Source: Myxococcota bacterium
GTDB taxonomy: Bacteria > Myxococcota_C > UBA6777
DNA: 64,000 bases
Direction of reading: 5' to 3'
NCBI GenBank assembly: GCA_023150835.1
Contig: JAKLKB010000018.1
Coordinates: forward strand, 1 to 64,000
The notes under the pieces are model-generated. The model saw only the letters and a program-made list of their open reading frames with translations. It had not been told where the DNA came from and ran no database searches. This document shows, one piece after another, positions 1 through 64,000 of the stretch (its first letter is position 1; the number at the start of each line of letters is the position of its first letter). The position numbers were made by a program, and so were the translations under genes.

Positions 1-576
1 CGCCGTAGAGGCCGGACACGTCCCTTGAAAACACGACCCCGCGACGCACACTTCGCCCGTTCCGCACGACTTCCCGCACGCTCCACAATGCCGCGCATCT
101 GCCGTAAGATCCACGCATCCATCTCCCCCACATCCCAACAATCCCCCCGCACATAGGCAATTTCCGCCCTCACAACGCTGTCCGATCTCACAAGCCTTCC
201 CACATACCCCACAATGCTTCGCATCTTGGCGCGTATCCACGCAGCGGTCCTCACAACGCGCTACCCCCTCACCCACACACTCTTCCACACAACGCCCCCC
301 CTCGCAGCGTTCTCTTGCCCCACAAGCCTTCCCACAAACACCGCAATTTTTCGTATCTTGGCGAGGATTCACACACACACCACTACATAAAAATTCTTCA
401 TCCCCGCACAACGGACGACACTTCCCCTCCACACACACTTTCCCGCTCTCACACACACCACAAGGATCCGCTGGCTGCGTGCAATCCCACAACAAACCCA
501 CGCACAGCAAGCACCAAACAACCATCCGCCATCCCCCAAATGCCCGAACCTTCCTCAATGCCCCGATCTTCCGCAT
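1..576 (-). CDS. Stig1-like Cys-repeat secreted protein, 3' part beyond window
   Basis: The minus-strand frame is open from 576 to the left edge, so the C-terminus is missing. It encodes Cys-rich modules of the type C-V-D-x4-D-x2-H-C-G-x-C-G-x3-C, the same module repeated about 20 times in the protein at 5506-8169. The chosen ATG at 576 has a purine-rich AGGAG/AAGGGG stretch upstream and gives a basic N-region (MRKIGALRKVR) and a hydrophobic core ending WDC, so it is exported; the Cys context is not a canonical lipobox. A shorter start at 525 is possible. The function is unknown. The disulfide-rich modules suggest a secreted or surface-displayed structural or binding protein. Confidence 0.75.
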   Translation of the reverse strand, partial: MRKIGALRKVRAFGGWRMVVWCLLCVGLLWDCTQPADPCGVCESGKVCVEGKCRPLCGDEEFLCSGVCVNPRQDTKNCGVCGKACGARERCEGGRCVEECVGEGVARCEDRCVDTRQDAKHCGVCGKACEIGQRCEGGNCLCAGGLLGCGGDGCVDLTADARHCGACGKSCGTGEVCVAGSCFQGTCPASTA

Positions 577-720
577 CCGAAACCCCTTCTCCTCGCACAC
601 AGACACACCGCCAAAAAGATCCAACCCTCAAACCAACGGCCACGCCGCTTTTCTTCAACAAAACACATACACTAGATCCCCCTCCTTTAGCAACCTCTGC
701 ATATCTCTACAGCTTTTCAG

Positions 721-975
721 ATGGTCTTTCCCCCCTCTTTCTTCTTCCCCTCTTTCTTCTTCCCCTCTTTCTTCTCTTTCTTCTTCCCCTCTTTCTTCTC
801 TTTCTTCTTCCCCTCTTTCTTCTCTTTCTTCTTCCCCTCTTTCTTCTCTTTCTTCTTCCCCTCTTTCTTCTCTTTCTTTCTTCCCCTCTTTCTTCTCTTT
901 CTTCTTCCCCTCTTTCTTCTCTTTCTTCTTCCCCTTTTTCTTCTCTTTCTTCTTCCCCTCTTTCTTCTTCCCTTT
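721..975. repeat. Polypyrimidine/polypurine minisatellite, about 24-bp unit
   Basis: About 250 bp consists almost only of C and T on the plus strand, built from a unit close to CCCCTCTTTCTTCTCTTTCTTCTT with some 15- and 21-bp variants. All frames stay open simply because the tract is low in complexity; the minus strand would read Lys/Arg/Glu/Gly-rich. It fills the gap between two minus-strand lipoprotein genes, and no other gene is seen between 577 and 1025. I treat it as non-coding repeat DNA. Confidence 0.85.
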
Positions 976-976
976 T

Positions 977-1002
977 CCGTGTATTCCGTGTATTCCGTGG
1001 AC
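977..1002 (-). repeat. 9-bp tandem microsatellite (ACGGAATAC type)
   Basis: Three head-to-tail copies of a 9-bp unit, read on the minus strand as CCACGGAATACACGGAATAC and onward, abut the polypurine tract. A related array in the opposite orientation is at 27540-27592. No coding role is supported. Confidence 0.6.
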
Positions 1003-1025
1003 ATGTTTTGGATCAAGGCAACGAT

Positions 1026-1517
1026 TTAATCCCCATCGCCGTTGCTGTCTCCACCGCTATCGTCGCTGCCGCTGTCATCGCTGCCGTTGTCTGTGCCGTC
1101 GTCGAGAAAGCCGCCGTTGTTATCGTTGCCGCCGTTGTTATCGTTGCCGCCGTTGTTATCGGGGCTATCATCCCAAGCGTTTTCATCCCAACCATCTTCC
1201 CATCCATCGTCCCAACCGAGATCGCCATCGTCCAATATCGGGGCATTTGAGCGGCGTGGGAAACAAGCTCCTTGGCGGCAGGCGTAGCCATCACCCAAAG
1301 CGCGGCGACAACCCTCGTGCGTCTGGCACAAGACCTTGGGTACGCAACGTTTAAGATGGCAGTGATAATCGCGCCCTAAACGCTTTTGGCACTGGCTTGT
1401 TTCGGTGCATGATAACCGAGGACGTAAACCACATCCCCCGCCCATCAAACCGACAAGTAAGATCAAAGCCAAACAACCTACGATCCAAAAAGAAGTTCGA
1501 TGTAAGCGCTTTTCCAT
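1026..1517 (-). CDS. Cys-rich lipoprotein with Asp/Asn/Gly repeat tail
   Basis: This encodes 163 residues. The ATG at 1517 has a perfect AGGAGG eight bases upstream, which rules out the longer open frame. Residues 1-30 form a lipoprotein signal peptide: basic MEKRLHR, a hydrophobic core, then the lipobox G-G-G-C. The mature part has paired Cys segments (C-x5-C spacing), then an acidic tail with NNGGND and DDSGSDDSGG repeats that could bind calcium. It belongs with the other exported Cys-rich proteins at the window's left end. The function is not recognised. Confidence 0.8.
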   Translation of the reverse strand: MEKRLHRTSFWIVGCLALILLVGLMGGGCGLRPRLSCTETSQCQKRLGRDYHCHLKRCVPKVLCQTHEGCRRALGDGYACRQGACFPRRSNAPILDDGDLGWDDGWEDGWDENAWDDSPDNNGGNDNNGGNDNNGGFLDDGTDNGSDDSGSDDSGGDSNGDGD

Positions 1518-1824
1518 AATGCAACCTCCTTGATCTTTTCGCCGTTTTCGACAACGCACCCAAACGTAAGCTGGAAACCCTCTCTCTGTCAACACGTCCG
1601 CCTCAGAAGGCAGAAGCTGTCTCCGCCTTCGAGCAAAGGCCACGCCAAACAAGCCTTCGGAGCCGAAGCCTGAACGCGGGCATCGGATCGAGACATACAG
1701 AGCTTACTCCCGCACCCAAAAGCCCGCTCCTTCCGACAAACATTGGAAAGCACCACTCCAGTCCGTCGGAGCAGCATCCCTCCTTGTTTCACGAGAAACC
1801 AAAACAAGCCCTCTCAAAAAGGAC
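1518..1824. other. Intergenic region with no recognised feature
   Basis: About 300 bp separate two minus-strand genes. Several short open frames overlap here but none has a ribosome binding site or recognisable protein. It probably contains the promoter of the lipoprotein gene at 1026-1517. Confidence 0.5.
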
Positions 1825-2571
1825 TCAGCGCAATTCATACAAGAAAAAACGCCCGCTATCTGTAGGCAAAGGCAACGCTCTCTCCGCAGGAGGTCGCATC
1901 GGCTGTATGTTTGGTGGTGGTTGGTCGGGAGGCTCCAGATGGTGCGGAAACTTCTGCTTCGTCAAACGCCGATAATGTTCTGCGAATATCCGATGGTTGT
2001 GCGCGGAGATGGCTGTTCCATAGATGGCAGGAACCGCAGCGACAAGGCTGATCCCCAACAGCAAGCAAACCCCTCCAGCCGATCCGATCCAAAAAGCTGG
2101 GGAGTCGAAAACATTTCCTGACGGTGGGGCCAAGGTCTGCGGCATCGCAAAAGCCAAAATGGAGATCGAAAGCGCGCTCCCTGCTGCCAAACCGAGAAAG
2201 ATACGACCTGTGATATCCACACCCACCGCCCATCGTGCAAAGGTTTTTGCTCGGGGTGTTTCTCGAAAAAACACGTTATATTCGAGAGGCATGAGCAGAA
2301 AAAAAGGAGCTGGATAATTCTTTTTATTTCGGCGAATTGTCCGCCCATCTGGCAGCAAAAAAACTTGCTTTTGATAAACCTCCATCAATACTTGCGCTTG
2401 TTCTTCTTCTCGGATGATCTGTTGCAGCTTTTGTTTTGCGGCCTCAGCTTTGGGGCTGCTGGCTTTTCGAGCGGGCAGCGTGGTGCTAGGCTGATTCGCC
2501 TGTGCTTCCAAGACACCTAGCCAAAGGATCACCGCGATCCAAAGCACCTCCCATCGAGATCTCACACGCAT
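1825..2571 (-). CDS. Exported membrane protein, paralogue of upstream neighbour
   Basis: This encodes 248 residues of unknown function. The ATG at 2571 follows GGAGG with a 6-base spacer. An N-terminal signal peptide (VLWIAVILWLGVLEAQA) precedes a charged, Gln/Glu-rich segment and a strand-like motif, YQKQVFLLPDGR. Two hydrophobic segments then follow, near residues 125-150 and 160-185, and the tail is proline-rich. The protein at 2689-3849 has the matching YQSQIFLQADGR motif followed by paired membrane segments, so the two are paralogues in one operon. A 48-bp tandem repeat carrying duplicated ribosome binding sites lies between them. Confidence 0.7.
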   Translation of the reverse strand: MRVRSRWEVLWIAVILWLGVLEAQANQPSTTLPARKASSPKAEAAKQKLQQIIREEEQAQVLMEVYQKQVFLLPDGRTIRRNKKNYPAPFFLLMPLEYNVFFRETPRAKTFARWAVGVDITGRIFLGLAAGSALSISILAFAMPQTLAPPSGNVFDSPAFWIGSAGGVCLLLGISLVAAVPAIYGTAISAHNHRIFAEHYRRLTKQKFPHHLEPPDQPPPNIQPMRPPAERALPLPTDSGRFFLYELR

Positions 2572-2578
2572 CAAAATC

Positions 2579-2690
2579 CTCCACAATGCTGACTATTCAA
2601 GAGAACATATCGCATACACCAACACCCTCCACAATGCTGACTATTCAAGAGAACATATCGCATACACCAACATCCTCCACAATGCAGGTT
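2579..2690 (-). repeat. 48-bp tandem repeat duplicating gene end and Shine-Dalgarno
   Basis: There are two full copies plus a partial third of a 48-bp unit. On the minus strand each unit carries CTTGAATA, the last codons and stop region of the upstream gene, and then a TGTGGAGG ribosome binding site. The first two copies are nearly identical and the third, inside the gene end, is diverged. Because 48 is a multiple of three, one frame reads through as MRYVLLNSQHCGGCWC repeated twice. The array could supply repeated re-initiation sites between the two genes. Confidence 0.8.
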
Positions 2691-3849
2691 ATTCAAGAGA
2701 AAGTAAGACATCGACTCGACTATCCCGAACAGAGGCGACATTGGCGCGGCTCTGGCTTGTGCGGCTTGCTTGCGCAAGGCTACCGGAGGGCGTGTGTGTT
2801 TGCTCTATCGAAAAGGATGCTTTTTGCGGATCACGCGGCCCTGCCACGCGCAAAAAAAGGGCGTGGTTGTACTCTGCAAGCGTCCGTTGGTAGGTCTGTT
2901 GGGCTGTAATCTCCAACAGAACCCCAACGGCAAAGACCGTAAACCCACCCGCCCACAAGCCATAAGAAACACCCGGCGGAATCAACACAGGCCCCGCCGA
3001 AAAGATGGCGTAAGGATTCACTGCAAAACACGCCATTCCGCCCAACATCGCAAGCCCACCTGCCGACAACATCGCGATCGCTGCAACACGCATCTCCCAA
3101 GCCCGACGCAGCGAAGCGAGATGTGCGGGTTCTTCCTTCAACAACACCTCGTGCCAAGCCGAGAATGCGGGAAGACGTTGCTTGCCTTTGCGAACCCAGC
3201 CTTCCTCATGCGCGGAGATCCGCTTGGATTGAAGCAGCAACCACGCCATCTGCTGCGTCGAAGTCCATGCTCCCGACCTCTGCATACGCTCTAACATCCC
3301 CTGATTGGCACTCTCTACCGCCCCGCTCACCGTTTGCCCCAAAGGGATGGTCATCAACAGAGCCGCTGGAAAAGCGATAAATCCGACGCCAATTAGCGAA
3401 AAAATAACGTGATCGACAGCCGATCCAGCAAAAACGTTCGGCGCAGTGAACAACAACGTAAAAGCCCCTCCCACCGACAACAGCGAAACAGACAACGAGC
3501 CAGCAAGAAAACCAAACCACCATTTTCCCTGTTCTATCCGCTGCACAGCTTCGGGGATGTGCCCCAAATAACCATGAACCTCCTGACCAAGCGGCTGTAT
3601 CACAGAGAGCTTTCCACCTTTCATCCACCGCCCATCTGCCTGCAAAAAGATCTGCGACTGGTACAGAGTCCAAACAGCTTTGTACCGTTCGCCTTTTTTG
3701 ATGGGCTGTTCTGCCCTAGCTTCGCAAGCACAAAACATCCAAAACACCCCCCAGATCAAGCCTCCTTTCCCCACCGCCCGAGCCCAGCCACCCAAAAGAT
3801 ACCGCAACGACACCCACACTTGACAGCCCACCCGCACTCGACAGCCCAT
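2689..3849 (-). CDS. Exported multi-pass membrane protein of unknown function
   Basis: This encodes 386 residues. ATG at 3849 lies six bases after GGAGG; an in-frame TTG two codons upstream is less likely. A signal peptide or first membrane segment (residues 28-47) is followed by the YQSQIFLQADGR motif, also present in the paralogue at 1825-2571. Pairs of hydrophobic segments lie near residues 110-165 and again near 260-310, so two membrane hairpins flank a charged central domain. The C-terminus is Ser/Arg-rich. It is probably co-transcribed with the downstream paralogue. No enzyme motif is visible. Confidence 0.7.
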   Translation of the reverse strand: MGCRVRVGCQVWVSLRYLLGGWARAVGKGGLIWGVFWMFCACEARAEQPIKKGERYKAVWTLYQSQIFLQADGRWMKGGKLSVIQPLGQEVHGYLGHIPEAVQRIEQGKWWFGFLAGSLSVSLLSVGGAFTLLFTAPNVFAGSAVDHVIFSLIGVGFIAFPAALLMTIPLGQTVSGAVESANQGMLERMQRSGAWTSTQQMAWLLLQSKRISAHEEGWVRKGKQRLPAFSAWHEVLLKEEPAHLASLRRAWEMRVAAIAMLSAGGLAMLGGMACFAVNPYAIFSAGPVLIPPGVSYGLWAGGFTVFAVGVLLEITAQQTYQRTLAEYNHALFLRVAGPRDPQKASFSIEQTHTPSGSLAQASRTSQSRANVASVRDSRVDVLLSLE

Positions 3850-4092
3850 CCACAACCTCCACTCGACACACTAACGGCTTTTCACCCAACACACTACGCC
3901 AACGAAAAATGCGGCAAACAACGCTTGACACACAACAAGCAACCACCTACAACCCACCAACAGAAAGAACAACGATTTGATTCCGCCCGTGGAGCGCACC
4001 ATTTCACAACAAAAGGATCCTCACAGCACACCACCAACACAACGAAAAGCACTCCAACCTTCGCTCCCTCTTCACCCCAAAGGATGGCGATC

Positions 4093-5433
4093 ATGCCCAA
4101 CACACCAGAACGCATCTCCCCTCCAACCACCTCTTCGGCAGCCCCCAACCAACTCGCCCGTGTCGTCGGCTTTTGGGGGGCTGTCTGGATGGGGCTTGGC
4201 TCGATCCTTGGAACAGGCGTCTTTGTCAGCCTCGGTATCTCCGCAGGGATCGTCGGTTCGAGCATGGTGCTTGCGGTGGCTCTTGCGGCTTTTGTTGCTA
4301 CAGCCAACGGGCTTTCGAGCGCACAACTGGCTGCGAATCTTCCTGTCAGCGGCGGCACGTATGCTTATGCCCGCGCTTATCTTCATCCGTTGGCAGGCTT
4401 TGCGGCAGGATGGATGTTTCTCGCCGCCAAAAGCGCTTCGGCGGCGACGGCTGCCCAAGGATTTTCTGGCTATCTGCTCTACACGCTCGGTTATTCTCCC
4501 TCGCGGATCACGCGAACAGCGCTCGCTCTTGCCCTTGTGATCGCCCTTACCGCGCTGGTCGCCACCGGCCTCAAACGCTCCAACACCGCCAATATCTTGA
4601 TCGTCTCCTTCACCATGCTTGCGCTCGGTAGCTTCGTATTCTTCGGACTGCTTAGCCTTTCCGCAGCTTCTTTCCAACAACACCTCGGCCCAACGTCCCT
4701 CTTTGCGGGGCTTTCGCGTCCCACCGCTATGCTCGAAGCTACCGCCCTGATGTTTGTTGCTTACACGGGATACGGGCGCATCGCCACCCTCGGCGAAGAA
4801 GTCCACGAACCCGCCAAAGTCATCCCACGCGCCATTGTCGGAACGCTTCTGATCTCGATGATCCTGTATCTGAGTGTCTCCATCGTTGCTGTCGCCGTCG
4901 CAGGAGCCGACGCTTTTGGAAAGGCCGCCCAAAGCGCCGCCCCGCTTGAGCGCATCGCACGCAGTTTCCGCGTCCCCCAGATCGCGTACATCGTTTCGCT
5001 TGGTGCCGTGACAGCGATGGCTGGGGTCTTACTCAATCTTTTGCTCGGACTTTCTCGCGTGCTTTTTGCGATGGCCCGCGATCACGAAGCCCCCCAAACC
5101 TTCTCCCACGTCGACGAACGCACCGAAAGCCCCGACCGCGCCGTCTGGGGCGTCGGCATCCTGATCGCTTCTCTTGTATTGCTCGGCGATATCCGCACGA
5201 CGTGGTCTTTTAGCGCCTTTACTGTCCTGATCTATTACGGTTTCACCAACCTCTGCGCGCTCCAGCTTTCCCCCCAAGAACGCCGTTTTCACCCGATCAT
5301 CGCCCTCTTCGGATTGCTCTCCTGCTTTGGCCTTGCCTTCTTTGTACCCCCCAAAGTCTGGATCGCTGGACTTTCTCTGCTCGCTTTCGGTTTTGTCTTG
5401 CGCCTGTTCTTTGTCAAAAGATCCGCCTCTTAA
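4093..5433 (+). CDS. APC-family amino acid permease
   Basis: This encodes 446 residues with about twelve hydrophobic segments, an inner-membrane transporter of the amino acid/polyamine/organocation superfamily. TM1 contains the helix-breaking GSILGTGVF motif that binds substrate amino and carboxyl groups in this family. The PVSGGTYAYAR segment after TM2 and the EEVHEPAKVIPRAI segment between TM6 and TM7 are also typical. The start at 4093 follows AAAGGA at a sensible distance; the frame is open much further upstream but that part has no features of the family. The substrate cannot be assigned, though cationic or neutral amino acids are most likely. The gene stands alone between minus-strand genes. 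Confidence 0.9.
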   Translation: MPNTPERISPPTTSSAAPNQLARVVGFWGAVWMGLGSILGTGVFVSLGISAGIVGSSMVLAVALAAFVATANGLSSAQLAANLPVSGGTYAYARAYLHPLAGFAAGWMFLAAKSASAATAAQGFSGYLLYTLGYSPSRITRTALALALVIALTALVATGLKRSNTANILIVSFTMLALGSFVFFGLLSLSAASFQQHLGPTSLFAGLSRPTAMLEATALMFVAYTGYGRIATLGEEVHEPAKVIPRAIVGTLLISMILYLSVSIVAVAVAGADAFGKAAQSAAPLERIARSFRVPQIAYIVSLGAVTAMAGVLLNLLLGLSRVLFAMARDHEAPQTFSHVDERTESPDRAVWGVGILIASLVLLGDIRTTWSFSAFTVLIYYGFTNLCALQLSPQERRFHPIIALFGLLSCFGLAFFVPPKVWIAGLSLLAFGFVLRLFFVKRSAS

Positions 5434-5489
5434 AAAACAATCGCACTCTTCCCTCGCCTTCCCCTCCTTCTGCCTCTAAAAAAATAATC
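5423..5489 (+). repeat. Decayed duplication of the permease gene's 3' end
   Basis: The permease end (GCCTCTTAAAAAACAATC, including its stop) recurs 47 bp downstream as GCCTCTAAAAAAATAATC, and the intervening pyrimidine-rich DNA is also partly repeated. It belongs to the series of 3'-end duplications in this window. Confidence 0.5.
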
Positions 5490-5505
5490 CCCCCACCTTC
5501 CCCTC

Positions 5506-8169
5506 TTAACGACACGTCCCGTTTTGACAAAACTGACTCGACGAACATTGCCTCCCACAATATCCGCAGTTGGAGCGGTCGATGTTGGTGTTCACACAAG
5601 CACTCCCACAAACCTTCGTCCCATCGGGGCATTTGCACGAGCCACCGCTACAGATCTGGTTCGTATATTGGTTGCATTGGTGCCCACAATACCCGCAGTT
5701 GAGCCGATCTGTATTCTTATCCACGCACGCACTGCTACACACGCTGTAGCCCGACGGACATTTGCACGAACCGCCATCGCAGATCTGGTTCGTATATTGG
5801 TCGCATTGCCGGCCACAGTACCCGCAGTTGAGCCGATCTGTATTCTTATCCACGCACGCATTGCTGCACAACGTATAACCCGAAGCGCAGGTGCATCGGC
5901 GCGAAACGCAGGCTTGGTTGATGTATTGTGTGCATCGAGACCCACACGAGCCGCAATTGTTCTTGTCTGTATCCAAGTCCACACAGGCCCCGCTACACTC
6001 GGACATACCCGTAGCACACCGACAATTTCCGCTGCTACAGCTATATGTCGAGCGACACGGGCTATTGCACGCCCCGCAATGATTGGGATCTGTCGAGCGA
6101 TTCACACAAACGCCCGAACATTCGGTCATTCCAGTTGCACACTTACAGTATCGGTTTTCACAGATCTTTGCGCCTGTGCAAGCTTTTCCGCAGCTTCCGC
6201 AATGATTCGCGTCGTTGCTTAGGTTCGCGCAAATGCCTGAACAATCGCTTGTTCCGCTTGGGCACGTACAATAACGACTGCTACAGATCTTTCCACCCGC
6301 ACAGGCTTTTCCACAACTTCCGCAGTGGCTTGCGTCGGTCGAAAGATCTACGCAAACGCCCGAACATTCGCTTGTTCCACTTGGGCAACGGCAATACCCA
6401 CTCACGCAAACTTTGCCTCCTGCGCAGGCATTGCCACAACGGCTACAATGGTTTGCATCTGCGCTCGTATCGACGCAAACGCCGCTGCATGCGGTCATTC
6501 CGCTTGGACAAAGGCAGCTTCCGTTCTGGCATATATAAGAAGCCTGACAAGGTTTGTTGCATCCGCCACAATGACGCAGATCGCTTTGTGTATTGATGCA
6601 ATTGCCACCGCAAGGCATCGTCCCTGTAGGACAAGAGCATACGCCCTTTGTACAAACGAGACCCAAAGCGCACGGACGGCCGCAGCCTCCGCAATGTTGC
6701 GTGTTGGTTTGCGTATCGACGCACGAAGATCCGCAGATCGTCGGCGATCCGACGGGGCAGTTGATCACGCACTTTCCGTCTGCGCAGCGTTCCCCCGACG
6801 CGCACGCGAGACCGCATCCCCCACAATGCCGCGCATCGGTCTTTGGATCGATGCACTGTCCGCTGCATAGGCGTTGTTCAGACAAGCACTCTGCTTGGCA
6901 CGTCCCTTCACGACAACGCTCCCCTGTCTGGCAAGCGCGCCCACAAACCCCGCAATGACGGCCATCTGTGCTTAACAACACGCACTGGCCGCTGCACACG
7001 GTTTGTCCCGTCGGACAGCGGCAGACGGCCTGTTCACAGTTCTGCCCTCCTGTGCAGCGTTTGTTGCACGACCCACAATGGTTTGGGTTGGTCTGCGGAT
7101 CGACGCAGCCTCCTAAACACAACAGCGGCGTACCTACGGGACATTCCGCTTGACATTGCCCCAGCGCACACACGGATCCTTGCGGACAAGCATTGTTGCA
7201 ACCGCCACAATGCGCCCGATCATTGGCGATATCGATGCAACGGCCCGCACAGGCTTGTTGTCCTGTAGGACATTGACAGCGGCCTTGTACGCATCGGCGA
7301 TCTTCGCTACAAGCGTTTCCACACGACCCACAATGCGCTGCATCCGTTTTGATATCCACACAAGCCCCTAGACATACCGTTGGCGTGGCATCGGGACAAG
7401 ACGAAACGCACTGTCCTCCCGCACAAAACCGACCTTCCGCACAAGCCGCTCCACACGCCCCACAATTTTTCGTATCCGTCTGGAGATCCGCACAACCCGT
7501 CGTGCAAGTCTCCAACCCCGACAAGCACGCACAACGGCCTTCTTGGCACACTTGGCGCGGTAGGCATGTACGACCACATGCGCCACAATGTACTCCATCA
7601 CTTTGCAGATCCACACAATCATTCCCGCAACGTTCGGGAGTATCGCGTGGACAACCTTGGCACACGCCCCCCACGCAACGCTCCCCCACACCACAAGCTT
7701 TTCCACAGCCCCCACAATGCGCTGCGTCACTCTGCGGCTCGACGCATCCGCCTGCACACGCCAACGGGCGATCCGTTGGACAGCTTTGGCCTGTACAAGC
7801 TCCACCGACACAGGGCTGATCGGCTGGACACGCTTTCCCACACGCCCCACAATGCGACGTATCCACCGCAAGATCCACACATCTCCCCGAACAATCGACC
7901 TTTCCAACTGCGCAGCCGCAGCGCCCCGCTTCACACGTCCCACCCTCCTCACAAGCCACTCCACACGCCCCACAATGCGCGGGATTGCGCAAAAGATTCA
8001 CACACACGCCCTCGCACTCTTCCCCACCCTGCGGGCAAACGCACACCTCTCCCACACAGACCCGCCCCCCCTCACACTCCGAATGATACCGACAAGACTG
8101 TTGATTGGGTGCTGTACACGCCACATATCCCCACATCACCGAGGCCAGAAGGATCATCCAACGCAGCAT
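5506..8169 (-). CDS. Large lipoprotein of ~20 Stig1-like Cys modules
   Basis: This encodes 887 residues. ATG at 8169 lies seven bases after AGAGG; an in-frame TTG upstream is less likely. A lipoprotein signal peptide ends in the lipobox Y-V-A-C near residue 18. The rest is about 20 consecutive modules of roughly 42-46 residues, each of the form C-x3-C-V-D-x3-D-x2-H-C-G-x-C-G-x2-C-x4-x-C-x3-C-x-C-P-x-G. This resembles the Stig1-like Cys repeats often annotated in myxobacterial proteomes. The last three modules (CVDKNTDRLNCGYCG) are nearly identical, which points to recent tandem expansion. The protein is probably a long disulfide-stapled rod on the outer membrane. Its ligand is unknown. It is related to the truncated gene at 1-576. 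Confidence 0.85.
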   Translation of the reverse strand: MLRWMILLASVMWGYVACTAPNQQSCRYHSECEGGRVCVGEVCVCPQGGEECEGVCVNLLRNPAHCGACGVACEEGGTCEAGRCGCAVGKVDCSGRCVDLAVDTSHCGACGKACPADQPCVGGACTGQSCPTDRPLACAGGCVEPQSDAAHCGGCGKACGVGERCVGGVCQGCPRDTPERCGNDCVDLQSDGVHCGACGRTCLPRQVCQEGRCACLSGLETCTTGCADLQTDTKNCGACGAACAEGRFCAGGQCVSSCPDATPTVCLGACVDIKTDAAHCGSCGNACSEDRRCVQGRCQCPTGQQACAGRCIDIANDRAHCGGCNNACPQGSVCALGQCQAECPVGTPLLCLGGCVDPQTNPNHCGSCNKRCTGGQNCEQAVCRCPTGQTVCSGQCVLLSTDGRHCGVCGRACQTGERCREGTCQAECLSEQRLCSGQCIDPKTDARHCGGCGLACASGERCADGKCVINCPVGSPTICGSSCVDTQTNTQHCGGCGRPCALGLVCTKGVCSCPTGTMPCGGNCINTQSDLRHCGGCNKPCQASYICQNGSCLCPSGMTACSGVCVDTSADANHCSRCGNACAGGKVCVSGYCRCPSGTSECSGVCVDLSTDASHCGSCGKACAGGKICSSRYCTCPSGTSDCSGICANLSNDANHCGSCGKACTGAKICENRYCKCATGMTECSGVCVNRSTDPNHCGACNSPCRSTYSCSSGNCRCATGMSECSGACVDLDTDKNNCGSCGSRCTQYINQACVSRRCTCASGYTLCSNACVDKNTDRLNCGYCGRQCDQYTNQICDGGSCKCPSGYSVCSSACVDKNTDRLNCGYCGHQCNQYTNQICSGGSCKCPDGTKVCGSACVNTNIDRSNCGYCGRQCSSSQFCQNGTCR

Positions 8170-8410
8170 CTCGCAACCTCTCAATCGCCTCAAAAAAGCC
8201 TCTCATCGCCTCAAAAACACCCATCCCACAAACATGGACAGACGCTTCAGTCGCCTTTGTTCGCTGCAACCGCCGTGTTTGCTTCTCAAAACCAACCGCC
8301 CAAAAACACTAACCTTTTCGATCTCGACGCGTCAAGCACACGACGCGCTGTCCGATCCTCTATGACTCCTGTCTTCTCCCCCTTGTCTCAGCAGTGTGTT
8401 CTTCCCCTCC

Positions 8411-8564
8411 CTCCTTCCGCATCGCTCGTTTCGATCGTAATCGGTCACGAAAACGAGACAAGCGGTTTGACGACCTCCTTCCGCATCACTCGTTTCAATA
8501 CGTTGAGCTGTCCCCACACTCACATCCAATTCCGCCTCCCACCTTCCGCATCGCTCGTTTCGAT
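8411..8564. repeat. Three 25-bp repeats at regular 64-65 bp spacing
   Basis: Copies of CTTCCGCATCGCTCGTTTCG start at about 8411, 8475 and 8540. The middle copy differs at two positions. The 39-40 bp between them are unrelated to each other. See findings; this is not enough for a CRISPR call. Confidence 0.6.
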
Positions 8565-8659
8565 AGACTTTGTGAGATGCTGCCAAAGTAATAGGACATA
8601 CAGATCATCATACCGCTTTGTATGATGAATCATACGAAATATACCTATTATGTGATCAG

Positions 8660-8805
8660 CTTATGTAGGGGCAGCCCCCTGTGGCTGCCCGACCGCAGGG
8701 GGCTACAGCGGATCACACCTACGCTTCGATCACACTCCTCTCGGATATCAGATGAAGTCTTGTGGGGTTTCACCCCACACCCCACAACCTTAGCGCGGCT
8801 CCCTT
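8660..8805. repeat. Decayed copies of elements B and A
   Basis: The segment contains GTAGGGGCAGCCCCCTGTGG, the core of element B, then CTCTCGGATATC near its right end, then GTGGGGTTTCACCCCACACC and AGCGCGGCTCCCTTGAC, which match element A in reverse. Terminal inverted repeats are incomplete. Confidence 0.5.
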
Positions 8806-9066
8806 GACAATCGAAGAGCTTGCTCGCGTTTTCCAATCACTCGCCTGTAATGGTTGACAAAGTGGTCGTACTCTTCTATTTTCTTCTCTCGTCGAAAAAG
8901 AAGCTGTATGCCTCTTGGATCTGTTTTGTGAAGCTTGAGATCATACTTTGTGTGCAAACCTTCGTGCCTACCCAAAAGTAGCGCCCATCGAGCCTTTCGG
9001 AATCCACAACTGTCCCGTCAACACGGGCTGAGCCGATCCCACCTCGCCTGGTGGTCAGGAGGCAGC

Positions 9067-11073
9067 ATGAAAGACACAGAAGGCTCCATATTTAACATCG
9101 AAAACATCGGCGTCGCGCTTGTTGTTTTCGTGGTTGGTTGTTTTGGCTTGTGGTTGTACTCCAACAAATCCATGAACGCTGAGATAGATCCAACCCATTC
9201 TTCCGCTCAAAAAGAGCCTCGCTCGCAACCTCCGCTCACCCACTCCCATCGAGAAAAAACAGCAAACATCGAAAAACAACCTCTTGTTGCTCTTTCTCCA
9301 TCCTCCCATGCCTCACGCCCTTCAAAACAACCCACGATAGCACTGAACCCAACAACTCCCAGACCAAACAACTCACTCTACCCAGAACTACAAAACTGCT
9401 CTGCCTCGAACCGAGAAACTCTACTCCGCCTACCCGCCTCCGTTCTTTCCGATCTTCAAAAAAAACAGCGCCTCAATTGGTTGGTGCGCACAATAGACAC
9501 GATGACCCCGCAAGCCCTTGCGTTGTTCCAAAAAAACCCTTGGAATCTACCCTTTTTGCTTCTCTCAGACGCCGACGCAACCTTCCGTGTACTTGATCGA
9601 TACGGCTACAGAGCGTGGCGCTTACTCTCGATGTTGGATTTTCGCTCAAGCTCCATCGAAAAAATGTCGAAAGCCATCGACCGTTTTGGAGAGATCGTCC
9701 TTGATATCGGCGAACAACACGGCTTGGCTTTCGCGCTCTTCTTTGTCTCAAAAGCAGAAGATCAAAAAGCCTGTTTACCGAGCCTTTTGTACAAAATGAT
9801 CCGCTCATTCCGAAAAGTGGAGCCTCGCCCTCAAGATGGAACCTCTCAAGCCTTGGCGTTATGGCTCCAAAACCATGACGATCTCCAACAACTTCTCACC
9901 GAGAAAAATGTCCTGTGCGAGGCATTCGATCTCCCGATCGAACTCCTTTCCAACGCCGCATCCATCGTGCGCAGCACAGCTTCCGATTCTCCTTTTTCCA
10001 TGCGCTTTTTGCTTGAAAAAGACCACAACAACCACCACACCGGCCTTCATCTATTAAAAACATACGGGCCACTCGCCGCAAGCACCCTCTACGGGCTGAA
10101 TTACCACCTCGACGAAGACGAAAAACGCGGCGCACTCGTTGTGATCAAACATCGGGGCTGGGATGGACTTTATTTGCTCAACCGATTCCATGAACTCTCC
10201 TCTTGGCGCACACTCCTCAAAAGGAAAGAACTCTACCAAAGCGACACAGCCCCTCTTCTCGCACAAATGATCCACACCATTTTTACTTCTCAAGATCCCA
10301 AACAACAAATCGACCTTTTTTCGAGGATCGGGCGGCTTGAGATTATCGATCGTCAAATCCCTCCTGATCTCACGGACAAAGCACTCGGATGGGTTCCCGG
10401 ATATTCTCTCGCAGCCAATCTTTATCGCTCGACCGCCCGAGGCCACCAGATCAGCGCATCCACGTATATCGCATCCGCTGTCGATGTCATCCCCTACGTA
10501 GGCAAAGTCGGGAAAGTCGGGAAGATATTAACAAAAGGTGGAAAGGGACTGGTGAAAACAATTTATCATACAAAAAAATCCAACGATTACTTCCATCATA
10601 TCAAGAAGCTTATTCCACAAAGTATCCTTCTTTCTTTATCAGAATCGAAAGAAAAAGGCGCAAAGATATTCAACGTCATCCAGCACAAAGCCATCCGACA
10701 GCTAAAAAAACGCCACCCTGCTTCTTTCAAGGCCGCTTTGCCGCTGCTGCTTCGACAACATCTCCTTGAACAAAGCACGCACTCGCTCAAGATCAGCCCA
10801 GCCCCTCAAGGACTTTTTCACCGTATATTGTATTTTCATCAACAAATCCCTGATCTCGCAGCTCAAGCAGTTCTCAAAGCAGCTTCTGGCTTTTCTTCTC
10901 TCGGCATCCGAACTTCTTCATTGCCAAAACCTCTTCGCGACTTGCCTTGGCGAGAAATGATCTCCAACAAGATCCAAGACAAAATACAACAACACTCCTT
11001 TTCGATGTTGATCGAACAAGCCTCTGCTCTCTTCCTTACCCCAACCCGCCCACAGGAGTCCTCGACACCCTAG
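9067..11073 (+). CDS. Membrane-anchored protein, first gene of GTPase operon
   Basis: This encodes 668 residues. ATG at 9067 follows AGGAGG. One membrane helix lies near residues 17-33 (GVALVVFVVGCFGLWLY), followed by a Ser/Pro/Asn-rich linker to about residue 115 and then a large alpha-helical domain. Residues about 440-490 contain the segment WVPGYSLAANLYRS, then VDVIPYVGKVGKVGK. This Gly-rich, IPYVGK-type motif resembles the hydrophobic pre-toxin segments found in polymorphic toxin proteins, but this is inference only. No catalytic motif is visible. The gene is 57 bp upstream of the P-loop GTPase gene and is presumably co-transcribed with it, so a shared role at the inner membrane is likely. 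Confidence 0.7.
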   Translation: MKDTEGSIFNIENIGVALVVFVVGCFGLWLYSNKSMNAEIDPTHSSAQKEPRSQPPLTHSHREKTANIEKQPLVALSPSSHASRPSKQPTIALNPTTPRPNNSLYPELQNCSASNRETLLRLPASVLSDLQKKQRLNWLVRTIDTMTPQALALFQKNPWNLPFLLLSDADATFRVLDRYGYRAWRLLSMLDFRSSSIEKMSKAIDRFGEIVLDIGEQHGLAFALFFVSKAEDQKACLPSLLYKMIRSFRKVEPRPQDGTSQALALWLQNHDDLQQLLTEKNVLCEAFDLPIELLSNAASIVRSTASDSPFSMRFLLEKDHNNHHTGLHLLKTYGPLAASTLYGLNYHLDEDEKRGALVVIKHRGWDGLYLLNRFHELSSWRTLLKRKELYQSDTAPLLAQMIHTIFTSQDPKQQIDLFSRIGRLEIIDRQIPPDLTDKALGWVPGYSLAANLYRSTARGHQISASTYIASAVDVIPYVGKVGKVGKILTKGGKGLVKTIYHTKKSNDYFHHIKKLIPQSILLSLSESKEKGAKIFNVIQHKAIRQLKKRHPASFKAALPLLLRQHLLEQSTHSLKISPAPQGLFHRILYFHQQIPDLAAQAVLKAASGFSSLGIRTSSLPKPLRDLPWREMISNKIQDKIQQHSFSMLIEQASALFLTPTRPQESSTP

Positions 11074-11130
11074 CAACAAGCCGTCGCCATCCAAAAGCCT
11101 GCGGCTTTAACACATCGGAGTCAACAACGC

Positions 11131-13797
11131 ATGACCTCGCAAGTTTCGGGCGCTCCAACAACAAACCATCCACAGACCTCCTCGAAACAAGCCCCACAAC
11201 GTAATTCCTCATCGCGAATTGAGCGATTTCTCGGGATCTTTGGCCCCAAAGCCTCAGGCAAAACTGTTTATCTTACCGCGCTGTATAACCTCAATATCTT
11301 TTCTCAAGAAGACGAATTCACCTTCCATCTCTCCGTACCCGACGGCCATTCCACGCATAGCTACCTCAAAAGGCGATGGCAACAAATGGCCCAACACCGC
11401 CAATGGATAGACGCGACCGAACTCCGCGCCCCCGAAGAGATGCTTTTCAACGTCACATGGCAAGATCCACAAGGTCAGACACGCGATTACCGTGTCGTCT
11501 TACCCGACGCTTGCGGTGAATTAATGGATCGTGCTGAAGAATACTCAAAAACACAACGCTCCAATATCCTCCAATTGCAGCTCAAAGAGGACTATTTTCG
11601 ACAACTCAAGCAAAGTCACGGTGTAGCGCTGTTTATCCCCGGCAACTTAGCACCACAATCCTCCGAAGCAGCCGAGCTCAAACACGCCTTCGATCCCTTG
11701 TTCGACGCTCTCAAAAGAGAACGTGATCAACAGGGCATCAAGCAACCCATCGCCGTCATCGTCACGATGTGGGATATCCACTCTCCCTACCCACAAAACC
11801 ACGCACAAGAAGAGCAAAAAGCGCGAGATTATATTCGCTCTGTGCTAGGTCATTTCGTAGAAGACTTAGAACAACTCGCCTCAAAAGACTTCGTAAAAGT
11901 CTTTCCTATCTCGTCCACAGGCCCACTCCAACCCACCCTCCCACATTCGTTCGCCCAAATACAACACCTTCCTCCTCCCATTCAATTCCGACCCTACCGC
12001 ATCAAAGCCCCCATCCATTGGCTTTTGTCTGCCTATGAGCAGCTCTTACTCGAAAACAGCGAACGCGCCTACGAAAAAGCCATACAACGCCCCAAACTCA
12101 GCCAACTCACCGAGCTAAAAAAACAAATCAACTCTTCTCTCCAAGAACTCGCCCCTTCCCCCCAAAAAGATCGGCTCGAACACATCTCCGATCAGGTTTC
12201 CGACCTTGTGCTTGCTCTCCAAAAAAAATCTCGCAGGAGAAAGTTCTTTTCTACGTTTGTTCTGCTCGCTTTATTGAGCGGCGGCGTCGCTCTCTGGGAT
12301 AAAGCTTTCGAGAAAAAAGCTATTTCAATAGCAGATCAATTTCTTCAAGATCCTAAAACCACGCAGATGCAACGCATCGAAATCCTTAAACATCTCTGCT
12401 TACGCCGCCCACTTCCCACGCAATCGATCTTTGGCTGCTGGCAAAGCATCACTCTCAAAAGAACCCATGTCATCCAGTCTGGTGCTTCGGCGGGCTGGAA
12501 AGAGCTTCTTCCTCTCCCTTCGGAACCTTCTCTTTCTCAATTGCAAGCAAGGATCAACGAACTAGAAACATTCTTACAAGTTTATCCAAACGTGCCTGAA
12601 TCAACACTTGCGAGACAACAATTAGCACAAGCAAAAGGAAACTTCGTGCAAAAAAGACAAGCCGAACAACGCCTTCATTGGAGCCGCTTCCTTGCACAAG
12701 CACAATCCGCCCACACCACTGTCGAACTGGAACAAGCGACAAAAACTTGCCGCGATCAATTCCTTGAAAAAGAAGAATACGCTTGGATGAAGTTGCAGAT
12801 TTCAGAAATCTGCAATCGACTTCGTGTAAAAATGCAGCATCAAAAAGAAGGAACAGCGGTTTTAAGCAAATTGAATGAGATAAAAACGAAAATCGCTCAA
12901 GACAGCCAAAATACAAGTCTTTGTATTAAAGAAACAGGTGATTTTTTGATCACTTATCCACGAACTCAATTTTCCGAAGAGGTCAAAAAAATCCAAGACG
13001 ACTGCAAAAAGAAAGAAGACGAAGGATACTGGAACAAACAAGTGGCCTTATACAAACAAGAAAATCCGACAGAATATCGAAAAATTATTAAACGCGCAAA
13101 AGAATATCTTCAAAACCCGCAATATAAAATCTATACACAAGAAGCAAGATCTCTCATCCAAAAAACCGAGAGCGAATGGGATCGCAGCCAATACCAACAA
13201 ATACAAAATAACTGGCAAAACAACCATTCAAAGCTTGATGCGGCAACGATCGATCGCATCCACACAAAATGCGAAGAATACATCGCAAACGCACCCACTA
13301 AACAAATGAAAACAGCCATCGAAAACTGGCTTCGGTGGCATAAGAAACTGCGTTCCGGCATACAGTTCAACCTTGTCATCGAAAGGATCCGTATCGGAAC
13401 GGAATGGTATAGCCGCCTTCATTGGCCGGATGTTGTTGTCTCTGTCAAAGTCGGCACACAAGAAAAAAAGTCCGAAGAATTTGTTGATCTGAGAGTCGAA
13501 ACCGAATATAGCAGCAACGAAGACAACCATTTGGTGACAAAAAAGCAGTTGCCGCAAACGTTGGGCCCCTTTACGTGGCGCTACGGCAGCGATGATATCA
13601 CCGTTCGTATGCTCAACACAGAGATCACCCAAGCATACGAAAAATCACAAACCGCAAACACAGAGAAATACAACATCTCCTTTTTGCGAGGACAAGTCGC
13701 TGTTCAGTATGGATTTTATATCCATGCTCGCATCGAACCCGTATCCTCCGAAGACCGCACACCAAACAGCGCCATCTTCCCTGACTACAACGACTAA
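11131..13797 (+). CDS. Membrane-anchored P-loop GTPase-like protein
   Basis: This encodes 888 residues. The N-terminal domain (about 30-300) has a Walker A motif GPKASGKT at residues 38-45, a DACG (DxxG-like) motif near 125 and a TMWD (TKxD-like) motif near 212. That is the order G1-G3-G4 of TRAFAC GTPases, and it is reminiscent of the GTPases of bacterial double-GTPase conflict systems. A short coiled-coil precedes a single membrane helix near residues 372-388 (FSTFVLLALLSGGVALW). The remainder is a long, Lys/Glu/Gln-rich helical region followed by a C-terminal beta-rich domain (about 770-888). It is the middle gene of three that all encode single-pass membrane proteins. The exact family was not identified; a nucleotide-driven membrane complex is the inference. 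Confidence 0.75.
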   Translation: MTSQVSGAPTTNHPQTSSKQAPQRNSSSRIERFLGIFGPKASGKTVYLTALYNLNIFSQEDEFTFHLSVPDGHSTHSYLKRRWQQMAQHRQWIDATELRAPEEMLFNVTWQDPQGQTRDYRVVLPDACGELMDRAEEYSKTQRSNILQLQLKEDYFRQLKQSHGVALFIPGNLAPQSSEAAELKHAFDPLFDALKRERDQQGIKQPIAVIVTMWDIHSPYPQNHAQEEQKARDYIRSVLGHFVEDLEQLASKDFVKVFPISSTGPLQPTLPHSFAQIQHLPPPIQFRPYRIKAPIHWLLSAYEQLLLENSERAYEKAIQRPKLSQLTELKKQINSSLQELAPSPQKDRLEHISDQVSDLVLALQKKSRRRKFFSTFVLLALLSGGVALWDKAFEKKAISIADQFLQDPKTTQMQRIEILKHLCLRRPLPTQSIFGCWQSITLKRTHVIQSGASAGWKELLPLPSEPSLSQLQARINELETFLQVYPNVPESTLARQQLAQAKGNFVQKRQAEQRLHWSRFLAQAQSAHTTVELEQATKTCRDQFLEKEEYAWMKLQISEICNRLRVKMQHQKEGTAVLSKLNEIKTKIAQDSQNTSLCIKETGDFLITYPRTQFSEEVKKIQDDCKKKEDEGYWNKQVALYKQENPTEYRKIIKRAKEYLQNPQYKIYTQEARSLIQKTESEWDRSQYQQIQNNWQNNHSKLDAATIDRIHTKCEEYIANAPTKQMKTAIENWLRWHKKLRSGIQFNLVIERIRIGTEWYSRLHWPDVVVSVKVGTQEKKSEEFVDLRVETEYSSNEDNHLVTKKQLPQTLGPFTWRYGSDDITVRMLNTEITQAYEKSQTANTEKYNISFLRGQVAVQYGFYIHARIEPVSSEDRTPNSAIFPDYND

Positions 13798-13945
13798 ACA
13801 CGCGTATGCCTCTTTCACTTTTCCCAATGCTACGACAAACGATATGCACACCAAGGAGAAGCTTGCAACATCCAAGAGACCCAACCAACCCGCGATCCTC
13901 TTTTCAACAACCACAACGCTCCAACAAACCAAGGACGAAACCTTC

Positions 13946-15457
13946 ATGCAAACACCAAAAGAAAACCTCTCACTCCATTCAACGCCAGACTCAAATATAC
14001 CACCGCTCTTTGTTCGTACATGGTTCAAAGAAAAAGGCAGCGTTTATCTGCACAACCAGCGTTGCCCAACAGACATCGCACCGAAACTTTATGAGGCGTT
14101 GGACAAACAAGCAAACGAATCTCTCGCGGCAGAAAAAACATGGAAAAAATGGATGGATTTCAACACTTTTTCAACGTTCGTTTTTTCTCAAAGGCTCCCT
14201 GATCCGAACGCTCCGAATCGCCATTTCACGCAACACCTCGTCGCCATCATGCCCTCAGAGACCGATCCCGCTCTGCTCACGCCCGTCATTTCGACGCTAT
14301 CACTGCCGACCGATGCCAAAGAAGCCGCCCGACTCGGATGGATTGAATTCCAACCCCCTTCTCCGCCAATTCCTCCAGCCAAGCCATCTCCTCCCGCCAA
14401 GAATTATCGTAACTGGCTGTGGAGTGGCGCACTGCTTTTTCTCGCTGCTACTTTGTTATTCTTTGGTTTTCCTAATTATTTGAGGCGATGGTTGGGAATA
14501 GAGAAGGCAAACAAAGCCAAACATTCTGAAGTCTCTCAAACAGATCATCGTTACTGGGAGTGTTCGTGGAAAACCTTTAGCGGGAAAGAGAAGTGGACGG
14601 GCAGCAGCACCGATGACCAAAGTGACAACCAAAAAGTTTGGGACAAAAAAACGACAGACGTGTTGGGCGAATTCAAAAAATTGATTAAAACAAAGGACAT
14701 AGAAGATAAAATTAAAGAGAAAATTGAAAAAGATGACACAGATAAAAAAGATGACACAGGTAAGAAGTCATTAAAGAACGAATGGGAAGAAAAAAGAAAG
14801 CAGGCTACTAAAGAAATTCACAACTGGCTCGCCGAAAATAAAAAAGGAAATAAAAAAGGAAATAAAAAAGGAAACAAAACACAAGAAAAGAGCAAACTCC
14901 AAAGTGAGCTTGAACATCTGCTCTTTCCGAAACCGACAACGAATTCAAAATCAACCAACAATCATGCAAATTATGCAGAACTCAAGCGTTGCATCGAATC
15001 AGCAAGAAGACGAAATATAACGAATTTTCAAGCCTTTTTAAAAAATGAATCTCCCTTTGAAAAGAACCCCGGTGACTTGGAGGACAAACCTAGAGAAAAC
15101 CGCAAACCTAGAGAAAACTACAAAAATTTTGGGAAAGAATGCGGATGTCCAGAAGACCCGATCTCCGGCATAGAAAAATGCGTTCTCGACAAACACCGCA
15201 AACCTGCTCCAAAGATCATCGCAGCCGAGATCCGAGATCGTGTGTTGCGCTATTACAAAAATCAGTGGGATCGATGCGCAAACACCCACAAAGCCCCCAC
15301 AGCCCCAAGATCCCCGAGTAGCCCGAAGGATACAAAATCCCCGAGCAACCAGAAAGGTGCGACAGCACCGAAAGACACGAAAGCCTCACCATCTCCGAAA
15401 GATCCAAAAGCCTCGCCATCCCCAGCCAAGGCACCGCAACGCCCCCCATTGCGTTGA
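13946..15457 (+). CDS. Single-pass membrane protein, third gene of GTPase operon
   Basis: This encodes 503 residues. ATG at 13946 is preceded by AAGGA ten bases away; an upstream in-frame ATG at 13844 lacks a ribosome binding site. A soluble N-terminal domain (residues 1-140) contains WFKEKGSVYLHNQR and a Pro-rich linker. A membrane helix follows at about 156-175. The second half is very rich in Lys and Glu, with a KKGN motif repeated three times near residue 300. The C-terminal tail is Pro/Ser/Lys-rich (KASPSP repeats). It follows the GTPase gene by 148 bp on the same strand. No known domain was recognised. Confidence 0.65.
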   Translation: MQTPKENLSLHSTPDSNIPPLFVRTWFKEKGSVYLHNQRCPTDIAPKLYEALDKQANESLAAEKTWKKWMDFNTFSTFVFSQRLPDPNAPNRHFTQHLVAIMPSETDPALLTPVISTLSLPTDAKEAARLGWIEFQPPSPPIPPAKPSPPAKNYRNWLWSGALLFLAATLLFFGFPNYLRRWLGIEKANKAKHSEVSQTDHRYWECSWKTFSGKEKWTGSSTDDQSDNQKVWDKKTTDVLGEFKKLIKTKDIEDKIKEKIEKDDTDKKDDTGKKSLKNEWEEKRKQATKEIHNWLAENKKGNKKGNKKGNKTQEKSKLQSELEHLLFPKPTTNSKSTNNHANYAELKRCIESARRRNITNFQAFLKNESPFEKNPGDLEDKPRENRKPRENYKNFGKECGCPEDPISGIEKCVLDKHRKPAPKIIAAEIRDRVLRYYKNQWDRCANTHKAPTAPRSPSSPKDTKSPSNQKGATAPKDTKASPSPKDPKASPSPAKAPQRPPLR

Positions 15458-15480
15458 GCCTCCGTCCACACCGCGCTGAC

Positions 15481-15545
15481 ACACCTACACCACGCTGCCC
15501 CTTGCACCTACACCACGCTGCCTTTCACACCTGTACAACGCCAGC
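15481..15545. repeat. Direct repeats abutting a gene 3' end
   Basis: CACCTACACCACGCTGCC occurs at about 15481 and 15507, with a third diverged copy (CACCTGTACAACGCCAGCC) near 15530, right next to the stop of the minus-strand gene at 15547. Confidence 0.55.
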
Positions 15546-15546
15546 C

Positions 15547-16614
15547 TCACACCAGCACTTCCGCCAACAAAGCACACAGCCCGTGAGGCGTGGCCTCCTC
15601 TTTGTCTGTGAGAGCGAAGCGCAGCCCCGCTTGGTGTAGGTGATGTTGTGCTTCTTTGCTTGCCCGCGCCAAAACGGAACGCACCTTGTAGGCAGAGACG
15701 GTCTGCGTAGACAGCCCAGCGAGCGCCTTCCAGACCACCGAAGCAGCCCGATAGATCCGCAAATGATCGCGCCACACACAAGCGTCCCCTTGTTCTTGCG
15801 GATCCAAAAATCCCCACCAACGGGGGTGATCCAACGCATATCGCTTCGACGGATAACGGCGTTTGCCTCCTTCGATCCCGTACGACTGCAACATCCCCGT
15901 CCTTTCGAGATCGCTCAACGCCAACAAGATACCCCGTTCGGTATAGCCCGAATATCCGGCGATCTCTTTGACCGTACACGTTTCCTGCATCAGCAGCGCC
16001 AACAGCACCTCTGCTTTGCATCCCATCCCCACCAGATGACGCAACAAAAAACGTAATCCCGTCGATGCGTTGGCTAGATGCCCCCCAAAAGGTGCTGATC
16101 GCAGAACAAAAGCGCCACGCAACCAACCATACCGAAGAAATATCGGATCGGTTTCTCCAAAAATGGGCAAAGATGTGCCGTCTTTGTTCAAAAACAAAGG
16201 TCGTGAAACAATGACATTTATGTCCGTAAAGCTCGCTATTTTCTCCCAACGCTTTTGCTTTCCCTGCTCAACCACAACAGACGCAAAGGCTCCTGCCAAC
16301 GGATGCAAGTCTTTTTCTTCTTGCTCTTTCAACAAAGCCTGAAGCCGTGAGACATCGATCTCATCGCCCGCATAACAACACCACCGCAGAACTTCATCAA
16401 AGATCCGTGGCTCCGTTCGCCCCCACCGCCACGTTGAAAGCAACATCACTTCTGGATCGACAACAACACTGTTCGCCTCCACAGAGCGAACACCCGAAGA
16501 AATGCCTCCCCATCGCTCAGCGAGCGAAGCAACAAGATCTTTCGTAAGTTTTTGTATGGCCTGTAATACTTCTTCTTGATGATCGTACTTAGCCTCTAAG
16601 TTCATTTGCAACAT
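15547..16614 (-). CDS. Winged-helix partner of nucleotidyltransferase (putative antitoxin)
   Basis: This encodes 355 residues. The start overlaps the 3' end of the nucleotidyltransferase gene by 26 bases (ATG at 16614, or 16605), so the pair is translationally coupled. Residues about 205-260 form a winged helix: CTVKEIAGYSGYTERGILLAL, then LERTGML, then a wing with GGKRRYP. The N-terminal half is helical and contains a strand-rich segment around DINVIVSRPLFL. The arrangement resembles AbiEi-like regulators that pair with MNT-fold enzymes. I infer it may neutralise and autoregulate the enzyme. The role is not proven by sequence. Confidence 0.65.
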   Translation of the reverse strand: MLQMNLEAKYDHQEEVLQAIQKLTKDLVASLAERWGGISSGVRSVEANSVVVDPEVMLLSTWRWGRTEPRIFDEVLRWCCYAGDEIDVSRLQALLKEQEEKDLHPLAGAFASVVVEQGKQKRWEKIASFTDINVIVSRPLFLNKDGTSLPIFGETDPIFLRYGWLRGAFVLRSAPFGGHLANASTGLRFLLRHLVGMGCKAEVLLALLMQETCTVKEIAGYSGYTERGILLALSDLERTGMLQSYGIEGGKRRYPSKRYALDHPRWWGFLDPQEQGDACVWRDHLRIYRAASVVWKALAGLSTQTVSAYKVRSVLARASKEAQHHLHQAGLRFALTDKEEATPHGLCALLAEVLV

Positions 16615-17179
16615 CCATGAATCCCAAAAGGTCCAAGAGTTCCAGCAACATTTGCTTGTAGCCTTCCGATGGATCGTGTGTCATCGACCATAACGCTGCT
16701 GCTTTTAACTCGCCTGCGTTGGGTTCCAATAACCTCAAATCATCCAAATGCTTACCAACACCCGAATCCACCGTTGCGTACAACTTGAAATGGATCTGAT
16801 CATAGCGGCTCAGAAAACGAACTGTCAGTAGCGCTCCGTATACTCGAACCATGCAACGCTCCAACAAGCCCTCAGGCAGTCCTAAACGTTGGTTCTCCGC
16901 AGGCCCAGCATTCAACCAATCTTTTGGCAACCCGTCATCCTCCGCCACACGCTGCACCGCTCGCAGCAAAGGTTCCGAAAAAGGTTCGGGAAAACAATCT
17001 TTGCCCCCCACGACTCGCGCAACGACATCCACATCCCGCGTCGCACGCTCCACCAAGCCGAGTACTTGCAAACCCGCGCCACCACAAACCACCAAGTCCA
17101 ATCGCTCCGCACCTTCCAATTCCAACGCGTCTGCCAAATGCTCTAATTGCTCGTGTATTTGCTTTGCTTCGGAAAACAT
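16589..17179 (-). CDS. DUF6036/AbiEii-like nucleotidyltransferase
   Basis: This encodes 196 residues. ATG at 17179 lies seven bases after GGAGG; a longer frame from 17218 has a poorer site. The N-terminal half carries the minimal nucleotidyltransferase signature: VVCGGAGLQVLGL, then R-A-T-R-D-V-D-V near residues 45-50, with the paired aspartates that bind metal. The C-terminal half is helical. Families of this type (DUF6036, AbiEii) transfer nucleotides to tRNA or protein and commonly act as toxins in toxin-antitoxin or phage-defence pairs. The overlapping winged-helix gene downstream supports that reading. The substrate is unknown. Confidence 0.75.
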   Translation of the reverse strand: MFSEAKQIHEQLEHLADALELEGAERLDLVVCGGAGLQVLGLVERATRDVDVVARVVGGKDCFPEPFSEPLLRAVQRVAEDDGLPKDWLNAGPAENQRLGLPEGLLERCMVRVYGALLTVRFLSRYDQIHFKLYATVDSGVGKHLDDLRLLEPNAGELKAAALWSMTHDPSEGYKQMLLELLDLLGFMDVANELRG

Positions 17180-17335
17180 CGCCACGCCTCCATCCGCTGC
17201 TTCGCTCTCAAACAACATCCACCCCGATCTTCTTTATAAAGAATAAAATGTGCTTCTGTAAAGAATAAAATATGCCTTTGTAAAGAACAAAATATACCTT
17301 TACAAACAAGAGCGGTACAACAAAGACCCCACACA

Positions 17336-17464
17336 GTTGCCAAAAAAAGCCGTGTTCGCGCTATTTCAAGCGGCGGTGCTGTTTGTTTGAAAGGCGAATG
17401 ATCACCCCGCCGATACGGGGTCAAGGGGCGACAGTCCCTTGCGGGGTTTGGGGCAGCACCCCAT
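17336..17464 (+). repeat. Element A copy 1
   Basis: This is a dispersed repeat of about 130 bp. It begins AAAAAAAGCCGTGTTCGCG, has a GTTTGAAA motif in the middle and CGCCGATACGGGGTCAAGGG next, and ends in a GGGGCAGCACCCC hairpin. The first and third blocks are inverted relative to each other. Confidence 0.75.
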
Positions 17465-17483
17465 CCTCTCGGATATCGTGGGA

Positions 17484-17597
17484 TACGAGATCCGCCCGTT
17501 GAGTTATCGTAAAGACGTAGGGGCAGCCCCCTGTGGCTGCCCAACGATCGGGCGTCTACGTGCTCTCTTTTGCTGCGTACATCACTCGGATATCGTA
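17484..17597 (+). mobile_element. Element B copy (MITE-like), 114 bp
   Basis: The element runs from TACGAGATCCG to CGGATATCGTA, with a central hairpin GGGCAGCC...GGCTGCCC. The flanks (GGA and TTA) do not form a target duplication, so this copy has decayed or been rearranged against the adjoining element A. It ends 37 bp upstream of the acetyltransferase start and may affect its promoter. Confidence 0.7.
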
Positions 17598-17634
17598 TTA
17601 TCCATAGCCTCGATCCTATCGGGAGATCTTGCAC

Positions 17635-18171
17635 ATGAACACGAACAAACAGCGGTTGCCAAGCAGCCAACGACTCACCCTGCGCCTCCTGAGCACAGGG
17701 GATCTTGATGCGGTGACGGCCATTTATCGGGACAACCGACGATTTTTTCAGTTGATTGCCGGCATCAATGAGCCGCCCGAAGAGTACATTTGTGCCGAGA
17801 TGCAAGAGGGGCCGCTCGGATACGAAGACCACAAGCACTTCTTTGGGCTGTTTTTGCGTGAAAGTGGCGAGATGATCGGAGTTGCCGACTTTGTGGTCAA
17901 CTATCCGAGCGCAGGCAAGGGGATCTTCGGATTGCTGTTGTTGTCAGAACAGCATCAGTCCGAGGGGTTCGGAACAGAGGCGGTGGGGCTAGTCGAAGCT
18001 TGGGCACGAGAAAGCGGTGCAACGAGCGAAGTCACCGTCGGCGTGGAGTGGGTGAACGAGCGAGCCCGCAGATTCTGGCGCAAATGCGGCTATCGCCCGA
18101 CAGGAGAGAGCTTTAAGACGACTGCTTTAGGGCGGACACATCAGGCGGAAGTACTTCTCAAGCAGCTTTGA
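17635..18171 (+). CDS. GNAT-family acetyltransferase (RimJ/RimL type)
   Basis: This encodes 178 residues, a normal length for the family. ATG at 17635 is preceded by GGGAG. The fold can be followed from LRLLSTGDLDAV at the N-terminus to the acetyl-CoA binding strand-helix (GLLLLSEQHQSEGFGTEA, near residues 100-120). The C-terminal part, VNERARRFWRKCGYRPTGE, is typical of enzymes that acetylate N-terminal amino or side-chain groups. The substrate cannot be inferred. The gene is bracketed by copies of dispersed elements A and B and has no operon partner. Confidence 0.85.
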   Translation: MNTNKQRLPSSQRLTLRLLSTGDLDAVTAIYRDNRRFFQLIAGINEPPEEYICAEMQEGPLGYEDHKHFFGLFLRESGEMIGVADFVVNYPSAGKGIFGLLLLSEQHQSEGFGTEAVGLVEAWARESGATSEVTVGVEWVNERARRFWRKCGYRPTGESFKTTALGRTHQAEVLLKQL

Positions 18172-18192
18172 TAGGGCTTACGCAGTTGCCCC

Positions 18193-18313
18193 CAAAAAAG
18201 CCGTGTTCACGCCACTTGAAGCGACAAAGTCGTCTGCGTGAAAAACCGTGATCTCTTCGCCAACACGGGGTCAAGGGGCGATAGTCCCTTGCGGGGCGTG
18301 GGGTTCCAACCCC
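18193..18313 (+). repeat. Element A copy 2
   Basis: It shares AAAAAAGCCGTGTTC, CGCCAACACGGGGTCAAGGG and the CCCTTGCGGGG block with the other copies, and ends in a GGGGTTCCAACCCC hairpin. It lies between convergent genes. Confidence 0.75.
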
Positions 18314-18342
18314 ACATCACCGGCCCAACCGCGAAAGTCTTG

Positions 18343-19515
18343 TCAATTGTCAAAAGCTGCAAGACCCGTGATCTCTTTGCCCAAGATCAGCTTGTGGATA
18401 TTTTCGGTCCCTTCGTAGGTAAGGACACTTTCGAGGTTCATCACGTGCCGCATAATCGGGTACTCAGCGGTGATCCCGCTTGCCCCCAAGAGTTCGCGGG
18501 CTGTGCGTGCGATCTCGATGGCGATCCGCACGTTGTTCATTTTGGCCATCGAAACGTGCGTGTGGTGGCTTGCTGCCATGTCGCGCAGCCGACCGATGTG
18601 CAACGACAAAAGCTGGCCCTTGCTGATCTCCGTCAACATCCACACCAACTTCTCTTGCACCATCTGATAACCCGCGATAGGCCGAGAGAACTGCACACGC
18701 TCTTTCGCATACGAAAGGGCCGTTTCATAACACGCCATCGCCGCCCCAAGTGCTCCCCAACTGATGCCATAGCGCGCTGAATCCAAGCATTGCAACGCCG
18801 CTTTCAATCCGACTGCGTTGGGAAGGCGGTTTGCGACAGGGATACGGCAATCTTCCATGATCAACTCGCCTGTATGCGACGCACGCAACGAGTACTTGCG
18901 CTTGATCTCGACCTGTTCCAATCCTGCGGTTCCTCGATCGATCAGAAATCCACCGATCTGGCCTTGATCATCCTTGGCCCAAACCAACGAGACATCGGCG
19001 ATATCTGCATTGGTGATCCAACGCTTGGTTCCGTTGAGGACGTAGTGATCGCCATCGCGCCGCGCACGAGTCAACATCCCGTTCGGATTCGAGCCAAAGT
19101 CCGGCTCTGTCAAACCAAAGCACCCAATCGCCCGTCCCTTCGCCATATCTGGCAACCAGCGCCGCCGTTGTTCTTCGGAGCCAAACTTCCAAATCGGCAA
19201 CATCACAAGACTCGATTGCACCGAGCAAAAGCTGCGCACCCCCGAATCTCCACGCTCCAATTCTTGGCAAACCAAACCATACGCCACATACGAAGCCCCC
19301 GATCCTCCGTACTCTTCGGGCAAAAACGACCCCAGATAACCTTGTTCCCCCAGCACCTTTGACAACGCATCGGGGAAGGTGTGCGCTTCAAAATGCCCTT
19401 CAATCGTCGGCAAGATCTCACGTTCCACGAAGGTTCGTGTTTCGTCACGGATCATCCGCTCTTCTTCGCTCAACATCCGATCGATCTGCAAAAAGTCTAC
19501 ACCTTGAAAGCTCAT
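18343..19515 (-). CDS. gcdH: Glutaryl-CoA dehydrogenase
   Basis: This encodes 390 residues, full length for the family. ATG at 19515 follows AGGAGAG. It is an FAD-dependent acyl-CoA dehydrogenase that oxidises and decarboxylates glutaryl-CoA to crotonyl-CoA in lysine and tryptophan breakdown. The FAD-binding CFGLTEPDFGSNP motif and the C-terminal YEGTENIHKLILGKEITG segment, which carries the catalytic Glu (about residue 368), are diagnostic. The spacing and the ILGKEITG ending match glutaryl-CoA dehydrogenases better than other acyl-CoA dehydrogenases. No electron-transfer flavoprotein or lysine-degradation gene is next to it. Confidence 0.88.
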   Translation of the reverse strand: MSFQGVDFLQIDRMLSEEERMIRDETRTFVEREILPTIEGHFEAHTFPDALSKVLGEQGYLGSFLPEEYGGSGASYVAYGLVCQELERGDSGVRSFCSVQSSLVMLPIWKFGSEEQRRRWLPDMAKGRAIGCFGLTEPDFGSNPNGMLTRARRDGDHYVLNGTKRWITNADIADVSLVWAKDDQGQIGGFLIDRGTAGLEQVEIKRKYSLRASHTGELIMEDCRIPVANRLPNAVGLKAALQCLDSARYGISWGALGAAMACYETALSYAKERVQFSRPIAGYQMVQEKLVWMLTEISKGQLLSLHIGRLRDMAASHHTHVSMAKMNNVRIAIEIARTARELLGASGITAEYPIMRHVMNLESVLTYEGTENIHKLILGKEITGLAAFDN

Positions 19516-19676
19516 CTTTCTCTCCTACACATCCCGCGCTCCGTACGCCGCCAAAAACAGCCCTTACGTCAGATCAGCGCGCCATCACAAACTGCTCACC
19601 GTCAAGCTCTGCCGCCCTATAACACAACCGACTACAATCTCCTAGAGGTTTCAAGCTCCAGATCGAACCAATATCA

Positions 19677-19806
19677 CCAAAAAAAGCCGTGTTCGCGCAG
19701 CTTCAAGCGGCGATGTTGTTGGTTTGAAAAACCAAGGCACACTCCGCCAAATACGGGGTCAAGGGAGCCGCGCTCCCTTGCGGGGCGTGGGGCAGCGCCC
19801 CAAAAC
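19677..19806 (+). repeat. Element A copy 3
   Basis: This is a near-complete copy: AAAAAAAGCCGTGTTCGCG, GTTTGAAA, CGCCAAATACGGGGTCAAGG and a final GGGGCAGCGCCCC hairpin. It sits between two minus-strand genes. Confidence 0.75.
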
Positions 19807-19864
19807 GAACAAACCCAGCCGCACATCTCTCCAATCGAAGTGCCATACCGCGATAGTTCGAGCG

Positions 19865-20905
19865 CTATGATGCCGTTGTGGTGGGAGTTTCCGCGATATG
19901 CAAACCGCACTCGCGCTTGGTTTCTTCTTCCCACCACCAACGCCCTGCGCGTTCGTGTTCTCCCGGGCGTGGTGGCCGTGTGCAAGGCTCACATCCAATC
20001 GACACAAAGCCCCGATCATGCAAGGGATTGTAGGGTAGTTCTTGGGCGCGGATGTAGCCCCAAACTTTTGCCAACGTCCATCCTGCCAAGGGATTGATCT
20101 TGACCAACAGCCCTTCTTTTCCGACAAACGCTTCGTCTGGGTGGATCACCAACACCTCTCCCCGTGTACTCGGGCTTTGATCCCTGCGCTGCCCTGTGAT
20201 CCATGCTCGATACGAACGCAACGCACGCTTCAATGGCTCGACCTTACGGATGCCACAGCACTCCTTGTGTCCGTCTGTATAAAAGCTGAACAGTCCCTTT
20301 TTTTTCACCAACGCCTGCAAGGCCGAAGTATCGGGGGCCATCAACGAGATATCGATCCCGTAGTGCTTTCGCACACGCTCAAGGAACTGATACGTCTCAG
20401 GGTGCAAACGCCCTGTATCGAGGCAAAACACCGAAAACGGATACCCCGTCCGCACCGCCATCTCGATCAAAACGACATCTTCGGCCCCACTAAAAGCGAT
20501 CGCGCACTCCTGTCCGAAGGTTTGAAGCGCCCATGTGATGATCTCCAACGGGGGCCGATTTGCATAAGCCTGCTCCAAAACAGCGAGAGACTCCGCAGAT
20601 AGCACCACACTTTCTCGGATACTTTCGCTGGGTGTATCAGGAAATTGTTCGCGCAAAAATTGGAGCACGCTTCGATAGATCTGCTCGCTCCCATCGTCAG
20701 ATTGTACAACAAAAAAAGGAGCGACTTCTACACCATAACGCCCCGCCAACACCATCCCTTCGGAGGTTGCGTTACCTTCCTCTGCGATGATCACCTGATC
20801 GATCTGTTCCCACACTCCGCGTTGACGCAAGAGTTCCTCTGCGTGCAAACATTTTTCGCAATCCCGCCCATCCAACAGGCGCTTCTTCACCATCGTGCGC
20901 TTCAT
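19865..20905 (-). CDS. cysH: APS reductase with N-terminal thioredoxin-like domain
   Basis: This encodes 346 residues. ATG at 20905 follows GGGAGG. Residues about 95-346 form the adenylylsulfate reductase: [15 protein letters not shown] is the nucleotide-binding loop, [14 protein letters not shown] is a family motif, and the ECCGI and GCEPCT cysteine pairs bind the [4Fe-4S] cluster that marks APS-type enzymes. It reduces APS to sulfite in assimilation. Residues 1-90 are a thioredoxin/glutaredoxin-like domain with a CEKC motif (16-19) and a cis-Pro segment VAPFF. Plant APS reductases carry such a domain at the C-terminus, so the N-terminal placement is unusual. It could provide the electrons internally. 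No other sulfate genes are adjacent. Confidence 0.88.
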
Positions 20906-21175
20906 CTACACCTCCCGAAGCATCGCAGCTTTTTCACCGAGCCGACACCACACAACCATCGAAAAAACGCCGAAGCAGGTCAAGGGGCTACGCTCGCTCC
21001 TGTAGGATGGAACTGACTTCAAAAAAATCGCGTGTACATTTTTGTGTGTCGTGATATGACAACGCCCCTGCGCATTCTGTCCCGCGCTTGTTCGCGGGTG
21101 CGTCTCCTAGCGGTTCACGGTGAACCTCGCCCTAAAACGCACCCCAATTGTTTCATTGTAAAGGATTGAAATCCA

Positions 21176-21640
21176 ATGAAAAAAATGCTCCTCTTGATCG
21201 CGACCGTTGCTCTCTCCTTCTCCCTTGTTGCATGCAAAAAAGGCTCTGTGGAAGGCAGCTACACACTCGACAAAGCCGCGATGAAAGCCGCAGCCGAAGC
21301 CGAGATCGCCAAAATGGATCCCAAAAAACAAGGATTCGCTAAGTTTGGCCTCGCCATGATCGATATGATGAACATCAGTCTTTCTCTCGAAGCAGGCGGA
21401 AAAGCCACCATGAACACCGAGATGCCCAACCCCTTCAAAAAAGGCGAGATCCGCAAAAAAGCCGAGATGGGAACTTGGAAGATGGATGGCGGTAAAGTCG
21501 TGATCACCACCACCCGCGAAAGCGCCAAAGACAAAACCAAAAAAGAAACCACCGTGAGCTGCGATCTCAGCGGCAACAAACTCTCCTGCGCCCGTGAAGG
21601 CGGCAAGCGCAAGCAAACCTTGGTCTTCATCAAAGGCTAA
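21176..21640 (+). CDS. Small lipoprotein
   Basis: This encodes 154 residues. ATG at 21176 follows AAAGGA. The signal peptide MKKMLLLIATVALSFSLVAC ends in the lipobox L-V-A-C. The mature region is Lys-rich and beta-rich (GSYTLDKAAM, then GTWKMDGGKVVITTT), resembling small lipocalin-like lipoproteins that report on lipid or stress state. The two cysteines near the end (SCDLSGNKLSCAR) may form a disulfide. The function is unknown and it stands alone. Confidence 0.75.
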   Translation: MKKMLLLIATVALSFSLVACKKGSVEGSYTLDKAAMKAAAEAEIAKMDPKKQGFAKFGLAMIDMMNISLSLEAGGKATMNTEMPNPFKKGEIRKKAEMGTWKMDGGKVVITTTRESAKDKTKKETTVSCDLSGNKLSCAREGGKRKQTLVFIKG

Positions 21641-21727
21641 TCCCCCACCAATCCACCCTCTCCATATCCCCGATCTTCTTGATTGCATCGCCTCTTCCCC
21701 CTCCAAAACAAACACTCCCCTGCCTAA

Positions 21728-21838
21728 TACGATATCCGAGTGATGTGTACACGAAGGATCGTGCGTAGACGCCCTGCTTTAGGCAGTCACGGGGGGCTGC
21801 CCCTACATTTTGCGATTACACTATGGGCAGATTTCGTA
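21728..21838 (-). mobile_element. Element B copy (MITE-like), 111 bp, TSD TAA
   Basis: Termini TACGATATCCG and CAGATTTCGTA form inverted repeats. The element is flanked on both sides by TAA (21725-21727 and 21839-21841), a 3-bp target duplication. Inside is the hairpin-forming GGGGGGCTGCCCCTAC segment followed by a T run, which could act as a terminator in this orientation. It encodes no protein. Confidence 0.8.
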
Positions 21839-21976
21839 TAACTTTTCCTTCTTGTTTCTTGTGTGTTTGACAGCGCTCGACACAGAACAAAGATACCTTC
21901 CCATCAGAACACTTTGGCTTGGGTAACGCCCCACAACACACAACCGCTTCACCCACACACCGACCGAGGTCCAAAG

Positions 21977-23050
21977 ATGGCGATCTTGCGAAAAAAACTT
22001 CACTCCAAAAAACCCCGCTCCACCAACAAAAACGATACGCACGAGCCAGATCCCGAATCCATCGCATCGCTCGAAACAGACGACACTCACACCGCCTCTC
22101 CCGACACCATCAACCCCTCTCCTCCTGCCCAAACCCCAGATCGGATCATCACCGCGATCGAAGCCCAAAAGAAAAACCCCGATCGCCTTTCGATCTATCT
22201 CGACGGAGTATTTGCCTTTGGTCTTCCACAAGCGTTGGTGATTCAACACATGCTTTGCAAAGGATGCCGCATCGACGAAGAAAAACAGCGAGCGCTGCTT
22301 GTTGAAGCCCAGCTTGTACGCGCCAAAGAGATCGCGCTCAACTTTCTTTCCTACCAGTCCCGCACCGAACAAGAGGTCATCCAAAAACTCCGAGAACGTG
22401 AGATCGCGCCCGATGTGATCGAACAAGTCATCGCCCGCTTCCGTGAACTCGGCTACCTCAACGATCAAGGCTTTGCCCGATCTTTCGCCCAAAGCCGCCT
22501 CGAAGGACGCGGACAAGGCCCACGACGCATCCAGATGGAACTCAAAAAACGAGGAGTCGCCGAACCCCATATCCGCGAAGCCATCTCCCACCTCCACGAG
22601 CAAAACGATCTCCCCGAAGCCATCCTCCCCCATGCTCAGAAGCGCTGGGAACGCCTGCGCAAAGAACCTCACCCTCAAAAACGCCGACAAAAGTTACTCG
22701 ACTTCCTGCTGCGCCAAGGTGTCGGTTTCGAACTCGCTCAAAAAGTTTTCCATGCTCTCCAACAACAAGACCAAGACGCCGCTTCCTCCACCGATGATCT
22801 CGAAGAACAGGCATCCTTTGAAACCGATGCCATCGAGGCTTTCGATGAATCCTCTGAGATCTTCGATGAACCTGAACCCACCGAACGCGATGCCCTCGAA
22901 GAGATCCGCCCTCTCGCACTCAAACGCTGGCAGCGCCTCGAAATAAGCGAAGCCGATCCCCGAAAACGCAAGCGCAAGCTCACCGACTACCTCCGCCGAC
23001 AAGGCTTTTCCTTTGACGCCATCTCCGCCGTTCTCGAAGAGATATCCTAA
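21977..23050 (+). CDS. recX: Enlarged RecX-family regulator
   Basis: This encodes 357 residues, about twice the usual 150-200 for RecX. ATG at 21977 lies after GAGG. Residues 1-55 are a low-complexity Thr/Pro/Lys-rich extension. The core (about 56-265) has the RecX helical repeats: SRTEQEVIQKLRER, YLNDQGFARSFAQSR, GPRRIQMELKKRGV. The segment KRRQKLLDFLLRQGVGFELAQ is then repeated after an acidic linker as KRKLTDYLRRQGFSFDAIS, so the C-terminal helical repeat has been duplicated. RecX binds RecA filaments and limits recombination. No recA gene is adjacent. Confidence 0.82.
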   Translation: MAILRKKLHSKKPRSTNKNDTHEPDPESIASLETDDTHTASPDTINPSPPAQTPDRIITAIEAQKKNPDRLSIYLDGVFAFGLPQALVIQHMLCKGCRIDEEKQRALLVEAQLVRAKEIALNFLSYQSRTEQEVIQKLREREIAPDVIEQVIARFRELGYLNDQGFARSFAQSRLEGRGQGPRRIQMELKKRGVAEPHIREAISHLHEQNDLPEAILPHAQKRWERLRKEPHPQKRRQKLLDFLLRQGVGFELAQKVFHALQQQDQDAASSTDDLEEQASFETDAIEAFDESSEIFDEPEPTERDALEEIRPLALKRWQRLEISEADPRKRKRKLTDYLRRQGFSFDAISAVLEEIS

Positions 23051-23089
23051 AGGTCTCTAAACTCTTTTTCTCAAAACCTCAAAAGCCTC

Positions 23090-23287
23090 TCAGGGAAAAG
23101 GTAGCTCGACTTCACAAAATTGCTCGCGCATCTCGTTCCATCGCTGAAGATCCGCCTTCGCACTCGAAACAACGACCTTCCCTGTCTCTTCGTTGGCGGC
23201 TTGGGGTTCTTCGCTTTCTGGCAAACGCAAGCAAAAACCTGAATAGTTGGTTTCCATTTCTTGATGAGTAATTGTACGCTCAGACAT
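23090..23287 (-). CDS. Small hypothetical protein
   Basis: This encodes 65 residues. ATG at 23287 follows a strong AGGAGGG. The peptide is soluble, acidic and without recognised motif (it includes YSGFCLRLPESEEPQAANEE). The strong ribosome binding site is the main support. It lies between recX (convergent) and the AgmX/PglI-type gene. Confidence 0.5.
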   Translation of the reverse strand: MSERTITHQEMETNYSGFCLRLPESEEPQAANEETGKVVVSSAKADLQRWNEMREQFCEVELPFP

Positions 23288-23643
23288 CGCTCTCTCCCTC
23301 CTAATCGCCCTGTGGGGCATACACGACATTTCTGTTTCTCTCGTCGATAGCGATATCCTTCGTGCAATACAAACACCACAAACGTTAGAAACATCAAAGA
23401 AAGCAGGTATTTCAATGAACTAAGTTTTGAACAACGCTTCAAATCCTCCTGAATCTCTACTCAATCCAAGTGAACGGCACTTCATACGGAACCCCAGCGA
23501 CCCAACCGCGCAGCCTTGTTCTCAGCACAAACAGACCCATCCCCCCCAAGCCCCTCGCGGGATCGGAAAAGCGGCAACGATCGGCGTATCTGCGGGTAGC
23601 ACAAACAGCCCCCCCCCTCCAAGCCCCCCAGCAAGCCCCAAGA
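23288..23643. other. Intergenic region, degenerate repeat remnants
   Basis: About 350 bp separate two minus-strand genes. The right half contains G-poor, C-run-rich DNA (CCCCCCAAGCCCCTCGCGGG) that loosely resembles element A. No gene is supported here. Confidence 0.4.
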
Positions 23644-24912
23644 TTATTTGTGAGCGAAGTTGAGTGGGTAGGTGACGCGAACCGCCTTTCCCTGAGGGGG
23701 AGCAGGGAAACGAAGGGCTTGGAAGTGACGAAGGAGACAGGCCTCGACTTCGGGGGATTGGAGTGTGCTGCTTTTGACGCGGGCTTCAGCGACATCGCCT
23801 GCGGCTTGGATGGCAAAGGACATCACCACACGACCTTTTAAACCGGGACGAGACTTTAAGGCTTGCTCATAACAACGCTTAAAGTGAGAAACGTTCTCGC
23901 GGATCACTTGCACGATGCTGCGACGGCCCCAATGCGAAGCGACAACGTTCGTTTTTGGAGACACAGGCGCGGGAGGTTGGCTCGTTGGAGCCGTGGGCGC
24001 ATGGGCTTCGTGGGCTCGATGGGACGGGGGATCTTGTGCGATCTGTTGTGGAAGTCCTGAGGAGATAGCCTTGGGGGCGTCGTCGCTCTCTGTGTCAAGC
24101 ACGTCAGGCAGGCGTCGGATGTGCATCACCACCAACACTTTTTCGCGAGCCTTGCCCCTCCGCTGAAGTGGGGCATGACCGATCACAACGAAACGACCGG
24201 GCTTTACAAACAACCGCGTGCGCAAGTGAACCGATGAAACAAACTTGGTGTCCGCGCCCTTTGGTCCGACAGAAGAAAACATCTCGTTTTGGCTGATCTG
24301 AAACTCCACAAGGACGGCTGCTTGTGGATGAGGCGTCTGATGCAGGCGGATGGACACAAAAGGATCGGAGATGTTCGTTAGGTTGGTGATCTTGGCCTTG
24401 GCTTCTTCGTGGTTGCTTGCGTGCAAGTAAAGCTGTTCAACGAGCGAAAAGCCTGAAACGGTTGGAAACGTCTGAGAAAGAGCGGTCAACATGCCCGTCG
24501 GAACGTGCTCTTCAACCACTTCGCCCTTTGACAACGTTTTCACAAAGAACAAGCGTACGCCAAATTGCGACAAGGGAGTGTCCAATTGCTTGCTTGCCGC
24601 CCGAAGTCTTTGCAAGAGAGCGGGATGAGCGCGAACCAAGATCTTGTTTAGGGTGTGATTGTAGCGGATCTCCGTGTCTCGATATTCACGCGGCACAAAC
24701 AGGCGCAACAACTCCACCACGCGATAACCATCCGCTGAACGCAGCGAAAGGATCATCGTTTCCCGTTGATCAGGCTCCACCACACGCCTTGGACTTGGCG
24801 GGTTAGACGGAGGGGTCGGTGGACCCGCCATCACCGAGGCTTCCGACCACAACACGCACACCAAACACAAGCCGAACAAAAAACCAATCGCACTTTTTTT
24901 TGATCGATTCAT
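23644..24912 (-). CDS. AgmX/PglI C-terminal domain protein, exported
   Basis: This encodes 422 residues. ATG at 24912 follows AAGGAG. A signal peptide (residues 1-29) is followed by a Pro-rich segment. A region around residues 55-115 (VVELLRLFVPREY, then LNKILVRAHPALLQRL) recalls the small N-domains of secretin-like proteins. A Pro/Ala linker leads to the C-terminal domain (about 330-422): VIRENVSHFKRCYEQAL, then GRVVMSFAIQAAGDV, then VEACLLRHFQALRFPAP. This is the AgmX/PglI or TonB-like fold with two paired cysteines, common in myxobacteria and linked there to gliding and periplasmic machinery. The exact role here is unknown. Confidence 0.8.
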   Translation of the reverse strand: MNRSKKSAIGFLFGLCLVCVLWSEASVMAGPPTPPSNPPSPRRVVEPDQRETMILSLRSADGYRVVELLRLFVPREYRDTEIRYNHTLNKILVRAHPALLQRLRAASKQLDTPLSQFGVRLFFVKTLSKGEVVEEHVPTGMLTALSQTFPTVSGFSLVEQLYLHASNHEEAKAKITNLTNISDPFVSIRLHQTPHPQAAVLVEFQISQNEMFSSVGPKGADTKFVSSVHLRTRLFVKPGRFVVIGHAPLQRRGKAREKVLVVMHIRRLPDVLDTESDDAPKAISSGLPQQIAQDPPSHRAHEAHAPTAPTSQPPAPVSPKTNVVASHWGRRSIVQVIRENVSHFKRCYEQALKSRPGLKGRVVMSFAIQAAGDVAEARVKSSTLQSPEVEACLLRHFQALRFPAPPQGKAVRVTYPLNFAHK

Positions 24913-24945
24913 CGTTGATCTCCTTCTTAATTAAGAGAGGACTTA

Positions 24946-25050
24946 CGCAGTTCGATACGAAAAAGGCCCATGTTCGGGCGTGGGCGGCTCGCGAACCGTC
25001 CCTACAACGTTCTGATATCTCAGGGTTTCCCTTTTCGACTGCGTAAGCCC
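24946..25050. repeat. Imperfect inverted repeat between genes
   Basis: The sequence starts GGACTTACGCAGTTCGATACG and ends with TTTTCGACTGCGTAAGCCC, so its ends are inverted copies (CTTACGCAGTTCGA against TCGACTGCGTAAG) about 100 bp apart. The left end resembles DNA just upstream of element A copy 2. Confidence 0.5.
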
Positions 25051-25054
25051 AAGA

Positions 25055-26593
25055 TTACAAAATTAAAACAGGCTGTTTTGTTTCTTCCGCGATATCGCGA
25101 GGAATCACTTTAGGCACCCAAGGAAGCGCTGATGGGATCTTCTCTTGGTGCTTTGCGGTTCGGCCTTTTTCAGCCTCTACCGCATCCGCTCCTCCCCTCT
25201 CGATCGCCAAAAAGGCGCTGGGATCGTCTTCTACGCGCACCTCCATTTCTGCGTTCCCATGCCTTGCGTCTTCTCTACTCCCGTACCTTGCGTCTTCTCC
25301 GCTCCCGTACCTTGCATCCAAAGACACGACACGCACCACAACATCAGAGAAAGACATCGTCGCCTCTTTTTGTAATCGCCCACGATAACGAGCCTCTGCG
25401 TGCGTGAAATGTCCTACTCGTTTGGGGACGACCACCACAACACGCACAGCTTCGAGTTCATTGATGCCCTGTTGACGGCGTGCTTCGATGCCCTGTTGGT
25501 GGGGATTTTGGCCGCTTTTCTGTGTGTGGGTTCGGACATCGCGTTGCTTTGGCTGTGAGGTATAGGCAACGATCCGAATGGACTCTTGATGTAACCAAAC
25601 ATCCGCAACATCGGGCATACTTGCGATGTTCTTCGGATTTGCCGTGATCTTCGGTTCACGAGTCCTCGTCGGCGGTTTTACGGATCGGGCCATCACAAGC
25701 CGCTGTGCCTTGACAGCACGGCGTGGAGAAGGCGTGATGTGCGATGAAGCCTCGGGAGAGCGACGTGCTACGCCATGAAAAGCGTCGGGAGAGCGGCGTG
25801 CGGCATGGTGCGAAGTATCAGGGGAGCGGCGTGCTGCATGGTGCGAAGTATCAGGGGAGCGGCGTGCTGCATGGTGCGAAGTATCAGGGGAGCGGCGTGC
25901 TGTGCGATGCGAAAGCGATCGAGACAAAGGCCGACCCTCCGAATCCTCCCGCTGTTTCGATGTTTCAAACTGCCCCAACAGCACCGCAGCCCCCACCAAA
26001 ACGCAAACCAACGCAGACCACGCCAACGAGCGCAACGAAAACAGCGAGCGCAACGTAGAAAAAAAACCGCGCAGCGTAGAAAAAAAACCGCACAGCGTAG
26101 AAAACAACCCGTGCAGCGTAGAAAACAACCAGAGCGGTTTGGTTTGCCCCGCTGATCCAGCGCCGTCTCTCCCCGCGACATCCGAGCTTTTTAGACCATC
26201 CGTGACTGTTGCGATACCTTCCGCGCCTTTTGCTCGAAACACCCGCTCCAAGTTCCGCTGATGTCCGACTTTTGGGGCGCTCGAAAAGACAGCCTCGACG
26301 ATCCGCTGATGCTCGGCTTCTGACACGCTCGAAAAGACGCTTTGTGATGGAGTCAAAAGAGCCGATAGCGCGAGATGTTTGCTCACTTCCTTTTGGCAAG
26401 CCGCGCAATCTTTTTGATGGCGCTCGAAAGCCCCCGAAGATTCGACATCAAGCTCACCAAACAGATACGCTTCGCGATCCATGCAAGACGCCGCTCTGTC
26501 CGAACCATCCGCGATTCCATGTTTGTTTTGTTCTGCAAAAGACACCACTCGCTCCGAACCCGCAGGTGCTCTGTCGTTGCGTTGTCTTGTCAT
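25055..26593 (-). CDS. Anti-sigma factor with HC2-type zinc finger
   Basis: This encodes 512 residues. Its ATG (26593) overlaps the sigma factor stop as ATGA and sits behind GGAGG, so translation is coupled. The cytoplasmic N-terminus has the zinc-finger motif H-Q-K-D-C-A-A-C (Hx3Cx2C) preceded by a helix, as in ZAS-type anti-sigma factors. One membrane helix follows (LAWSALVCVLVGAAVLL, near residues 195-211). The rest is periplasmic, basic and disordered. Three in-frame minisatellites encode FSTLRG-type, RRSPDTSHHAA and DARYGSGE repeats. The protein probably holds the ECF sigma factor at the membrane until a signal is sensed. Confidence 0.78.
   Translation of the reverse strand: MTRQRNDRAPAGSERVVSFAEQNKHGIADGSDRAASCMDREAYLFGELDVESSGAFERHQKDCAACQKEVSKHLALSALLTPSQSVFSSVSEAEHQRIVEAVFSSAPKVGHQRNLERVFRAKGAEGIATVTDGLKSSDVAGRDGAGSAGQTKPLWLFSTLHGLFSTLCGFFSTLRGFFSTLRSLFSLRSLAWSALVCVLVGAAVLLGQFETSKQREDSEGRPLSRSLSHRTARRSPDTSHHAARRSPDTSHHAARRSPDTSHHAARRSPDAFHGVARRSPEASSHITPSPRRAVKAQRLVMARSVKPPTRTREPKITANPKNIASMPDVADVWLHQESIRIVAYTSQPKQRDVRTHTQKSGQNPHQQGIEARRQQGINELEAVRVVVVVPKRVGHFTHAEARYRGRLQKEATMSFSDVVVRVVSLDARYGSGEDARYGSREDARHGNAEMEVRVEDDPSAFLAIERGGADAVEAEKGRTAKHQEKIPSALPWVPKVIPRDIAEETKQPVLIL
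25257..25320 (-). repeat. 24-bp in-frame minisatellite (DARYGSGE repeats)
   Basis: Two and a half copies of a 24-bp unit encode DARYGSGE, DARYGSRE and DARHGNAE near the C-terminus of the anti-sigma factor. Confidence 0.7.
25753..25913 (-). repeat. 33-bp in-frame minisatellite (RRSPDTSHHAA repeats)
   Basis: About five copies of a 33-bp unit occur, three of them nearly identical. Each encodes the eleven residues RRSPDTSHHAA in the periplasmic part of the anti-sigma factor. Confidence 0.85.
26044..26133 (-). repeat. 21-bp in-frame minisatellite (LFSTLRG repeats)
   Basis: About four copies of a 21-bp unit encode FSTLRGF-type heptads just before the membrane helix of the anti-sigma factor. Confidence 0.75.
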
Positions 26594-27207
26594 CGCTCCT
26601 CCCCTCTTTGGCCAAGCAGCGACAGCCATTCGGGCGCTTGTATCGTGATATGTGACGCCAACTTTTTGCGCGCAGAGAAATAGTAGCCGCGTGCGGTGGT
26701 GGCTTGGCAAGCCATCAGTTCTGCGATCTCTTTGCCTGATCGCTGTTCGATATCGCGCAGCACAAAAGCGATACGCTCTTGTTCAGAAAGTCGCTCAAGG
26801 GCTTTCCCTAAAAACACCTGAAATTGTTGTGTCCGTAGGTATCCCTCTTGCGAAGCCGGAATCGCCGCGCTATCGGTACACTCCAGCACATCCGAGCCGA
26901 GATCGCGGGCTGCTCGTTTGCGCAACCACCCATAACAAGCATGCACCGTCACACGATACAGCCAACCATCGGGGTTTTGCTCCTGATCGACCTCTTCCCA
27001 ACGCTGGTACAACACAAGCGCCACCTCTTGTAAGATATCCAAGGCCGCTTCCCGATCCCGCAACACCCGACACGCGATACCCAACAGACGATCTTGTCTT
27101 TCCCTCAAAAAAGACGAATATGCAGATCGCTTTTTTCGCAAAGAAAGCGCCTCTCTTTCGGACAAAGACGTCTCCCTTCTTGTTTCGTCTGGTTCGCTCT
27201 GTTGCAT
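26590..27207 (-). CDS. ECF-family RNA polymerase sigma factor
   Basis: This encodes 205 residues from ATG 27207 (GGTGGAG upstream); 27285 is an alternative start. The frame extends further upstream only because it runs into element B. Region 2 is recognisable as FLRERQDRLLGIACRVL, then AALDILQEVALVLYQRW and the helix PDGWLYRVTVHACYGWLRKR. Region 4 contains LERLSEQERIAFVLRDIEQRSGKEIAELMACQ, then the recognition helix ATTARGYYFSARKKL. It directs core RNA polymerase to a regulon that usually includes its own operon. The overlapping downstream gene encodes its presumed anti-sigma factor. Confidence 0.88.
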   Translation of the reverse strand: MQQSEPDETRRETSLSEREALSLRKKRSAYSSFLRERQDRLLGIACRVLRDREAALDILQEVALVLYQRWEEVDQEQNPDGWLYRVTVHACYGWLRKRAARDLGSDVLECTDSAAIPASQEGYLRTQQFQVFLGKALERLSEQERIAFVLRDIEQRSGKEIAELMACQATTARGYYFSARKKLASHITIQAPEWLSLLGQRGEER

Positions 27208-27413
27208 CGCTCCACCCAAGCTGATCGACGGCAACCAGCCTTCCGCAAATCGCGCAAACATAGAGGATAGCTCGATATCTCGCATCGCTTTCCCTGCCTC
27301 AATCTCCACAAGCGACGCCTGTTGCGCGATCGCTTGTTTGTTTTGATCGGCTATAGTGATCGGCGATCCAAAATGTTGGGAGCTTACACAAAATTTTTTT
27401 CTGGTAGGACTTA

Positions 27414-27465
27414 TACGAAATCCGCCCATCGTGTTACCGTAAAGAGGTAGGGGCAGCCCCCATAG
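27414..27465 (+). mobile_element. Element B, truncated left end
   Basis: It starts TACGAAATCCGCCCATCG after a TTA flank, continues through GTAGGGGCAGCCCCC, and then loses similarity. It lies upstream of the sigma factor gene. Confidence 0.6.
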
Positions 27466-27539
27466 GCGTTATGGTGAAGCCACCGCTGGCCCCTCTTACA
27501 TGGGTATAAAACACGGGCATCACGCAGAGGATATCGAAA

Positions 27540-27592
27540 AGAAGAGTCCACGGAAAGCACGGAAAGCACGGAAAGTACGGAAAGTACGGAAT
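27540..27592 (+). repeat. 9-bp tandem microsatellite (ACGGAAAGC type)
   Basis: Four or five units of ACGGAAAGC/ACGGAAAGT follow GTCC. The array at 977-1002 starts with the same GTCCACGGAA on the opposite strand. Confidence 0.65.
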
Positions 27593-27647
27593 CAAGCGAT
27601 ACCCAGATCGGTCGCGACTCTCCAACATAAACCTTTTTTAGACACCC

Positions 27648-28037
27648 TCAGCTGGCCCCCACCAAAGCATCCAACACCCCGTCGGACAACAAGCCCGATG
27701 CGTCCAACTCAAGCTCCAAAGCATCTTCTGGGAACTCCATCGCAAGGCTCGAAGAAAAACGCACGCGAAACCGCGTCACCCCTCCCGCTTGTTTCGATGG
27801 ATACACACAAACCACCATTCCCCGACAACCCGCCAAGGGCTGACCTGATTCTGGCAACACACGCACAGCATCGCCCAACAAAAACGGAAACCCATCAAAC
27901 CCTCGCATCGAAGGGGGTTCCGCCACGATGGTCGGCAACGTTCCGCTATCATCGCGTCGAGTGTTGTACGCAGCAGTCTGTGGTTGGAGAGGTGGATGAA
28001 AAAAAAGCGCATGCTGAGATGAACTAGGCTTACGCAT
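27648..28037 (-). CDS. Small hypothetical protein with KOW/SH3-like segment
   Basis: This encodes 129 residues. ATG at 28037 lies seven bases after AAAGGG; a later ATG, before RGFDGFPF, is also possible. Residues about 47-110 contain FLLGDAVRVLPESG, then GCRGMVVCVYPS, RFRVRFSSSLAMEFPEDALE. This pattern of five strands with a conserved G resembles SH3-like barrels of the KOW or DUF4926 kind. The N-terminus is disordered. The array of CRP-like palindromes at 28311-28402 is about 270 bp upstream and may belong to this gene. Confidence 0.5.
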   Translation of the reverse strand: MRKPSSSQHALFFHPPLQPQTAAYNTRRDDSGTLPTIVAEPPSMRGFDGFPFLLGDAVRVLPESGQPLAGCRGMVVCVYPSKQAGGVTRFRVRFSSSLAMEFPEDALELELDASGLLSDGVLDALVGAS

Positions 28038-28310
28038 AATCGAACCCTTTCAAGGCTCCTGATGCTTCGCATCGCTCGACTCCGCAAGCGATCACAAAAC
28101 ATTCGGGACTGTCTTGCTTGATGGTTCCTCGGTAAGATGTTGATTCGTATGTTGAATGACTTCGAGGTGTCTGTTTGTGTCCGTCCATTGACACCACAAC
28201 CCCTTTCTACGACGACCATCAAAAAAAAAAGTTAAGGCTCTCGCTGTTTTTTTTTAACAACTGTTGCCCACCACCTGTCTCCCCTTCTTCTCCGTAAGAA
28301 AAATATTTTC

Positions 28311-28402
28311 TGTGATTTATCTCACATGACACTTTTTTCTGTGATTTATCTCACATGACACTTTTTTCTGTGATTTATCTCACATGACACTTTTTTCTGT
28401 GA
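28311..28402. promoter_or_regulatory. Tandem array of CRP-type palindromes
   Basis: TGTGATTTATCTCACA occurs perfectly three times, at 28311-28326, 28340-28355 and 28369-28384, with a fourth half-site TGTGA at 28398. The period is 29 bp. Each site is an exact TGTGA-N6-TCACA palindrome, the consensus of CRP-family regulators. The nearest gene reading away is the minus-strand gene starting at 28037. It may instead be a satellite that happens to contain the motif. Confidence 0.6.
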
Positions 28403-28463
28403 TGTGTACGAGAGAAGAGAGGCGTGTGTTTGACTTTTTGAAATAAGAGTGACCCTGTTGGAC

Positions 28464-28702
28464 AAAAAAAGCCGTGTTCGCGCTACTCCAAGCGGCAAAG
28501 TCGTTGGCGTGAAAAGCACTTATACGAAATCCGCCCGTTGCGTGATCGTAAAAATGTAGGGGCAGACAGGTGTGGCTGCCCAACAATCGGGCGTCTACGC
28601 GCTCTCCTTCGATCACAGATCACTCGGATATCGTATTATTCGCCCCGCCAATACGGGGTCAAGGAAGCCGCGCTCTATGGCGGGGCGTGGGGTGACACCC
28701 CA
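28464..28702 (+). repeat. Element A copy 4, interrupted by element B
   Basis: The left half (28464-28519: AAAAAAAGCCGTGTTCGCG to GTGAAAAGCAC) and the right half (28639-28702: CGCCCCGCCAATACGGGGTC to the final GGGGTGACACCCC hairpin) are separated by a complete element B. The two halves together match the uninterrupted copies. Confidence 0.75.
28523..28635 (+). mobile_element. Element B copy (MITE-like), 113 bp, TSD TTA
   Basis: It runs from TACGAAATCCG to CGGATATCGTA and is flanked by TTA on both sides (28520-28522 and 28636-28638). It is inserted inside element A copy 4, so its ends can be mapped by comparison with intact A copies. Confidence 0.85.
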
Positions 28703-28726
28703 CAAACACCATCGACTGCGCGAGTC

Positions 28727-29722
28727 CTATTGGAATTGAATGACGAGACGGGGTTCTTTTCCTTGGAGGGCGGGATCGAATCCGGTGAGGGTGCGGCTGC
28801 TTTTGTATTTTTCGCCGTCTTGGTCGGTGGCTGCGTTAAAAAGAAACACGCTGATGGCGTTTCCAGCGCGCCAATCGGGTTGTGCAAAGACCTCTTGGAG
28901 CAGTGCCTTTAGGTCTTTGGGGACTTGGTAGAGAGTTTGCCGATCCCAACAGTCTTTTTTGCGTTGGGGGCAATCGTATTCGTACTTGGGGGAGGTGCTG
29001 TCATCGCTGCAATCGGCGTTGCATCGGACGATCCAGCGATCGATCTTGGCGGTGGTCTTGCTGCGTTGATCGGGCCTACCTTGGACGTAATCTTGGACGT
29101 TGTAGATAGCGGAATCTGCGGTCTTTTCTGCGTAGACGTTGATCATCAAGCGGTTGTTGCTATCGACTTCGTTTTGTGGATAAAAGGACAGATACGCCGA
29201 AACGACGGAGGCACCTTGGGGAACAGCGACTTGTCGAAAGCGAAACGCCGTAAAATAAGAGGGATTTCCTGTCGCAGAGTGCCGTCCCAAGGGGACTGTT
29301 TTTCCTGAAAAATAGTTCCACGCCGTGCCGCTCATCAGATAAGAGGCCACGATGTCCTCAGGATGCGTGATCGTCAGAGATATCGGGCCTGCTGTATCAG
29401 GGCTAAGGGACTCAGCAACAGCTTCGCGGGCCTGTTCTTCGGCCTTTTCGGGGATGATTTCGGCCCCATCTACGGGCATCTCGGAGGAACGCTCGATCAG
29501 GGCCTCGGCTTGGGGTTCAGACGAGCTTTCTTGGGTGTCCTCGACGACGGCTTCTTGGGAAGTCTCGGCTCCTACGGGTTCTTTGGGAGTCGTCTCGCTG
29601 GCGGATTCTTGGCGGGGTTCGCTGCTACTGACTTCTCCTTCTGCGAGGGGGGCTGACGGCGGACAAGCAGGCAGCCCGATCAAGAGAACAAGACCGATCA
29701 CCAGATATCCAAAATAACGCAT
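28727..29722 (-). CDS. Lipoprotein with DNRLRE/CBM-like domain
   Basis: This encodes 331 residues. ATG at 29722 follows AGGAGCG. A lipoprotein signal ends in the lipobox L-P-A-C near residue 20. Residues 21-110 are a Ser/Glu/Pro-rich linker. The C-terminal domain (about 112-331) is beta-rich with FRFRQVAVPQGASVVSAYLSFYP, then RLMINVYAEKTADSAIY and a closing PRLVIQFQ strand. This resembles the DNRLRE-type carbohydrate-binding jelly rolls. Four cysteines (CNADCS and CPQRKKDC) probably pair. A cell-surface binding role is likely. Confidence 0.72.
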   Translation of the reverse strand: MRYFGYLVIGLVLLIGLPACPPSAPLAEGEVSSSEPRQESASETTPKEPVGAETSQEAVVEDTQESSSEPQAEALIERSSEMPVDGAEIIPEKAEEQAREAVAESLSPDTAGPISLTITHPEDIVASYLMSGTAWNYFSGKTVPLGRHSATGNPSYFTAFRFRQVAVPQGASVVSAYLSFYPQNEVDSNNRLMINVYAEKTADSAIYNVQDYVQGRPDQRSKTTAKIDRWIVRCNADCSDDSTSPKYEYDCPQRKKDCWDRQTLYQVPKDLKALLQEVFAQPDWRAGNAISVFLFNAATDQDGEKYKSSRTLTGFDPALQGKEPRLVIQFQ

Positions 29723-29744
29723 CTTTCGCTCCTATAGACGGCGA

Positions 29745-31499
29745 TCAGATCGACATCGAGCCTTCGCGGAAATCGCTGTTTGCGAGGTGGACGTTGATGC
29801 AAACGGGCGTCCCTTCGGCGGCGAGGCGCTTGGCTTCGTCGATAGCGCCGTCGATCTGGCTGCTTTCCGTGATCAAGATGCCTTTGGCCCCGTAGCCTTC
29901 GGCCACTTTGTGATAATCGGTGCGGCGCAGCGTTGTTCCGACCGCATCACCGAGGATCTTGACTTGATCGCGAGCGATCTGTTGCCAACTTGCGTCGTTT
30001 CCGATCACCGCGATCGGAGCAAAGCCACTGCGCACGCACGTATCAAACTCCGCGATACTGTAGGCACATGAGCCATCTCCATAAAACAACCAGACTTCGG
30101 CGCTAGGCCGCACGCTTGCCGCTCCCACCGCAAAGCCTCCACCAACGCCCAACGTGCCGAAGACTCCGGGGTCAAGCCAACTCAACGGACTGCGAGGCCG
30201 CACGATGTACGAGCCTGTCGCCACAAAGTCCCCACCATCGACGATCAACACGCTATCTTCGGCGATCTTTTCTTCGATGCGCAAAAAGAGATGGATCGGA
30301 TCAACCAACGGCCCCTCTGTTCGGGCGCTTTTGAGGATCTCTGCATCCCGTGCATCTTCGCGTGTTTTCAAGACACCAAACCAATCGCCCCAATTCTTGC
30401 GTTGGATCACACGTTGCGACAACTGCACCAAAAAGTGTCCGGGATGCGCTTGGATCGGGATCGTCGGACGTCGATTTTTCTTGAGTGCCGTAGGATCGAG
30501 GTTGATGCTGATCAGCTCGGCCTTTTTGTTGATCTTGATCCCGTAGCCAAGGCGAAAATCAAACGGAAAGCCCGCCACGATCACCACATCCGCTTCTTTT
30601 AATGCAGCACTTCGCTGATGCCGAAACTGCACTTCGCTAAACCGCCCCAATAGACCGCGTGATGCGCCCCCCAAAAACGTCGGGACGCCCAACGTCCGCA
30701 CCGCAGACGCCAAAGCTTCCGCCCGATCAGGCGTCAAGTTCACCATCGCTTGGTTTCCGATCACCAACACAGGCTTCGATGCACTCGAAAGGGCCGCAGA
30801 CACCTGTTCTAATTGGCGGCCCACACCCAAACCAAACGGTAGGTCGAATGACGGCCAGCCCGGGATCGGTAGATGCGGCATGTGGAATTGATGCTGGAGA
30901 TATCCTTTCATCGCCAACTGTGCGGCTTTTCCGACGACGCCCTTCATCTTGTCGACGCCCGACTCTTTCATATACCACTCTTCCACGATCTCTTTCGGAT
31001 ACAGCACATCGACGGGGATCTCCAAAAACACCGGTCCCGGCACGCCTTCCGTCGCGACCGCAAAGGCTTTTTCCAGCATCGGCACCAGATCGCCCACTTT
31101 GTTGCAACGCGCCGCCCACTTGGTGATCGGCTTCATCAACGACAACTGATCGATATCTTGCAGAGAACCTCGTCCCCGCAATACGGTTGCGGTCGCACCA
31201 CCCAAGATCAAGATCGGCTGCTGCGCTTCTTGTGCGTTTTTGACCGCTGTCACGGTGTTGGTCACCCCCGGCCCTGCGGTCACAGCGCAAACGCCCGGGA
31301 TACCCGTCATTCGGCTCGCTGCATCCGCAGCAAACGCCGCTGTCGCCTCGTCTCGGACATCCACCACCGTCAGGCCGTGCATCTTCGCGCCCTGCAAGAT
31401 CGGCGAGATATGCCCCCCACACAGGTTGTACAAACAAGACACGCCATGCGCCGCCAACACCTCGCCCACTATCGAACCACCGTGTATATGCTCACTCAT
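29745..31499 (-). CDS. ThDP-dependent enzyme, ILVBL/HACL2-like
   Basis: This encodes 584 residues. ATG at 31499 lies six bases after GGAG and is preferred to the ATG at 31511. It is a three-domain thiamine-diphosphate enzyme of the acetolactate synthase family. The cofactor-activating Glu is in [16 protein letters not shown] (residue 51) and the ThDP/Mg motif is [15 protein letters not shown] to N (about 470-500). Segments such as [27 protein letters not shown] and [12 protein letters not shown] match the animal ILVBL protein (2-hydroxyacyl-CoA lyase 2) more closely than anabolic IlvB. No IlvN-like regulatory subunit gene is nearby. A lyase acting on 2-hydroxyacyl-CoA is the best guess. Confidence 0.8.
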
Positions 31500-31795
31500 C
31501 GAAAACTCCATCTTTCTGTTTCATCCAAGCCCATGCAGGTGTCATCCCGCAAGAAGCTCCCAACATCGCGGAAGAGACAAGCCAATCAGAAGAGAGCCAA
31601 CTTGCCACAAACCTCCTGCGCGCCCATCACAACCGCATCAACTCGTTCTGTCAAGCAGATGGCTCGATCGGTCGCCCTTCAAACAAACCACTGCACTGCT
31701 TGAAAGAGCGCAAACACGGAGTCTTTGTCTACGGATTGCTCCCGTATGTGCATCCTTCAAGATTTGTAGCGAGCAAGAAGCGGTCGGTACGGAGG
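31500..31795. other. Intergenic region with a decayed element A
   Basis: TTCAAACAAACCACTGCACT, then GCTTGAAAGAGCGCAAACAC at 31676-31715 match element A in reverse. Nothing else is recognised. Confidence 0.45.
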
Positions 31796-32191
31796 TTAGG
31801 GCTTTTTGTAACGGATCTCGGCGTCTGCCGATGCGCAAATTCCGACTCCCCCAAGAACAACGCTGCTATAGCCGCTCGACTGATTCATCCGTTCAGCCGA
31901 GATATGGCTTGCGCTGCCCGTTGTTTCGTTCAAACTTCCGCCTGATATCGTGCTGTCTTCCCCGATCGTGCGATTCAAATGCCCCCCCAACACACAACTC
32001 GTCAGCCCACCCGCCCGATTCGAAGAACCGCCGAGAACAGCACTACCGCGCCCTATCGCTTGGTTATCCGTTCCACCCACCACAGCACTTCGATCACCTT
32101 TCGCTTCGTTGCTACCGCCTTCGGGTACGCTGCTGCGATTCCCTATTTTTGTTTGGAGCGGCTTACTGATGAAAGGGTTTTTTGGAACCAA
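31796..32191 (-). pseudogene. Fragment of YadA-like beta-roll head repeats
   Basis: The open frame has no ATG or plausible start and overlaps the end of the upstream gene. It consists of six or seven repeats of about 15 residues of the form GG-x2-N-x-A-x-G-x2-S-x-V, the pattern of left-handed beta-roll (Hep/Hag, YadA head) stalks. A signal peptide, neck and anchor are all absent. It is most likely the remnant of a surface-protein gene, possibly one that carried collagen-like repeats such as the gene at 59705-61387. Confidence 0.5.
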
Positions 32192-33036
32192 TCTCGATCA
32201 AATTGCAACATTGCATGGCGAAGGCCCTCCCATAAGATCGGCGCTGTGCCGTCTAGATGGCGGCGCATCCAAAGACCAAGAAGCACAGCCGGCGGGTGCG
32301 CATAGTCTCCGTCGGTGGATTCGCCGTCGGGATCCCAGAACTTATGCTGCGGAAGAGTGCTACGAAATCGCTTCACAAGATACGAAAGCCCTCCCTTGCT
32401 GTCGGTCAACGCAAGAGCTTTTTCGTACGCCTTCACTTCTTGTTTCAAGTCAAGTTTTGTGTGCAAATGCAGATAAGTCTCTACACATTTCCTCGCATAG
32501 TCGCGCAGCATCACGTCATAAACAGTTTGCCACTTGTACGCCCCAACCTTCTGATCTGGTGAAGGCATCAAATGAGCGATCACCCAACGCACAAACGCAG
32601 GATTCACCGAGTTTCGTTTTGCGCGCTCGGGTTTAGGCGATCCAAGAAATATCTTCTGCCCAGACAAACGTTCCCAAACAGCCAGTTCATCGGCGAATTG
32701 GCCTTTTTCTTTCGAGAGTTTTTTGAAATGGAGATGGAGCGCTTCTGCAAACAAAAGCCGCCAAGATCCGTGTGATCGCCAAAAAGTTCCGAGCTTTTTT
32801 CGATGAAACGCCAACGGACCCTTGGGCGCAAAGAAGCTCGTGATGTACTCATAAGCAAGCAAATCGACGAAGATCTCTGAAATAAGAGGTTGTTTCGTCT
32901 CGAACGCGCTTTTCTTGAGCAGCACAGAAGATCGATCTGGGGGAGGTGTCGCAGGCCGAGAATTCGGCGGCTGCGCGAAAGACTGGAACGGGGAAAGGCA
33001 AAGCAAACTCAGCAAAATACATAGACTTATTCGCAT
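32143..33036 (-). CDS. Secreted protein of unknown function
   Basis: This encodes 297 residues. ATG at 33036 lies seven bases after AGGAG. The frame is open about 560 bp further upstream, but only this start gives a signal peptide ([22 protein letters not shown]). The mature protein is basic and helical ([31 protein letters not shown] is one clear stretch), and there is no recognised motif. The end overlaps the beta-roll fragment. No operon partner is evident. Confidence 0.65.
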
Positions 33037-33583
33037 GGACTTTCTCCTAAGTCGGAGGGTTTGTAGAAGTGCCGCAGTTCGTCGTAAAGCACCCATTGCT
33101 TTTCGAAATCGAGCTGTCTGCGCATCGTCCATCTCTATCAAACGGGTGTTTTTTCTTCGCTGAGATTCGGTTCGTCTGATCTTGCGGGAGCGTTGGAACA
33201 CCTTACACACTGCTCTCGTTGGCGTCAACACACTCGCGGCACGAGCAAGCGAAGCTCGCTTTGTTTCATGGAAAGATCTCAACCGCATGGCTTGTTTGTG
33301 ACGGATGCCCAAAAAAGGTGTTTGTAAAACGTAGCGGCTGGCGAAGGGGCAACTATAAACTTTGCAACAGCGGCTCAGTCCCCAAAACTTTAAGATCGGC
33401 GAAGGGGCAACACCCCGCAGCATAAACCCACCGCATCGCTCGGATGCGACTCGGGGAAGCCTTGCGCCTTGCTTGCCTCGGTGCCGCCCCTTCGATATGA
33501 TGCGCCGCCGAAACGTATGCCGAGATGTTGCATCCAAGGCATACCATCGGACACCCCCATCCACCGAGACGAAAGAGGAAGCC
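33037..33583. other. Divergent intergenic region
   Basis: About 550 bp lie between divergent genes. GGCGAAGGGGCAAC is repeated at about 33340 and 33396, and the second copy leads into CACCCCGCAGCATAAACCCA, a possible decayed element A. Promoters for the secreted protein gene and dapD must lie here, but no clear boxes are visible. Confidence 0.45.
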
Positions 33584-34753
33584 ATGCCGATCCAAACCAT
33601 CGAAGATTTTCAAGCCTACGTCCAAAGCATCGAAGCAGAGGCCGATTACAAACGTCCGCTGGCTTATGGACTCGGAATCCGCCGTCGCAAGGGCGAAAAA
33701 ACGCTGGATGTGTTGTTTCCCCACATCAACTACCAAACCAACTTTGGCGGTGCGGCTGTACTCTCCAAAAAAGTCGGGTGGTTCGGACAACAAAACGGAT
33801 TTGCCTCCCTCACCCTCGAACAGATCCAAGACCTCCACAAGACTTTTCTCCCTTTTCGCAACGACACCACCAAGCCCCATCCCAACCTGCGCACCCTTGA
33901 AACCATCCTCGCTGCCCACAAAACGCCCGAAGGATACGCAGAGATCGACATCATCCTTTATCTTCTCTTTGACGGGAGCCACCCCGTTCAAACGCCCGAA
34001 GAGGCCTACTTTAAGCTCCAATGCCTCTCTCAACGCTGTGTCAAACCCCACAGCGTCAATCTCCAAGGCGCATTTGGCGTCCTCCACAACCTCGCGTGGA
34101 CCAACTACGGCCCCATGCTTCCCGAAGACGTCCCCGCCGAACGCATCCGCTACCTTTACTCCGCTCAACCTCTTCAGATCAGCCATCTTGACAAGTTTCC
34201 TTACCTTGTGGACTACCATCTCCCAAGCGGCTGTCGTATCGCAGCCAACGCCCAAGTCCGCCTCGGTGCTTACCTCGGCGAAGGAACCACCGTGATGCCC
34301 GCAGGTTACATCAACTTCAACGCAGGCACCGAAGGGAACGCGATGGTCGAAGGGCGCATCTCTGGCGGTGTTTTTGTGGGTGCAAACTCCGATATCGGCG
34401 GAGGGGCCTCGATCATGGGAACCCTCTCAGGAGGCAACAAGCATGTGATCACCATCGGCGAAAAATGCCTGCTCGGAGCCAACGCAGGGACGGGCATCTC
34501 GCTTGGATTTGGCTGCACCATCCAAGCAGGTCTCTACATCACCGCAGGCATGAAGATCTTTCTCTACAACCAACACGACCAACCCACCGACCTCAACGGA
34601 AAGATCGTCGAAGAAGGCCAAAACCTCGTCAAAGCGATGGATCTGAGCGGTCGCGACAAGATGCTGTTTCTTCAAGACTCCCGCACGGGCCGCGTGATCT
34701 GCAAACCCAACCCCAAAACCATCGAACTGAACGCCGCTTTGCACAAAAACTAA
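33584..34753 (+). CDS. dapD: Tetrahydrodipicolinate N-succinyltransferase
   Basis: This encodes 389 residues. ATG at 33584 follows AGAGGAAG; the frame is open further upstream without conserved content. It transfers succinyl from succinyl-CoA to tetrahydrodipicolinate in the lysine and meso-diaminopimelate pathway. The C-terminal half is a left-handed beta-helix built from hexapeptides: RLGAYLGEGTTVMPAGYINFNAG, then GRISGGVFVGANSDIGGGASI and CLLGANAGTGISLGFGC. The length and the N-terminal domain fit the longer class of DapD rather than the 275-residue E. coli form. Its last 27 bases are duplicated downstream. Confidence 0.88.
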   Translation: MPIQTIEDFQAYVQSIEAEADYKRPLAYGLGIRRRKGEKTLDVLFPHINYQTNFGGAAVLSKKVGWFGQQNGFASLTLEQIQDLHKTFLPFRNDTTKPHPNLRTLETILAAHKTPEGYAEIDIILYLLFDGSHPVQTPEEAYFKLQCLSQRCVKPHSVNLQGAFGVLHNLAWTNYGPMLPEDVPAERIRYLYSAQPLQISHLDKFPYLVDYHLPSGCRIAANAQVRLGAYLGEGTTVMPAGYINFNAGTEGNAMVEGRISGGVFVGANSDIGGGASIMGTLSGGNKHVITIGEKCLLGANAGTGISLGFGCTIQAGLYITAGMKIFLYNQHDQPTDLNGKIVEEGQNLVKAMDLSGRDKMLFLQDSRTGRVICKPNPKTIELNAALHKN

Positions 34754-34816
34754 CGCAAACAGCGGGTTCGTTCTTCAACGCCTATCCCAGAACTGAACGC
34801 CGCTTTGCACAAAAAC
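34724..34816 (+). repeat. Perfect 27-bp duplication of the dapD 3' end
   Basis: The final coding bases (GAACTGAACGCCGCTTTGCA plus CAAAAAC, 34724-34750) recur exactly at 34790-34816, 66 bp later. The second copy lacks the TAA stop. Confidence 0.9.
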
Positions 34817-34926
34817 GGACCTTTGCGCCACCGCGCAGCCTTCCACGAAAAGTCAACACGTGGCTTCACCCCATGCCGTTCCACCCGATGGATCGGCATA
34901 TCCGCACCTCAAAGGAGTTTCCTCAG

Positions 34927-35403
34927 ATGTACACTCTGACGCTTTGGCTTCACTCGTTCTTGCGCTGGGCCTTGTTATTGGCCCTTCTATTCAAAATCTG
35001 GCAGGCGTATTCAGGCTGGTTCCAAAACAAAGCTTGGACGCCGCTTGACAAACAAGGCAATCTTCTCGTGCTGATCTTCTCTCATCTCCAGCTTGTTTTG
35101 GGACTTATCCTGTATCTTGGCCTCAGCCCTTATGGCGCCTCTTCTTTCAAAAATGGGATGAAGATCGTCATGAAGACGCGAGAGTTGCGCTTTTGGGCGG
35201 TCGAACATATCGCACTGATGCTGCTTTCGCTGGTGTTCGTCCAGATCGGCTTTTCCATCGCCAAGCGCAAAGAAGAAAGCCTGAGCCAGCACAAGATTTC
35301 CGCTATCTGGTTTACGGTGGCCTTGGTTGCGCTGCTCGCAGCGATCCCGTGGCCCTTCCTTTCCACAGGTGCAGGAAGACCTTGGCTGCGCTTGGGTTGG
35401 TGA
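34927..35403 (+). CDS. Small four-helix membrane protein (cytochrome b-like)
   Basis: This encodes 158 residues. ATG at 34927 lies nine bases after AAGGAG. Four hydrophobic helices are visible, starting MYTLTLWLHSFLRWALLLALL. A His-containing helix, FSHLQLVLGLILYLGL, and another, VEHIALMLLSLVFVQIGFS, place histidines in the membrane as in small b-type cytochromes; similar proteins are known from Bacteroidetes. Haem binding is possible but not shown. It follows dapD by about 170 bp. Confidence 0.68.
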   Translation: MYTLTLWLHSFLRWALLLALLFKIWQAYSGWFQNKAWTPLDKQGNLLVLIFSHLQLVLGLILYLGLSPYGASSFKNGMKIVMKTRELRFWAVEHIALMLLSLVFVQIGFSIAKRKEESLSQHKISAIWFTVALVALLAAIPWPFLSTGAGRPWLRLGW

Positions 35404-35426
35404 TTTGATGTAGGAAGGGGCGGGCG

Positions 35427-35519
35427 ATGCGGCGGGTTTGCTTTTGTCGCGTTTCAAACGCTGGTTCGCTCTCTACGAACGGCGGCTGCACTATGCAGCG
35501 GACTTGCTTTTGTCGCGTT
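35427..35519. repeat. Duplication of the symporter gene's 3' end
   Basis: ATGCAGCGGACTTGCTTTTG at 35493-35519 (the gene end, read in plus orientation) recurs with two mismatches at 35427-35453, 66 bp beyond the stop. The offset is the same as at dapD. Confidence 0.75.
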
Positions 35520-37179
35520 GGTGCGAGATGTATTGCGCGATATTGAAAGCGTGATCTCCGATCCGCTCGAAACTGGTCAACATATCGATAAAGATCAGCC
35601 CTGTGTTCGCGTCACAACGGCCTTCAACGATGCGTGCGATATGGGCATCTCGCAACTCACCGCGCATCTTGTCGATCTGTTGCTCGAGTTCCAACGCTTC
35701 TTTGATAAAGTTGGCGTCATAATCCGTCACGTACTTTTCCAACAATTGCAAGGCCCGCTCAACCAGCGTTGCGATCGCGTGTACCTGCTCTTTTCCATCT
35801 TCCGAAAAAGACAGTTTTTTATCATATTTTCTCTGTAAAAATCGCAAAATTGCTTCGCAATGATCCCCGATCTTTTCAAAGTCGTGCGCCATGTTCATGC
35901 AAGCAGCGACTTCCGCGCTCGTTTCGCCCGAAAGCGGCTCACGGATGATCTGCGCAAGGTATGTGGTTAGTTCGCGCTCTAAACCATCGATCTCGTCTTC
36001 GTAGCGCGCCACTTGCTTCGCAAGTTCCACAGCCTTCGATTGCCCTTGGTCGAACAACTGAATCACCGACCGAAACATCTCGATCGACTTCTGCGCCATC
36101 CGCTGCAACTCTTTGCGCGTCGCGACCAACGCCAGTTCTGGAGTCGCCATCAGCGTGGTTTCCAAATACACCAGATGCCGTTCTTCGGGTTTTTCTTCAC
36201 CGGGAACAAGACGCACTACAAACGCTGCAAACGCCCCAACAAACGGCAAAAACAGCATCGTGTTAATGATGTTAAAGGTCGTATGAAAAGCCGCCATCCG
36301 CGTCGCAACGTTCCCGGGCGAGAGCCACGTCACCAACGACAATAACGGGCTAAACAACACCACCGCCCAGACGACACCCACGACGTTGAACGCCATGTGC
36401 GCTCTTGCTGCACGCCTCGCAGACAAACTCATCCCCAAAGAAGCTAAATAAGCTGTAATCGTTGTTCCAATGTTTTCGCCCAAGATCAAGGCGGCTGCCG
36501 TCGGAAAATCAATCAAACCTTGATACGCAAAGTTGATGGTCAAAGCCATCGTCGCGCTCGACGATTGTAAAATGATGGTCAAGACCGTACCAATAAAAAC
36601 ACACAAGATCACCGCAAAGATTCCCGTCTGTGCAGAGTAGGTCTTCAACATCCCCGCCATAAAAGGCGAGGCTTGGATGATATCTTTCATCCCTGCCACC
36701 GACTTCTGCATAAACATCAGGCCCAAAAATAGCAGGCCAAACCCCACCAAGATCTCACCCCACAACGCCCGCCGTTTGCCCGTACCCAAAAAGATCAACA
36801 CAACCCCCACACCCACCGCTGGCCCCGCAAAGGTCGAGATATCGAACTTGAACCCCAAAACGGCCACGATCCAACCCGTCATCGTCGTGCCGATGTTCGC
36901 CCCCAAGATCACACCGATCGCCTGCACCAACGACAAAAACCCCGCATGCGTCAGCCCCACCACCATCACGGTCGTTGCGCTCGAAGACTGAATCACTGAT
37001 GTCACCAAAAGGCCGGTCAGTACACTCTTGATCGGATTCCCTGTCATGCTTTGGAGCATTTGGCGCATTTTCGGCCCGCCTGCTGAGTCCAAGCCTTGAC
37101 TCATCAAGCGCATCCCGTACAAAAATACCCCCAAACCTCCAAAGACTCCCAATGCGATCTGTAACCCGGTTTCTTGCAT
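35491..37179 (-). CDS. Na+/phosphate symporter with PhoU domain
   Basis: This encodes 562 residues. ATG at 37179 follows AAAGGA. The membrane part contains two inverted repeats, each with the QSSSATT/QSSSATM signature typical of NptA/SLC34 sodium-phosphate cotransporters. The cytoplasmic C-terminal third (about 345-562) is a PhoU-like helical domain with CMNMAHDFEKIGDHCEAILRF and LTSFERIGDHAFNIAQYI, which usually binds metal and controls transport. It imports phosphate with sodium. The downstream position relative to arsR-acr3-arsC may matter because arsenate enters through phosphate carriers, although a 305-bp gap separates it from arsC. Confidence 0.88.
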   Translation of the reverse strand: MQETGLQIALGVFGGLGVFLYGMRLMSQGLDSAGGPKMRQMLQSMTGNPIKSVLTGLLVTSVIQSSSATTVMVVGLTHAGFLSLVQAIGVILGANIGTTMTGWIVAVLGFKFDISTFAGPAVGVGVVLIFLGTGKRRALWGEILVGFGLLFLGLMFMQKSVAGMKDIIQASPFMAGMLKTYSAQTGIFAVILCVFIGTVLTIILQSSSATMALTINFAYQGLIDFPTAAALILGENIGTTITAYLASLGMSLSARRAARAHMAFNVVGVVWAVVLFSPLLSLVTWLSPGNVATRMAAFHTTFNIINTMLFLPFVGAFAAFVVRLVPGEEKPEERHLVYLETTLMATPELALVATRKELQRMAQKSIEMFRSVIQLFDQGQSKAVELAKQVARYEDEIDGLERELTTYLAQIIREPLSGETSAEVAACMNMAHDFEKIGDHCEAILRFLQRKYDKKLSFSEDGKEQVHAIATLVERALQLLEKYVTDYDANFIKEALELEQQIDKMRGELRDAHIARIVEGRCDANTGLIFIDMLTSFERIGDHAFNIAQYISHQRDKSKSAA

Positions 37180-37484
37180 CTGGATTTTTTCCTTTATTGG
37201 TGTCAGCCATATCCCAAGATCTCGCCCACAAGCACCACAGATGCGACACGTTGCAAAGCCCGCATAGGCGAGATCTCCCACAAAACTGCCCGACAACATC
37301 GGCAACTTTGCTTTCTGCGATGCGTGTTTCTAGCACATCTTTTGTGATTTCTATGAAACTTTTCTGCAACAACCCTGTTTCGCCTCCCCATGCTCGCTCG
37401 AAACAATGAACCCTCTAGCCAACCAAGCAGCCCAAAGGATGTCCCGCCTCCCCATGATCCCTCAAAACATCTCCCCACCTTCCT

Positions 37485-37922
37485 TCACCCATGAATTGAT
37501 TTTAGGTTCGAGGAGGCCAACAAGTCTTGCAAACGAGCCTTGATCTGATCACGCGCCACCCGAAAAAAGTGCAGACGCTGTTCGTCCGTTAACACTTCTG
37601 CTTTTCGATCAGGATCTTGCAACGGCCAATGCAAACGCTTTGCGCAGCCCAAAAAGACGGGGCAGACTTCTTCTGCGCACAACGTGATCACCAGCTCCAC
37701 CCCCGCAGGATCGATCGTGTCCACCGACTTGGAATGATGCCCTGCCAGATCGATCCCCACTTCCGCCATCGCCTTGATCGCAAAAGGATTTACCCGCGAG
37801 GGCTGCGTTCCCGCCGATTGCACCAACACGCCCTCCCCAAACAACGATCTCGCCCATCCTTCCGCCATCTGCGAGCGAGCCGAGTTCGCAACACACAAAA
37901 ACAACACGCTTTTCCACTCCAT
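37485..37922 (-). CDS. arsC: Arsenate reductase (LMW phosphatase type)
   Basis: This encodes 145 residues. ATG at 37922 lies eight bases after AAGGAG; the longer open frame has no domain. Residues 10-16 form the CX5R P-loop of low-molecular-weight phosphatases (C-V-A-N-S-A-R). A second redox Cys region, [11 protein letters not shown], near residue 80 supplies the cysteines used to reduce arsenate to arsenite with thioredoxin, as in S. aureus-type ArsC. It is the last gene of the arsR-acr3-arsC operon. Confidence 0.88.
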
Positions 37923-38022
37923 CACCCTGACTCCTTGCCAAACGCACCCATCGCACGGTCTGCCGCCCGAGGACAGGTCTTCTTTCACTACGTGGCCTTG
38001 GCCCCTTGCCAAACGCACGCCT

Positions 38023-39078
38023 TCAAACATCTTGCACAGCCGTCTTCGGGGCTTTGCTTGGCGCTTCGCTTGGGGTTGGAAACCATGCCCTCGTTCGGTT
38101 CGCAAAAGCCACCAACGACAACATCACAGGAACCTCGATCAAGACGCCCACAACCGTCGCCAAAGCCGCCCCAGACAACGGGCCAAACAAACTGATCGCC
38201 ACCGCCACCGCCAGTTCGAAAAAATTGGATGTCCCGATCATCGCGGCTGGAGCAGCGATATCATGTGGCAATCGCAGCAATTTTGCCAAACCATAGGAGA
38301 TCCCAAAGATCCCGTAGCTCTGGATCAGGAGCGGCACCGCGATCAAGACCACCACAAGAGGCTTTCCGACGATCTCCTTCGCTTGAAAACCAAACAACAA
38401 CACCACTGTCAGCAACAATCCCACCATCGATACGGGCTTGAGTCCGTCCCCGAATCGCTGCAAGCGCTCCCGACTTAATCCTCGCTGCGTCAAAACACCC
38501 GCAGCCAAAGGGATCACGATAAAGATCACCACCGAAGCCAACAGCGTTTCCCAAGGCACCACCAACCGCGTTACCCCCAACAAAAAAGCCGCGATCGGCG
38601 CAAACGCAAACACCATGATCAGATCGTTCACCGACACTTGGACAAGCGTGTAGTTTGGATCGCCGTCTGTCAGATGGCTCCACACAAACACCATCGCCGT
38701 GCAAGGCGCAACACCAAGCAAGATCATCCCTGCGATGTACTGTTGCGCATCTGCCGATGACACCCACCCCGCAAACACATAACGAAAAAATACGATACCT
38801 AAAAAAGCCATCGTAAAGGGCTTTACAAGCCAATTAATCAACAATGTTAAGAATAAACCTTTGGGTTTTTTCCCCACATCTTTCAAACAACTCGGATCGA
38901 CCTTCAACATCATCGGGTAGATCATCAACCAAATCAGCACCGCCACCACAAGGTTCACACGCGCCCATTCAAGCTTACCCAACCACACAAACGCGCTCGG
39001 CATCCACAAACCCAACACCACACCCACCCCAATCGACAGCGCCACCCACAACGACAAAAACCGCTCAAAAAGACCCAT
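38023..39078 (-). CDS. arsB: Arsenite efflux transporter Acr3
   Basis: This encodes 351 residues with ten hydrophobic segments. ATG at 39078 follows AGGAG. It belongs to the Acr3 branch of the BART superfamily, not to the 12-helix ArsB branch: [25 protein letters not shown] holds the conserved Cys that binds arsenite, and [15 protein letters not shown] and [12 protein letters not shown] are further Acr3 motifs. It exports arsenite made by ArsC. Gene spacing of 38 bp from arsR and about 100 bp from arsC indicates one transcript. The symbol arsB/acr3 is used for this family. Confidence 0.9.
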
Positions 39079-39116
39079 CGCTCTCCTCTTCCCTTTCTTT
39101 CGCCTAAAAAAGCCTA

Positions 39117-39458
39117 TCATTCGGATGTTTCCGAGGATAACGCCTCCAACAAGCGCTGAAATATCCCCATCACTTCGGGTTCTATGCAATAACAAACCTT
39201 TGGCCCCTCGATCTCGCCCCGTATCCACCCCGCCTCCTTCAACACTTTCAAATGCTGCGATACCGTCGACTGCGCCAACGGCAATTCCTCCACGATCTCC
39301 CCACAAATACAAGACGTTCGACGCATCAATAACCGTAAGATCGCCACGCGCGCCGAATGCCCCAATGCCTTCGCCAATTCCGCCAAGCGCGTATTCGCTT
39401 CTCCCTCACTCTTCGGATAATCCATCACTGCTGCTTCGGGACAACATCTCTTCTCCAT
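39117..39458 (-). CDS. arsR: ArsR-family arsenite-responsive repressor
   Basis: This encodes 113 residues. ATG at 39458 follows AGGAGG. The winged helix runs from [17 protein letters not shown] to [19 protein letters not shown]. The metalloid-binding C-I-C in [13 protein letters not shown] corresponds to the classic ELCVCDL motif at the start of the DNA-contacting region, and extra cysteines occur near the N-terminus (KRCC) and in VCYC. Arsenite binding releases it from the operator at 39468-39500, which overlaps the leader just before the ribosome binding site. It represses arsR-acr3-arsC. Confidence 0.92.
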
Positions 39459-39467
39459 CGAAACCTC

Positions 39468-39500
39468 CTTTTATCGTTTATCTGCGATAAACGATAAAAG
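39468..39500. promoter_or_regulatory. ArsR operator, perfect 15-bp inverted repeat
   Basis: CTTTTATCGTTTATC-TGC-GATAAACGATAAAAG is a perfect palindrome with 15-bp arms and a 3-bp centre. It begins one base from the AGGAGG of arsR. ArsR-family operators are AT-rich dyads of this kind. Confidence 0.85.
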
Positions 39501-39505
39501 AAGCT

Positions 39506-39606
39506 GCGTCAACCCCCGACTTGTAAAGAAGCCGCGTCAACCCCCGACTTGTAAAGAAGCCGCGTCAACCCCCGACTTGTAAAGAAGGCGTCAACCCCCG
39601 ACTTGT
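39506..39606 (-). repeat. 28-bp tandem duplication of a gene's 3' end
   Basis: GCGTCAACCCCCGACTTGT starts at 39506, 39534, 39562 and 39588. The last copy is the end of the SnoaL-like gene with its stop; three more copies follow downstream at 28, 28 and 26 bp spacing. Each carries the stop codon. The array runs up to the arsR operator. Confidence 0.9.
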
Positions 39607-40019
39607 GCGGCTTGGTAGGCTTTAAACATCCCGGGATCGACGCGCACTTCGTGGCTTGTCACACGCCATCCAGCGGCTTTCTTCACCAAGGTATCCCGAA
39701 CAACCGCTGTGGCGACGACTTTGGGGATATCTTCTCGCTCGATCACCGTCAGATAAGAGGTTGCGACAACGCCTTGCTCTGTGGGATCCAAGACCACGTT
39801 GCTGACGACGTGGCGTTTGCCGCTGGTGTTTCCCTCCGTAGCCACCAGAAACCCACGGATCGCATCGACTCCCGAAACAGGCGGCGCGAACCCCGGATCC
39901 ATCGTGGCTTGCGCATCAAAAAACTGCATATACGTGTCCCAATCTTGGGCATCCACCGCATGATCAAGACGCGACAACACTTCGTGGACCATCAACCGAT
40001 CTTCGATCGACAAAAACAT
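39591..40019 (-). CDS. SnoaL/NTF2-like small protein
   Basis: This encodes 142 residues. ATG at 40019 follows GGAGG; the upstream part of the frame includes element B and is not coding. The sequence has the alpha+beta cone fold pattern of SnoaL-like proteins: IEDRLMVHEVLSRLDHAVDAQDWDTYMQFF, then AIRGFL, then KRHVVSNVVLD and WRVTSHEVRVDPG. Such proteins are isomerases, dehydratases or ligand carriers. The divergent LysR gene at 40425 may control it. Confidence 0.78.
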   Translation of the reverse strand: MFLSIEDRLMVHEVLSRLDHAVDAQDWDTYMQFFDAQATMDPGFAPPVSGVDAIRGFLVATEGNTSGKRHVVSNVVLDPTEQGVVATSYLTVIEREDIPKVVATAVVRDTLVKKAAGWRVTSHEVRVDPGMFKAYQAAQVGG

Positions 40020-40156
40020 CGTTTCCTCCAAACTCTCTTGTGGGGTATGTTCGACACTCAGTTTGGCGGCACGAAACAAGGCCACACGAGCAGCGGACTC
40101 GGAGGCACGTTGTATGCGTCCGCCCGTTCTGTGGCTCCTTGTCTCTCGCCGCGTGA

Positions 40157-40269
40157 TACGGTATCCGAGTGATCTGTGATCGAAGGAGAGCGCCCAGACG
40201 CCCTGTGCTTGGGCAGCCACAGGGGGCTGCCCCTACATTTTTGCGATCACACAACGGGCGGATTTCGTA
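40157..40269 (-). mobile_element. Element B copy (MITE-like), 113 bp, TSD TGA
   Basis: Termini are TACGGTATCCG and CGGATTTCGTA, with TGA on both sides (40154-40156 and 40270-40272). It occupies the divergent promoter region between the SnoaL-like and LysR genes. Confidence 0.85.
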
Positions 40270-40424
40270 TGACTGTTTTTCGTGTCCATCTGCTCCCGAC
40301 GCCGAAACCTCGGTGAACCCAAGGCACACGCAAGATATACCGCCTTGACTTTGATTTGTCGATTGTGAGATATCGCAACCCTGCTTTGCATTTTCTGCAA
40401 AGTCTTTTCCCGAAGGAAACGTCG

Positions 40425-41342
40425 GTGAATACGACCCATCTCGCGACGCTCGTCGCCGTTGCTGAAGCAGGTTCACTTTCACGCGTGGCACAGCAACGAA
40501 AAACCAGCATCAGCAGTATCAGCCGTCAGATCGCAGAGATCGAACAGACACTGCGAACACCTTTGCTGTTGCGAACAGGACGAGGTGTGCGCCTCACACC
40601 CGCAGGAGAGGGATTCGTCGAGCGAGCGCGTTTTCTTTTGCGTGATCTGGATCTTGCGATCGCCGAAGCCACCGCACTCGATCACCCCCAAAACCACCCC
40701 CTGCATCTCTCTTCACCGATCGAAGTTGCGCTATCCTTGCTTCCATCCAGCCTATCCCTCTTCCATCAAGCCCATCCTACGGTGCGTTTGGATATCCATG
40801 CCGAAGCGCGAAAAGTCTCCTTACTCGAAGAAAGCTACGATGCCGCTCTCCGCTTGGGCCCGCTTCAAGATGTGAACCTACTTGCCCGTCCCATCGGCGA
40901 AGTGGCCCTTTTTTTGTGTGGCCCACCCTCTCTGCGCTTGCAAAAGCCTTCGATCGAAGCCATCGGCTCTCTGCCGTATGTCGGTGTCGTCGGTACAAAC
41001 GAAAAAGTCCAAGCCGTCCTCCGCCAAAAAACCTTTGATCTATCTATCCGTTCCACGATCCGCACGAGCACTTTCTCAGAAGCCGCCGAGTTTGCAGTCC
41101 TCTCCCAACACGCTGTGATCCTCCCCTCCTACACGGCCTCACGCTTTTTACACGATCAACGCCTGATACTGCTTGTGCCTGCGTTGAAACTTCCGACGAT
41201 CCATCTGCACATGCTGCTGTCCCCACACCACCGCAAGACCCTACCCCTGCAAACGCTCTATGAGATCCTGCGCGAACAACTCGCCAAGCACAACACCCTC
41301 TCCCCCAAAGCATCGCGATCAAACCGCTCCGCACGACGATAG
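40425..41342 (+). CDS. LysR-family transcriptional regulator
   Basis: This encodes 305 residues from a GTG at 40425 that sits seven bases after AAGGA; no ATG fits. The N-terminal winged helix is clear: LATLVAVAEAGSLSRVAQQRKTSISSISRQIAEIEQTL, then LLLRTGRGVRLTPAG. The effector-binding domain follows (about 90-290). LysR proteins bind between divergent genes and respond to a small ligand, so the SnoaL-like gene across the intergenic space is the likely target. An inserted element B now separates the two. Confidence 0.88.
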   Translation: MNTTHLATLVAVAEAGSLSRVAQQRKTSISSISRQIAEIEQTLRTPLLLRTGRGVRLTPAGEGFVERARFLLRDLDLAIAEATALDHPQNHPLHLSSPIEVALSLLPSSLSLFHQAHPTVRLDIHAEARKVSLLEESYDAALRLGPLQDVNLLARPIGEVALFLCGPPSLRLQKPSIEAIGSLPYVGVVGTNEKVQAVLRQKTFDLSIRSTIRTSTFSEAAEFAVLSQHAVILPSYTASRFLHDQRLILLVPALKLPTIHLHMLLSPHHRKTLPLQTLYEILREQLAKHNTLSPKASRSNRSARR

Positions 41343-41409
41343 ATATCCCTGTTTTTTTGGAATCTCCAAAACGATCTCGACGATAATCAAAAGAGGAGTG
41401 ACGCGGCTC

Positions 41410-41478
41410 ACAAAAAACCCGCGTTCGAACCCGTTCAAGCGAGAGAGTCTTCTGTTTGAAAAACGTTGATCTCTTCGC
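41410..41478 (+). repeat. Element A, degenerate partial copy
   Basis: ACAAAAAACCCGCGTTCG, GTTTGAAAAACG and TCTTCGCCGATATCGGG match the left part of element A; the right hairpins are missing. Confidence 0.55.
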
Positions 41479-41559
41479 CGATATCGGGATGAGATCGACA
41501 AAGATCGACACATAGCATCGTGCGTATCTCCGCAAATGCCCAACAACCCGAGAGTTTCG

Positions 41560-42813
41560 ATGTCAAACAAGATCACCAAAAACGCATTCCAAGATCATTT
41601 TCGCAACAAAGAACTGCGCATCAACGACCTGCAACAAGAAAACTCCCTCACCCCCGCCCTCAAAGAAGCCGCACGCAGCGCCGACACCAACCGCGACGGC
41701 AAGATCAGCGGAAGCTCCGAAACAGACAAACTTTTTCGTGCGCTTGACCGCTTTGACCGCGACGGAAGCGCCCGTTCCATGCACCGAAGCCCTGCCGTCG
41801 AGACCGTTCTCCATCATGCCGCCTCCCCCCAAACGCCCACCACACCGACCCAACCGAGCGCTCCCACCACGACCATCACTCGTGCGGCCTTTCAAGCGGC
41901 GCTCGACGACAAACACATCAAGGTATCATCCCTGAAAGACAATAGCGCGATCCCAAGCGAAGTCGCATCAGCGGCCCGCAGCGCCGACGCCAACCGCGAT
42001 GGCAAGATCAGCGGAAGCTCCGAAACAGACAAACTCTTTCGCGCACTCGACCGCTTTGATCGAGACGGAAACGCCCAATCCATGCACCGAACCACCGTTT
42101 TGGATGCGATCCTTGGTGCAGCAACGACCAATCCTCCGCCTCCTACAGCAGATCCCAACCGCGCCGTCCGAGCCAACTTCTCTTTTCAACCCAATGCTGT
42201 TGCCCTTGACCGAGCCCGAAGCTCCGACCTCGGCAGCAAGATGTCCGAAAAACTTGAACAGCACCGCGACACTTATCTGAAAGCCTCCGCCCTCACAGGC
42301 GTTCCCGCCGAACTGATCGCTGCGATCCATGCCAACGAATCGGGATTCGGCGATTATCGGCCTTCTGTGCGCGGCCCTGAGTCGGGCTTCGGCCTAGATG
42401 ATCGCCATGTCTCTACTGCATGGGGCAACAGCAAACTCGAACAATACGGCCTCGGGCGCTGGGAACGCGGAACAGGAACCGAGCGCAGCATCTTCCAAAG
42501 TGCTGTGATCGCTGCCGAACATCTCAAACGCAACGCTGCCTTCGCAGGAATCGACATCCACGCACAGATGAATGCCAACGATCTCGCAGGAGCCGCCCTC
42601 TCCTACATCCAAGGTACACGCGCTGCCGAAAACGCCCATGATCGGGGCTCAAGCTGGATGTTCAACACTTCCGACAACAACCCCCATCCCCTTCACCCCG
42701 GCGGCACCAGCCGAACCAGTAGCGGGCGCACCGTTCGCGTTGAACCCGACCGAAAAGAAGGGCTTTTGCGCTGGGACACCCTTTTGCCTTTGATCAAAGA
42801 ACATCTGCGCTAA
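41560..42813 (+). CDS. EF-hand protein with lytic transglycosylase-like domain
   Basis: This encodes 417 residues from ATG 41560 (GAGAG upstream); 41536 is an alternative. Two similar modules of about 95 residues each contain an EF-hand loop (DTNRDGKIS near residue 42 and DANRDGKIS near 144) and the identical SSETDKLFRALDRFDRDG segment, which gives a second loop. After a Pro-rich linker, residues about 235-400 form a lysozyme-like fold: TGVPAELIAAIHANESGFG contains the probable catalytic Glu, and AALSYIQGT follows. It has no signal peptide. A calcium-controlled peptidoglycan enzyme or a secretion-system cargo is likely. Confidence 0.72.
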   Translation: MSNKITKNAFQDHFRNKELRINDLQQENSLTPALKEAARSADTNRDGKISGSSETDKLFRALDRFDRDGSARSMHRSPAVETVLHHAASPQTPTTPTQPSAPTTTITRAAFQAALDDKHIKVSSLKDNSAIPSEVASAARSADANRDGKISGSSETDKLFRALDRFDRDGNAQSMHRTTVLDAILGAATTNPPPPTADPNRAVRANFSFQPNAVALDRARSSDLGSKMSEKLEQHRDTYLKASALTGVPAELIAAIHANESGFGDYRPSVRGPESGFGLDDRHVSTAWGNSKLEQYGLGRWERGTGTERSIFQSAVIAAEHLKRNAAFAGIDIHAQMNANDLAGAALSYIQGTRAAENAHDRGSSWMFNTSDNNPHPLHPGGTSRTSSGRTVRVEPDRKEGLLRWDTLLPLIKEHLR

Positions 42814-42912
42814 AAGCACCCTTTCTTGGTTTGTCTCTTCCTTGGTACGCATGCCTTTTTCAATTTCGCCTGTGCTCAAAACGCCCGCCCCCCCTCCGTG
42901 CTCCGAAGCCCC

Positions 42913-43823
42913 CTAAGGGCGAATGCTCTCGTTTTGCGTCATCTGCCTTACGCTTTCGTTGGTTTGCTGTTGCGATACACCACGTTCGCAATACGCACTC
43001 CACAAAGCCACCAACGCAGCAGGTGCCGCCCCAATCGCCAATCCGATGCCCATCCCCGCAACACCTGCTGTCGCCACAGTTGTAGAGATGGCAGCGGCCA
43101 AGCCACCTGTTGCAAAGGCTGCCGCTGCGTTGGTGACCGCCTCCATCCCCCTCCCTGAACTTGCTCCCCAAGCCACACCCACAACCAAACCAATGGCCAC
43201 CCCTGCTGCTCCACCCGACGCACTGATTCCCGAGGTGAGTTTCGTCACGATCCCTTGCGCGACGAAACCCGCCCCAGCAGCAACGGCATCGCCCGCCGCG
43301 ATGTTCTTCAACGCCTTTTGAACGTGATCTTTGATGGCTTGCGGACCTTGTTTTGCGGCATCAACCAAGGGAGAAAACAGCTTACGATAACTTTCTGGGT
43401 CGCTTGCTTTCAGTGCGACCATCGCAACATACGCTCTGTCATGATCGACTCCTTTACCGCCACCGAATCCTACACGCTGCACCAAGATCCCCGCCAGAAC
43501 TTGTTGCGTCGCCGGAGAAAGCAAGGCGAACGCCTTTGGATCTGCCGTGATATTTTTGGCCAATTCCGTAAGGAATGCCGTTTTGTCTGGGCGCGAAGAC
43601 GATGATAGAAAATTGTGGCATCATCCATACCGCTCTGCACAAAACCAATGTTTCGCCTTGCCCGCGTAGCCTCCCCTTCTCTGTGCTTCTCGGATCGAAA
43701 TCGTTCCTGTGTCCAACGTCCGAACACCTGAGCACCCGAAGCGAACTCATTCGACCAAAAGCCCAACACCCGACATTTCTTTTCATCGAACGCCACCAAA
43801 CGCCCAAGTTCCGACGCATCCAT
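42913..43823 (-). pseudogene. Frameshifted Ala/Gly-rich membrane protein
   Basis: The frame ending at 42913 encodes about 216 residues and has no ATG; only TTG at 43563 is available. It contains Gly/Ala-rich hydrophobic stretches (GGLAAAISTTVATAGVAGMGIGLAIGAAPA) like membrane-inserting or pore-forming proteins. A second frame, from ATG 43823 (MDASELGRLVAFDEKK), covers the upstream part and ends near the same place. Joining them near 43618-43625 by one frameshift would give a single protein of about 300 residues. It is therefore a disrupted gene, a programmed frameshift or a sequence error. It is convergent with the EF-hand gene. Confidence 0.5.
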
Positions 43824-43863
43824 CGCTCGCTTATCCTCTCAATCAGCACTTTCCGCAATTTCC

Positions 43864-45183
43864 CTAAAACCGCACAGGAAAGCTCTTCCAACGCGCAACC
43901 ACTTGGCCGCCTCGTACTGCGTCGATCGTCTCAAAGTTCAGCAGCGCATCCCCCTCCATCGGTCGAAAAAACACAAAGTCTCCTTGCTCGATCTCGACCG
44001 CATCAGAGCCGATCAACAGCGACTGGTTCGGCAGTAGGTTGGCGTTTGGCGCACCCGCCGTCAAAGGCTCGACCACAAGGCCCGTTGGAGACGCGATCTC
44101 CCTCGACCAGCCGCCCCCGTAGATGTAAAAAGACCGACCGCGATTGGGATCCCACCAGCGCAACAGCCCCTCAAATGACTCCAGAAAAGCAACCTGATTG
44201 CCCTCAAGCTTTTTTAACACAGGAGCCGCGATCCATACCGCAGGACGGTGCGCTGCGAGCGTGTAAAAATCAAAATGCGCGGGCTGCAAAAAGGCACTTC
44301 CAATGCTGAGATCGCGGATACTCGTGCGTTTCTCCATCCCTTGATACAGCGAATAGGTCTTGCTCCCACCACCATTCAAGGTCAATGGCTTCGCAAACAT
44401 CGACGGATACGCCGATCTTGCCTCGCTCACAAACGCTTCGTATCGCCGCAAGACCTCTTGAAATGCCCGTTGTACCGCAGAACGCTGCGATGGAACAGCA
44501 AATGGCGTGTGCGGGACATGCCCGTCATAGCCCATCAGCCCCGAAAAAACCAGATGTTTTGGATGGCTTGCGATCACGTTCAACGCCTCCTTGAGTGCCT
44601 TCGCATCGGCAAATCCGCCACGCCGAAGCCCCACATCGATCTCCAGATTGATCCGCAACACCAACCCCTCTGCCTTTGCCCACGCAAGATAGCGCTCCAA
44701 CCGCTGCCGCGAATCCACCAGCCATTGTACCGCCCCCAACAACGGCTGCTTTTGCGCAGATCCCATCGAACGCACCGCAAACTGCGCAGCCTCCACCGAC
44801 CAAGGCTTGCCCAGCAGATAATCCATCTGACCCCCAAAATGCCCAAACAAGCGCGGTAAAAAGCGCGCATGAAACACCATCAACCCCTTTGCATCGGTCT
44901 TTTTGCACAGGTAGGACAGCAGCTCAAGACTCGGCAGCGACTTGACCACGATCCGCAGGCGATACGGCTCTCTCACCACATGACGGATCGCCTCGGTGTT
45001 GTGATCCAAACGCCCCAGATCGATCACCAACGCGGGCTGCCCCTCGGCCTGCCCTTTCAGCACTCTGTTCAGCCCCGAAAAAAAAGCGTCGTGCTTTCCC
45101 CCCCCTTTGCTCGGCTTCAACACAAACAACCCCACCACAAGCAACCCAACACCCAGCCCGATCCATACACGCACACGTCTCAT
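43864..45183 (-). CDS. Membrane-anchored fold-III PLP enzyme (D-threonine aldolase-like)
   Basis: This encodes 439 residues. ATG at 45183 follows GAGGG. An N-terminal membrane anchor (VWIGLGVGLLVVGLFVL) precedes an alanine-racemase-like barrel: PALVIDLGRLDHNTEAI, with the PLP lysine in RIVVKSLPSLELL (K81). Further barrel motifs are LRINLEIDVGLRRGGF and the glycine-rich phosphate loop LTLNGGGSKTYSLY. The C-terminal domain (about 330-439) resembles that of D-serine dehydratase/D-threonine aldolase proteins. The substrate is unknown. A membrane-tethered member is unusual, since most are cytoplasmic. It is divergent from the TetR gene. Confidence 0.75.
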   Translation of the reverse strand: MRRVRVWIGLGVGLLVVGLFVLKPSKGGGKHDAFFSGLNRVLKGQAEGQPALVIDLGRLDHNTEAIRHVVREPYRLRIVVKSLPSLELLSYLCKKTDAKGLMVFHARFLPRLFGHFGGQMDYLLGKPWSVEAAQFAVRSMGSAQKQPLLGAVQWLVDSRQRLERYLAWAKAEGLVLRINLEIDVGLRRGGFADAKALKEALNVIASHPKHLVFSGLMGYDGHVPHTPFAVPSQRSAVQRAFQEVLRRYEAFVSEARSAYPSMFAKPLTLNGGGSKTYSLYQGMEKRTSIRDLSIGSAFLQPAHFDFYTLAAHRPAVWIAAPVLKKLEGNQVAFLESFEGLLRWWDPNRGRSFYIYGGGWSREIASPTGLVVEPLTAGAPNANLLPNQSLLIGSDAVEIEQGDFVFFRPMEGDALLNFETIDAVRGGQVVARWKSFPVRF

Positions 45184-45395
45184 TGCCCTCGACCTCCCGA
45201 CCTTTTCAAAAAACTCCGCTCCACCTATACCACACCTCTGTCTTTTCTTACAGATGTCACTTAACACACCAACTTGACCTATCCCCCGCTCTTTGCTACG
45301 TTCAATCCCCTTCTGAAGAAGTTCGCCTCGCGGCATCCATCCCACGCTCCCACCTTTTGCGCCTGATGGACGCCTCCGTACCACAAGGAACCGCA

Positions 45396-45992
45396 ATGTC
45401 CGAAGCCAACAAAGCTCAAAAAAAGAAAGCACAACTCCGCGAAGCCGCCTACCGCTGCTTTCAAAAGTCTGGCTATTACGAAACCACCGTCGATGATATC
45501 TGCCAAAAAGCCCAATGCTCAAAAGGCAGTTTCTATTATCACTACGCCTCCAAACAAGAAGTCTTTATCGATATCCTCCAAGTCTGGGCCCGCGAAGTCA
45601 TCTCCGAGATGCTCAAGTCCTTTGAAGATGCCCTCGCCAACGAAACCCCCATCGAAGCCGTCACCCAAGCCATCCAAAACGAAGTCCGACGCGGTCGCGC
45701 CATCGTCCCGCTCTGGCTCGAATTCACCATCCACGCCCACCGCGACGAACTCGTCCGAAACGCCCTCTCCAAATTCTTCCGACGTACCCGCAACGCCATC
45801 TCCGAGATGCTCGAACCCCTCACCCGCGATCGCTTCTCCGCAGAAGAAAGCGAAGGCATCGCCGCCGGCATCTTCGGTATGTACACCGGCCTGATTATGC
45901 AAGAACTCGCCGACCCCGAAACCGCCGATGCCAGCGAGTCCGTCGCACGCATCATGCGCGTCATGTCCATTCTTCTCGCTCCCATCGCCTGA
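45396..45992 (+). CDS. TetR-family regulator, likely of the fatty acid synthase
   Basis: This encodes 198 residues. ATG at 45396 lies seven bases after AAGGA and is preferred to the upstream in-frame ATG at 45366. The DNA-binding domain is typical: LREAAYRCFQKSGYYETTVDDICQKAQCSKGSFYYHYASKQEVF. The C-terminal helices (about 70-198) would bind a lipid-like ligand. The gene lies 132 bp upstream of the type I fatty acid synthase on the same strand. A TetR-type palindrome lies in that gap, so it probably represses the synthase in response to acyl-CoA or a similar signal. Confidence 0.85.
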   Translation: MSEANKAQKKKAQLREAAYRCFQKSGYYETTVDDICQKAQCSKGSFYYHYASKQEVFIDILQVWAREVISEMLKSFEDALANETPIEAVTQAIQNEVRRGRAIVPLWLEFTIHAHRDELVRNALSKFFRRTRNAISEMLEPLTRDRFSAEESEGIAAGIFGMYTGLIMQELADPETADASESVARIMRVMSILLAPIA

Positions 45993-46026
45993 TCTCCCTC
46001 CGCCATCCTTGATCCAAATTTTTTTA

Positions 46027-46093
46027 TTGACATCCTTCACGAATTCAAGTACCGCCCTCTTCCATTGATTTTTCTTTAGACCGACCAGTCGGT
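46027..46093 (+). promoter_or_regulatory. Promoter and TetR-type operator of the FAS gene
   Basis: TTGACA at 46027-46032 is a good -35 candidate; the -10 region is not clear. ACCGAC-CA-GTCGGT at 46080-46093 is an inverted repeat with 6-bp arms, typical of operators bound by TetR-family proteins. It lies 31 bp before the FAS start codon. Confidence 0.65.
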
Positions 46094-46124
46094 TTTTGTT
46101 TGCCCAAAAGAGAAGAGGGATACG

Positions 46125-49100
46125 ATGCGAAGAACAGAAGAGCGCAACAACGGGAAAGCAGCGGTTGTTCAAGCGGCAGAGGAGGGTGCTTCTTTGTCGG
46201 CGTCAGCGAAAGAACAGCTGTGGGGTCTGGAGCGCACGTCGCAAGGGTTCGTGTCGTACGATGGAGAAGGGGGGCAACAAGGCGGCGCGTTGTACACAAG
46301 CGGTCAAGTGACTGCGGTGCGCTCGTTGTTGTCGCGTCTGGTGCTGGGGGAAAACCAAGCGGCGATCTCGTTTGCGGGACAAGGTTTCTATGATCTGGAT
46401 CATCTTGCGGGTTTGATGCGGGGATCGCGGGAAGTACGGGCATTGTTGGAAGCCGCGACAGCACATCTAGAATCACTGGTCCACACACAAGAAGCGCGAT
46501 GGAGCGGGTGTTATGCCGATGGCTTCGATGTGATGGCTTGGTTGCAAGAGCCTTCGACGCGCCCGTCGGCAGCGGTATTACGGGGCGGTTGTTATTCACA
46601 GCCGCTGATCTTGATCCAACAAGTCGCTTTGTATGTCGCGTTGTACGAAGAAGGGATCCGCGAAGCCTTTGCGGTGGGGGCGATCCCCGTGATCTTTGGT
46701 CACTCTCAAGGCTTACAGACGGCGTTGTTGGTGGCGGAAAGCCCAAACGGACAGATCGAGACCGAACGGCTCTTGGCTTATGTAAGCTATGCCTTTTGGC
46801 AGGGTCTGGTGATGGAACAAGGATACACCGTCACGCCCGAACGTTCGGCGGAAGGGGCGTCACCGATGGCGGCGATCTCGGGTCCGTCGCTTGCGGTGTT
46901 GGAACAGGTGTTGGCGCGTTTCAATCGCAGTTTGCCCGAAGCAGCGCAAGTCGATATCTCGTTGTACAACACACGCAATCGCCATGTGGTGAGCAGCCAT
47001 CCTGCGGTGCTTTCGACGCTACGCAAGGCGATGGAGGCCCAAGCCGAGCGCGAGGCTGCCCGAAAAAAAGCCGGGCGATTCGGAGGACAACCGCTACAGT
47101 TTACATGGGAATATCTCGAAGTCAGCGGCCCGTTTCATTCGCGTTATATGCGCGAAGGCTTTGAGCAGATGCAGCGAAAAGTCCGAGATATCGGCTTTGA
47201 TTTTTCAAAAAGCCGCTTCTTTGTGGATGTGTTGTGTGGCCACACAGGGCGCGTGTTGACGCAACAGCCCGATGTATTGGATGAGTTGCTGCACAATCAG
47301 TTTGTGCGCTCGGTACGTTGGTCGCGGATGTTGCGCAGTTTGGAGCCTTACAACGGAGTTTCGGATATCTTGGATCTCGGGCCGGGGGATGGGGTGATGC
47401 GCTTGACGGCTTCGGCCTTGCGTGGAACGGGACGACAAGTCCACACGCTTTACACCCAAGAAGGCCAAGACGCTTTCTTTCTACAAGCTCCGCAGACACC
47501 TCGTCCTGTGGCTTATTGCAGCTTTCTTCCGTCTGTTTCTCCCGATGAGGCAGGGGGATGGCGCGTCGAAAACCGATACACCCGCGCAACGGGCCATGCA
47601 CCCGTGATCTTGCCGGGGATGACCCCCACCACGTCGGATGTCCCGATCGTCGCCGCAGCGGCCAACCAAGGTTTTACCGCCGAGTTGGCGGGCGGCGGTC
47701 AAGTCAACGAACGGATCTTTTGGTTGCGGATGGAAGAGCTTCAAGAGGCCCTTGGACCCGGGCGTGAAGTCGTCTTCAACGCGCTGTATCTCGATCCGTA
47801 TCTGTGGGATCTTCATGTGCGCAAAACGGGCTTGGTGCAAAAAGCACGCAAGGCGGGTTATCCGATCTGTGGTGTGACGATCAGCGCAGGGATGCCCGAA
47901 GTCTCCGAAGCTGTCGCTCTTTTGGATGAGTTTGTGTCGTTGGGGATGTGGCTCAATGCTTTCAAGCCCGGGACGTTGGCGCAGATCCGTCACGTCGTCA
48001 AGATCGCACAAGCCGCACCGCACCATACGATCTTTGTGCATCTCGAAGGCGGCAAGGCAGGCGGGCATCACTCGTGGGAAGATCTCGAACAGCTTTTGTT
48101 GGACGGCTATCACCTCTTGCGCGAACAGCCCAACCTCGTGCTTTGCGTGGGCGGCGGGATCGGAAGCGAGGCCCACGCCAATGCCCTGCTGACAGGCCGA
48201 TGGTCTCTCGCTCACGATCTGCCACAGATGCCCGTCGATGCGGTGCTTTTGGGGACGCTCACGATGGCTTGCAAAGAAGCCACCACCTCCGCACAAGTCA
48301 AACAAGCCCTTGTCGATGCTCCCGGCTGCGCGGGATGGGTCTTTGCAGGCCACGTCGAAGGCCAGACCACTTCGGGAAAAAGCGCACTCAACGCAGATAT
48401 CCACTACATCGACAACGCTGCCTCCCGCTGTGGGCGTTTGTTGGATGAAGTCGCGGGCGATGCGATCGCAGTTCAAGCCCGACGCGATGAGATCATCGCG
48501 GCACTCAACCAAACCGCCAAGCCTTACTTTGGCGATCTCTCGACCATGACGTATCATGCCGTCGCGCAGCGCCTTGTCACGTTGATGGCCCTCGGACGTC
48601 ACGGACGCTACGAAGACGGTCCTTGGCTTGATACGACGCACCGCACACGATTCGCAGACTTTTTGCAGCTTGCAGAGGCTCGATTGTGCGAACAAGAAGA
48701 AGGCCGCTTCGCATGCTTTTTTGGAACCTTCGAAGCGCTTGACCATCCACAGGCTTGTGTCGATCGGCTGCTTGCGCTGTATCCCCACGCAGCCCAGCAG
48801 ATCTTGCATCCTGCGGATGTTCGGCGATTTTTGTATGATATCTGTGGCCGCGCTGGCAAGCCTGTTCCGTTCGTTCCCGTCATCGACGCCGAAGTGCGGC
48901 GTTGGTACAAAGCAGACTCGCTCTGGCAAGCCCACGATGATCGCTACAGCGCCGACCAAGTTCTGATCATCCCCGGCCCTGCGGCCCTTCAAGGACTCCG
49001 TAGCGCAGATCAGCCTGTGGCCTCGATGCTTGGGCGGTTTGTGGACGCACTCCAAGCAGAAGTCCAACAGATGCCCGCGCCTCCCCACGCCGAACGTTCA

Positions 49101-52100
49101 CCGCTGTCTCTCTCCCGATGGCCCGAAGGTTGTACAGGTAGCGTGACGTTGTGCAGCGATCCCCATCCGACCGCCCCGCGCTACGAAGTGGTCCTGACGA
49201 TCCCATCGGCCCTTCCAACAGAACCGACCGAATGGTTTGGATTCCTTCGCGAGGCTTTTACAGGCCCCCTGATCACCGCCATGACCTCGATCCGCCTCTA
49301 CCAACAAGGCGGCTCACAGCCCAATCCCTTGCGCGAGCTGTGCGTGTGTGAAGCAGGCGCACAACTGCGTATGATCATGACCGAAGGACGGCGCATCCAG
49401 TCGCTTACCTATCATCCAAACAACACTGCGGCCCACGAAACCGTCCACCTTTCCTTACACACTGACCAAGCCAACGACGCCCACCTCCATCTCGATATCT
49501 CTCTTGCATCGGCCTTTACAACAGAGCCTGCCCTCTACAGGCTGCCTTTGCGCGTCCAAGACGGTATCTTGCTCGTCGATGCCCGCGAACAAGAACAAAC
49601 CTTGCGCGACTTTTACCAACACGCGCTCTTTGGCCGTCTGTTGGCCCCTGTCGAAGCCTTTGCCCCCACCCACCACACCACCCACGCGGACCCCCAAAAG
49701 CTCCGAGGCTACGCGGTCTCCACAGGCTCTCATGGTGATCCGTCGCACCTGCCGATGAATATGGCCTTTTCTTTGGTCTGGGAGCCTCTCTTCCGCTTGC
49801 TTTCTGCCGAAGGGGTTTGCGAAGGGATCTTGCGACTTGTTCATCTTTCCCATCACGTCGAGATCGACGCTGGTTGGCCGATCCTCCCTCACCAAGCCGT
49901 CGATGTCGAAGCCCAGATCACACGCATCGAAAACACCGACACAGGCCGAAGCATCCACACCCGATGCACCCTCTCACGCAACGGTGCGCGCTGCGCGATC
50001 GTTGAATCGGCCTTTTTTGTGCGTGGCTTTTTTGGCCGAACAACCGACATCTTGCGCACCAAAGAGATCATCGACACCTCACTGATCTTGCGCGATCAAG
50101 GCAGCATCGACTTTTTGCTTGCACACGGATGGCTGCATCGCACCTCCGACACCCCTCTGCACGTCGGCGATATCTTGCAACTGCGTGCGCTCCAAGAAGA
50201 ACACCGCCCCCGAAAAGGTCTTGCGCATTTTGCCGCAACAGGTCAGATCTGGCGTGGTTCCCAACCGATCGCCACGCTCGCGCTCGATCTACGGGCAGCG
50301 CGCAAACTCCATCCTCTGCAAGCCCTTCTCCAAGCCTTCGCCCAAGAACAAGCCACCCCGCGCAAGCCTGTCACGCCCCGCATCCTTGCGCATACCGAGA
50401 CCCAAGCCCCCCAATCCATGCAAACCTTTGCAGAAGTCAGCGGCGATCTCAACCCGATCCATCGCAGCTTGCTGTTTGCTCGGATGGGACGGCTCGATCG
50501 CCCGATCGTGCATGGGATGTGGACCGCTGCCCGCCTGCATAGCTTCTTGGTCGCCTCGGTGGTCGATGGCGAAGAAAGCCGCGTCCTTGATTACAAAGCC
50601 TCCTTCCTTGCGCCGCTTTTGCTTGGTGAACGCTTGCGACTCGAAGCCACCCGCACAGCCGTCCAAGAGGGCGTCTTGTTCGTCGAGCTTACAGCTTCCG
50701 CCATGCGCGACGCCCAAGCCATCGCCGTTGTTCGCGCCGAAGCCAAAGTCAAGATGCCCCGCAGCGTCTATCTGTTCCCCGGCCAAGGCATCCAACAAAA
50801 AGGCATGGGCATGGAGGCTTACGCCCGCTCCAAAGCGGCGCGCAACGTCTGGGATCAAGCGGATGCTTATACACGCGAACATCTCGGATTCTCGATCTTG
50901 GAGATCGTGCGCAACAACCCCAAAGAGCTTCTCGTCCAAGGCCGCACCCACGTCCATCCCCAAGGCGTCTTGCATCTCACGCAGTTCACACAAGTCAGCA
51001 TGGCTGTGATGGCGCAAGCACAAGTCGCAGAGCTCCGCGAGTCCGGGCTTTTGGACCCTGATGCGATCTTATGCGGTCACAGCGTCGGCGAATACAACGC
51101 CATCGGTGTGACAGGTATCCTCCCGCTGACAGATGTCGTCGAGATCGTCTATCATCGGGGACTTGTGATGCACGCACTCGTCCCACGCGATGAATCGGGC
51201 GAAAGCGGCTACCGCATGGGCGTTCTTCGCCCTCATTACGCAGGAATGGATCACGCCCAAGCCGAAGCCCTTGTCGAGCAAGTCGCCAAACAAACCGGCC
51301 AGTTCTTGCAGATCGTCAACTACAACGTCCGAGGCCGTCAGTACTCCGTCACAGGGCAGATCGGCGCGCTTCGGCTTCTTGAGCAGCTTCTCGATCAGCG
51401 CGCAACACAGAAAAAGCCCCCCTACATCGAAGTCCCGGGCATCGATGTTCCCTTCCATTCGTCCGTCTTGTTCAACGGTGTCGACGACTTCCGCAAAACT
51501 TTGGAGGCGCGCTTCCCTCAAGATATCGATGAACAACGACTCTTGGGTCGTTATATCCCCAACCTTGTCCCCAAACTCTTCTCTCTCGACAAGCCATACA
51601 TCGAAGAAGTTCAACAGACCACTCAGTCGCCGATCCTAGAAAAAGTCCTTGCAGACTTCGCCGACTACGCCGCCACCCCCAAGCGCCTCGCACGTATCCT
51701 GCTCATTGAGCTGTTGGCATGGCAGTTTGCAAGCCCTGTCCGTTGGATCGAGACCCAAGAGCTGCTCTTCCAACGCCGTTCGCTCGGTGGGATCGAGATC
51801 CAGCGCGCTATCGAGATCGGCGTGGGCTACCAGCCCACCTTGGCAAACATGGCGCGTTATTCCCACCAACTGCTCGGCCCTTCAGCTCCTGATATCGAGA
51901 TCCTCAATATCGAAGCGGAAGCGGATCGCGTCTTCTTGCGCGACCAAGACACCCTGCCACCTCAAGCCCAAGATACCGCTGCTCCGGCCTCGATCCAGCC
52001 TCTCTCCGCTCAAAAGCCACAGCCCTCACAACAGGCCACCTCCTCCGCTTCGCTCCAGCAACCATCACAACAGGCCATCCCATCGACAAACGCCGCCTCC

Positions 52101-55100
52101 CCCGTTTCGGTCGGCGCACCGCCACCGCCCGATCAGCCGCTTTCTGTGGCCGAAGGCGTGACTTTTGTCCTCGCAAGCCAAGCCCGTATCCGCCCCGATC
52201 AGCTTTCCATGCAAGAGACCCTCGATGATCTCTTTGACGGCGTTTCATCGCGCCGCAACCAAGTCCTGCTCGACCTTGGCGCAGAGTTTCAGATGGGACC
52301 GATCGACGGGGCCCATGAAAAACCTTTGCGCGAACTGATCGCCGAGATCACCCGCCGCTGCCCTTCCTACAAAGCCCCCGGAAAATATATGCGCGCCACC
52401 CAAGATGATTCGATCAAACGAGTCTTCGGACGCGCTGGACTGACGCGCAAAGAAGTGGAAAGCCACTTTGAACAACAATTCGGCCTTGGTTCGGGCTTGC
52501 GCGAGAGCGCGTTGTGTCTGCTCGCCTTGGAAAGCCGCGAAGGAGCCTCCGCTCGCGGCGGCAGCATGGGCTTGTTGCCCCAAGCCCTCCCATCCGACCG
52601 AAACACCGCCAAGACCTTCTTAGACGAAGCCGCCCTACGCATCGGACAGATCAAAGGTCTGACGATCAGCCGACAAGGCGCACACAGCACAGGGGGCGGA
52701 GCCTCCGTCGATGCCGCTGTCGTCCAAGAGCTTGAGTCCAAGATCCTCGGACCCAAGGGGATCTTGATGCAACAAGCCCGTGAGATCGCCGAACGTCTGG
52801 GGCATCCGATCGAGGCCGCAGCAAGCGGGCTTCCTGCGCAACACAATGAACAAGCCGAAAAGCTGGCTCTCTACGAAGCAGAACACGACAGCGAGTTTGT
52901 CGAATGGCTTCAACCGCGCTTTGATGCCAAAAAGCACGTCGCGCTGACTTCTTCGTGGGCGTCTGCTCGACGCGATGTGGCTCGATTGTTCTTTGATCTG
53001 CGAAACAACCGCATTGAGGCTTCCGAAGCCTTGGCACAAGTCGCCCGACTGGCCGCCTTCCACGAGGATATCACCCTCACACAAACCGCTTCTTGGTACG
53101 CAAAACTCGCCGAAGAGCAAGGCGACCTCCGTCTTGCAGGTTGGCTCCACCAGATCGCAGCGGGTGATGCGCCCCATACTCCGGCGTTTCAGCCGACGCG
53201 CCCCGCGCTCTCTTTGCAACAAGACGGCTCTTGGAGATACGCCGAGGCCGTATGCGATCAAGCCGATGCCCTCGACCGTTTTGTCGATGCCTTGTGGCCC
53301 AAAGATCGCCCTCCCCTTCTTCAAATCGGCGAACAAGGCGAATGGAACATCACTTTTTCCAAGCTCCTGTCCGAACACACCAAGCGGCCCTTTGATCTGC
53401 GCAACACGACCGCTCTGGTGACGGGTGCAAGCCCGGGATCGATCGCCTTGGCCTGTGTGCGCTTTCTTTTGCGCGGTGGAGCCCGTGTCATCGTCACCAC
53501 CAGCACTTACAACAGCGATCGTGTACGCGAATACCGCGATCTCTTCGAGACTTCTGCCGTCCCGGGTGCAGAGCTCCATGTCGTCCCCTTCAACCAAGCC
53601 TCTTTCCAAGATGTCGAGTCCCTGATCCACTGGCTGTTTTCCTCTGTCACCGAACAAGACGGAGCCAAAGTCCGCGTCGTGAAGCGCCCTTTTGCACCCG
53701 ATATCGTGCTGCCTTTCGCCGCCATCAAAGATCTCGCCACGCTCGACAGCCTCCAAGCCCGCTCCAATGCCGTGATGCGTACGATGCTGCTCAGCGTAGA
53801 GCGCCTTGTGACGGGCATCGCCACCCATTACAAGCGTCACGGTCTCCCCGCGATGCCTTGCCATATCCTGCTGCCGCTTTCGCCAAATCACGGGAGCTTC
53901 GGTGGTGACGGCGTGTACGCCGAAACCAAAGCTGCACTCGAAGTCCTCCTGACCAAGTGGGAAAGTGAACGCGAAGCGTGGGGCAAAGCCACCACCTTGT
54001 GCGCGGCCCGCATCGGATGGGTCCGTGGGACGGGCTTGATGGATGCCAACAATCTTGTGGCTCACCACCTCGAACAGCGCACAGGCATACGCACTTTTTC
54101 GAGCGATGAGATGGGCTGGTTGTTGACCGCTCTGTGTACCCATGCGGCCAGAAAACAAGCCCTCCACCAGCCGCTTGAGGCCGATCTAACGGGCGGTTTC
54201 CAGCGGATCAAAGCCCTTCGTCAGACTGTTTCGACGATCCGCACCGAACTCGAACACCAAGCCGCTCGCGTCAAGCAACGCCTGACCCTCGAAAACGCCG
54301 AAGCCACCTTGCTTGGCGCGCCCACCGATGCGCCTTTGCTTGTCGATGCGCTTCCTCATTGGCCTGCGACCTTACACCCTCGATTGACGCCTGCCACAGC
54401 CAAAAAGCCCGTCCATTGGCCCAAACGCGGCCTTTCCTTGCGCGAGATGGTGGTGATCGTTGGCATGGGCGAGATCGGCCCTTGCGGAAGCGCCCGTACC
54501 CGCTACGAGATGGAGCTCGGTCCATCCCTTTCTCCTGCTGCTGTGCTTGAGTTGGCTTGGATCACGGGCTTCGTCACCTACGAAGAAAACGGCAAAGCGG
54601 GGGTTTGGAAAGATCGCCAAACCAACACCGTGATCGCAGAACACGAGATCGCCGCTCGTTATCGTGAAAGCGTCCGCAAACATCTCGGGCTGCGCTGGAT
54701 CGAGCCTGAGACCGTAGGCATCGACCCCAACGCTCTTTCTATGTACACCTCTGTTTTTCTGGAAAAAGATTTTACTTTTTCGGTCAGCTCCGAAGAAGAA
54801 GCCCGTACTTTCTTTGCGACGGCCCCCGAAAAAACCCGTGTTCACTTTGATGCCCAAGACGGACAATGGCGCATCACACGCCTCGCTGGAACCGAAGTTA
54901 AAGTCCCCCGCCAAGTCCGCCTCCAACGTCAAGTCATGGGCCAGATCCCCAAAGGCTTCGACTTTGCGCGATTCGGTCTCTCCAACGATATGATCGAACG
55001 CATCGATCGCGTCGCTCTCTTCAACCTGATCGCCACCGTCGATGCCTTCTTGTCTGCTGGCATCGAACCCGAAGAACTCTTGCGATGGCTCCATCCTGCC

Positions 55101-56354
55101 CGCGTCGCAAACACCCAAGGCTCGGGCATCGGTGGGATGCGCAGCTTGGCCCGTCTCTACCGCGATCACGTCCTCGATATCGAGCGCCAGCCTGATATCC
55201 TCCAAGAGACCTTGATCAACGTCGCAGCGGCCTATGTGGTCCAAAGCTACGTCGGAAGCTACGGGCCGATGTCTCACCCTGTCGCCGCCTGCGCAACCGC
55301 TGCCGTCTCTCTCGAAGAAGCCACCGACAAGATCTTGGCAGGAAAGGCCGACTTTGTAGTCGCGGGTGGGTACGATGACGTCGGGCGCGAAAGCCTTGTG
55401 GGCTTCGGTGATATGAACGCCACCGCAAACACCGATGAGATGGTCGCGATGGGGCTTGAACCCGCCCAGATGTCCCGCCCCAACGACACGCGGCGACGCG
55501 GCTTTGTCGAGGCCCAAGGCGGCGGAACCTTCTTGCTCGCTCGCGCCGATATCGCCCTACAGATGGGTCTCCCCGTGTACGGTGTGGTCGGATACTGCGG
55601 CTCTTTTGGTGACGGTATCCACAAATCCATCCCCGCCCCCGGCATGGGCGCACTCGCTTGTGCCATCGGAGGCCAACAATCCCCGCTCGCTCGTTCACTC
55701 CAACACTTCGGCCTGACCGCTGATGATATCGCCGTCGTGTACAAACACGACACTTCCACCGCTGCCAACGACCCCAACGAAAACGAACTCCATCACCGCA
55801 TCCAACGAGCGCTCGGACGCAGCGAAGGAAACCCGCTCTTTGCCGTCTCTCAAAAAAGTCTGACAGGTCACGCCAAAGGCGGAGCCGCTGCGTGGCAGAT
55901 CATCGGGCTTTGCCAGACTCTTCTCCAAGGCCGCATCGCAGGAAACCCCAATCTCGACAACGTCGATCCGATGATGCGTTCTTTTTCTCATCTCGCTTTC
56001 TCAAACAAAACCCTTGACGTAGGTGAGACGCTGCCGCTGCGTGCAGGGATGCTGACCAGCCTCGGTTTCGGCCACGTCAGCGGTATCGCTCTTTTGCTTC
56101 ACCCCGATGCCTTCTTGGCCCAACTCTCCGAAGAACAAGCCACCGCTTACCACTCCCGCTGTCAGCAGCGCCACCACCAGACCACCCAACGCTGGGCCTC
56201 CGTCTTCATGGGACAAACACCCTTGTTCTCTCGCCGAAACCTCCGCCGCTTTGAAGCCCAAGACGGCTCTCCCGAACAAGCCGCCCAAGAAGCCGCCATG
56301 CTCCTGAACCCCCACGCTCGCCTTGATACCTCACGCGGCTTCTATTCTTTGTAA
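46125..56354 (+). CDS. fas: Type I fatty acid synthase (FAS-I)
   Basis: This encodes 3409 residues in one open frame; ATG at 46125 follows GAGGG. The domain order is that of actinobacterial FAS-I. The acetyltransferase carries GHSQG (Ser194). The FMN enoyl reductase (about 485-820) has ILPGMTPTT and HLEGGKAGGHH. The dehydratase hotdog has AEVSGDLNPIH (Asp1441, His1446). The malonyl/palmitoyl transferase has GHSVGE (Ser1653). After a Pro/Gln/Ser linker (about 1946-2005) the ACP has DGVSSRRNQ, with the phosphopantetheine Ser2041. The ketoreductase has VTGASPG and Tyr2598-x3-Lys2602. The ketosynthase has Cys3056, His3208 and His3249. It makes long-chain acyl-CoA from acetyl- and malonyl-CoA. It is longer than the roughly 3070 residues of the mycobacterial enzyme. 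Confidence 0.95.
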   Translation: MRRTEERNNGKAAVVQAAEEGASLSASAKEQLWGLERTSQGFVSYDGEGGQQGGALYTSGQVTAVRSLLSRLVLGENQAAISFAGQGFYDLDHLAGLMRGSREVRALLEAATAHLESLVHTQEARWSGCYADGFDVMAWLQEPSTRPSAAVLRGGCYSQPLILIQQVALYVALYEEGIREAFAVGAIPVIFGHSQGLQTALLVAESPNGQIETERLLAYVSYAFWQGLVMEQGYTVTPERSAEGASPMAAISGPSLAVLEQVLARFNRSLPEAAQVDISLYNTRNRHVVSSHPAVLSTLRKAMEAQAEREAARKKAGRFGGQPLQFTWEYLEVSGPFHSRYMREGFEQMQRKVRDIGFDFSKSRFFVDVLCGHTGRVLTQQPDVLDELLHNQFVRSVRWSRMLRSLEPYNGVSDILDLGPGDGVMRLTASALRGTGRQVHTLYTQEGQDAFFLQAPQTPRPVAYCSFLPSVSPDEAGGWRVENRYTRATGHAPVILPGMTPTTSDVPIVAAAANQGFTAELAGGGQVNERIFWLRMEELQEALGPGREVVFNALYLDPYLWDLHVRKTGLVQKARKAGYPICGVTISAGMPEVSEAVALLDEFVSLGMWLNAFKPGTLAQIRHVVKIAQAAPHHTIFVHLEGGKAGGHHSWEDLEQLLLDGYHLLREQPNLVLCVGGGIGSEAHANALLTGRWSLAHDLPQMPVDAVLLGTLTMACKEATTSAQVKQALVDAPGCAGWVFAGHVEGQTTSGKSALNADIHYIDNAASRCGRLLDEVAGDAIAVQARRDEIIAALNQTAKPYFGDLSTMTYHAVAQRLVTLMALGRHGRYEDGPWLDTTHRTRFADFLQLAEARLCEQEEGRFACFFGTFEALDHPQACVDRLLALYPHAAQQILHPADVRRFLYDICGRAGKPVPFVPVIDAEVRRWYKADSLWQAHDDRYSADQVLIIPGPAALQGLRSADQPVASMLGRFVDALQAEVQQMPAPPHAERSPLSLSRWPEGCTGSVTLCSDPHPTAPRYEVVLTIPSALPTEPTEWFGFLREAFTGPLITAMTSIRLYQQGGSQPNPLRELCVCEAGAQLRMIMTEGRRIQSLTYHPNNTAAHETVHLSLHTDQANDAHLHLDISLASAFTTEPALYRLPLRVQDGILLVDAREQEQTLRDFYQHALFGRLLAPVEAFAPTHHTTHADPQKLRGYAVSTGSHGDPSHLPMNMAFSLVWEPLFRLLSAEGVCEGILRLVHLSHHVEIDAGWPILPHQAVDVEAQITRIENTDTGRSIHTRCTLSRNGARCAIVESAFFVRGFFGRTTDILRTKEIIDTSLILRDQGSIDFLLAHGWLHRTSDTPLHVGDILQLRALQEEHRPRKGLAHFAATGQIWRGSQPIATLALDLRAARKLHPLQALLQAFAQEQATPRKPVTPRILAHTETQAPQSMQTFAEVSGDLNPIHRSLLFARMGRLDRPIVHGMWTAARLHSFLVASVVDGEESRVLDYKASFLAPLLLGERLRLEATRTAVQEGVLFVELTASAMRDAQAIAVVRAEAKVKMPRSVYLFPGQGIQQKGMGMEAYARSKAARNVWDQADAYTREHLGFSILEIVRNNPKELLVQGRTHVHPQGVLHLTQFTQVSMAVMAQAQVAELRESGLLDPDAILCGHSVGEYNAIGVTGILPLTDVVEIVYHRGLVMHALVPRDESGESGYRMGVLRPHYAGMDHAQAEALVEQVAKQTGQFLQIVNYNVRGRQYSVTGQIGALRLLEQLLDQRATQKKPPYIEVPGIDVPFHSSVLFNGVDDFRKTLEARFPQDIDEQRLLGRYIPNLVPKLFSLDKPYIEEVQQTTQSPILEKVLADFADYAATPKRLARILLIELLAWQFASPVRWIETQELLFQRRSLGGIEIQRAIEIGVGYQPTLANMARYSHQLLGPSAPDIEILNIEAEADRVFLRDQDTLPPQAQDTAAPASIQPLSAQKPQPSQQATSSASLQQPSQQAIPSTNAASPVSVGAPPPPDQPLSVAEGVTFVLASQARIRPDQLSMQETLDDLFDGVSSRRNQVLLDLGAEFQMGPIDGAHEKPLRELIAEITRRCPSYKAPGKYMRATQDDSIKRVFGRAGLTRKEVESHFEQQFGLGSGLRESALCLLALESREGASARGGSMGLLPQALPSDRNTAKTFLDEAALRIGQIKGLTISRQGAHSTGGGASVDAAVVQELESKILGPKGILMQQAREIAERLGHPIEAAASGLPAQHNEQAEKLALYEAEHDSEFVEWLQPRFDAKKHVALTSSWASARRDVARLFFDLRNNRIEASEALAQVARLAAFHEDITLTQTASWYAKLAEEQGDLRLAGWLHQIAAGDAPHTPAFQPTRPALSLQQDGSWRYAEAVCDQADALDRFVDALWPKDRPPLLQIGEQGEWNITFSKLLSEHTKRPFDLRNTTALVTGASPGSIALACVRFLLRGGARVIVTTSTYNSDRVREYRDLFETSAVPGAELHVVPFNQASFQDVESLIHWLFSSVTEQDGAKVRVVKRPFAPDIVLPFAAIKDLATLDSLQARSNAVMRTMLLSVERLVTGIATHYKRHGLPAMPCHILLPLSPNHGSFGGDGVYAETKAALEVLLTKWESEREAWGKATTLCAARIGWVRGTGLMDANNLVAHHLEQRTGIRTFSSDEMGWLLTALCTHAARKQALHQPLEADLTGGFQRIKALRQTVSTIRTELEHQAARVKQRLTLENAEATLLGAPTDAPLLVDALPHWPATLHPRLTPATAKKPVHWPKRGLSLREMVVIVGMGEIGPCGSARTRYEMELGPSLSPAAVLELAWITGFVTYEENGKAGVWKDRQTNTVIAEHEIAARYRESVRKHLGLRWIEPETVGIDPNALSMYTSVFLEKDFTFSVSSEEEARTFFATAPEKTRVHFDAQDGQWRITRLAGTEVKVPRQVRLQRQVMGQIPKGFDFARFGLSNDMIERIDRVALFNLIATVDAFLSAGIEPEELLRWLHPARVANTQGSGIGGMRSLARLYRDHVLDIERQPDILQETLINVAAAYVVQSYVGSYGPMSHPVAACATAAVSLEEATDKILAGKADFVVAGGYDDVGRESLVGFGDMNATANTDEMVAMGLEPAQMSRPNDTRRRGFVEAQGGGTFLLARADIALQMGLPVYGVVGYCGSFGDGIHKSIPAPGMGALACAIGGQQSPLARSLQHFGLTADDIAVVYKHDTSTAANDPNENELHHRIQRALGRSEGNPLFAVSQKSLTGHAKGGAAAWQIIGLCQTLLQGRIAGNPNLDNVDPMMRSFSHLAFSNKTLDVGETLPLRAGMLTSLGFGHVSGIALLLHPDAFLAQLSEEQATAYHSRCQQRHHQTTQRWASVFMGQTPLFSRRNLRRFEAQDGSPEQAAQEAAMLLNPHARLDTSRGFYSL

Positions 56355-56373
56355 AAATGTCGGATCTATCTTA

Positions 56374-56826
56374 ATGAGTTTTCAACTGTCTTTTCATCCT
56401 CAAGGGCGTGTCCTTGGTGTCGGTTTCGATGTCGTTTCGGTTGCGGCTTTCTCTCTACAGCTTCAAGATCCAGCCTCTTGTTTTGTCGAAGAAGTCTTTA
56501 CCTTAGCAGAACGCCGCATCGCTCGCTCACGCGCAGGGCAACAGCCCGCACGCCACTTCGCGGCCCGCTTTGCTGCCAAAGAAGCCCTCATCAAAGCGTG
56601 GTCTTCGGCCCTTTTCGGCCAACCTCCCCCCTTGCCGCATCTCTCCTTACGAGAGATCGAAGTGATCCACGATGCTTATTCTCGCCCTGCCCTACGTTTT
56701 CACGGTCAAGTCTCGGATGCCATTCAAGCACTTTTCCCCTATACAACCCACCTCTCTCTCTCCCACGATGGCGACACCGCCGCTGCCATCGTCTTGATCG
56801 AACAGCTCACCGCTGCTTCGCGTTAG
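56374..56826 (+). CDS. acpS: Holo-ACP synthase for the FAS
   Basis: This encodes 150 residues. ATG at 56374 lies 20 bp after the synthase stop; the Shine-Dalgarno is weak (GGATC). The two signature motifs of AcpS-type phosphopantetheinyl transferases are present: GVGFDVVSV, with the Mg-binding Asp near residue 19, and HFAARFAAKEALIKAW near residues 60-75. It transfers phosphopantetheine from CoA to a serine, here most probably Ser2041 of the FAS. The same fas-acpS order is found in mycobacteria. Its last 32 bases, with the stop, are duplicated downstream. Confidence 0.9.
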   Translation: MSFQLSFHPQGRVLGVGFDVVSVAAFSLQLQDPASCFVEEVFTLAERRIARSRAGQQPARHFAARFAAKEALIKAWSSALFGQPPPLPHLSLREIEVIHDAYSRPALRFHGQVSDAIQALFPYTTHLSLSHDGDTAAAIVLIEQLTAASR

Positions 56827-56892
56827 GCTTCCGCCAGATCGCTCGGAACAGATCACTGCGGCTTCGCGCTAGGCTTCCGCCAGATCGCTCGG
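56815..56892. repeat. 32-bp duplication between convergent gene ends
   Basis: GCTTCGCGTTAGGCTTCCGC and the following bases (56815-56846, the acpS end with its TAG) recur at 56861-56892 with one mismatch. The second copy lies inside the end of the minus-strand NmrA-like gene, so both gene ends are built from the same repeat. Confidence 0.85.
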
Positions 56893-57734
56893 TGGGTCTC
56901 CACATACATCCGCAGCGTCCGCCCTCGCCGCCCCAACAACGCCTCCATCGTCGGATCGACCCGCTCTGCCTGCCCAAAACGCAGCCCGACGTGCAAGATC
57001 GTTTGGACGATACACTGCCCCCAAGGCAGCCCACGCCGCCGAAGATGCCACACATACCCCACCACCGACGCAGCCCGATAACGGATGCTCCGCCCCAAAA
57101 CATCGCTCAAGATCTTCGCGACCTCATCAAACCCGATGGCTTCTGGCCCTGTAAGCGTATAAGCTTGATTCGCGTGCTTTTCTGGCGCAACAAACGCCTC
57201 GGCGGCCACCTCCGCCACATCATACAGATCCACAAAAGCTGCACGACCTTTGCCCGCAGGCACATACAAACGATCCGCCTCGCAGATATCCTGCAAGTAG
57301 GCGTCTTGTAGGTTTTGCGCGAAAAATCCGGGGCGCAGCAACGTGTACGGAGCGACCGATGCTTTGAGGTGCATCTCAACTTTATGATGCGGAATGATCT
57401 TGTTTTCTCCCGCTCCTGCAACCGATAAAAAGACGATATGCTCAGCCTTTTTTTCTCGTGCGATATCCACAAAAGGATTCAGCGTTTTTTCCACATCTGC
57501 GATCGGCGGCGGACGCAACAAAAACACGCCCGAACATCCCTCCAAAGCAGCCGACCACGTCGCAGCGTCCCGAAAATCAAACCGCACACTCTTGACTTCT
57601 CCGTTCCAGTACTCTTCTGCCGATGCCACCGATGAAACAGCAGCCCGCACGTCGATACCTCTTACACGCAACGCACGAACCACCTCACGACCCACATTCC
57701 CCATCGCTCCTGTCACCAAGATCCGCTTCGTCAT
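56853..57734 (-). CDS. NmrA-type NAD(P)-binding oxidoreductase
   Basis: This encodes 293 residues. ATG at 57734 lies eight bases after GGGAG; the frame upstream of it runs into element A. The Rossmann motif ILVTGAMGNVGREVV opens the protein, followed by VRFDFRDAATW, IVFLSVAGAG and a YTLLRPGFFAQNL segment typical of NmrA/SDR-a5 proteins. The usual catalytic YxxxK is replaced by HHKVE, as in many NmrA members that act as redox sensors or quinone reductases. The C-terminus comes from the duplicated 32-bp repeat. Confidence 0.82.
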   Translation of the reverse strand: MTKRILVTGAMGNVGREVVRALRVRGIDVRAAVSSVASAEEYWNGEVKSVRFDFRDAATWSAALEGCSGVFLLRPPPIADVEKTLNPFVDIAREKKAEHIVFLSVAGAGENKIIPHHKVEMHLKASVAPYTLLRPGFFAQNLQDAYLQDICEADRLYVPAGKGRAAFVDLYDVAEVAAEAFVAPEKHANQAYTLTGPEAIGFDEVAKILSDVLGRSIRYRAASVVGYVWHLRRRGLPWGQCIVQTILHVGLRFGQAERVDPTMEALLGRRGRTLRMYVETHRAIWRKPSAKPQ

Positions 57735-57776
57735 CAAAAGATCTCCCAAACAAAATCGCCTCAAGCCGACGTCACC

Positions 57777-57990
57777 CAAAAACCCGCGTTCGCGCCCGTT
57801 GCGAGCGACTGCGTCGTTGGTTTGAAACACGATGCTCTGTTCGCCAATACGGGGTCAAGGGGTTGCGACCCCTTGCGGGGTTTGGGGCCGCGCCCCAATT
57901 CAACAAACATCCTCAGATGTACGCTTACTCAGACGGCGAGCCGTTGCGGCCCCTTGCGGGGTGTGAGGCAGCGCCCCTAATTCAACAAAC
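57777..57990 (+). repeat. Element A copy 5 plus partial second copy
   Basis: AAAAACCCGCGTTCGCG, GTTTGAAA, CGCCAATACGGGGTCAAGGG and GGGGCCGCGCCCC are followed at 57940 by a second right-hand part (GGCCCCTTGCGGGGTGTGAG, then GCAGCGCCCC). It lies 40 bp upstream of the hydrolase gene. Confidence 0.75.
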
Positions 57991-58031
57991 CCCACCGCCT
58001 CCCTTCTCTTTCTACCCAAGGAGCTCCCAAG

Positions 58032-59000
58032 ATGGACAAGATTCTACAAAAAGCTGGATACACCGAACAACAATACACACACGGCGCTGTTACGCTCAAT
58101 TACGCGGTCAGTCCGCCCAAACAACGCGCTCTCTTGCTTATCCCCGGCCAGACGATGCCTTGGCAAAGCTACACCCGCGTCCTTCCTGCGCTCGCACAAC
58201 ACTTCCAAGTCTACGCGCTGGATATCCACGGACACGGGCGCTCTTCACGCTGCCCACAACGCTACACCTTCGAGGCCATCACCGAAGATCTCGTCGCCTT
58301 TCTTCACAACGTCGTTCAGCGCCCCGCCTTTTTGTCGGGTAATTCTTCAGGCGGCCTATTTGTCACATGGATGGCCGCCCAAGCCCCCGATTATGCGCAA
58401 GGCGTCATCGCCGAAGATCCGCCTTTTTTTAGCAGCGAACATCCCCGACTCCAACAATGCTTTGTATACCACGTGATGAAGCTATTTCTCGAAACCCTTG
58501 ATCGCCCCGAAGGACGAGACTTGGGCGCGCTCTTTCAACGCCTAGAGATCCCGCACAAAAGCGGAAAGCGCGTCTCCAAAATCCCGATGTTCCTCGCTCG
58601 CCTTCTTTCTTCGTGGCTTCAACGCCGCCAAGCCAAAACCCCCGACCAGCCGCTCGATATCCCTTGGTTGCCCCTCCAACTCCGCCTCACCATCCGCTCT
58701 TTTTCCGAATACGACCCCGCCTTCACACGTGCCTTCTACGAAAACACGATGGCGGGAAGCTTCGATCACGCTGCCATGCTCGCAAAGATCCAATGCCCCT
58801 TCGCTCTGATCCACGCCAACTGGTTTGTTCACGAAAAATTCGGACTCGTCGGTGCGATGCTCCAAGAAGAAGCCCAGCGCGTTTGCTCGCTCGTCCCCCA
58901 AACTCGCTATCTCCCTGTCTCTGCGGGGCATGTCGTCCACCTCGAAGCCCCAAAACTTTTCCTCCAAATTATCGACGACTTCACAAACGACGCAGTATAG
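58032..59000 (+). CDS. Alpha/beta hydrolase
   Basis: This encodes 322 residues. ATG at 58032 follows AAGGAG. The order is classic: LLLIPGQTMPWQSY provides the oxyanion hole, VYALDIHGHGRSSR follows, the nucleophile is in LSGNSSGG (Ser105), and the catalytic His is in VSAGHVVHLEAP near the end. A charged lid of about 90 residues (after PPFFSSEHP) sits between. It likely hydrolyses an ester or thioester; the substrate is unknown. The three last codons and stop are partly duplicated downstream. Confidence 0.85.
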   Translation: MDKILQKAGYTEQQYTHGAVTLNYAVSPPKQRALLLIPGQTMPWQSYTRVLPALAQHFQVYALDIHGHGRSSRCPQRYTFEAITEDLVAFLHNVVQRPAFLSGNSSGGLFVTWMAAQAPDYAQGVIAEDPPFFSSEHPRLQQCFVYHVMKLFLETLDRPEGRDLGALFQRLEIPHKSGKRVSKIPMFLARLLSSWLQRRQAKTPDQPLDIPWLPLQLRLTIRSFSEYDPAFTRAFYENTMAGSFDHAAMLAKIQCPFALIHANWFVHEKFGLVGAMLQEEAQRVCSLVPQTRYLPVSAGHVVHLEAPKLFLQIIDDFTNDAV

Positions 59001-59040
59001 GCTCTGATCAATCTCGTCCGTGTAGGCTCCGATCAATCTC
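58995..59040. repeat. Duplicated end between convergent genes
   Basis: GTATAGGCTCTGATCAATCTC at 58995 recurs as GTGTAGGCTCCGATCAATCTC 36 bp later. The first copy carries the hydrolase stop and the second the stop of the YaiI gene. Confidence 0.65.
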
Positions 59041-59518
59041 CTTGCTTTCCCAACGAACGCAACTTTTCGTCTTGCAAGCATTTCGTCAACAAACGATCCA
59101 AAGCATTCGCAAAGCTCCGTTTATCGGCCTCTCCAAACGGCCTTGGCCCTCCCGTCTGCACACCTGAATCACGAAGATCCTGCATAAAGTCCCGAACCGA
59201 CAAGCGTTCGCGCACATTCTCTTCCGTATACAACTCCCCATGATTGCTCATCGCAACACCCCCCGCTTCGATCACCAACGCCGCCAACGGGATATCGGAT
59301 GTCACCACCAGATCCCCCAACCCCACGCGCTGCGCAATGTAATGATCCGCAACATCAAAGCCCTTTTCCACCACCACTTGCGACAAATACGGCGATTGTA
59401 ACAGGTACATCCCACGATTCGCCACAAAACAAGCACGGACTCTTCGCTTTTCCGCAACACGAAACAAGATATCTTTGATCGCCTTCGGCGTTGCATCGGC
59501 ATCCACCCAGATCTGCAA
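59033..59518 (-). CDS. YaiI/YqxD-family protein (DUF188)
   Basis: This encodes 161 residues, a normal length. The start is a TTG at 59518, five bases after GAGGAGG; no ATG fits. It begins (M)QIWVDADATPKAIKDILFR, with the acidic DAD motif of the PIN-like DUF188 fold. DVADHYIAQRVGLGDLVVTSDIPLAA is the second conserved block, and the C-terminal GGPRPFGEADKRSFANALDRLL segment is typical. Members are widespread; a nuclease-like role has been suggested by fold but not shown. Confidence 0.88.
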   Translation of the reverse strand: MQIWVDADATPKAIKDILFRVAEKRRVRACFVANRGMYLLQSPYLSQVVVEKGFDVADHYIAQRVGLGDLVVTSDIPLAALVIEAGGVAMSNHGELYTEENVRERLSVRDFMQDLRDSGVQTGGPRPFGEADKRSFANALDRLLTKCLQDEKLRSLGKQGD

Positions 59519-59554
59519 ACGAAACCTCCTCTCAATCAATTAGGTTTGTTTTTG

Positions 59555-59690
59555 TGGGGCTTTGCCCCACACCCCACTGCCTTAGCGCGGCTCCCTTGAC
59601 CCCGTATCGGCGGAGTGATCAGTGGTTTTTCAAACAAACATCCCTGCCGCTTCAAATAACGCGAACACGGGGTTTTTGCAAACAGCATCA
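59555..59690 (-). repeat. Element A copy 6
   Basis: This is a reverse-orientation copy: GTGGGGCTTTGCCCCACACC, CTCCCTTGACCCCGTATCGG, TTTTTCAAACAAAC and CGCGAACACGGGGTTTTTG. It lies between two minus-strand genes. Confidence 0.75.
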
Positions 59691-59704
59691 CTCCGATAAG
59701 AAAA

Positions 59705-61387
59705 TTATTCGTCAAGATCTACGTCTTTTTCTTCTTTCTTCTCTGGTTTTTTCTCTTCTCTTTTTTTCTCTTTTGCGGTTTCTTTGCAAAGACAGCGTCC
59801 CTGCTCACCTTTTGGACCCATCGGTCCCTTGTCACCTTTCAACCCTTTCGGACCCATCGGTCCCTTGTCACCTTTCGGACCCATCGGTCCCTTGTCACCT
59901 TTCGGACCCATCGGTCCCTTATCACCTTTCGGACCCATCGGCCCCTTATCACCTTTCGGACCCTGTTCGCCTCTCAGTCCTTTCGGTCCCATCGGTCCTT
60001 GCGCGCCTTGTTCACCCTGTTGGCCTCGCTGACCGACCGGACCTTGCTCACCTTGTTCTCCTTTTGTCCCCATCGGACCTTGCCGCCCCATTCGGCCCTG
60101 CTCACCTTTCGGACCTTGCTCACCTTTTGGCCCCTGTTCACCTCTCGGGCCTTGCTCACCTTTCGGTCCCATCGGACCTTGCGGGCCTTGCAGCCCAACG
60201 GAGCCTTGCTCACCTTTTGGTCCAACAGAGCCGTTCTCGCCTTTTGGACCTCGCGTTCCCATCGGTCCGACCGCTCCCGTAGCGCCTCGCTCGCCTTTCG
60301 GACCTTGTGGTCCTTGCAACCCCATCGGCCCTCGCGTTCCTGCCGCTCCAGAAACACCCTGCTCGCCTTTCGGGCCTTGCGGCCCAACGGGGCCTTGCTC
60401 GCCTTTTGGACCTTGCGCTCCTTGCGGTCCCATCGGTCCTTTCTCACCTTTCGGGCCTTGCTCGCCTTTCGGCCCCTGCGGTCCTTGCGGACCTTGCGGC
60501 CCAACGGGGCCTTGCTCACCTTTCGGTCCTTGTGGGCCGATCTTTCCAGCGATACCCTGCTCGCCTTTTGGCCCCTGTGGGCCGATCTTTCCAGCGATAC
60601 CCTGCTCACCTTTTGGACCTTGCGGGCCGATCTTTCCAGCGATACCCTGCTCACCTTTTGGACCTTGCGGCCCCTGCGGACCTTGTAATCCTTGTGGACC
60701 CTGCGGTCCTTGCGGACCTTGCAGACCTTGCGAACCTCTTGGCAGAAGAACGTGTTGTATTTGCGAGCCGCAGCGAAAACGAATGACTGTACCGCGTGCC
60801 TCTTGTGAAACGCCGTCGATTTGACAGGGCGTGCCTTCGTTTCCTTTTTCTCCTTGCAAGACCATGACTTGCGCCAACGTTTTTTGCTGGCTGCCAAAGA
60901 ATCCCACCAAAACAAACAGCCCTGCACGCAATGTTTGCGGCAGATGGATCTCGCGTTTCATCGAAGTTCCTCCTTGAAGAATTTGAAAACCTTGCTCGCG
61001 TCCGTAATGTTGTTTGGGTTCACGCTCCGAGACAAGAGAAACACCCGTCAGCACGTCAAGATGTTCGCCATGTATCGTCCACCGCGAACGAAACCGCCGC
61101 GAAGCCATCTTTGCAAAAGACGGCTTTGCTTGCTCAGAAGAAAAAACGATGGGGGACAACGTACCCTCACCTTCGATAGAGAGGACTTTTGCGTTGTGAA
61201 AATGACGAATCATTTCTGATGCGCAATGTCCTTTTTGACATACCAAGCCTGACAGACAATCTGTATCACGCTTGCAAGGTCGCCCAAGCCCACCGTCTTG
61301 GCAACCCGTCACAAACAGCGACAGAAAAAACCACAGCCACACGCTGCGCTGTAATCCAATCCAAACACCTCGAACCCTCGCTCTCAT
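59705..61387 (-). CDS. Collagen-like lipoprotein
   Basis: This encodes 560 residues. ATG at 61387 follows AGGAGGGG. The lipoprotein signal ends in V-T-G-C near residue 30. An EGF-like Cys segment ([18 protein letters not shown]) follows. Residues about 100-215 are a globular domain, with a second hydrophobic stretch ([12 protein letters not shown]). Then about 100 Gly-X-Y triplets run without a break, dominated by [12 protein letters not shown] and GPKGDK. KGE/KGD triplets are known to stabilise bacterial triple helices lacking hydroxyproline. The tail is Lys/Glu-rich. A trimeric rod on the cell surface is expected. Confidence 0.85.
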
Positions 61388-61457
61388 CAACCCCTCCTGT
61401 ACCATGCGCTCGCCATCCGCCAAAGCAGATCAACTCTCTTGATAAAACTCACGCTCC

Positions 61458-61590
61458 CAACAAAAAACCCCGTGTTCGGGTAGGTTCAAGCGGAGCCGTC
61501 GTTGGTTTGAAAAAACTCAGTTCGCCCCGCCAAGTCGGGGTCAAGGGGCCTTTGGTCCCTTGCGGGGCGTGGTACCTCGCCCCACAAAGA
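61458..61590 (+). repeat. Element A copy 7
   Basis: AAAAAACCCCGTGTTCGGG, GTTTGAAAAAAC, CGCCAAGTCGGGGTCAAGGG and CCCTTGCGGGGCGTGG are present. It lies in the divergent region between the collagen-like and propeller genes. Confidence 0.75.
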
Positions 61591-61753
61591 CAATTCCAAC
61601 CGCGCAACCTCTACCTTGAAACAAGGCTCTTCACTTTTACAATGCCCGAAGACACAAAGCAACTTCGCCCCGCTCTGCGCGACACTTTTCTTGCGGCCTC
61701 GTCCTGCGGGCTGGAGTTCGATCACTCTCACAAAAACAAAAAAGGAGTCCGAC

Positions 61754-63145
61754 ATGAAATCCCTTCCCTTCCGTCCACCTTCACCAGACGCATCGGCCCA
61801 AGAGATCGACCCTTCTCGCGGAAGTCTTCGCTCTGTTCGAAAATTCTCAGGACTCGCGCTTGGCTTGTTCTTCCTCTCCGTCTCCATATCGCCAACGACA
61901 GCCCAAACAACTCCCCCCACAACCACCCGACACCGTAAGCCCACTCTTCCCAAAACAGCACCACGCCCCGTCCTTCCGACATCAAGGGCCACACAACACA
62001 ACCAAGCTGCCCCACATGCCCCGCCCAGTTTCACTTTCCTCAACCCACTACGCGGCGGTTATCCTTATGTGCAAAGCGTTGCATTCTCCGATCGAGGGGA
62101 TCGCGTGATCGTGGGAGCCGCAGGAAAAGATGGCGGAGTCCGTTCTTGGTCTTGGTGGTCAGGCATTGAGCAAGAATTCGCAAGTCCGTACGGAGATATC
62201 GTACAAGTGAGCTTCCTTCAAAAAGAAAGCTTTTTTGGTGCTTGGCGCGTGTATACGCCGGGAGATGGTCTAAATGGAAATCAATTCACGATCCACAAGA
62301 TCGGCCAAAAAGATCCTATTTTAAGTGGAGAGTATGGAACTTCTTTTGCAACTTTTTCTCATTCAGCTCCACAAACCGCGCTTGTTGGCGGTTGGAGCAA
62401 GATCGCTTTCTTTGCCTCGGGAAAAACCCAAGGCTCGTTGCCGAACAAGGCTGAACGCCCCGATACCACAGCGATCACACTTTCTTCCAACGGTCGTTAT
62501 GCCGCCATCTCCCAACGCAACGCCACCAAAGACATCAAAAAATACCACGATGAGATACTCTGGATCGACACCTTCAAAAAAAAGATTCTGACAACAACGA
62601 TACGACCTTTTTCATATCCACTCGAACGCTTGGCCTTAACGAATGATGGACACCTCGCGATCGCAACACGCGGATACGCGGAGATCTGGGATCTCAAGCG
62701 CGAAAAGCGGTTGCTCGGTATCGATCAACAGGGGTTTCCTGAGCTTTTGCCGCTGTACTCTCCCGATCAAAAGACATTCCTACTGATCAGCCAAGCCAGT
62801 ATCGGCCAGTCATGGACTTACGCACGCACCCCTTCTGGTTTCAATTTCGCCAATCCTTCCAATCACAAAGACACCAAGATCTTTTTCTACGACGCAAACA
62901 CTTACAAGATTCAAAAGATCTGGACGATCCAACAATGCCTTTTTCGTACAACTTATTTCCGTTTTGGAAGTATCCGAGGCCCCGAACACAATCCTGAGCG
63001 TGTGGCCTTTTCTCCTGATGGGCGTGTCATCGCGATCGGCTGCAATGGCGGCGTGCTTTTCTTTGACAGATCGCTGAACCAACAAATCAAAGGCATTCCT
63101 TGGATGGTCCGCCGTCCTCTCCAACAACAACCCCCCAAACCTTGA
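61754..63145 (+). CDS. Secreted WD40-like beta-propeller protein
   Basis: This encodes 463 residues. ATG at 61754 lies six bases after AAAGGAG. A hydrophobic segment (SGLALGLFFLSVSISPTTA, about residues 40-58) acts as an export signal or anchor behind an unusually long N-terminus. A Pro/Thr-rich linker is followed by propeller-type blades: YVQSVAFSDRGDRVIVGAAGKDGGVRSW, ITLSSNGRYAAI, LALTNDGHLAIATRGYAEIWD and VAFSPDGRVIAIGCNGGVLFFD. Such proteins usually mediate binding. The ligand is unknown. Confidence 0.75.
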   Translation: MKSLPFRPPSPDASAQEIDPSRGSLRSVRKFSGLALGLFFLSVSISPTTAQTTPPTTTRHRKPTLPKTAPRPVLPTSRATQHNQAAPHAPPSFTFLNPLRGGYPYVQSVAFSDRGDRVIVGAAGKDGGVRSWSWWSGIEQEFASPYGDIVQVSFLQKESFFGAWRVYTPGDGLNGNQFTIHKIGQKDPILSGEYGTSFATFSHSAPQTALVGGWSKIAFFASGKTQGSLPNKAERPDTTAITLSSNGRYAAISQRNATKDIKKYHDEILWIDTFKKKILTTTIRPFSYPLERLALTNDGHLAIATRGYAEIWDLKREKRLLGIDQQGFPELLPLYSPDQKTFLLISQASIGQSWTYARTPSGFNFANPSNHKDTKIFFYDANTYKIQKIWTIQQCLFRTTYFRFGSIRGPEHNPERVAFSPDGRVIAIGCNGGVLFFDRSLNQQIKGIPWMVRRPLQQQPPKP

Positions 63146-63252
63146 TTGTCGAACGAATACAGCGAACCCATCGCACCCGAACGGCTCCCACCCCAAACTT
63201 TGCTCCCCAACGCCCCACAAAACAAATCGAGACGGCGTCGCTCAAACGGTAT

Positions 63253-64000
63253 TTATGGCTGTTTGCAAGCGCCCAACGACTGAACCGAAACGCCCAATCG
63301 TGCGGCTTCGCAATCGTTACTGTACGTTTTACCGTCACAACCGCACACAGGCTTGTATTCTCCACGACAACCTGTGGGCTTGGGCATACAAACCCCGGGA
63401 TGATCGGCGGCTCCGCACATCGCGGTCAAGCTGTACTGACAATACTGATCGTCAGGGCAAGAGTTATCGACGCCGGGAGGAACAAGCCCACCGCATGACT
63501 TCCCAGTACAAGGCATCTTTGAGCAAAGGGCGCTTCCACCTCGGCAGGTGCAAGTATTACAGCCGTCTCCTGCGGGGAAAGACTCACCTTCTTTGTAACG
63601 TTGGCCGTTGTATACGCAAACACCCGGCTGGCTTTTGCATTCGCCCTCGTATTGTACAGAAAGGCCCGCCATCGCGGCATCACAAGCATTGCTATAAGTC
63701 TTTCCATCGCAGCCACACACAGGCTGATGGATCAGGTTGCAGCTTTTGGGCTTATCAACACAAACACCCGTTCCATCGTCAAATCCGCAGCCTTTTTCGA
63801 TCTTGCAATACTTCCCATCGGCACAGCGAAGTCCTGCTTCCCCTCCACAAAACGATTCTGCGCAAGCTTCATCCGTACAAGCCACTTTTCCTTTGAAGCA
63901 CGAACACTTGCTTCCTTTATCACAGAACGATTCTCCGTCTTTGTAGATCTTACCGTTGAACTCGCACTGTTGAGGTGTTGCACAAGCGCCGATCTTGGCT
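63253..64000 (-). CDS. Kazal-domain Cys-rich protein, 5' end beyond window
   Basis: The frame is open to the right edge, so the N-terminus is missing. At least two Kazal-type modules are recognisable, each ending with PVCGCDGKTYSNACDAA or PVCGCDGKTYSNDCEAA and a closing Cys. Between them and upstream are VWC-like segments (EGESFPAGDGCNTCTCRGG; DGESFCDKGSKCSCFKGKVACT). Kazal domains inhibit serine proteases, so this exported protein may protect the cell or bind proteases. Similar proteins are common in Myxococcota. It reads away from the right edge and is convergent with the propeller gene. Confidence 0.8.
   Translation of the reverse strand, partial: AKIGACATPQQCEFNGKIYKDGESFCDKGSKCSCFKGKVACTDEACAESFCGGEAGLRCADGKYCKIEKGCGFDDGTGVCVDKPKSCNLIHQPVCGCDGKTYSNACDAAMAGLSVQYEGECKSQPGVCVYNGQRYKEGESFPAGDGCNTCTCRGGSALCSKMPCTGKSCGGLVPPGVDNSCPDDQYCQYSLTAMCGAADHPGVCMPKPTGCRGEYKPVCGCDGKTYSNDCEAARLGVSVQSLGACKQP

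What the first reader, a model, noticed from the sequence alone, without database searches (positions are those of the whole stretch)
45396..56826. Actinobacterial-style type I fatty acid synthase cassette (tetR-fas-acpS) in a Gram-negative genome
A single 3409-residue frame carries AT-ER-DH-MPT-ACP-KR-KS with all catalytic residues seen (Ser194, Asp1441/His1446, Ser1653, Ser2041, Tyr2598, Cys3056/His3208/His3249). acpS follows by 20 bp, as in mycobacteria, where fas and acpS are also neighbours. FAS-I is classically a feature of mycobacteria, corynebacteria and relatives, while most other bacteria use dissociated FAS-II. The adjacent TetR gene and an ACCGAC-N2-GTCGGT palindrome suggest its own regulation. 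This looks like transfer of a whole cassette, or an under-described FAS-I lineage.
Basis: partly seen in the sequence, partly recalled or inferred. Interest (0 to 1): 0.75.

Follow-up and report, generated by a model that had tools for sequence, protein, structure and literature searches.

The report
Bacterial FAS-I outside Actinobacteria
This Gram-negative-type bacterium carries a complete one-protein fatty acid factory thought to be almost exclusive to mycobacteria and their kin (and fungi), and its genome and those of its relatives lack the usual separate fatty-acid enzymes, so it probably makes its membrane fatty acids this way.

Summary
The 3409-aa ORF is an intact actinobacterial/fungal-type FAS-I with every catalytic residue, followed by acpS and preceded by a tetR and a dyad operator. 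It is not a recent import from actinobacteria. The cassette is shared by three genera of the window's candidate phylum. FAS-I also occurs in 14 further Myxococcota/'Deltaproteobacteria'-type MAGs and one planctomycete. In trees the window FAS-I lies outside a 100%-supported actinobacterial clade.

The stronger result is functional. Genomes of the window's FAS-I group (B) lack FabF, FabH and AcpP of canonical score; FabZ was missing where tested. They have BamA, and all but one lack LpxC. Genomes of a second non-actinobacterial group (A) keep FAS-II beside FAS-I. FAS-I is therefore probably the only de novo fatty-acid synthase in these diderm bacteria. The TetR operator is conserved upstream of fas or tetR-fas, with paired changes in both arms. 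Scores to fungal FAS and a KS insertion hint that fungal FAS is nearer to the non-actinobacterial FAS-I, but no rooted tree was possible. Nothing has been tested at the bench.

The parts
45396..45992 (+). TetR-family regulator (TetR_N + TetR_C_6), not FasR
   Evidence: Pfam; NCBIfam FasR model 44 bits against cut-off 330; orthologues at 38-54% identity beside or near fas in other non-actinobacterial loci
46027..46049 (+). possible -35 (TTGACA) and 17-bp spacer of the fas promoter (by eye, weak -10 TACCGC)
   Evidence: sequence; inference only
46080..46093 (.). dyad operator ACCGAC-CA-GTCGGT
   Evidence: only such site in the window; conserved upstream of fas or tetR-fas in related loci, with paired changes in both arms
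46125..56354 (+). type I fatty acid synthase, 3409 aa
46395..47051 (+). AT domain (PF16073 stretch, Ser194; His338 lies just beyond)
48027..49031 (+). ER / Fas1-AflB-like helical region (PF08354), His648
50388..50672 (+). DH hot-dog (MaoC), Asp1441/His1446
50766..51359 (+). MPT (malonyl/palmitoyl transferase), Ser1653, Arg1678 (His1778 lies just beyond)
52128..52532 (+). ACP (Fas_alpha_ACP), Ser2041 in DGVSSRRN
52833..53285 (+). FAS_I_H helical domain
53382..54434 (+). KR, Tyr2598/Lys2602 (limits approximate)
54855..55955 (+). KS, Cys3056/His3208/His3249
56374..56826 (+). acpS (holo-ACP synthase) that would arm the ACP domain
   Evidence: next to fas in nearly all FAS-I loci examined whose downstream side is held

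Best explanation
The locus encodes a working bacterial FAS-I that belongs to a non-actinobacterial FAS-I lineage, long resident in Myxococcota-like bacteria. AcpS activates the ACP domain; the single chain, probably as a barrel-shaped hexamer like mycobacterial FAS-I, loads acetyl and malonyl groups from CoA, cycles KS-KR-DH-ER and releases long-chain acyl-CoA through MPT. In this lineage (group B) the dissociated FAS-II core has been lost, so FAS-I is the main or only source of membrane fatty acids. The adjacent TetR binds the dyad in the leader region of fas and tunes expression, probably by sensing an acyl thioester. Shown here: gene content, intact catalytic residues, phylogenetic position, loss pattern, operator conservation. 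Inferred: enzymatic activity, oligomer, products, TetR ligand and sign of regulation, sole-synthase role.
For: Intact domains and residues. Conserved in four of five genomes of the phylum (95%, 54% and 51% identity to the window), with tetR ahead and, where the contig reaches, acpS behind. Outside the actinobacterial clade, 100/100 (one search agrees). No canonical FAS-II core in group B: FabF at most 476 bits against a cut-off of 494, and 316 in the window genome, whereas seven group A genomes score 573-622. FabH at most 247 against 292 (63 in the window genome, an OleA-like protein). AcpP at 54-84% identity in six group A genomes and nothing above 33 bits in group B. In the window's phylum FabZ-type hits are only PUFA-synthase domains and short, weak cluster dehydratases. 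The two free KS-AT-DH-KR sets of the window genome score below the FAS-II equivalog models and sit in specialised-metabolite-like clusters. No LpxC in any of the five genomes of the phylum, but BamA present. Operator: 10 sites (0-1 mismatch) in 21.7 kb upstream of non-actinobacterial fas against 8 in 394 kb elsewhere in those loci; every exact match lies upstream; no enrichment in actinobacteria.
Against: All genomes of group B are draft assemblies and mostly MAGs, and no lipid data exist. Some group B genomes (G002, G003, G387, G389, G393, G394) carry FabD-, KS- or FabH-like proteins of intermediate score that could in principle form a non-canonical FAS-II. Enoyl-ACP reductases, PlsX/PlsB and LpxA/D were not searched. 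G004 shows neither FAS-I nor canonical FabF/FabH, perhaps because it is only 86% complete. One group B genome (G389) has LpxC. The monophyly of group B is not resolved.
Confidence: 0.75

Rival explanations
1. Recent horizontal transfer of an actinobacterial fas-acpS cassette into the window's lineage.
For: Nearest characterised relatives are mycobacterial; fas-acpS order is shared with actinobacteria. GC of fas (about 0.58-0.59) is a little above the window mean.
Against: Actinobacteria form their own 100/100 clade without the window; window identity to an actinobacterial FAS-I is only 43% overall against 54% to another genus of its phylum; the operator is not enriched upstream of actinobacterial fas.
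Confidence: 0.05
2. FAS-I is an accessory synthase (storage lipid, PUFA primer or secondary lipid) beside an unrecognised, divergent FAS-II assembled from cluster enzymes.
For: The window genome also holds Pfa-like PUFA/Ole genes and two free KS-AT-DH-KR sets; [quoted passage not shown]
Against: The free sets score below the FAS-II models, and a free ACP is barely detectable (20 bits in the window genome); G390 and G398 have no FabF-model match above about 165 bits.
Confidence: 0.17
3. The cassette was exchanged horizontally among Myxococcota-like lineages rather than inherited from one ancestor, with FAS-II loss following several times. (This concerns history and is compatible with the best explanation of function.)
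For: Group B FAS-I comes also from genomes outside the window's five-genome phylum; presence is patchy (1 of 381 genomes sampled outside the phylum).
Against: Within the phylum the pattern is vertical; the species tree of the other MAGs was not built.
Confidence: 0.4

Closest known systems
Mycobacterial/corynebacterial FAS-I (CMN-type; PDB 4v8v, 6gjc, 9pqx)
   Same: Single chain, same domain order, all catalytic residues, acpS directly downstream
   Different: About 43% identity overall; about 300 residues longer, mainly in aa 975-1415 (440 against about 300), aa 2150-2420 (270 against about 190) and the N-terminus; host is diderm, without canonical FabF, FabH or AcpP; different TetR regulator and operator
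Fungal FAS1/FAS2 (PDB 2uv8, 4v58, 7bc4)
   Same: Homologous throughout; window aa 975-1415 matches fungal beta (E 1e-7) better than mycobacterial FAS-I (E 0.011)
   Different: Fungal FAS is split or fused alpha/beta with its own PPT domain (established knowledge); the window depends on a separate AcpS and lacks the KS insertion seen in most of group A at a place where fungal KS is longer too
FasR (TetR-type activator of fas-acpS in M. tuberculosis, PMC7382501)
   Same: TetR family, acts at (or sits at) fas-acpS
   Different: The window TetR is not recognised by the FasR model (44 bits, cut-off 330) and is encoded next to fas
Pfa/PUFA-type secondary lipid synthases (PMC3098273)
   Same: Multidomain lipid synthases, also in Deltaproteobacteria; the window genome has one on contig C39
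   Different: KS, ER and domain order of the window protein are FAS-I, not Pfa

Membership tests
Bacterial type I FAS (CMN type) | One chain with AT-ER-DH-MPT-ACP-KR-KS | tested here: met
Bacterial type I FAS (CMN type) | Catalytic residues of all domains | tested here: met
   invariant in 22 FAS-I (one gap, in a split ORF)
Bacterial type I FAS (CMN type) | KS groups with FAS-I, not FabF/PKS/Pfa | tested here: met
   (100/100, with long branches on the other side)
Bacterial type I FAS (CMN type) | acpS adjacent | tested here: met
Bacterial type I FAS (CMN type) | Falls within actinobacterial FAS-I (a matter of lineage, not of enzyme type) | tested here: not met
Bacterial type I FAS (CMN type) | Hexameric barrel, acyl-CoA product | not testable with these tools
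   no protein work possible
FasR regulator | NCBIfam FasR equivalog score | tested here: not met
   44 bits, cut-off 330
PUFA/PKS synthase | KS within PKS/Pfa clade | tested here: not met
FAS-II-free organism (as in Corynebacterium) | No canonical FabF, FabH, AcpP, FabZ | tested here: met
   draft genome 93% complete
FAS-II-free organism (as in Corynebacterium) | No enoyl-ACP reductase (FabI/K/V/L) | not tested

The most novel reading that the evidence does not exclude
A deep non-actinobacterial clan of FAS-I exists in Myxococcota-like and planctomycete bacteria; one part of it has replaced FAS-II outright in diderm bacteria that mostly lack lipid A synthesis, and the other part (group A) is the closest bacterial kin of fungal FAS, so that the usual view of CMN actinobacterial FAS-I as the forebear of fungal FAS would need revision.
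Probability: 0.4. Interest if true: 0.88.

Novelty: new variant of a known kind. Interest (0 to 1): 0.7.

Why it matters
The reviews read here place bacterial FAS-I in the CMN actinobacteria or Corynebacteriales only (PMC4631590, PMC9260719). A separate lineage in diderm bacteria, apparently in place of FAS-II, widens the known range of the enzyme, gives a comparison set for a tuberculosis drug target, and makes the origin of fungal FAS directly testable. It also suggests a testable link: cells that do not need 3-hydroxyacyl-ACP for lipid A can afford to lose FAS-II.

Tried and rejected
Recent actinobacterial transfer (trees). KS as PKS/Pfa. Viral contigs: no relative. Chance long ORF: rejected by conservation. 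TetR as FasR. The frame break in L027/L016 lies at a run of undetermined bases (assembly gap), so it is no evidence of a gene split. I tried to obtain fungal rows for an outgroup through PDB alignments, but the five mycobacterial sequences filled the display for the KS query, so the tree stays unrooted. Name of the candidate phylum not found. Paper searches found no report of FAS-I in Myxococcota, but most subscription papers and all preprints are not held.

Full report
Observation. ORF 46125-56354 (+) reads 3409 residues without a stop. Pfam finds, in order, the starter-unit AT, the ER helical region PF08354 (322 bits), MaoC DH, malonyl transferase, the fungal/actinobacterial ACP, FAS_I_H and KS. 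Mycobacterial FAS-I chains in the PDB match at more than 2100 bits. acpS starts at ATG 56374, 19 bp after the fas stop, and passes the holo-ACP synthase model. A TetR gene lies at 45396-45992 and a dyad ACCGAC-CA-GTCGGT at 46080-46093.

Whose genome. The window lies in a 7.56-Mb draft genome (239 contigs, 93% complete) of a phylum with only five held genomes. Four of the five have FAS-I. One of 381 genomes sampled from other phyla has it, and in the tree that one (G376) falls among the mycobacteria. The cassette is the same in G001 (95% identity, same neighbours), G003 (54%, tetR-fas-acpS) and G002 (51%, tetR-fas; the contig ends inside fas).

Phylogeny. A scan of 84,980 species genomes kept the 80 best FAS-I loci: besides actinobacteria, 16 from MAGs labelled Myxococcota, Deltaproteobacteria, Proteobacteria or plain 'bacterium' (two of them the window's own phylum), and one planctomycete. 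In a careful mixture-model tree of 19 full-length FAS-I, actinobacteria including Solirubrobacter form one side of a branch at 100/100, group A (L028, L030, L038, L051, L099) another at 100/100, and the window with L026, L031, L036, L071, L029 and L042 (group B) lies between; group B itself is not resolved as one clade (37% of bootstrap trees). Quick trees agree on the main split. The tree is unrooted. The KS groups with FAS-I and not with FabF, the window genome's own PUFA-type KS or its two cluster KS (long branches on the other side).

FAS-II. Curated models separate the groups. Canonical FabF: seven group A genomes 573-622 bits; group B at most 476 against a cut-off of 494, window genome 316. 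L030's genome in group A gave only partial hits, at contig ends. FabH: six group A genomes pass 292 bits (L099's 215 and L030's 264 do not); group B at most 247; in the window genome the best hit, 63 bits, lies on contig C39 beside the PUFA genes and is an OleA-like protein. AcpP: found at 54-84% identity in the six group A genomes searched (G386, G391, G392, G395, G396, G397), and in group B nothing above 33 bits; in the window genome 20 bits. FabD is less clear-cut: 331-392 bits in three other group A genomes, but also 185-275 bits in several group B genomes, where it often lies beside cluster KS genes; window genome 76. FabZ (window's phylum only): PUFA-synthase domains plus short cluster dehydratases below 64 bits. 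The free KS-AT-DH-KR sets of the window genome on C99 (with BioF-type, HMG-CoA synthase and enoyl-CoA hydratase genes) and C160 score below the FAS-II equivalog models. L072's genome has canonical FabF, FabH and AcpP, but the position of its partial FAS-I is unresolved. The genomes are not independent draws, so I give no p-value; the agreement of ten FAS-I-bearing draft assemblies in group B makes simple incompleteness unlikely.

Cell envelope. LpxC is absent from all five genomes of the phylum and from most other FAS-I carriers, in both groups (present in G389, G397, G399, G400). Omp85 (BamA-type) is present in every group B genome tested, and in the window genome it follows an FtsX-type permease and an ABC ATPase, a LolCD-like order. 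So these are diderm cells, most of them without recognisable lipid A synthesis. Because lipid A needs 3-hydroxyacyl-ACP from FAS-II (established knowledge), its absence would make loss of FAS-II possible; that causal link is inference, and group A shows that a missing LpxC alone does not entail FAS-II loss.

Regulation. Orthologues of the TetR (38-54% identity) stand beside fas in G002, G003, L036, L038, L049, L051 and L072, and 5-6 kb downstream in L029 and L042. The dyad, scored as ACYRAC-N2-GTYRGT with up to one mismatch, occurs 10 times in the 21.7 kb upstream of 19 non-actinobacterial fas genes and 8 times in 394 kb elsewhere in the same loci; all exact matches are upstream. In 64 other, almost all actinobacterial, loci it is not enriched (2 in 75 kb, 54 in 1.70 Mb). 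In L038, L049 and L051 both arms have changed together (ACTGAC/GTCAGT), as expected of a working dyad. In those three and in L072 the site is ahead of tetR; in the window it is between tetR and fas. The G002 and G003 leaders hold only diverged forms. The regulator is not FasR by model score. Repression is the likelier sign, because the site in the window lies downstream of the putative promoter, but this was not tested.

Fungal link. phmmer bits to yeast FAS2/FAS1: L028 (A) 847/596; window 746/566, G003 738/605, L071 673/561 (B); Rhodococcus 608/509, Aeromicrobium 584/498. Window aa 975-1415 match fungal beta (E 1e-7) better than mycobacterial FAS-I (E 0.011). Five group A KS domains (L028, L030, L037, L038, L051) carry an insertion of about 60 residues where fungal KS is also longer; L099, group B and actinobacteria lack it. 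Only one fungal chain aligns across it, weakly (19 bits), so common origin of the insertion is a hint. Scores also depend on rate and length, so without a rooted tree this remains a lead.

Known or not. Two papers read here place bacterial FAS-I in CMN actinobacteria/Corynebacteriales only (PMC4631590; PMC9260719), and my searches found no report for Myxococcota. Most subscription papers and preprints are not held, so priority is not established. I file it as a new variant of a known kind: the enzyme is FAS-I by every tested feature except actinobacterial placement, in a new cellular setting.

Noticed in passing
window 59705-61423 (-): Protein with long collagen triple-helix repeats (PF01391, 174 bits), conserved in G001.
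   Followed up: no
window 45396-56354: Third-position GC skew jumps from -0.75 in tetR to +0.39 at the start of fas and falls along the gene to about -0.5 at its end; same in G001 and partly in G002. Unexplained.
   Followed up: partly
G000 contig C39 (L018, L019): PUFA-type synthase genes next to an OleA-like protein and a fused hydrolase/AMP-ligase like OleB-OleC; PUFA-type FabA-like DH domains are found in all five genomes of the phylum.
   Followed up: partly
G000 contig C99 (L020): Cluster with BioF/serine-palmitoyltransferase-type enzyme, AT, KS, KR, HMG-CoA synthase and two enoyl-CoA hydratases, perhaps a beta-branching lipid or polyketide.
   Followed up: no
L028, L030, L037, L038, L051 KS domain: About 60-residue KS insertion where fungal FAS2 is also longer.
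   Followed up: partly
G004: Same family as the window, no FAS-I and no canonical FabF or FabH found; 86% complete.
   Followed up: no
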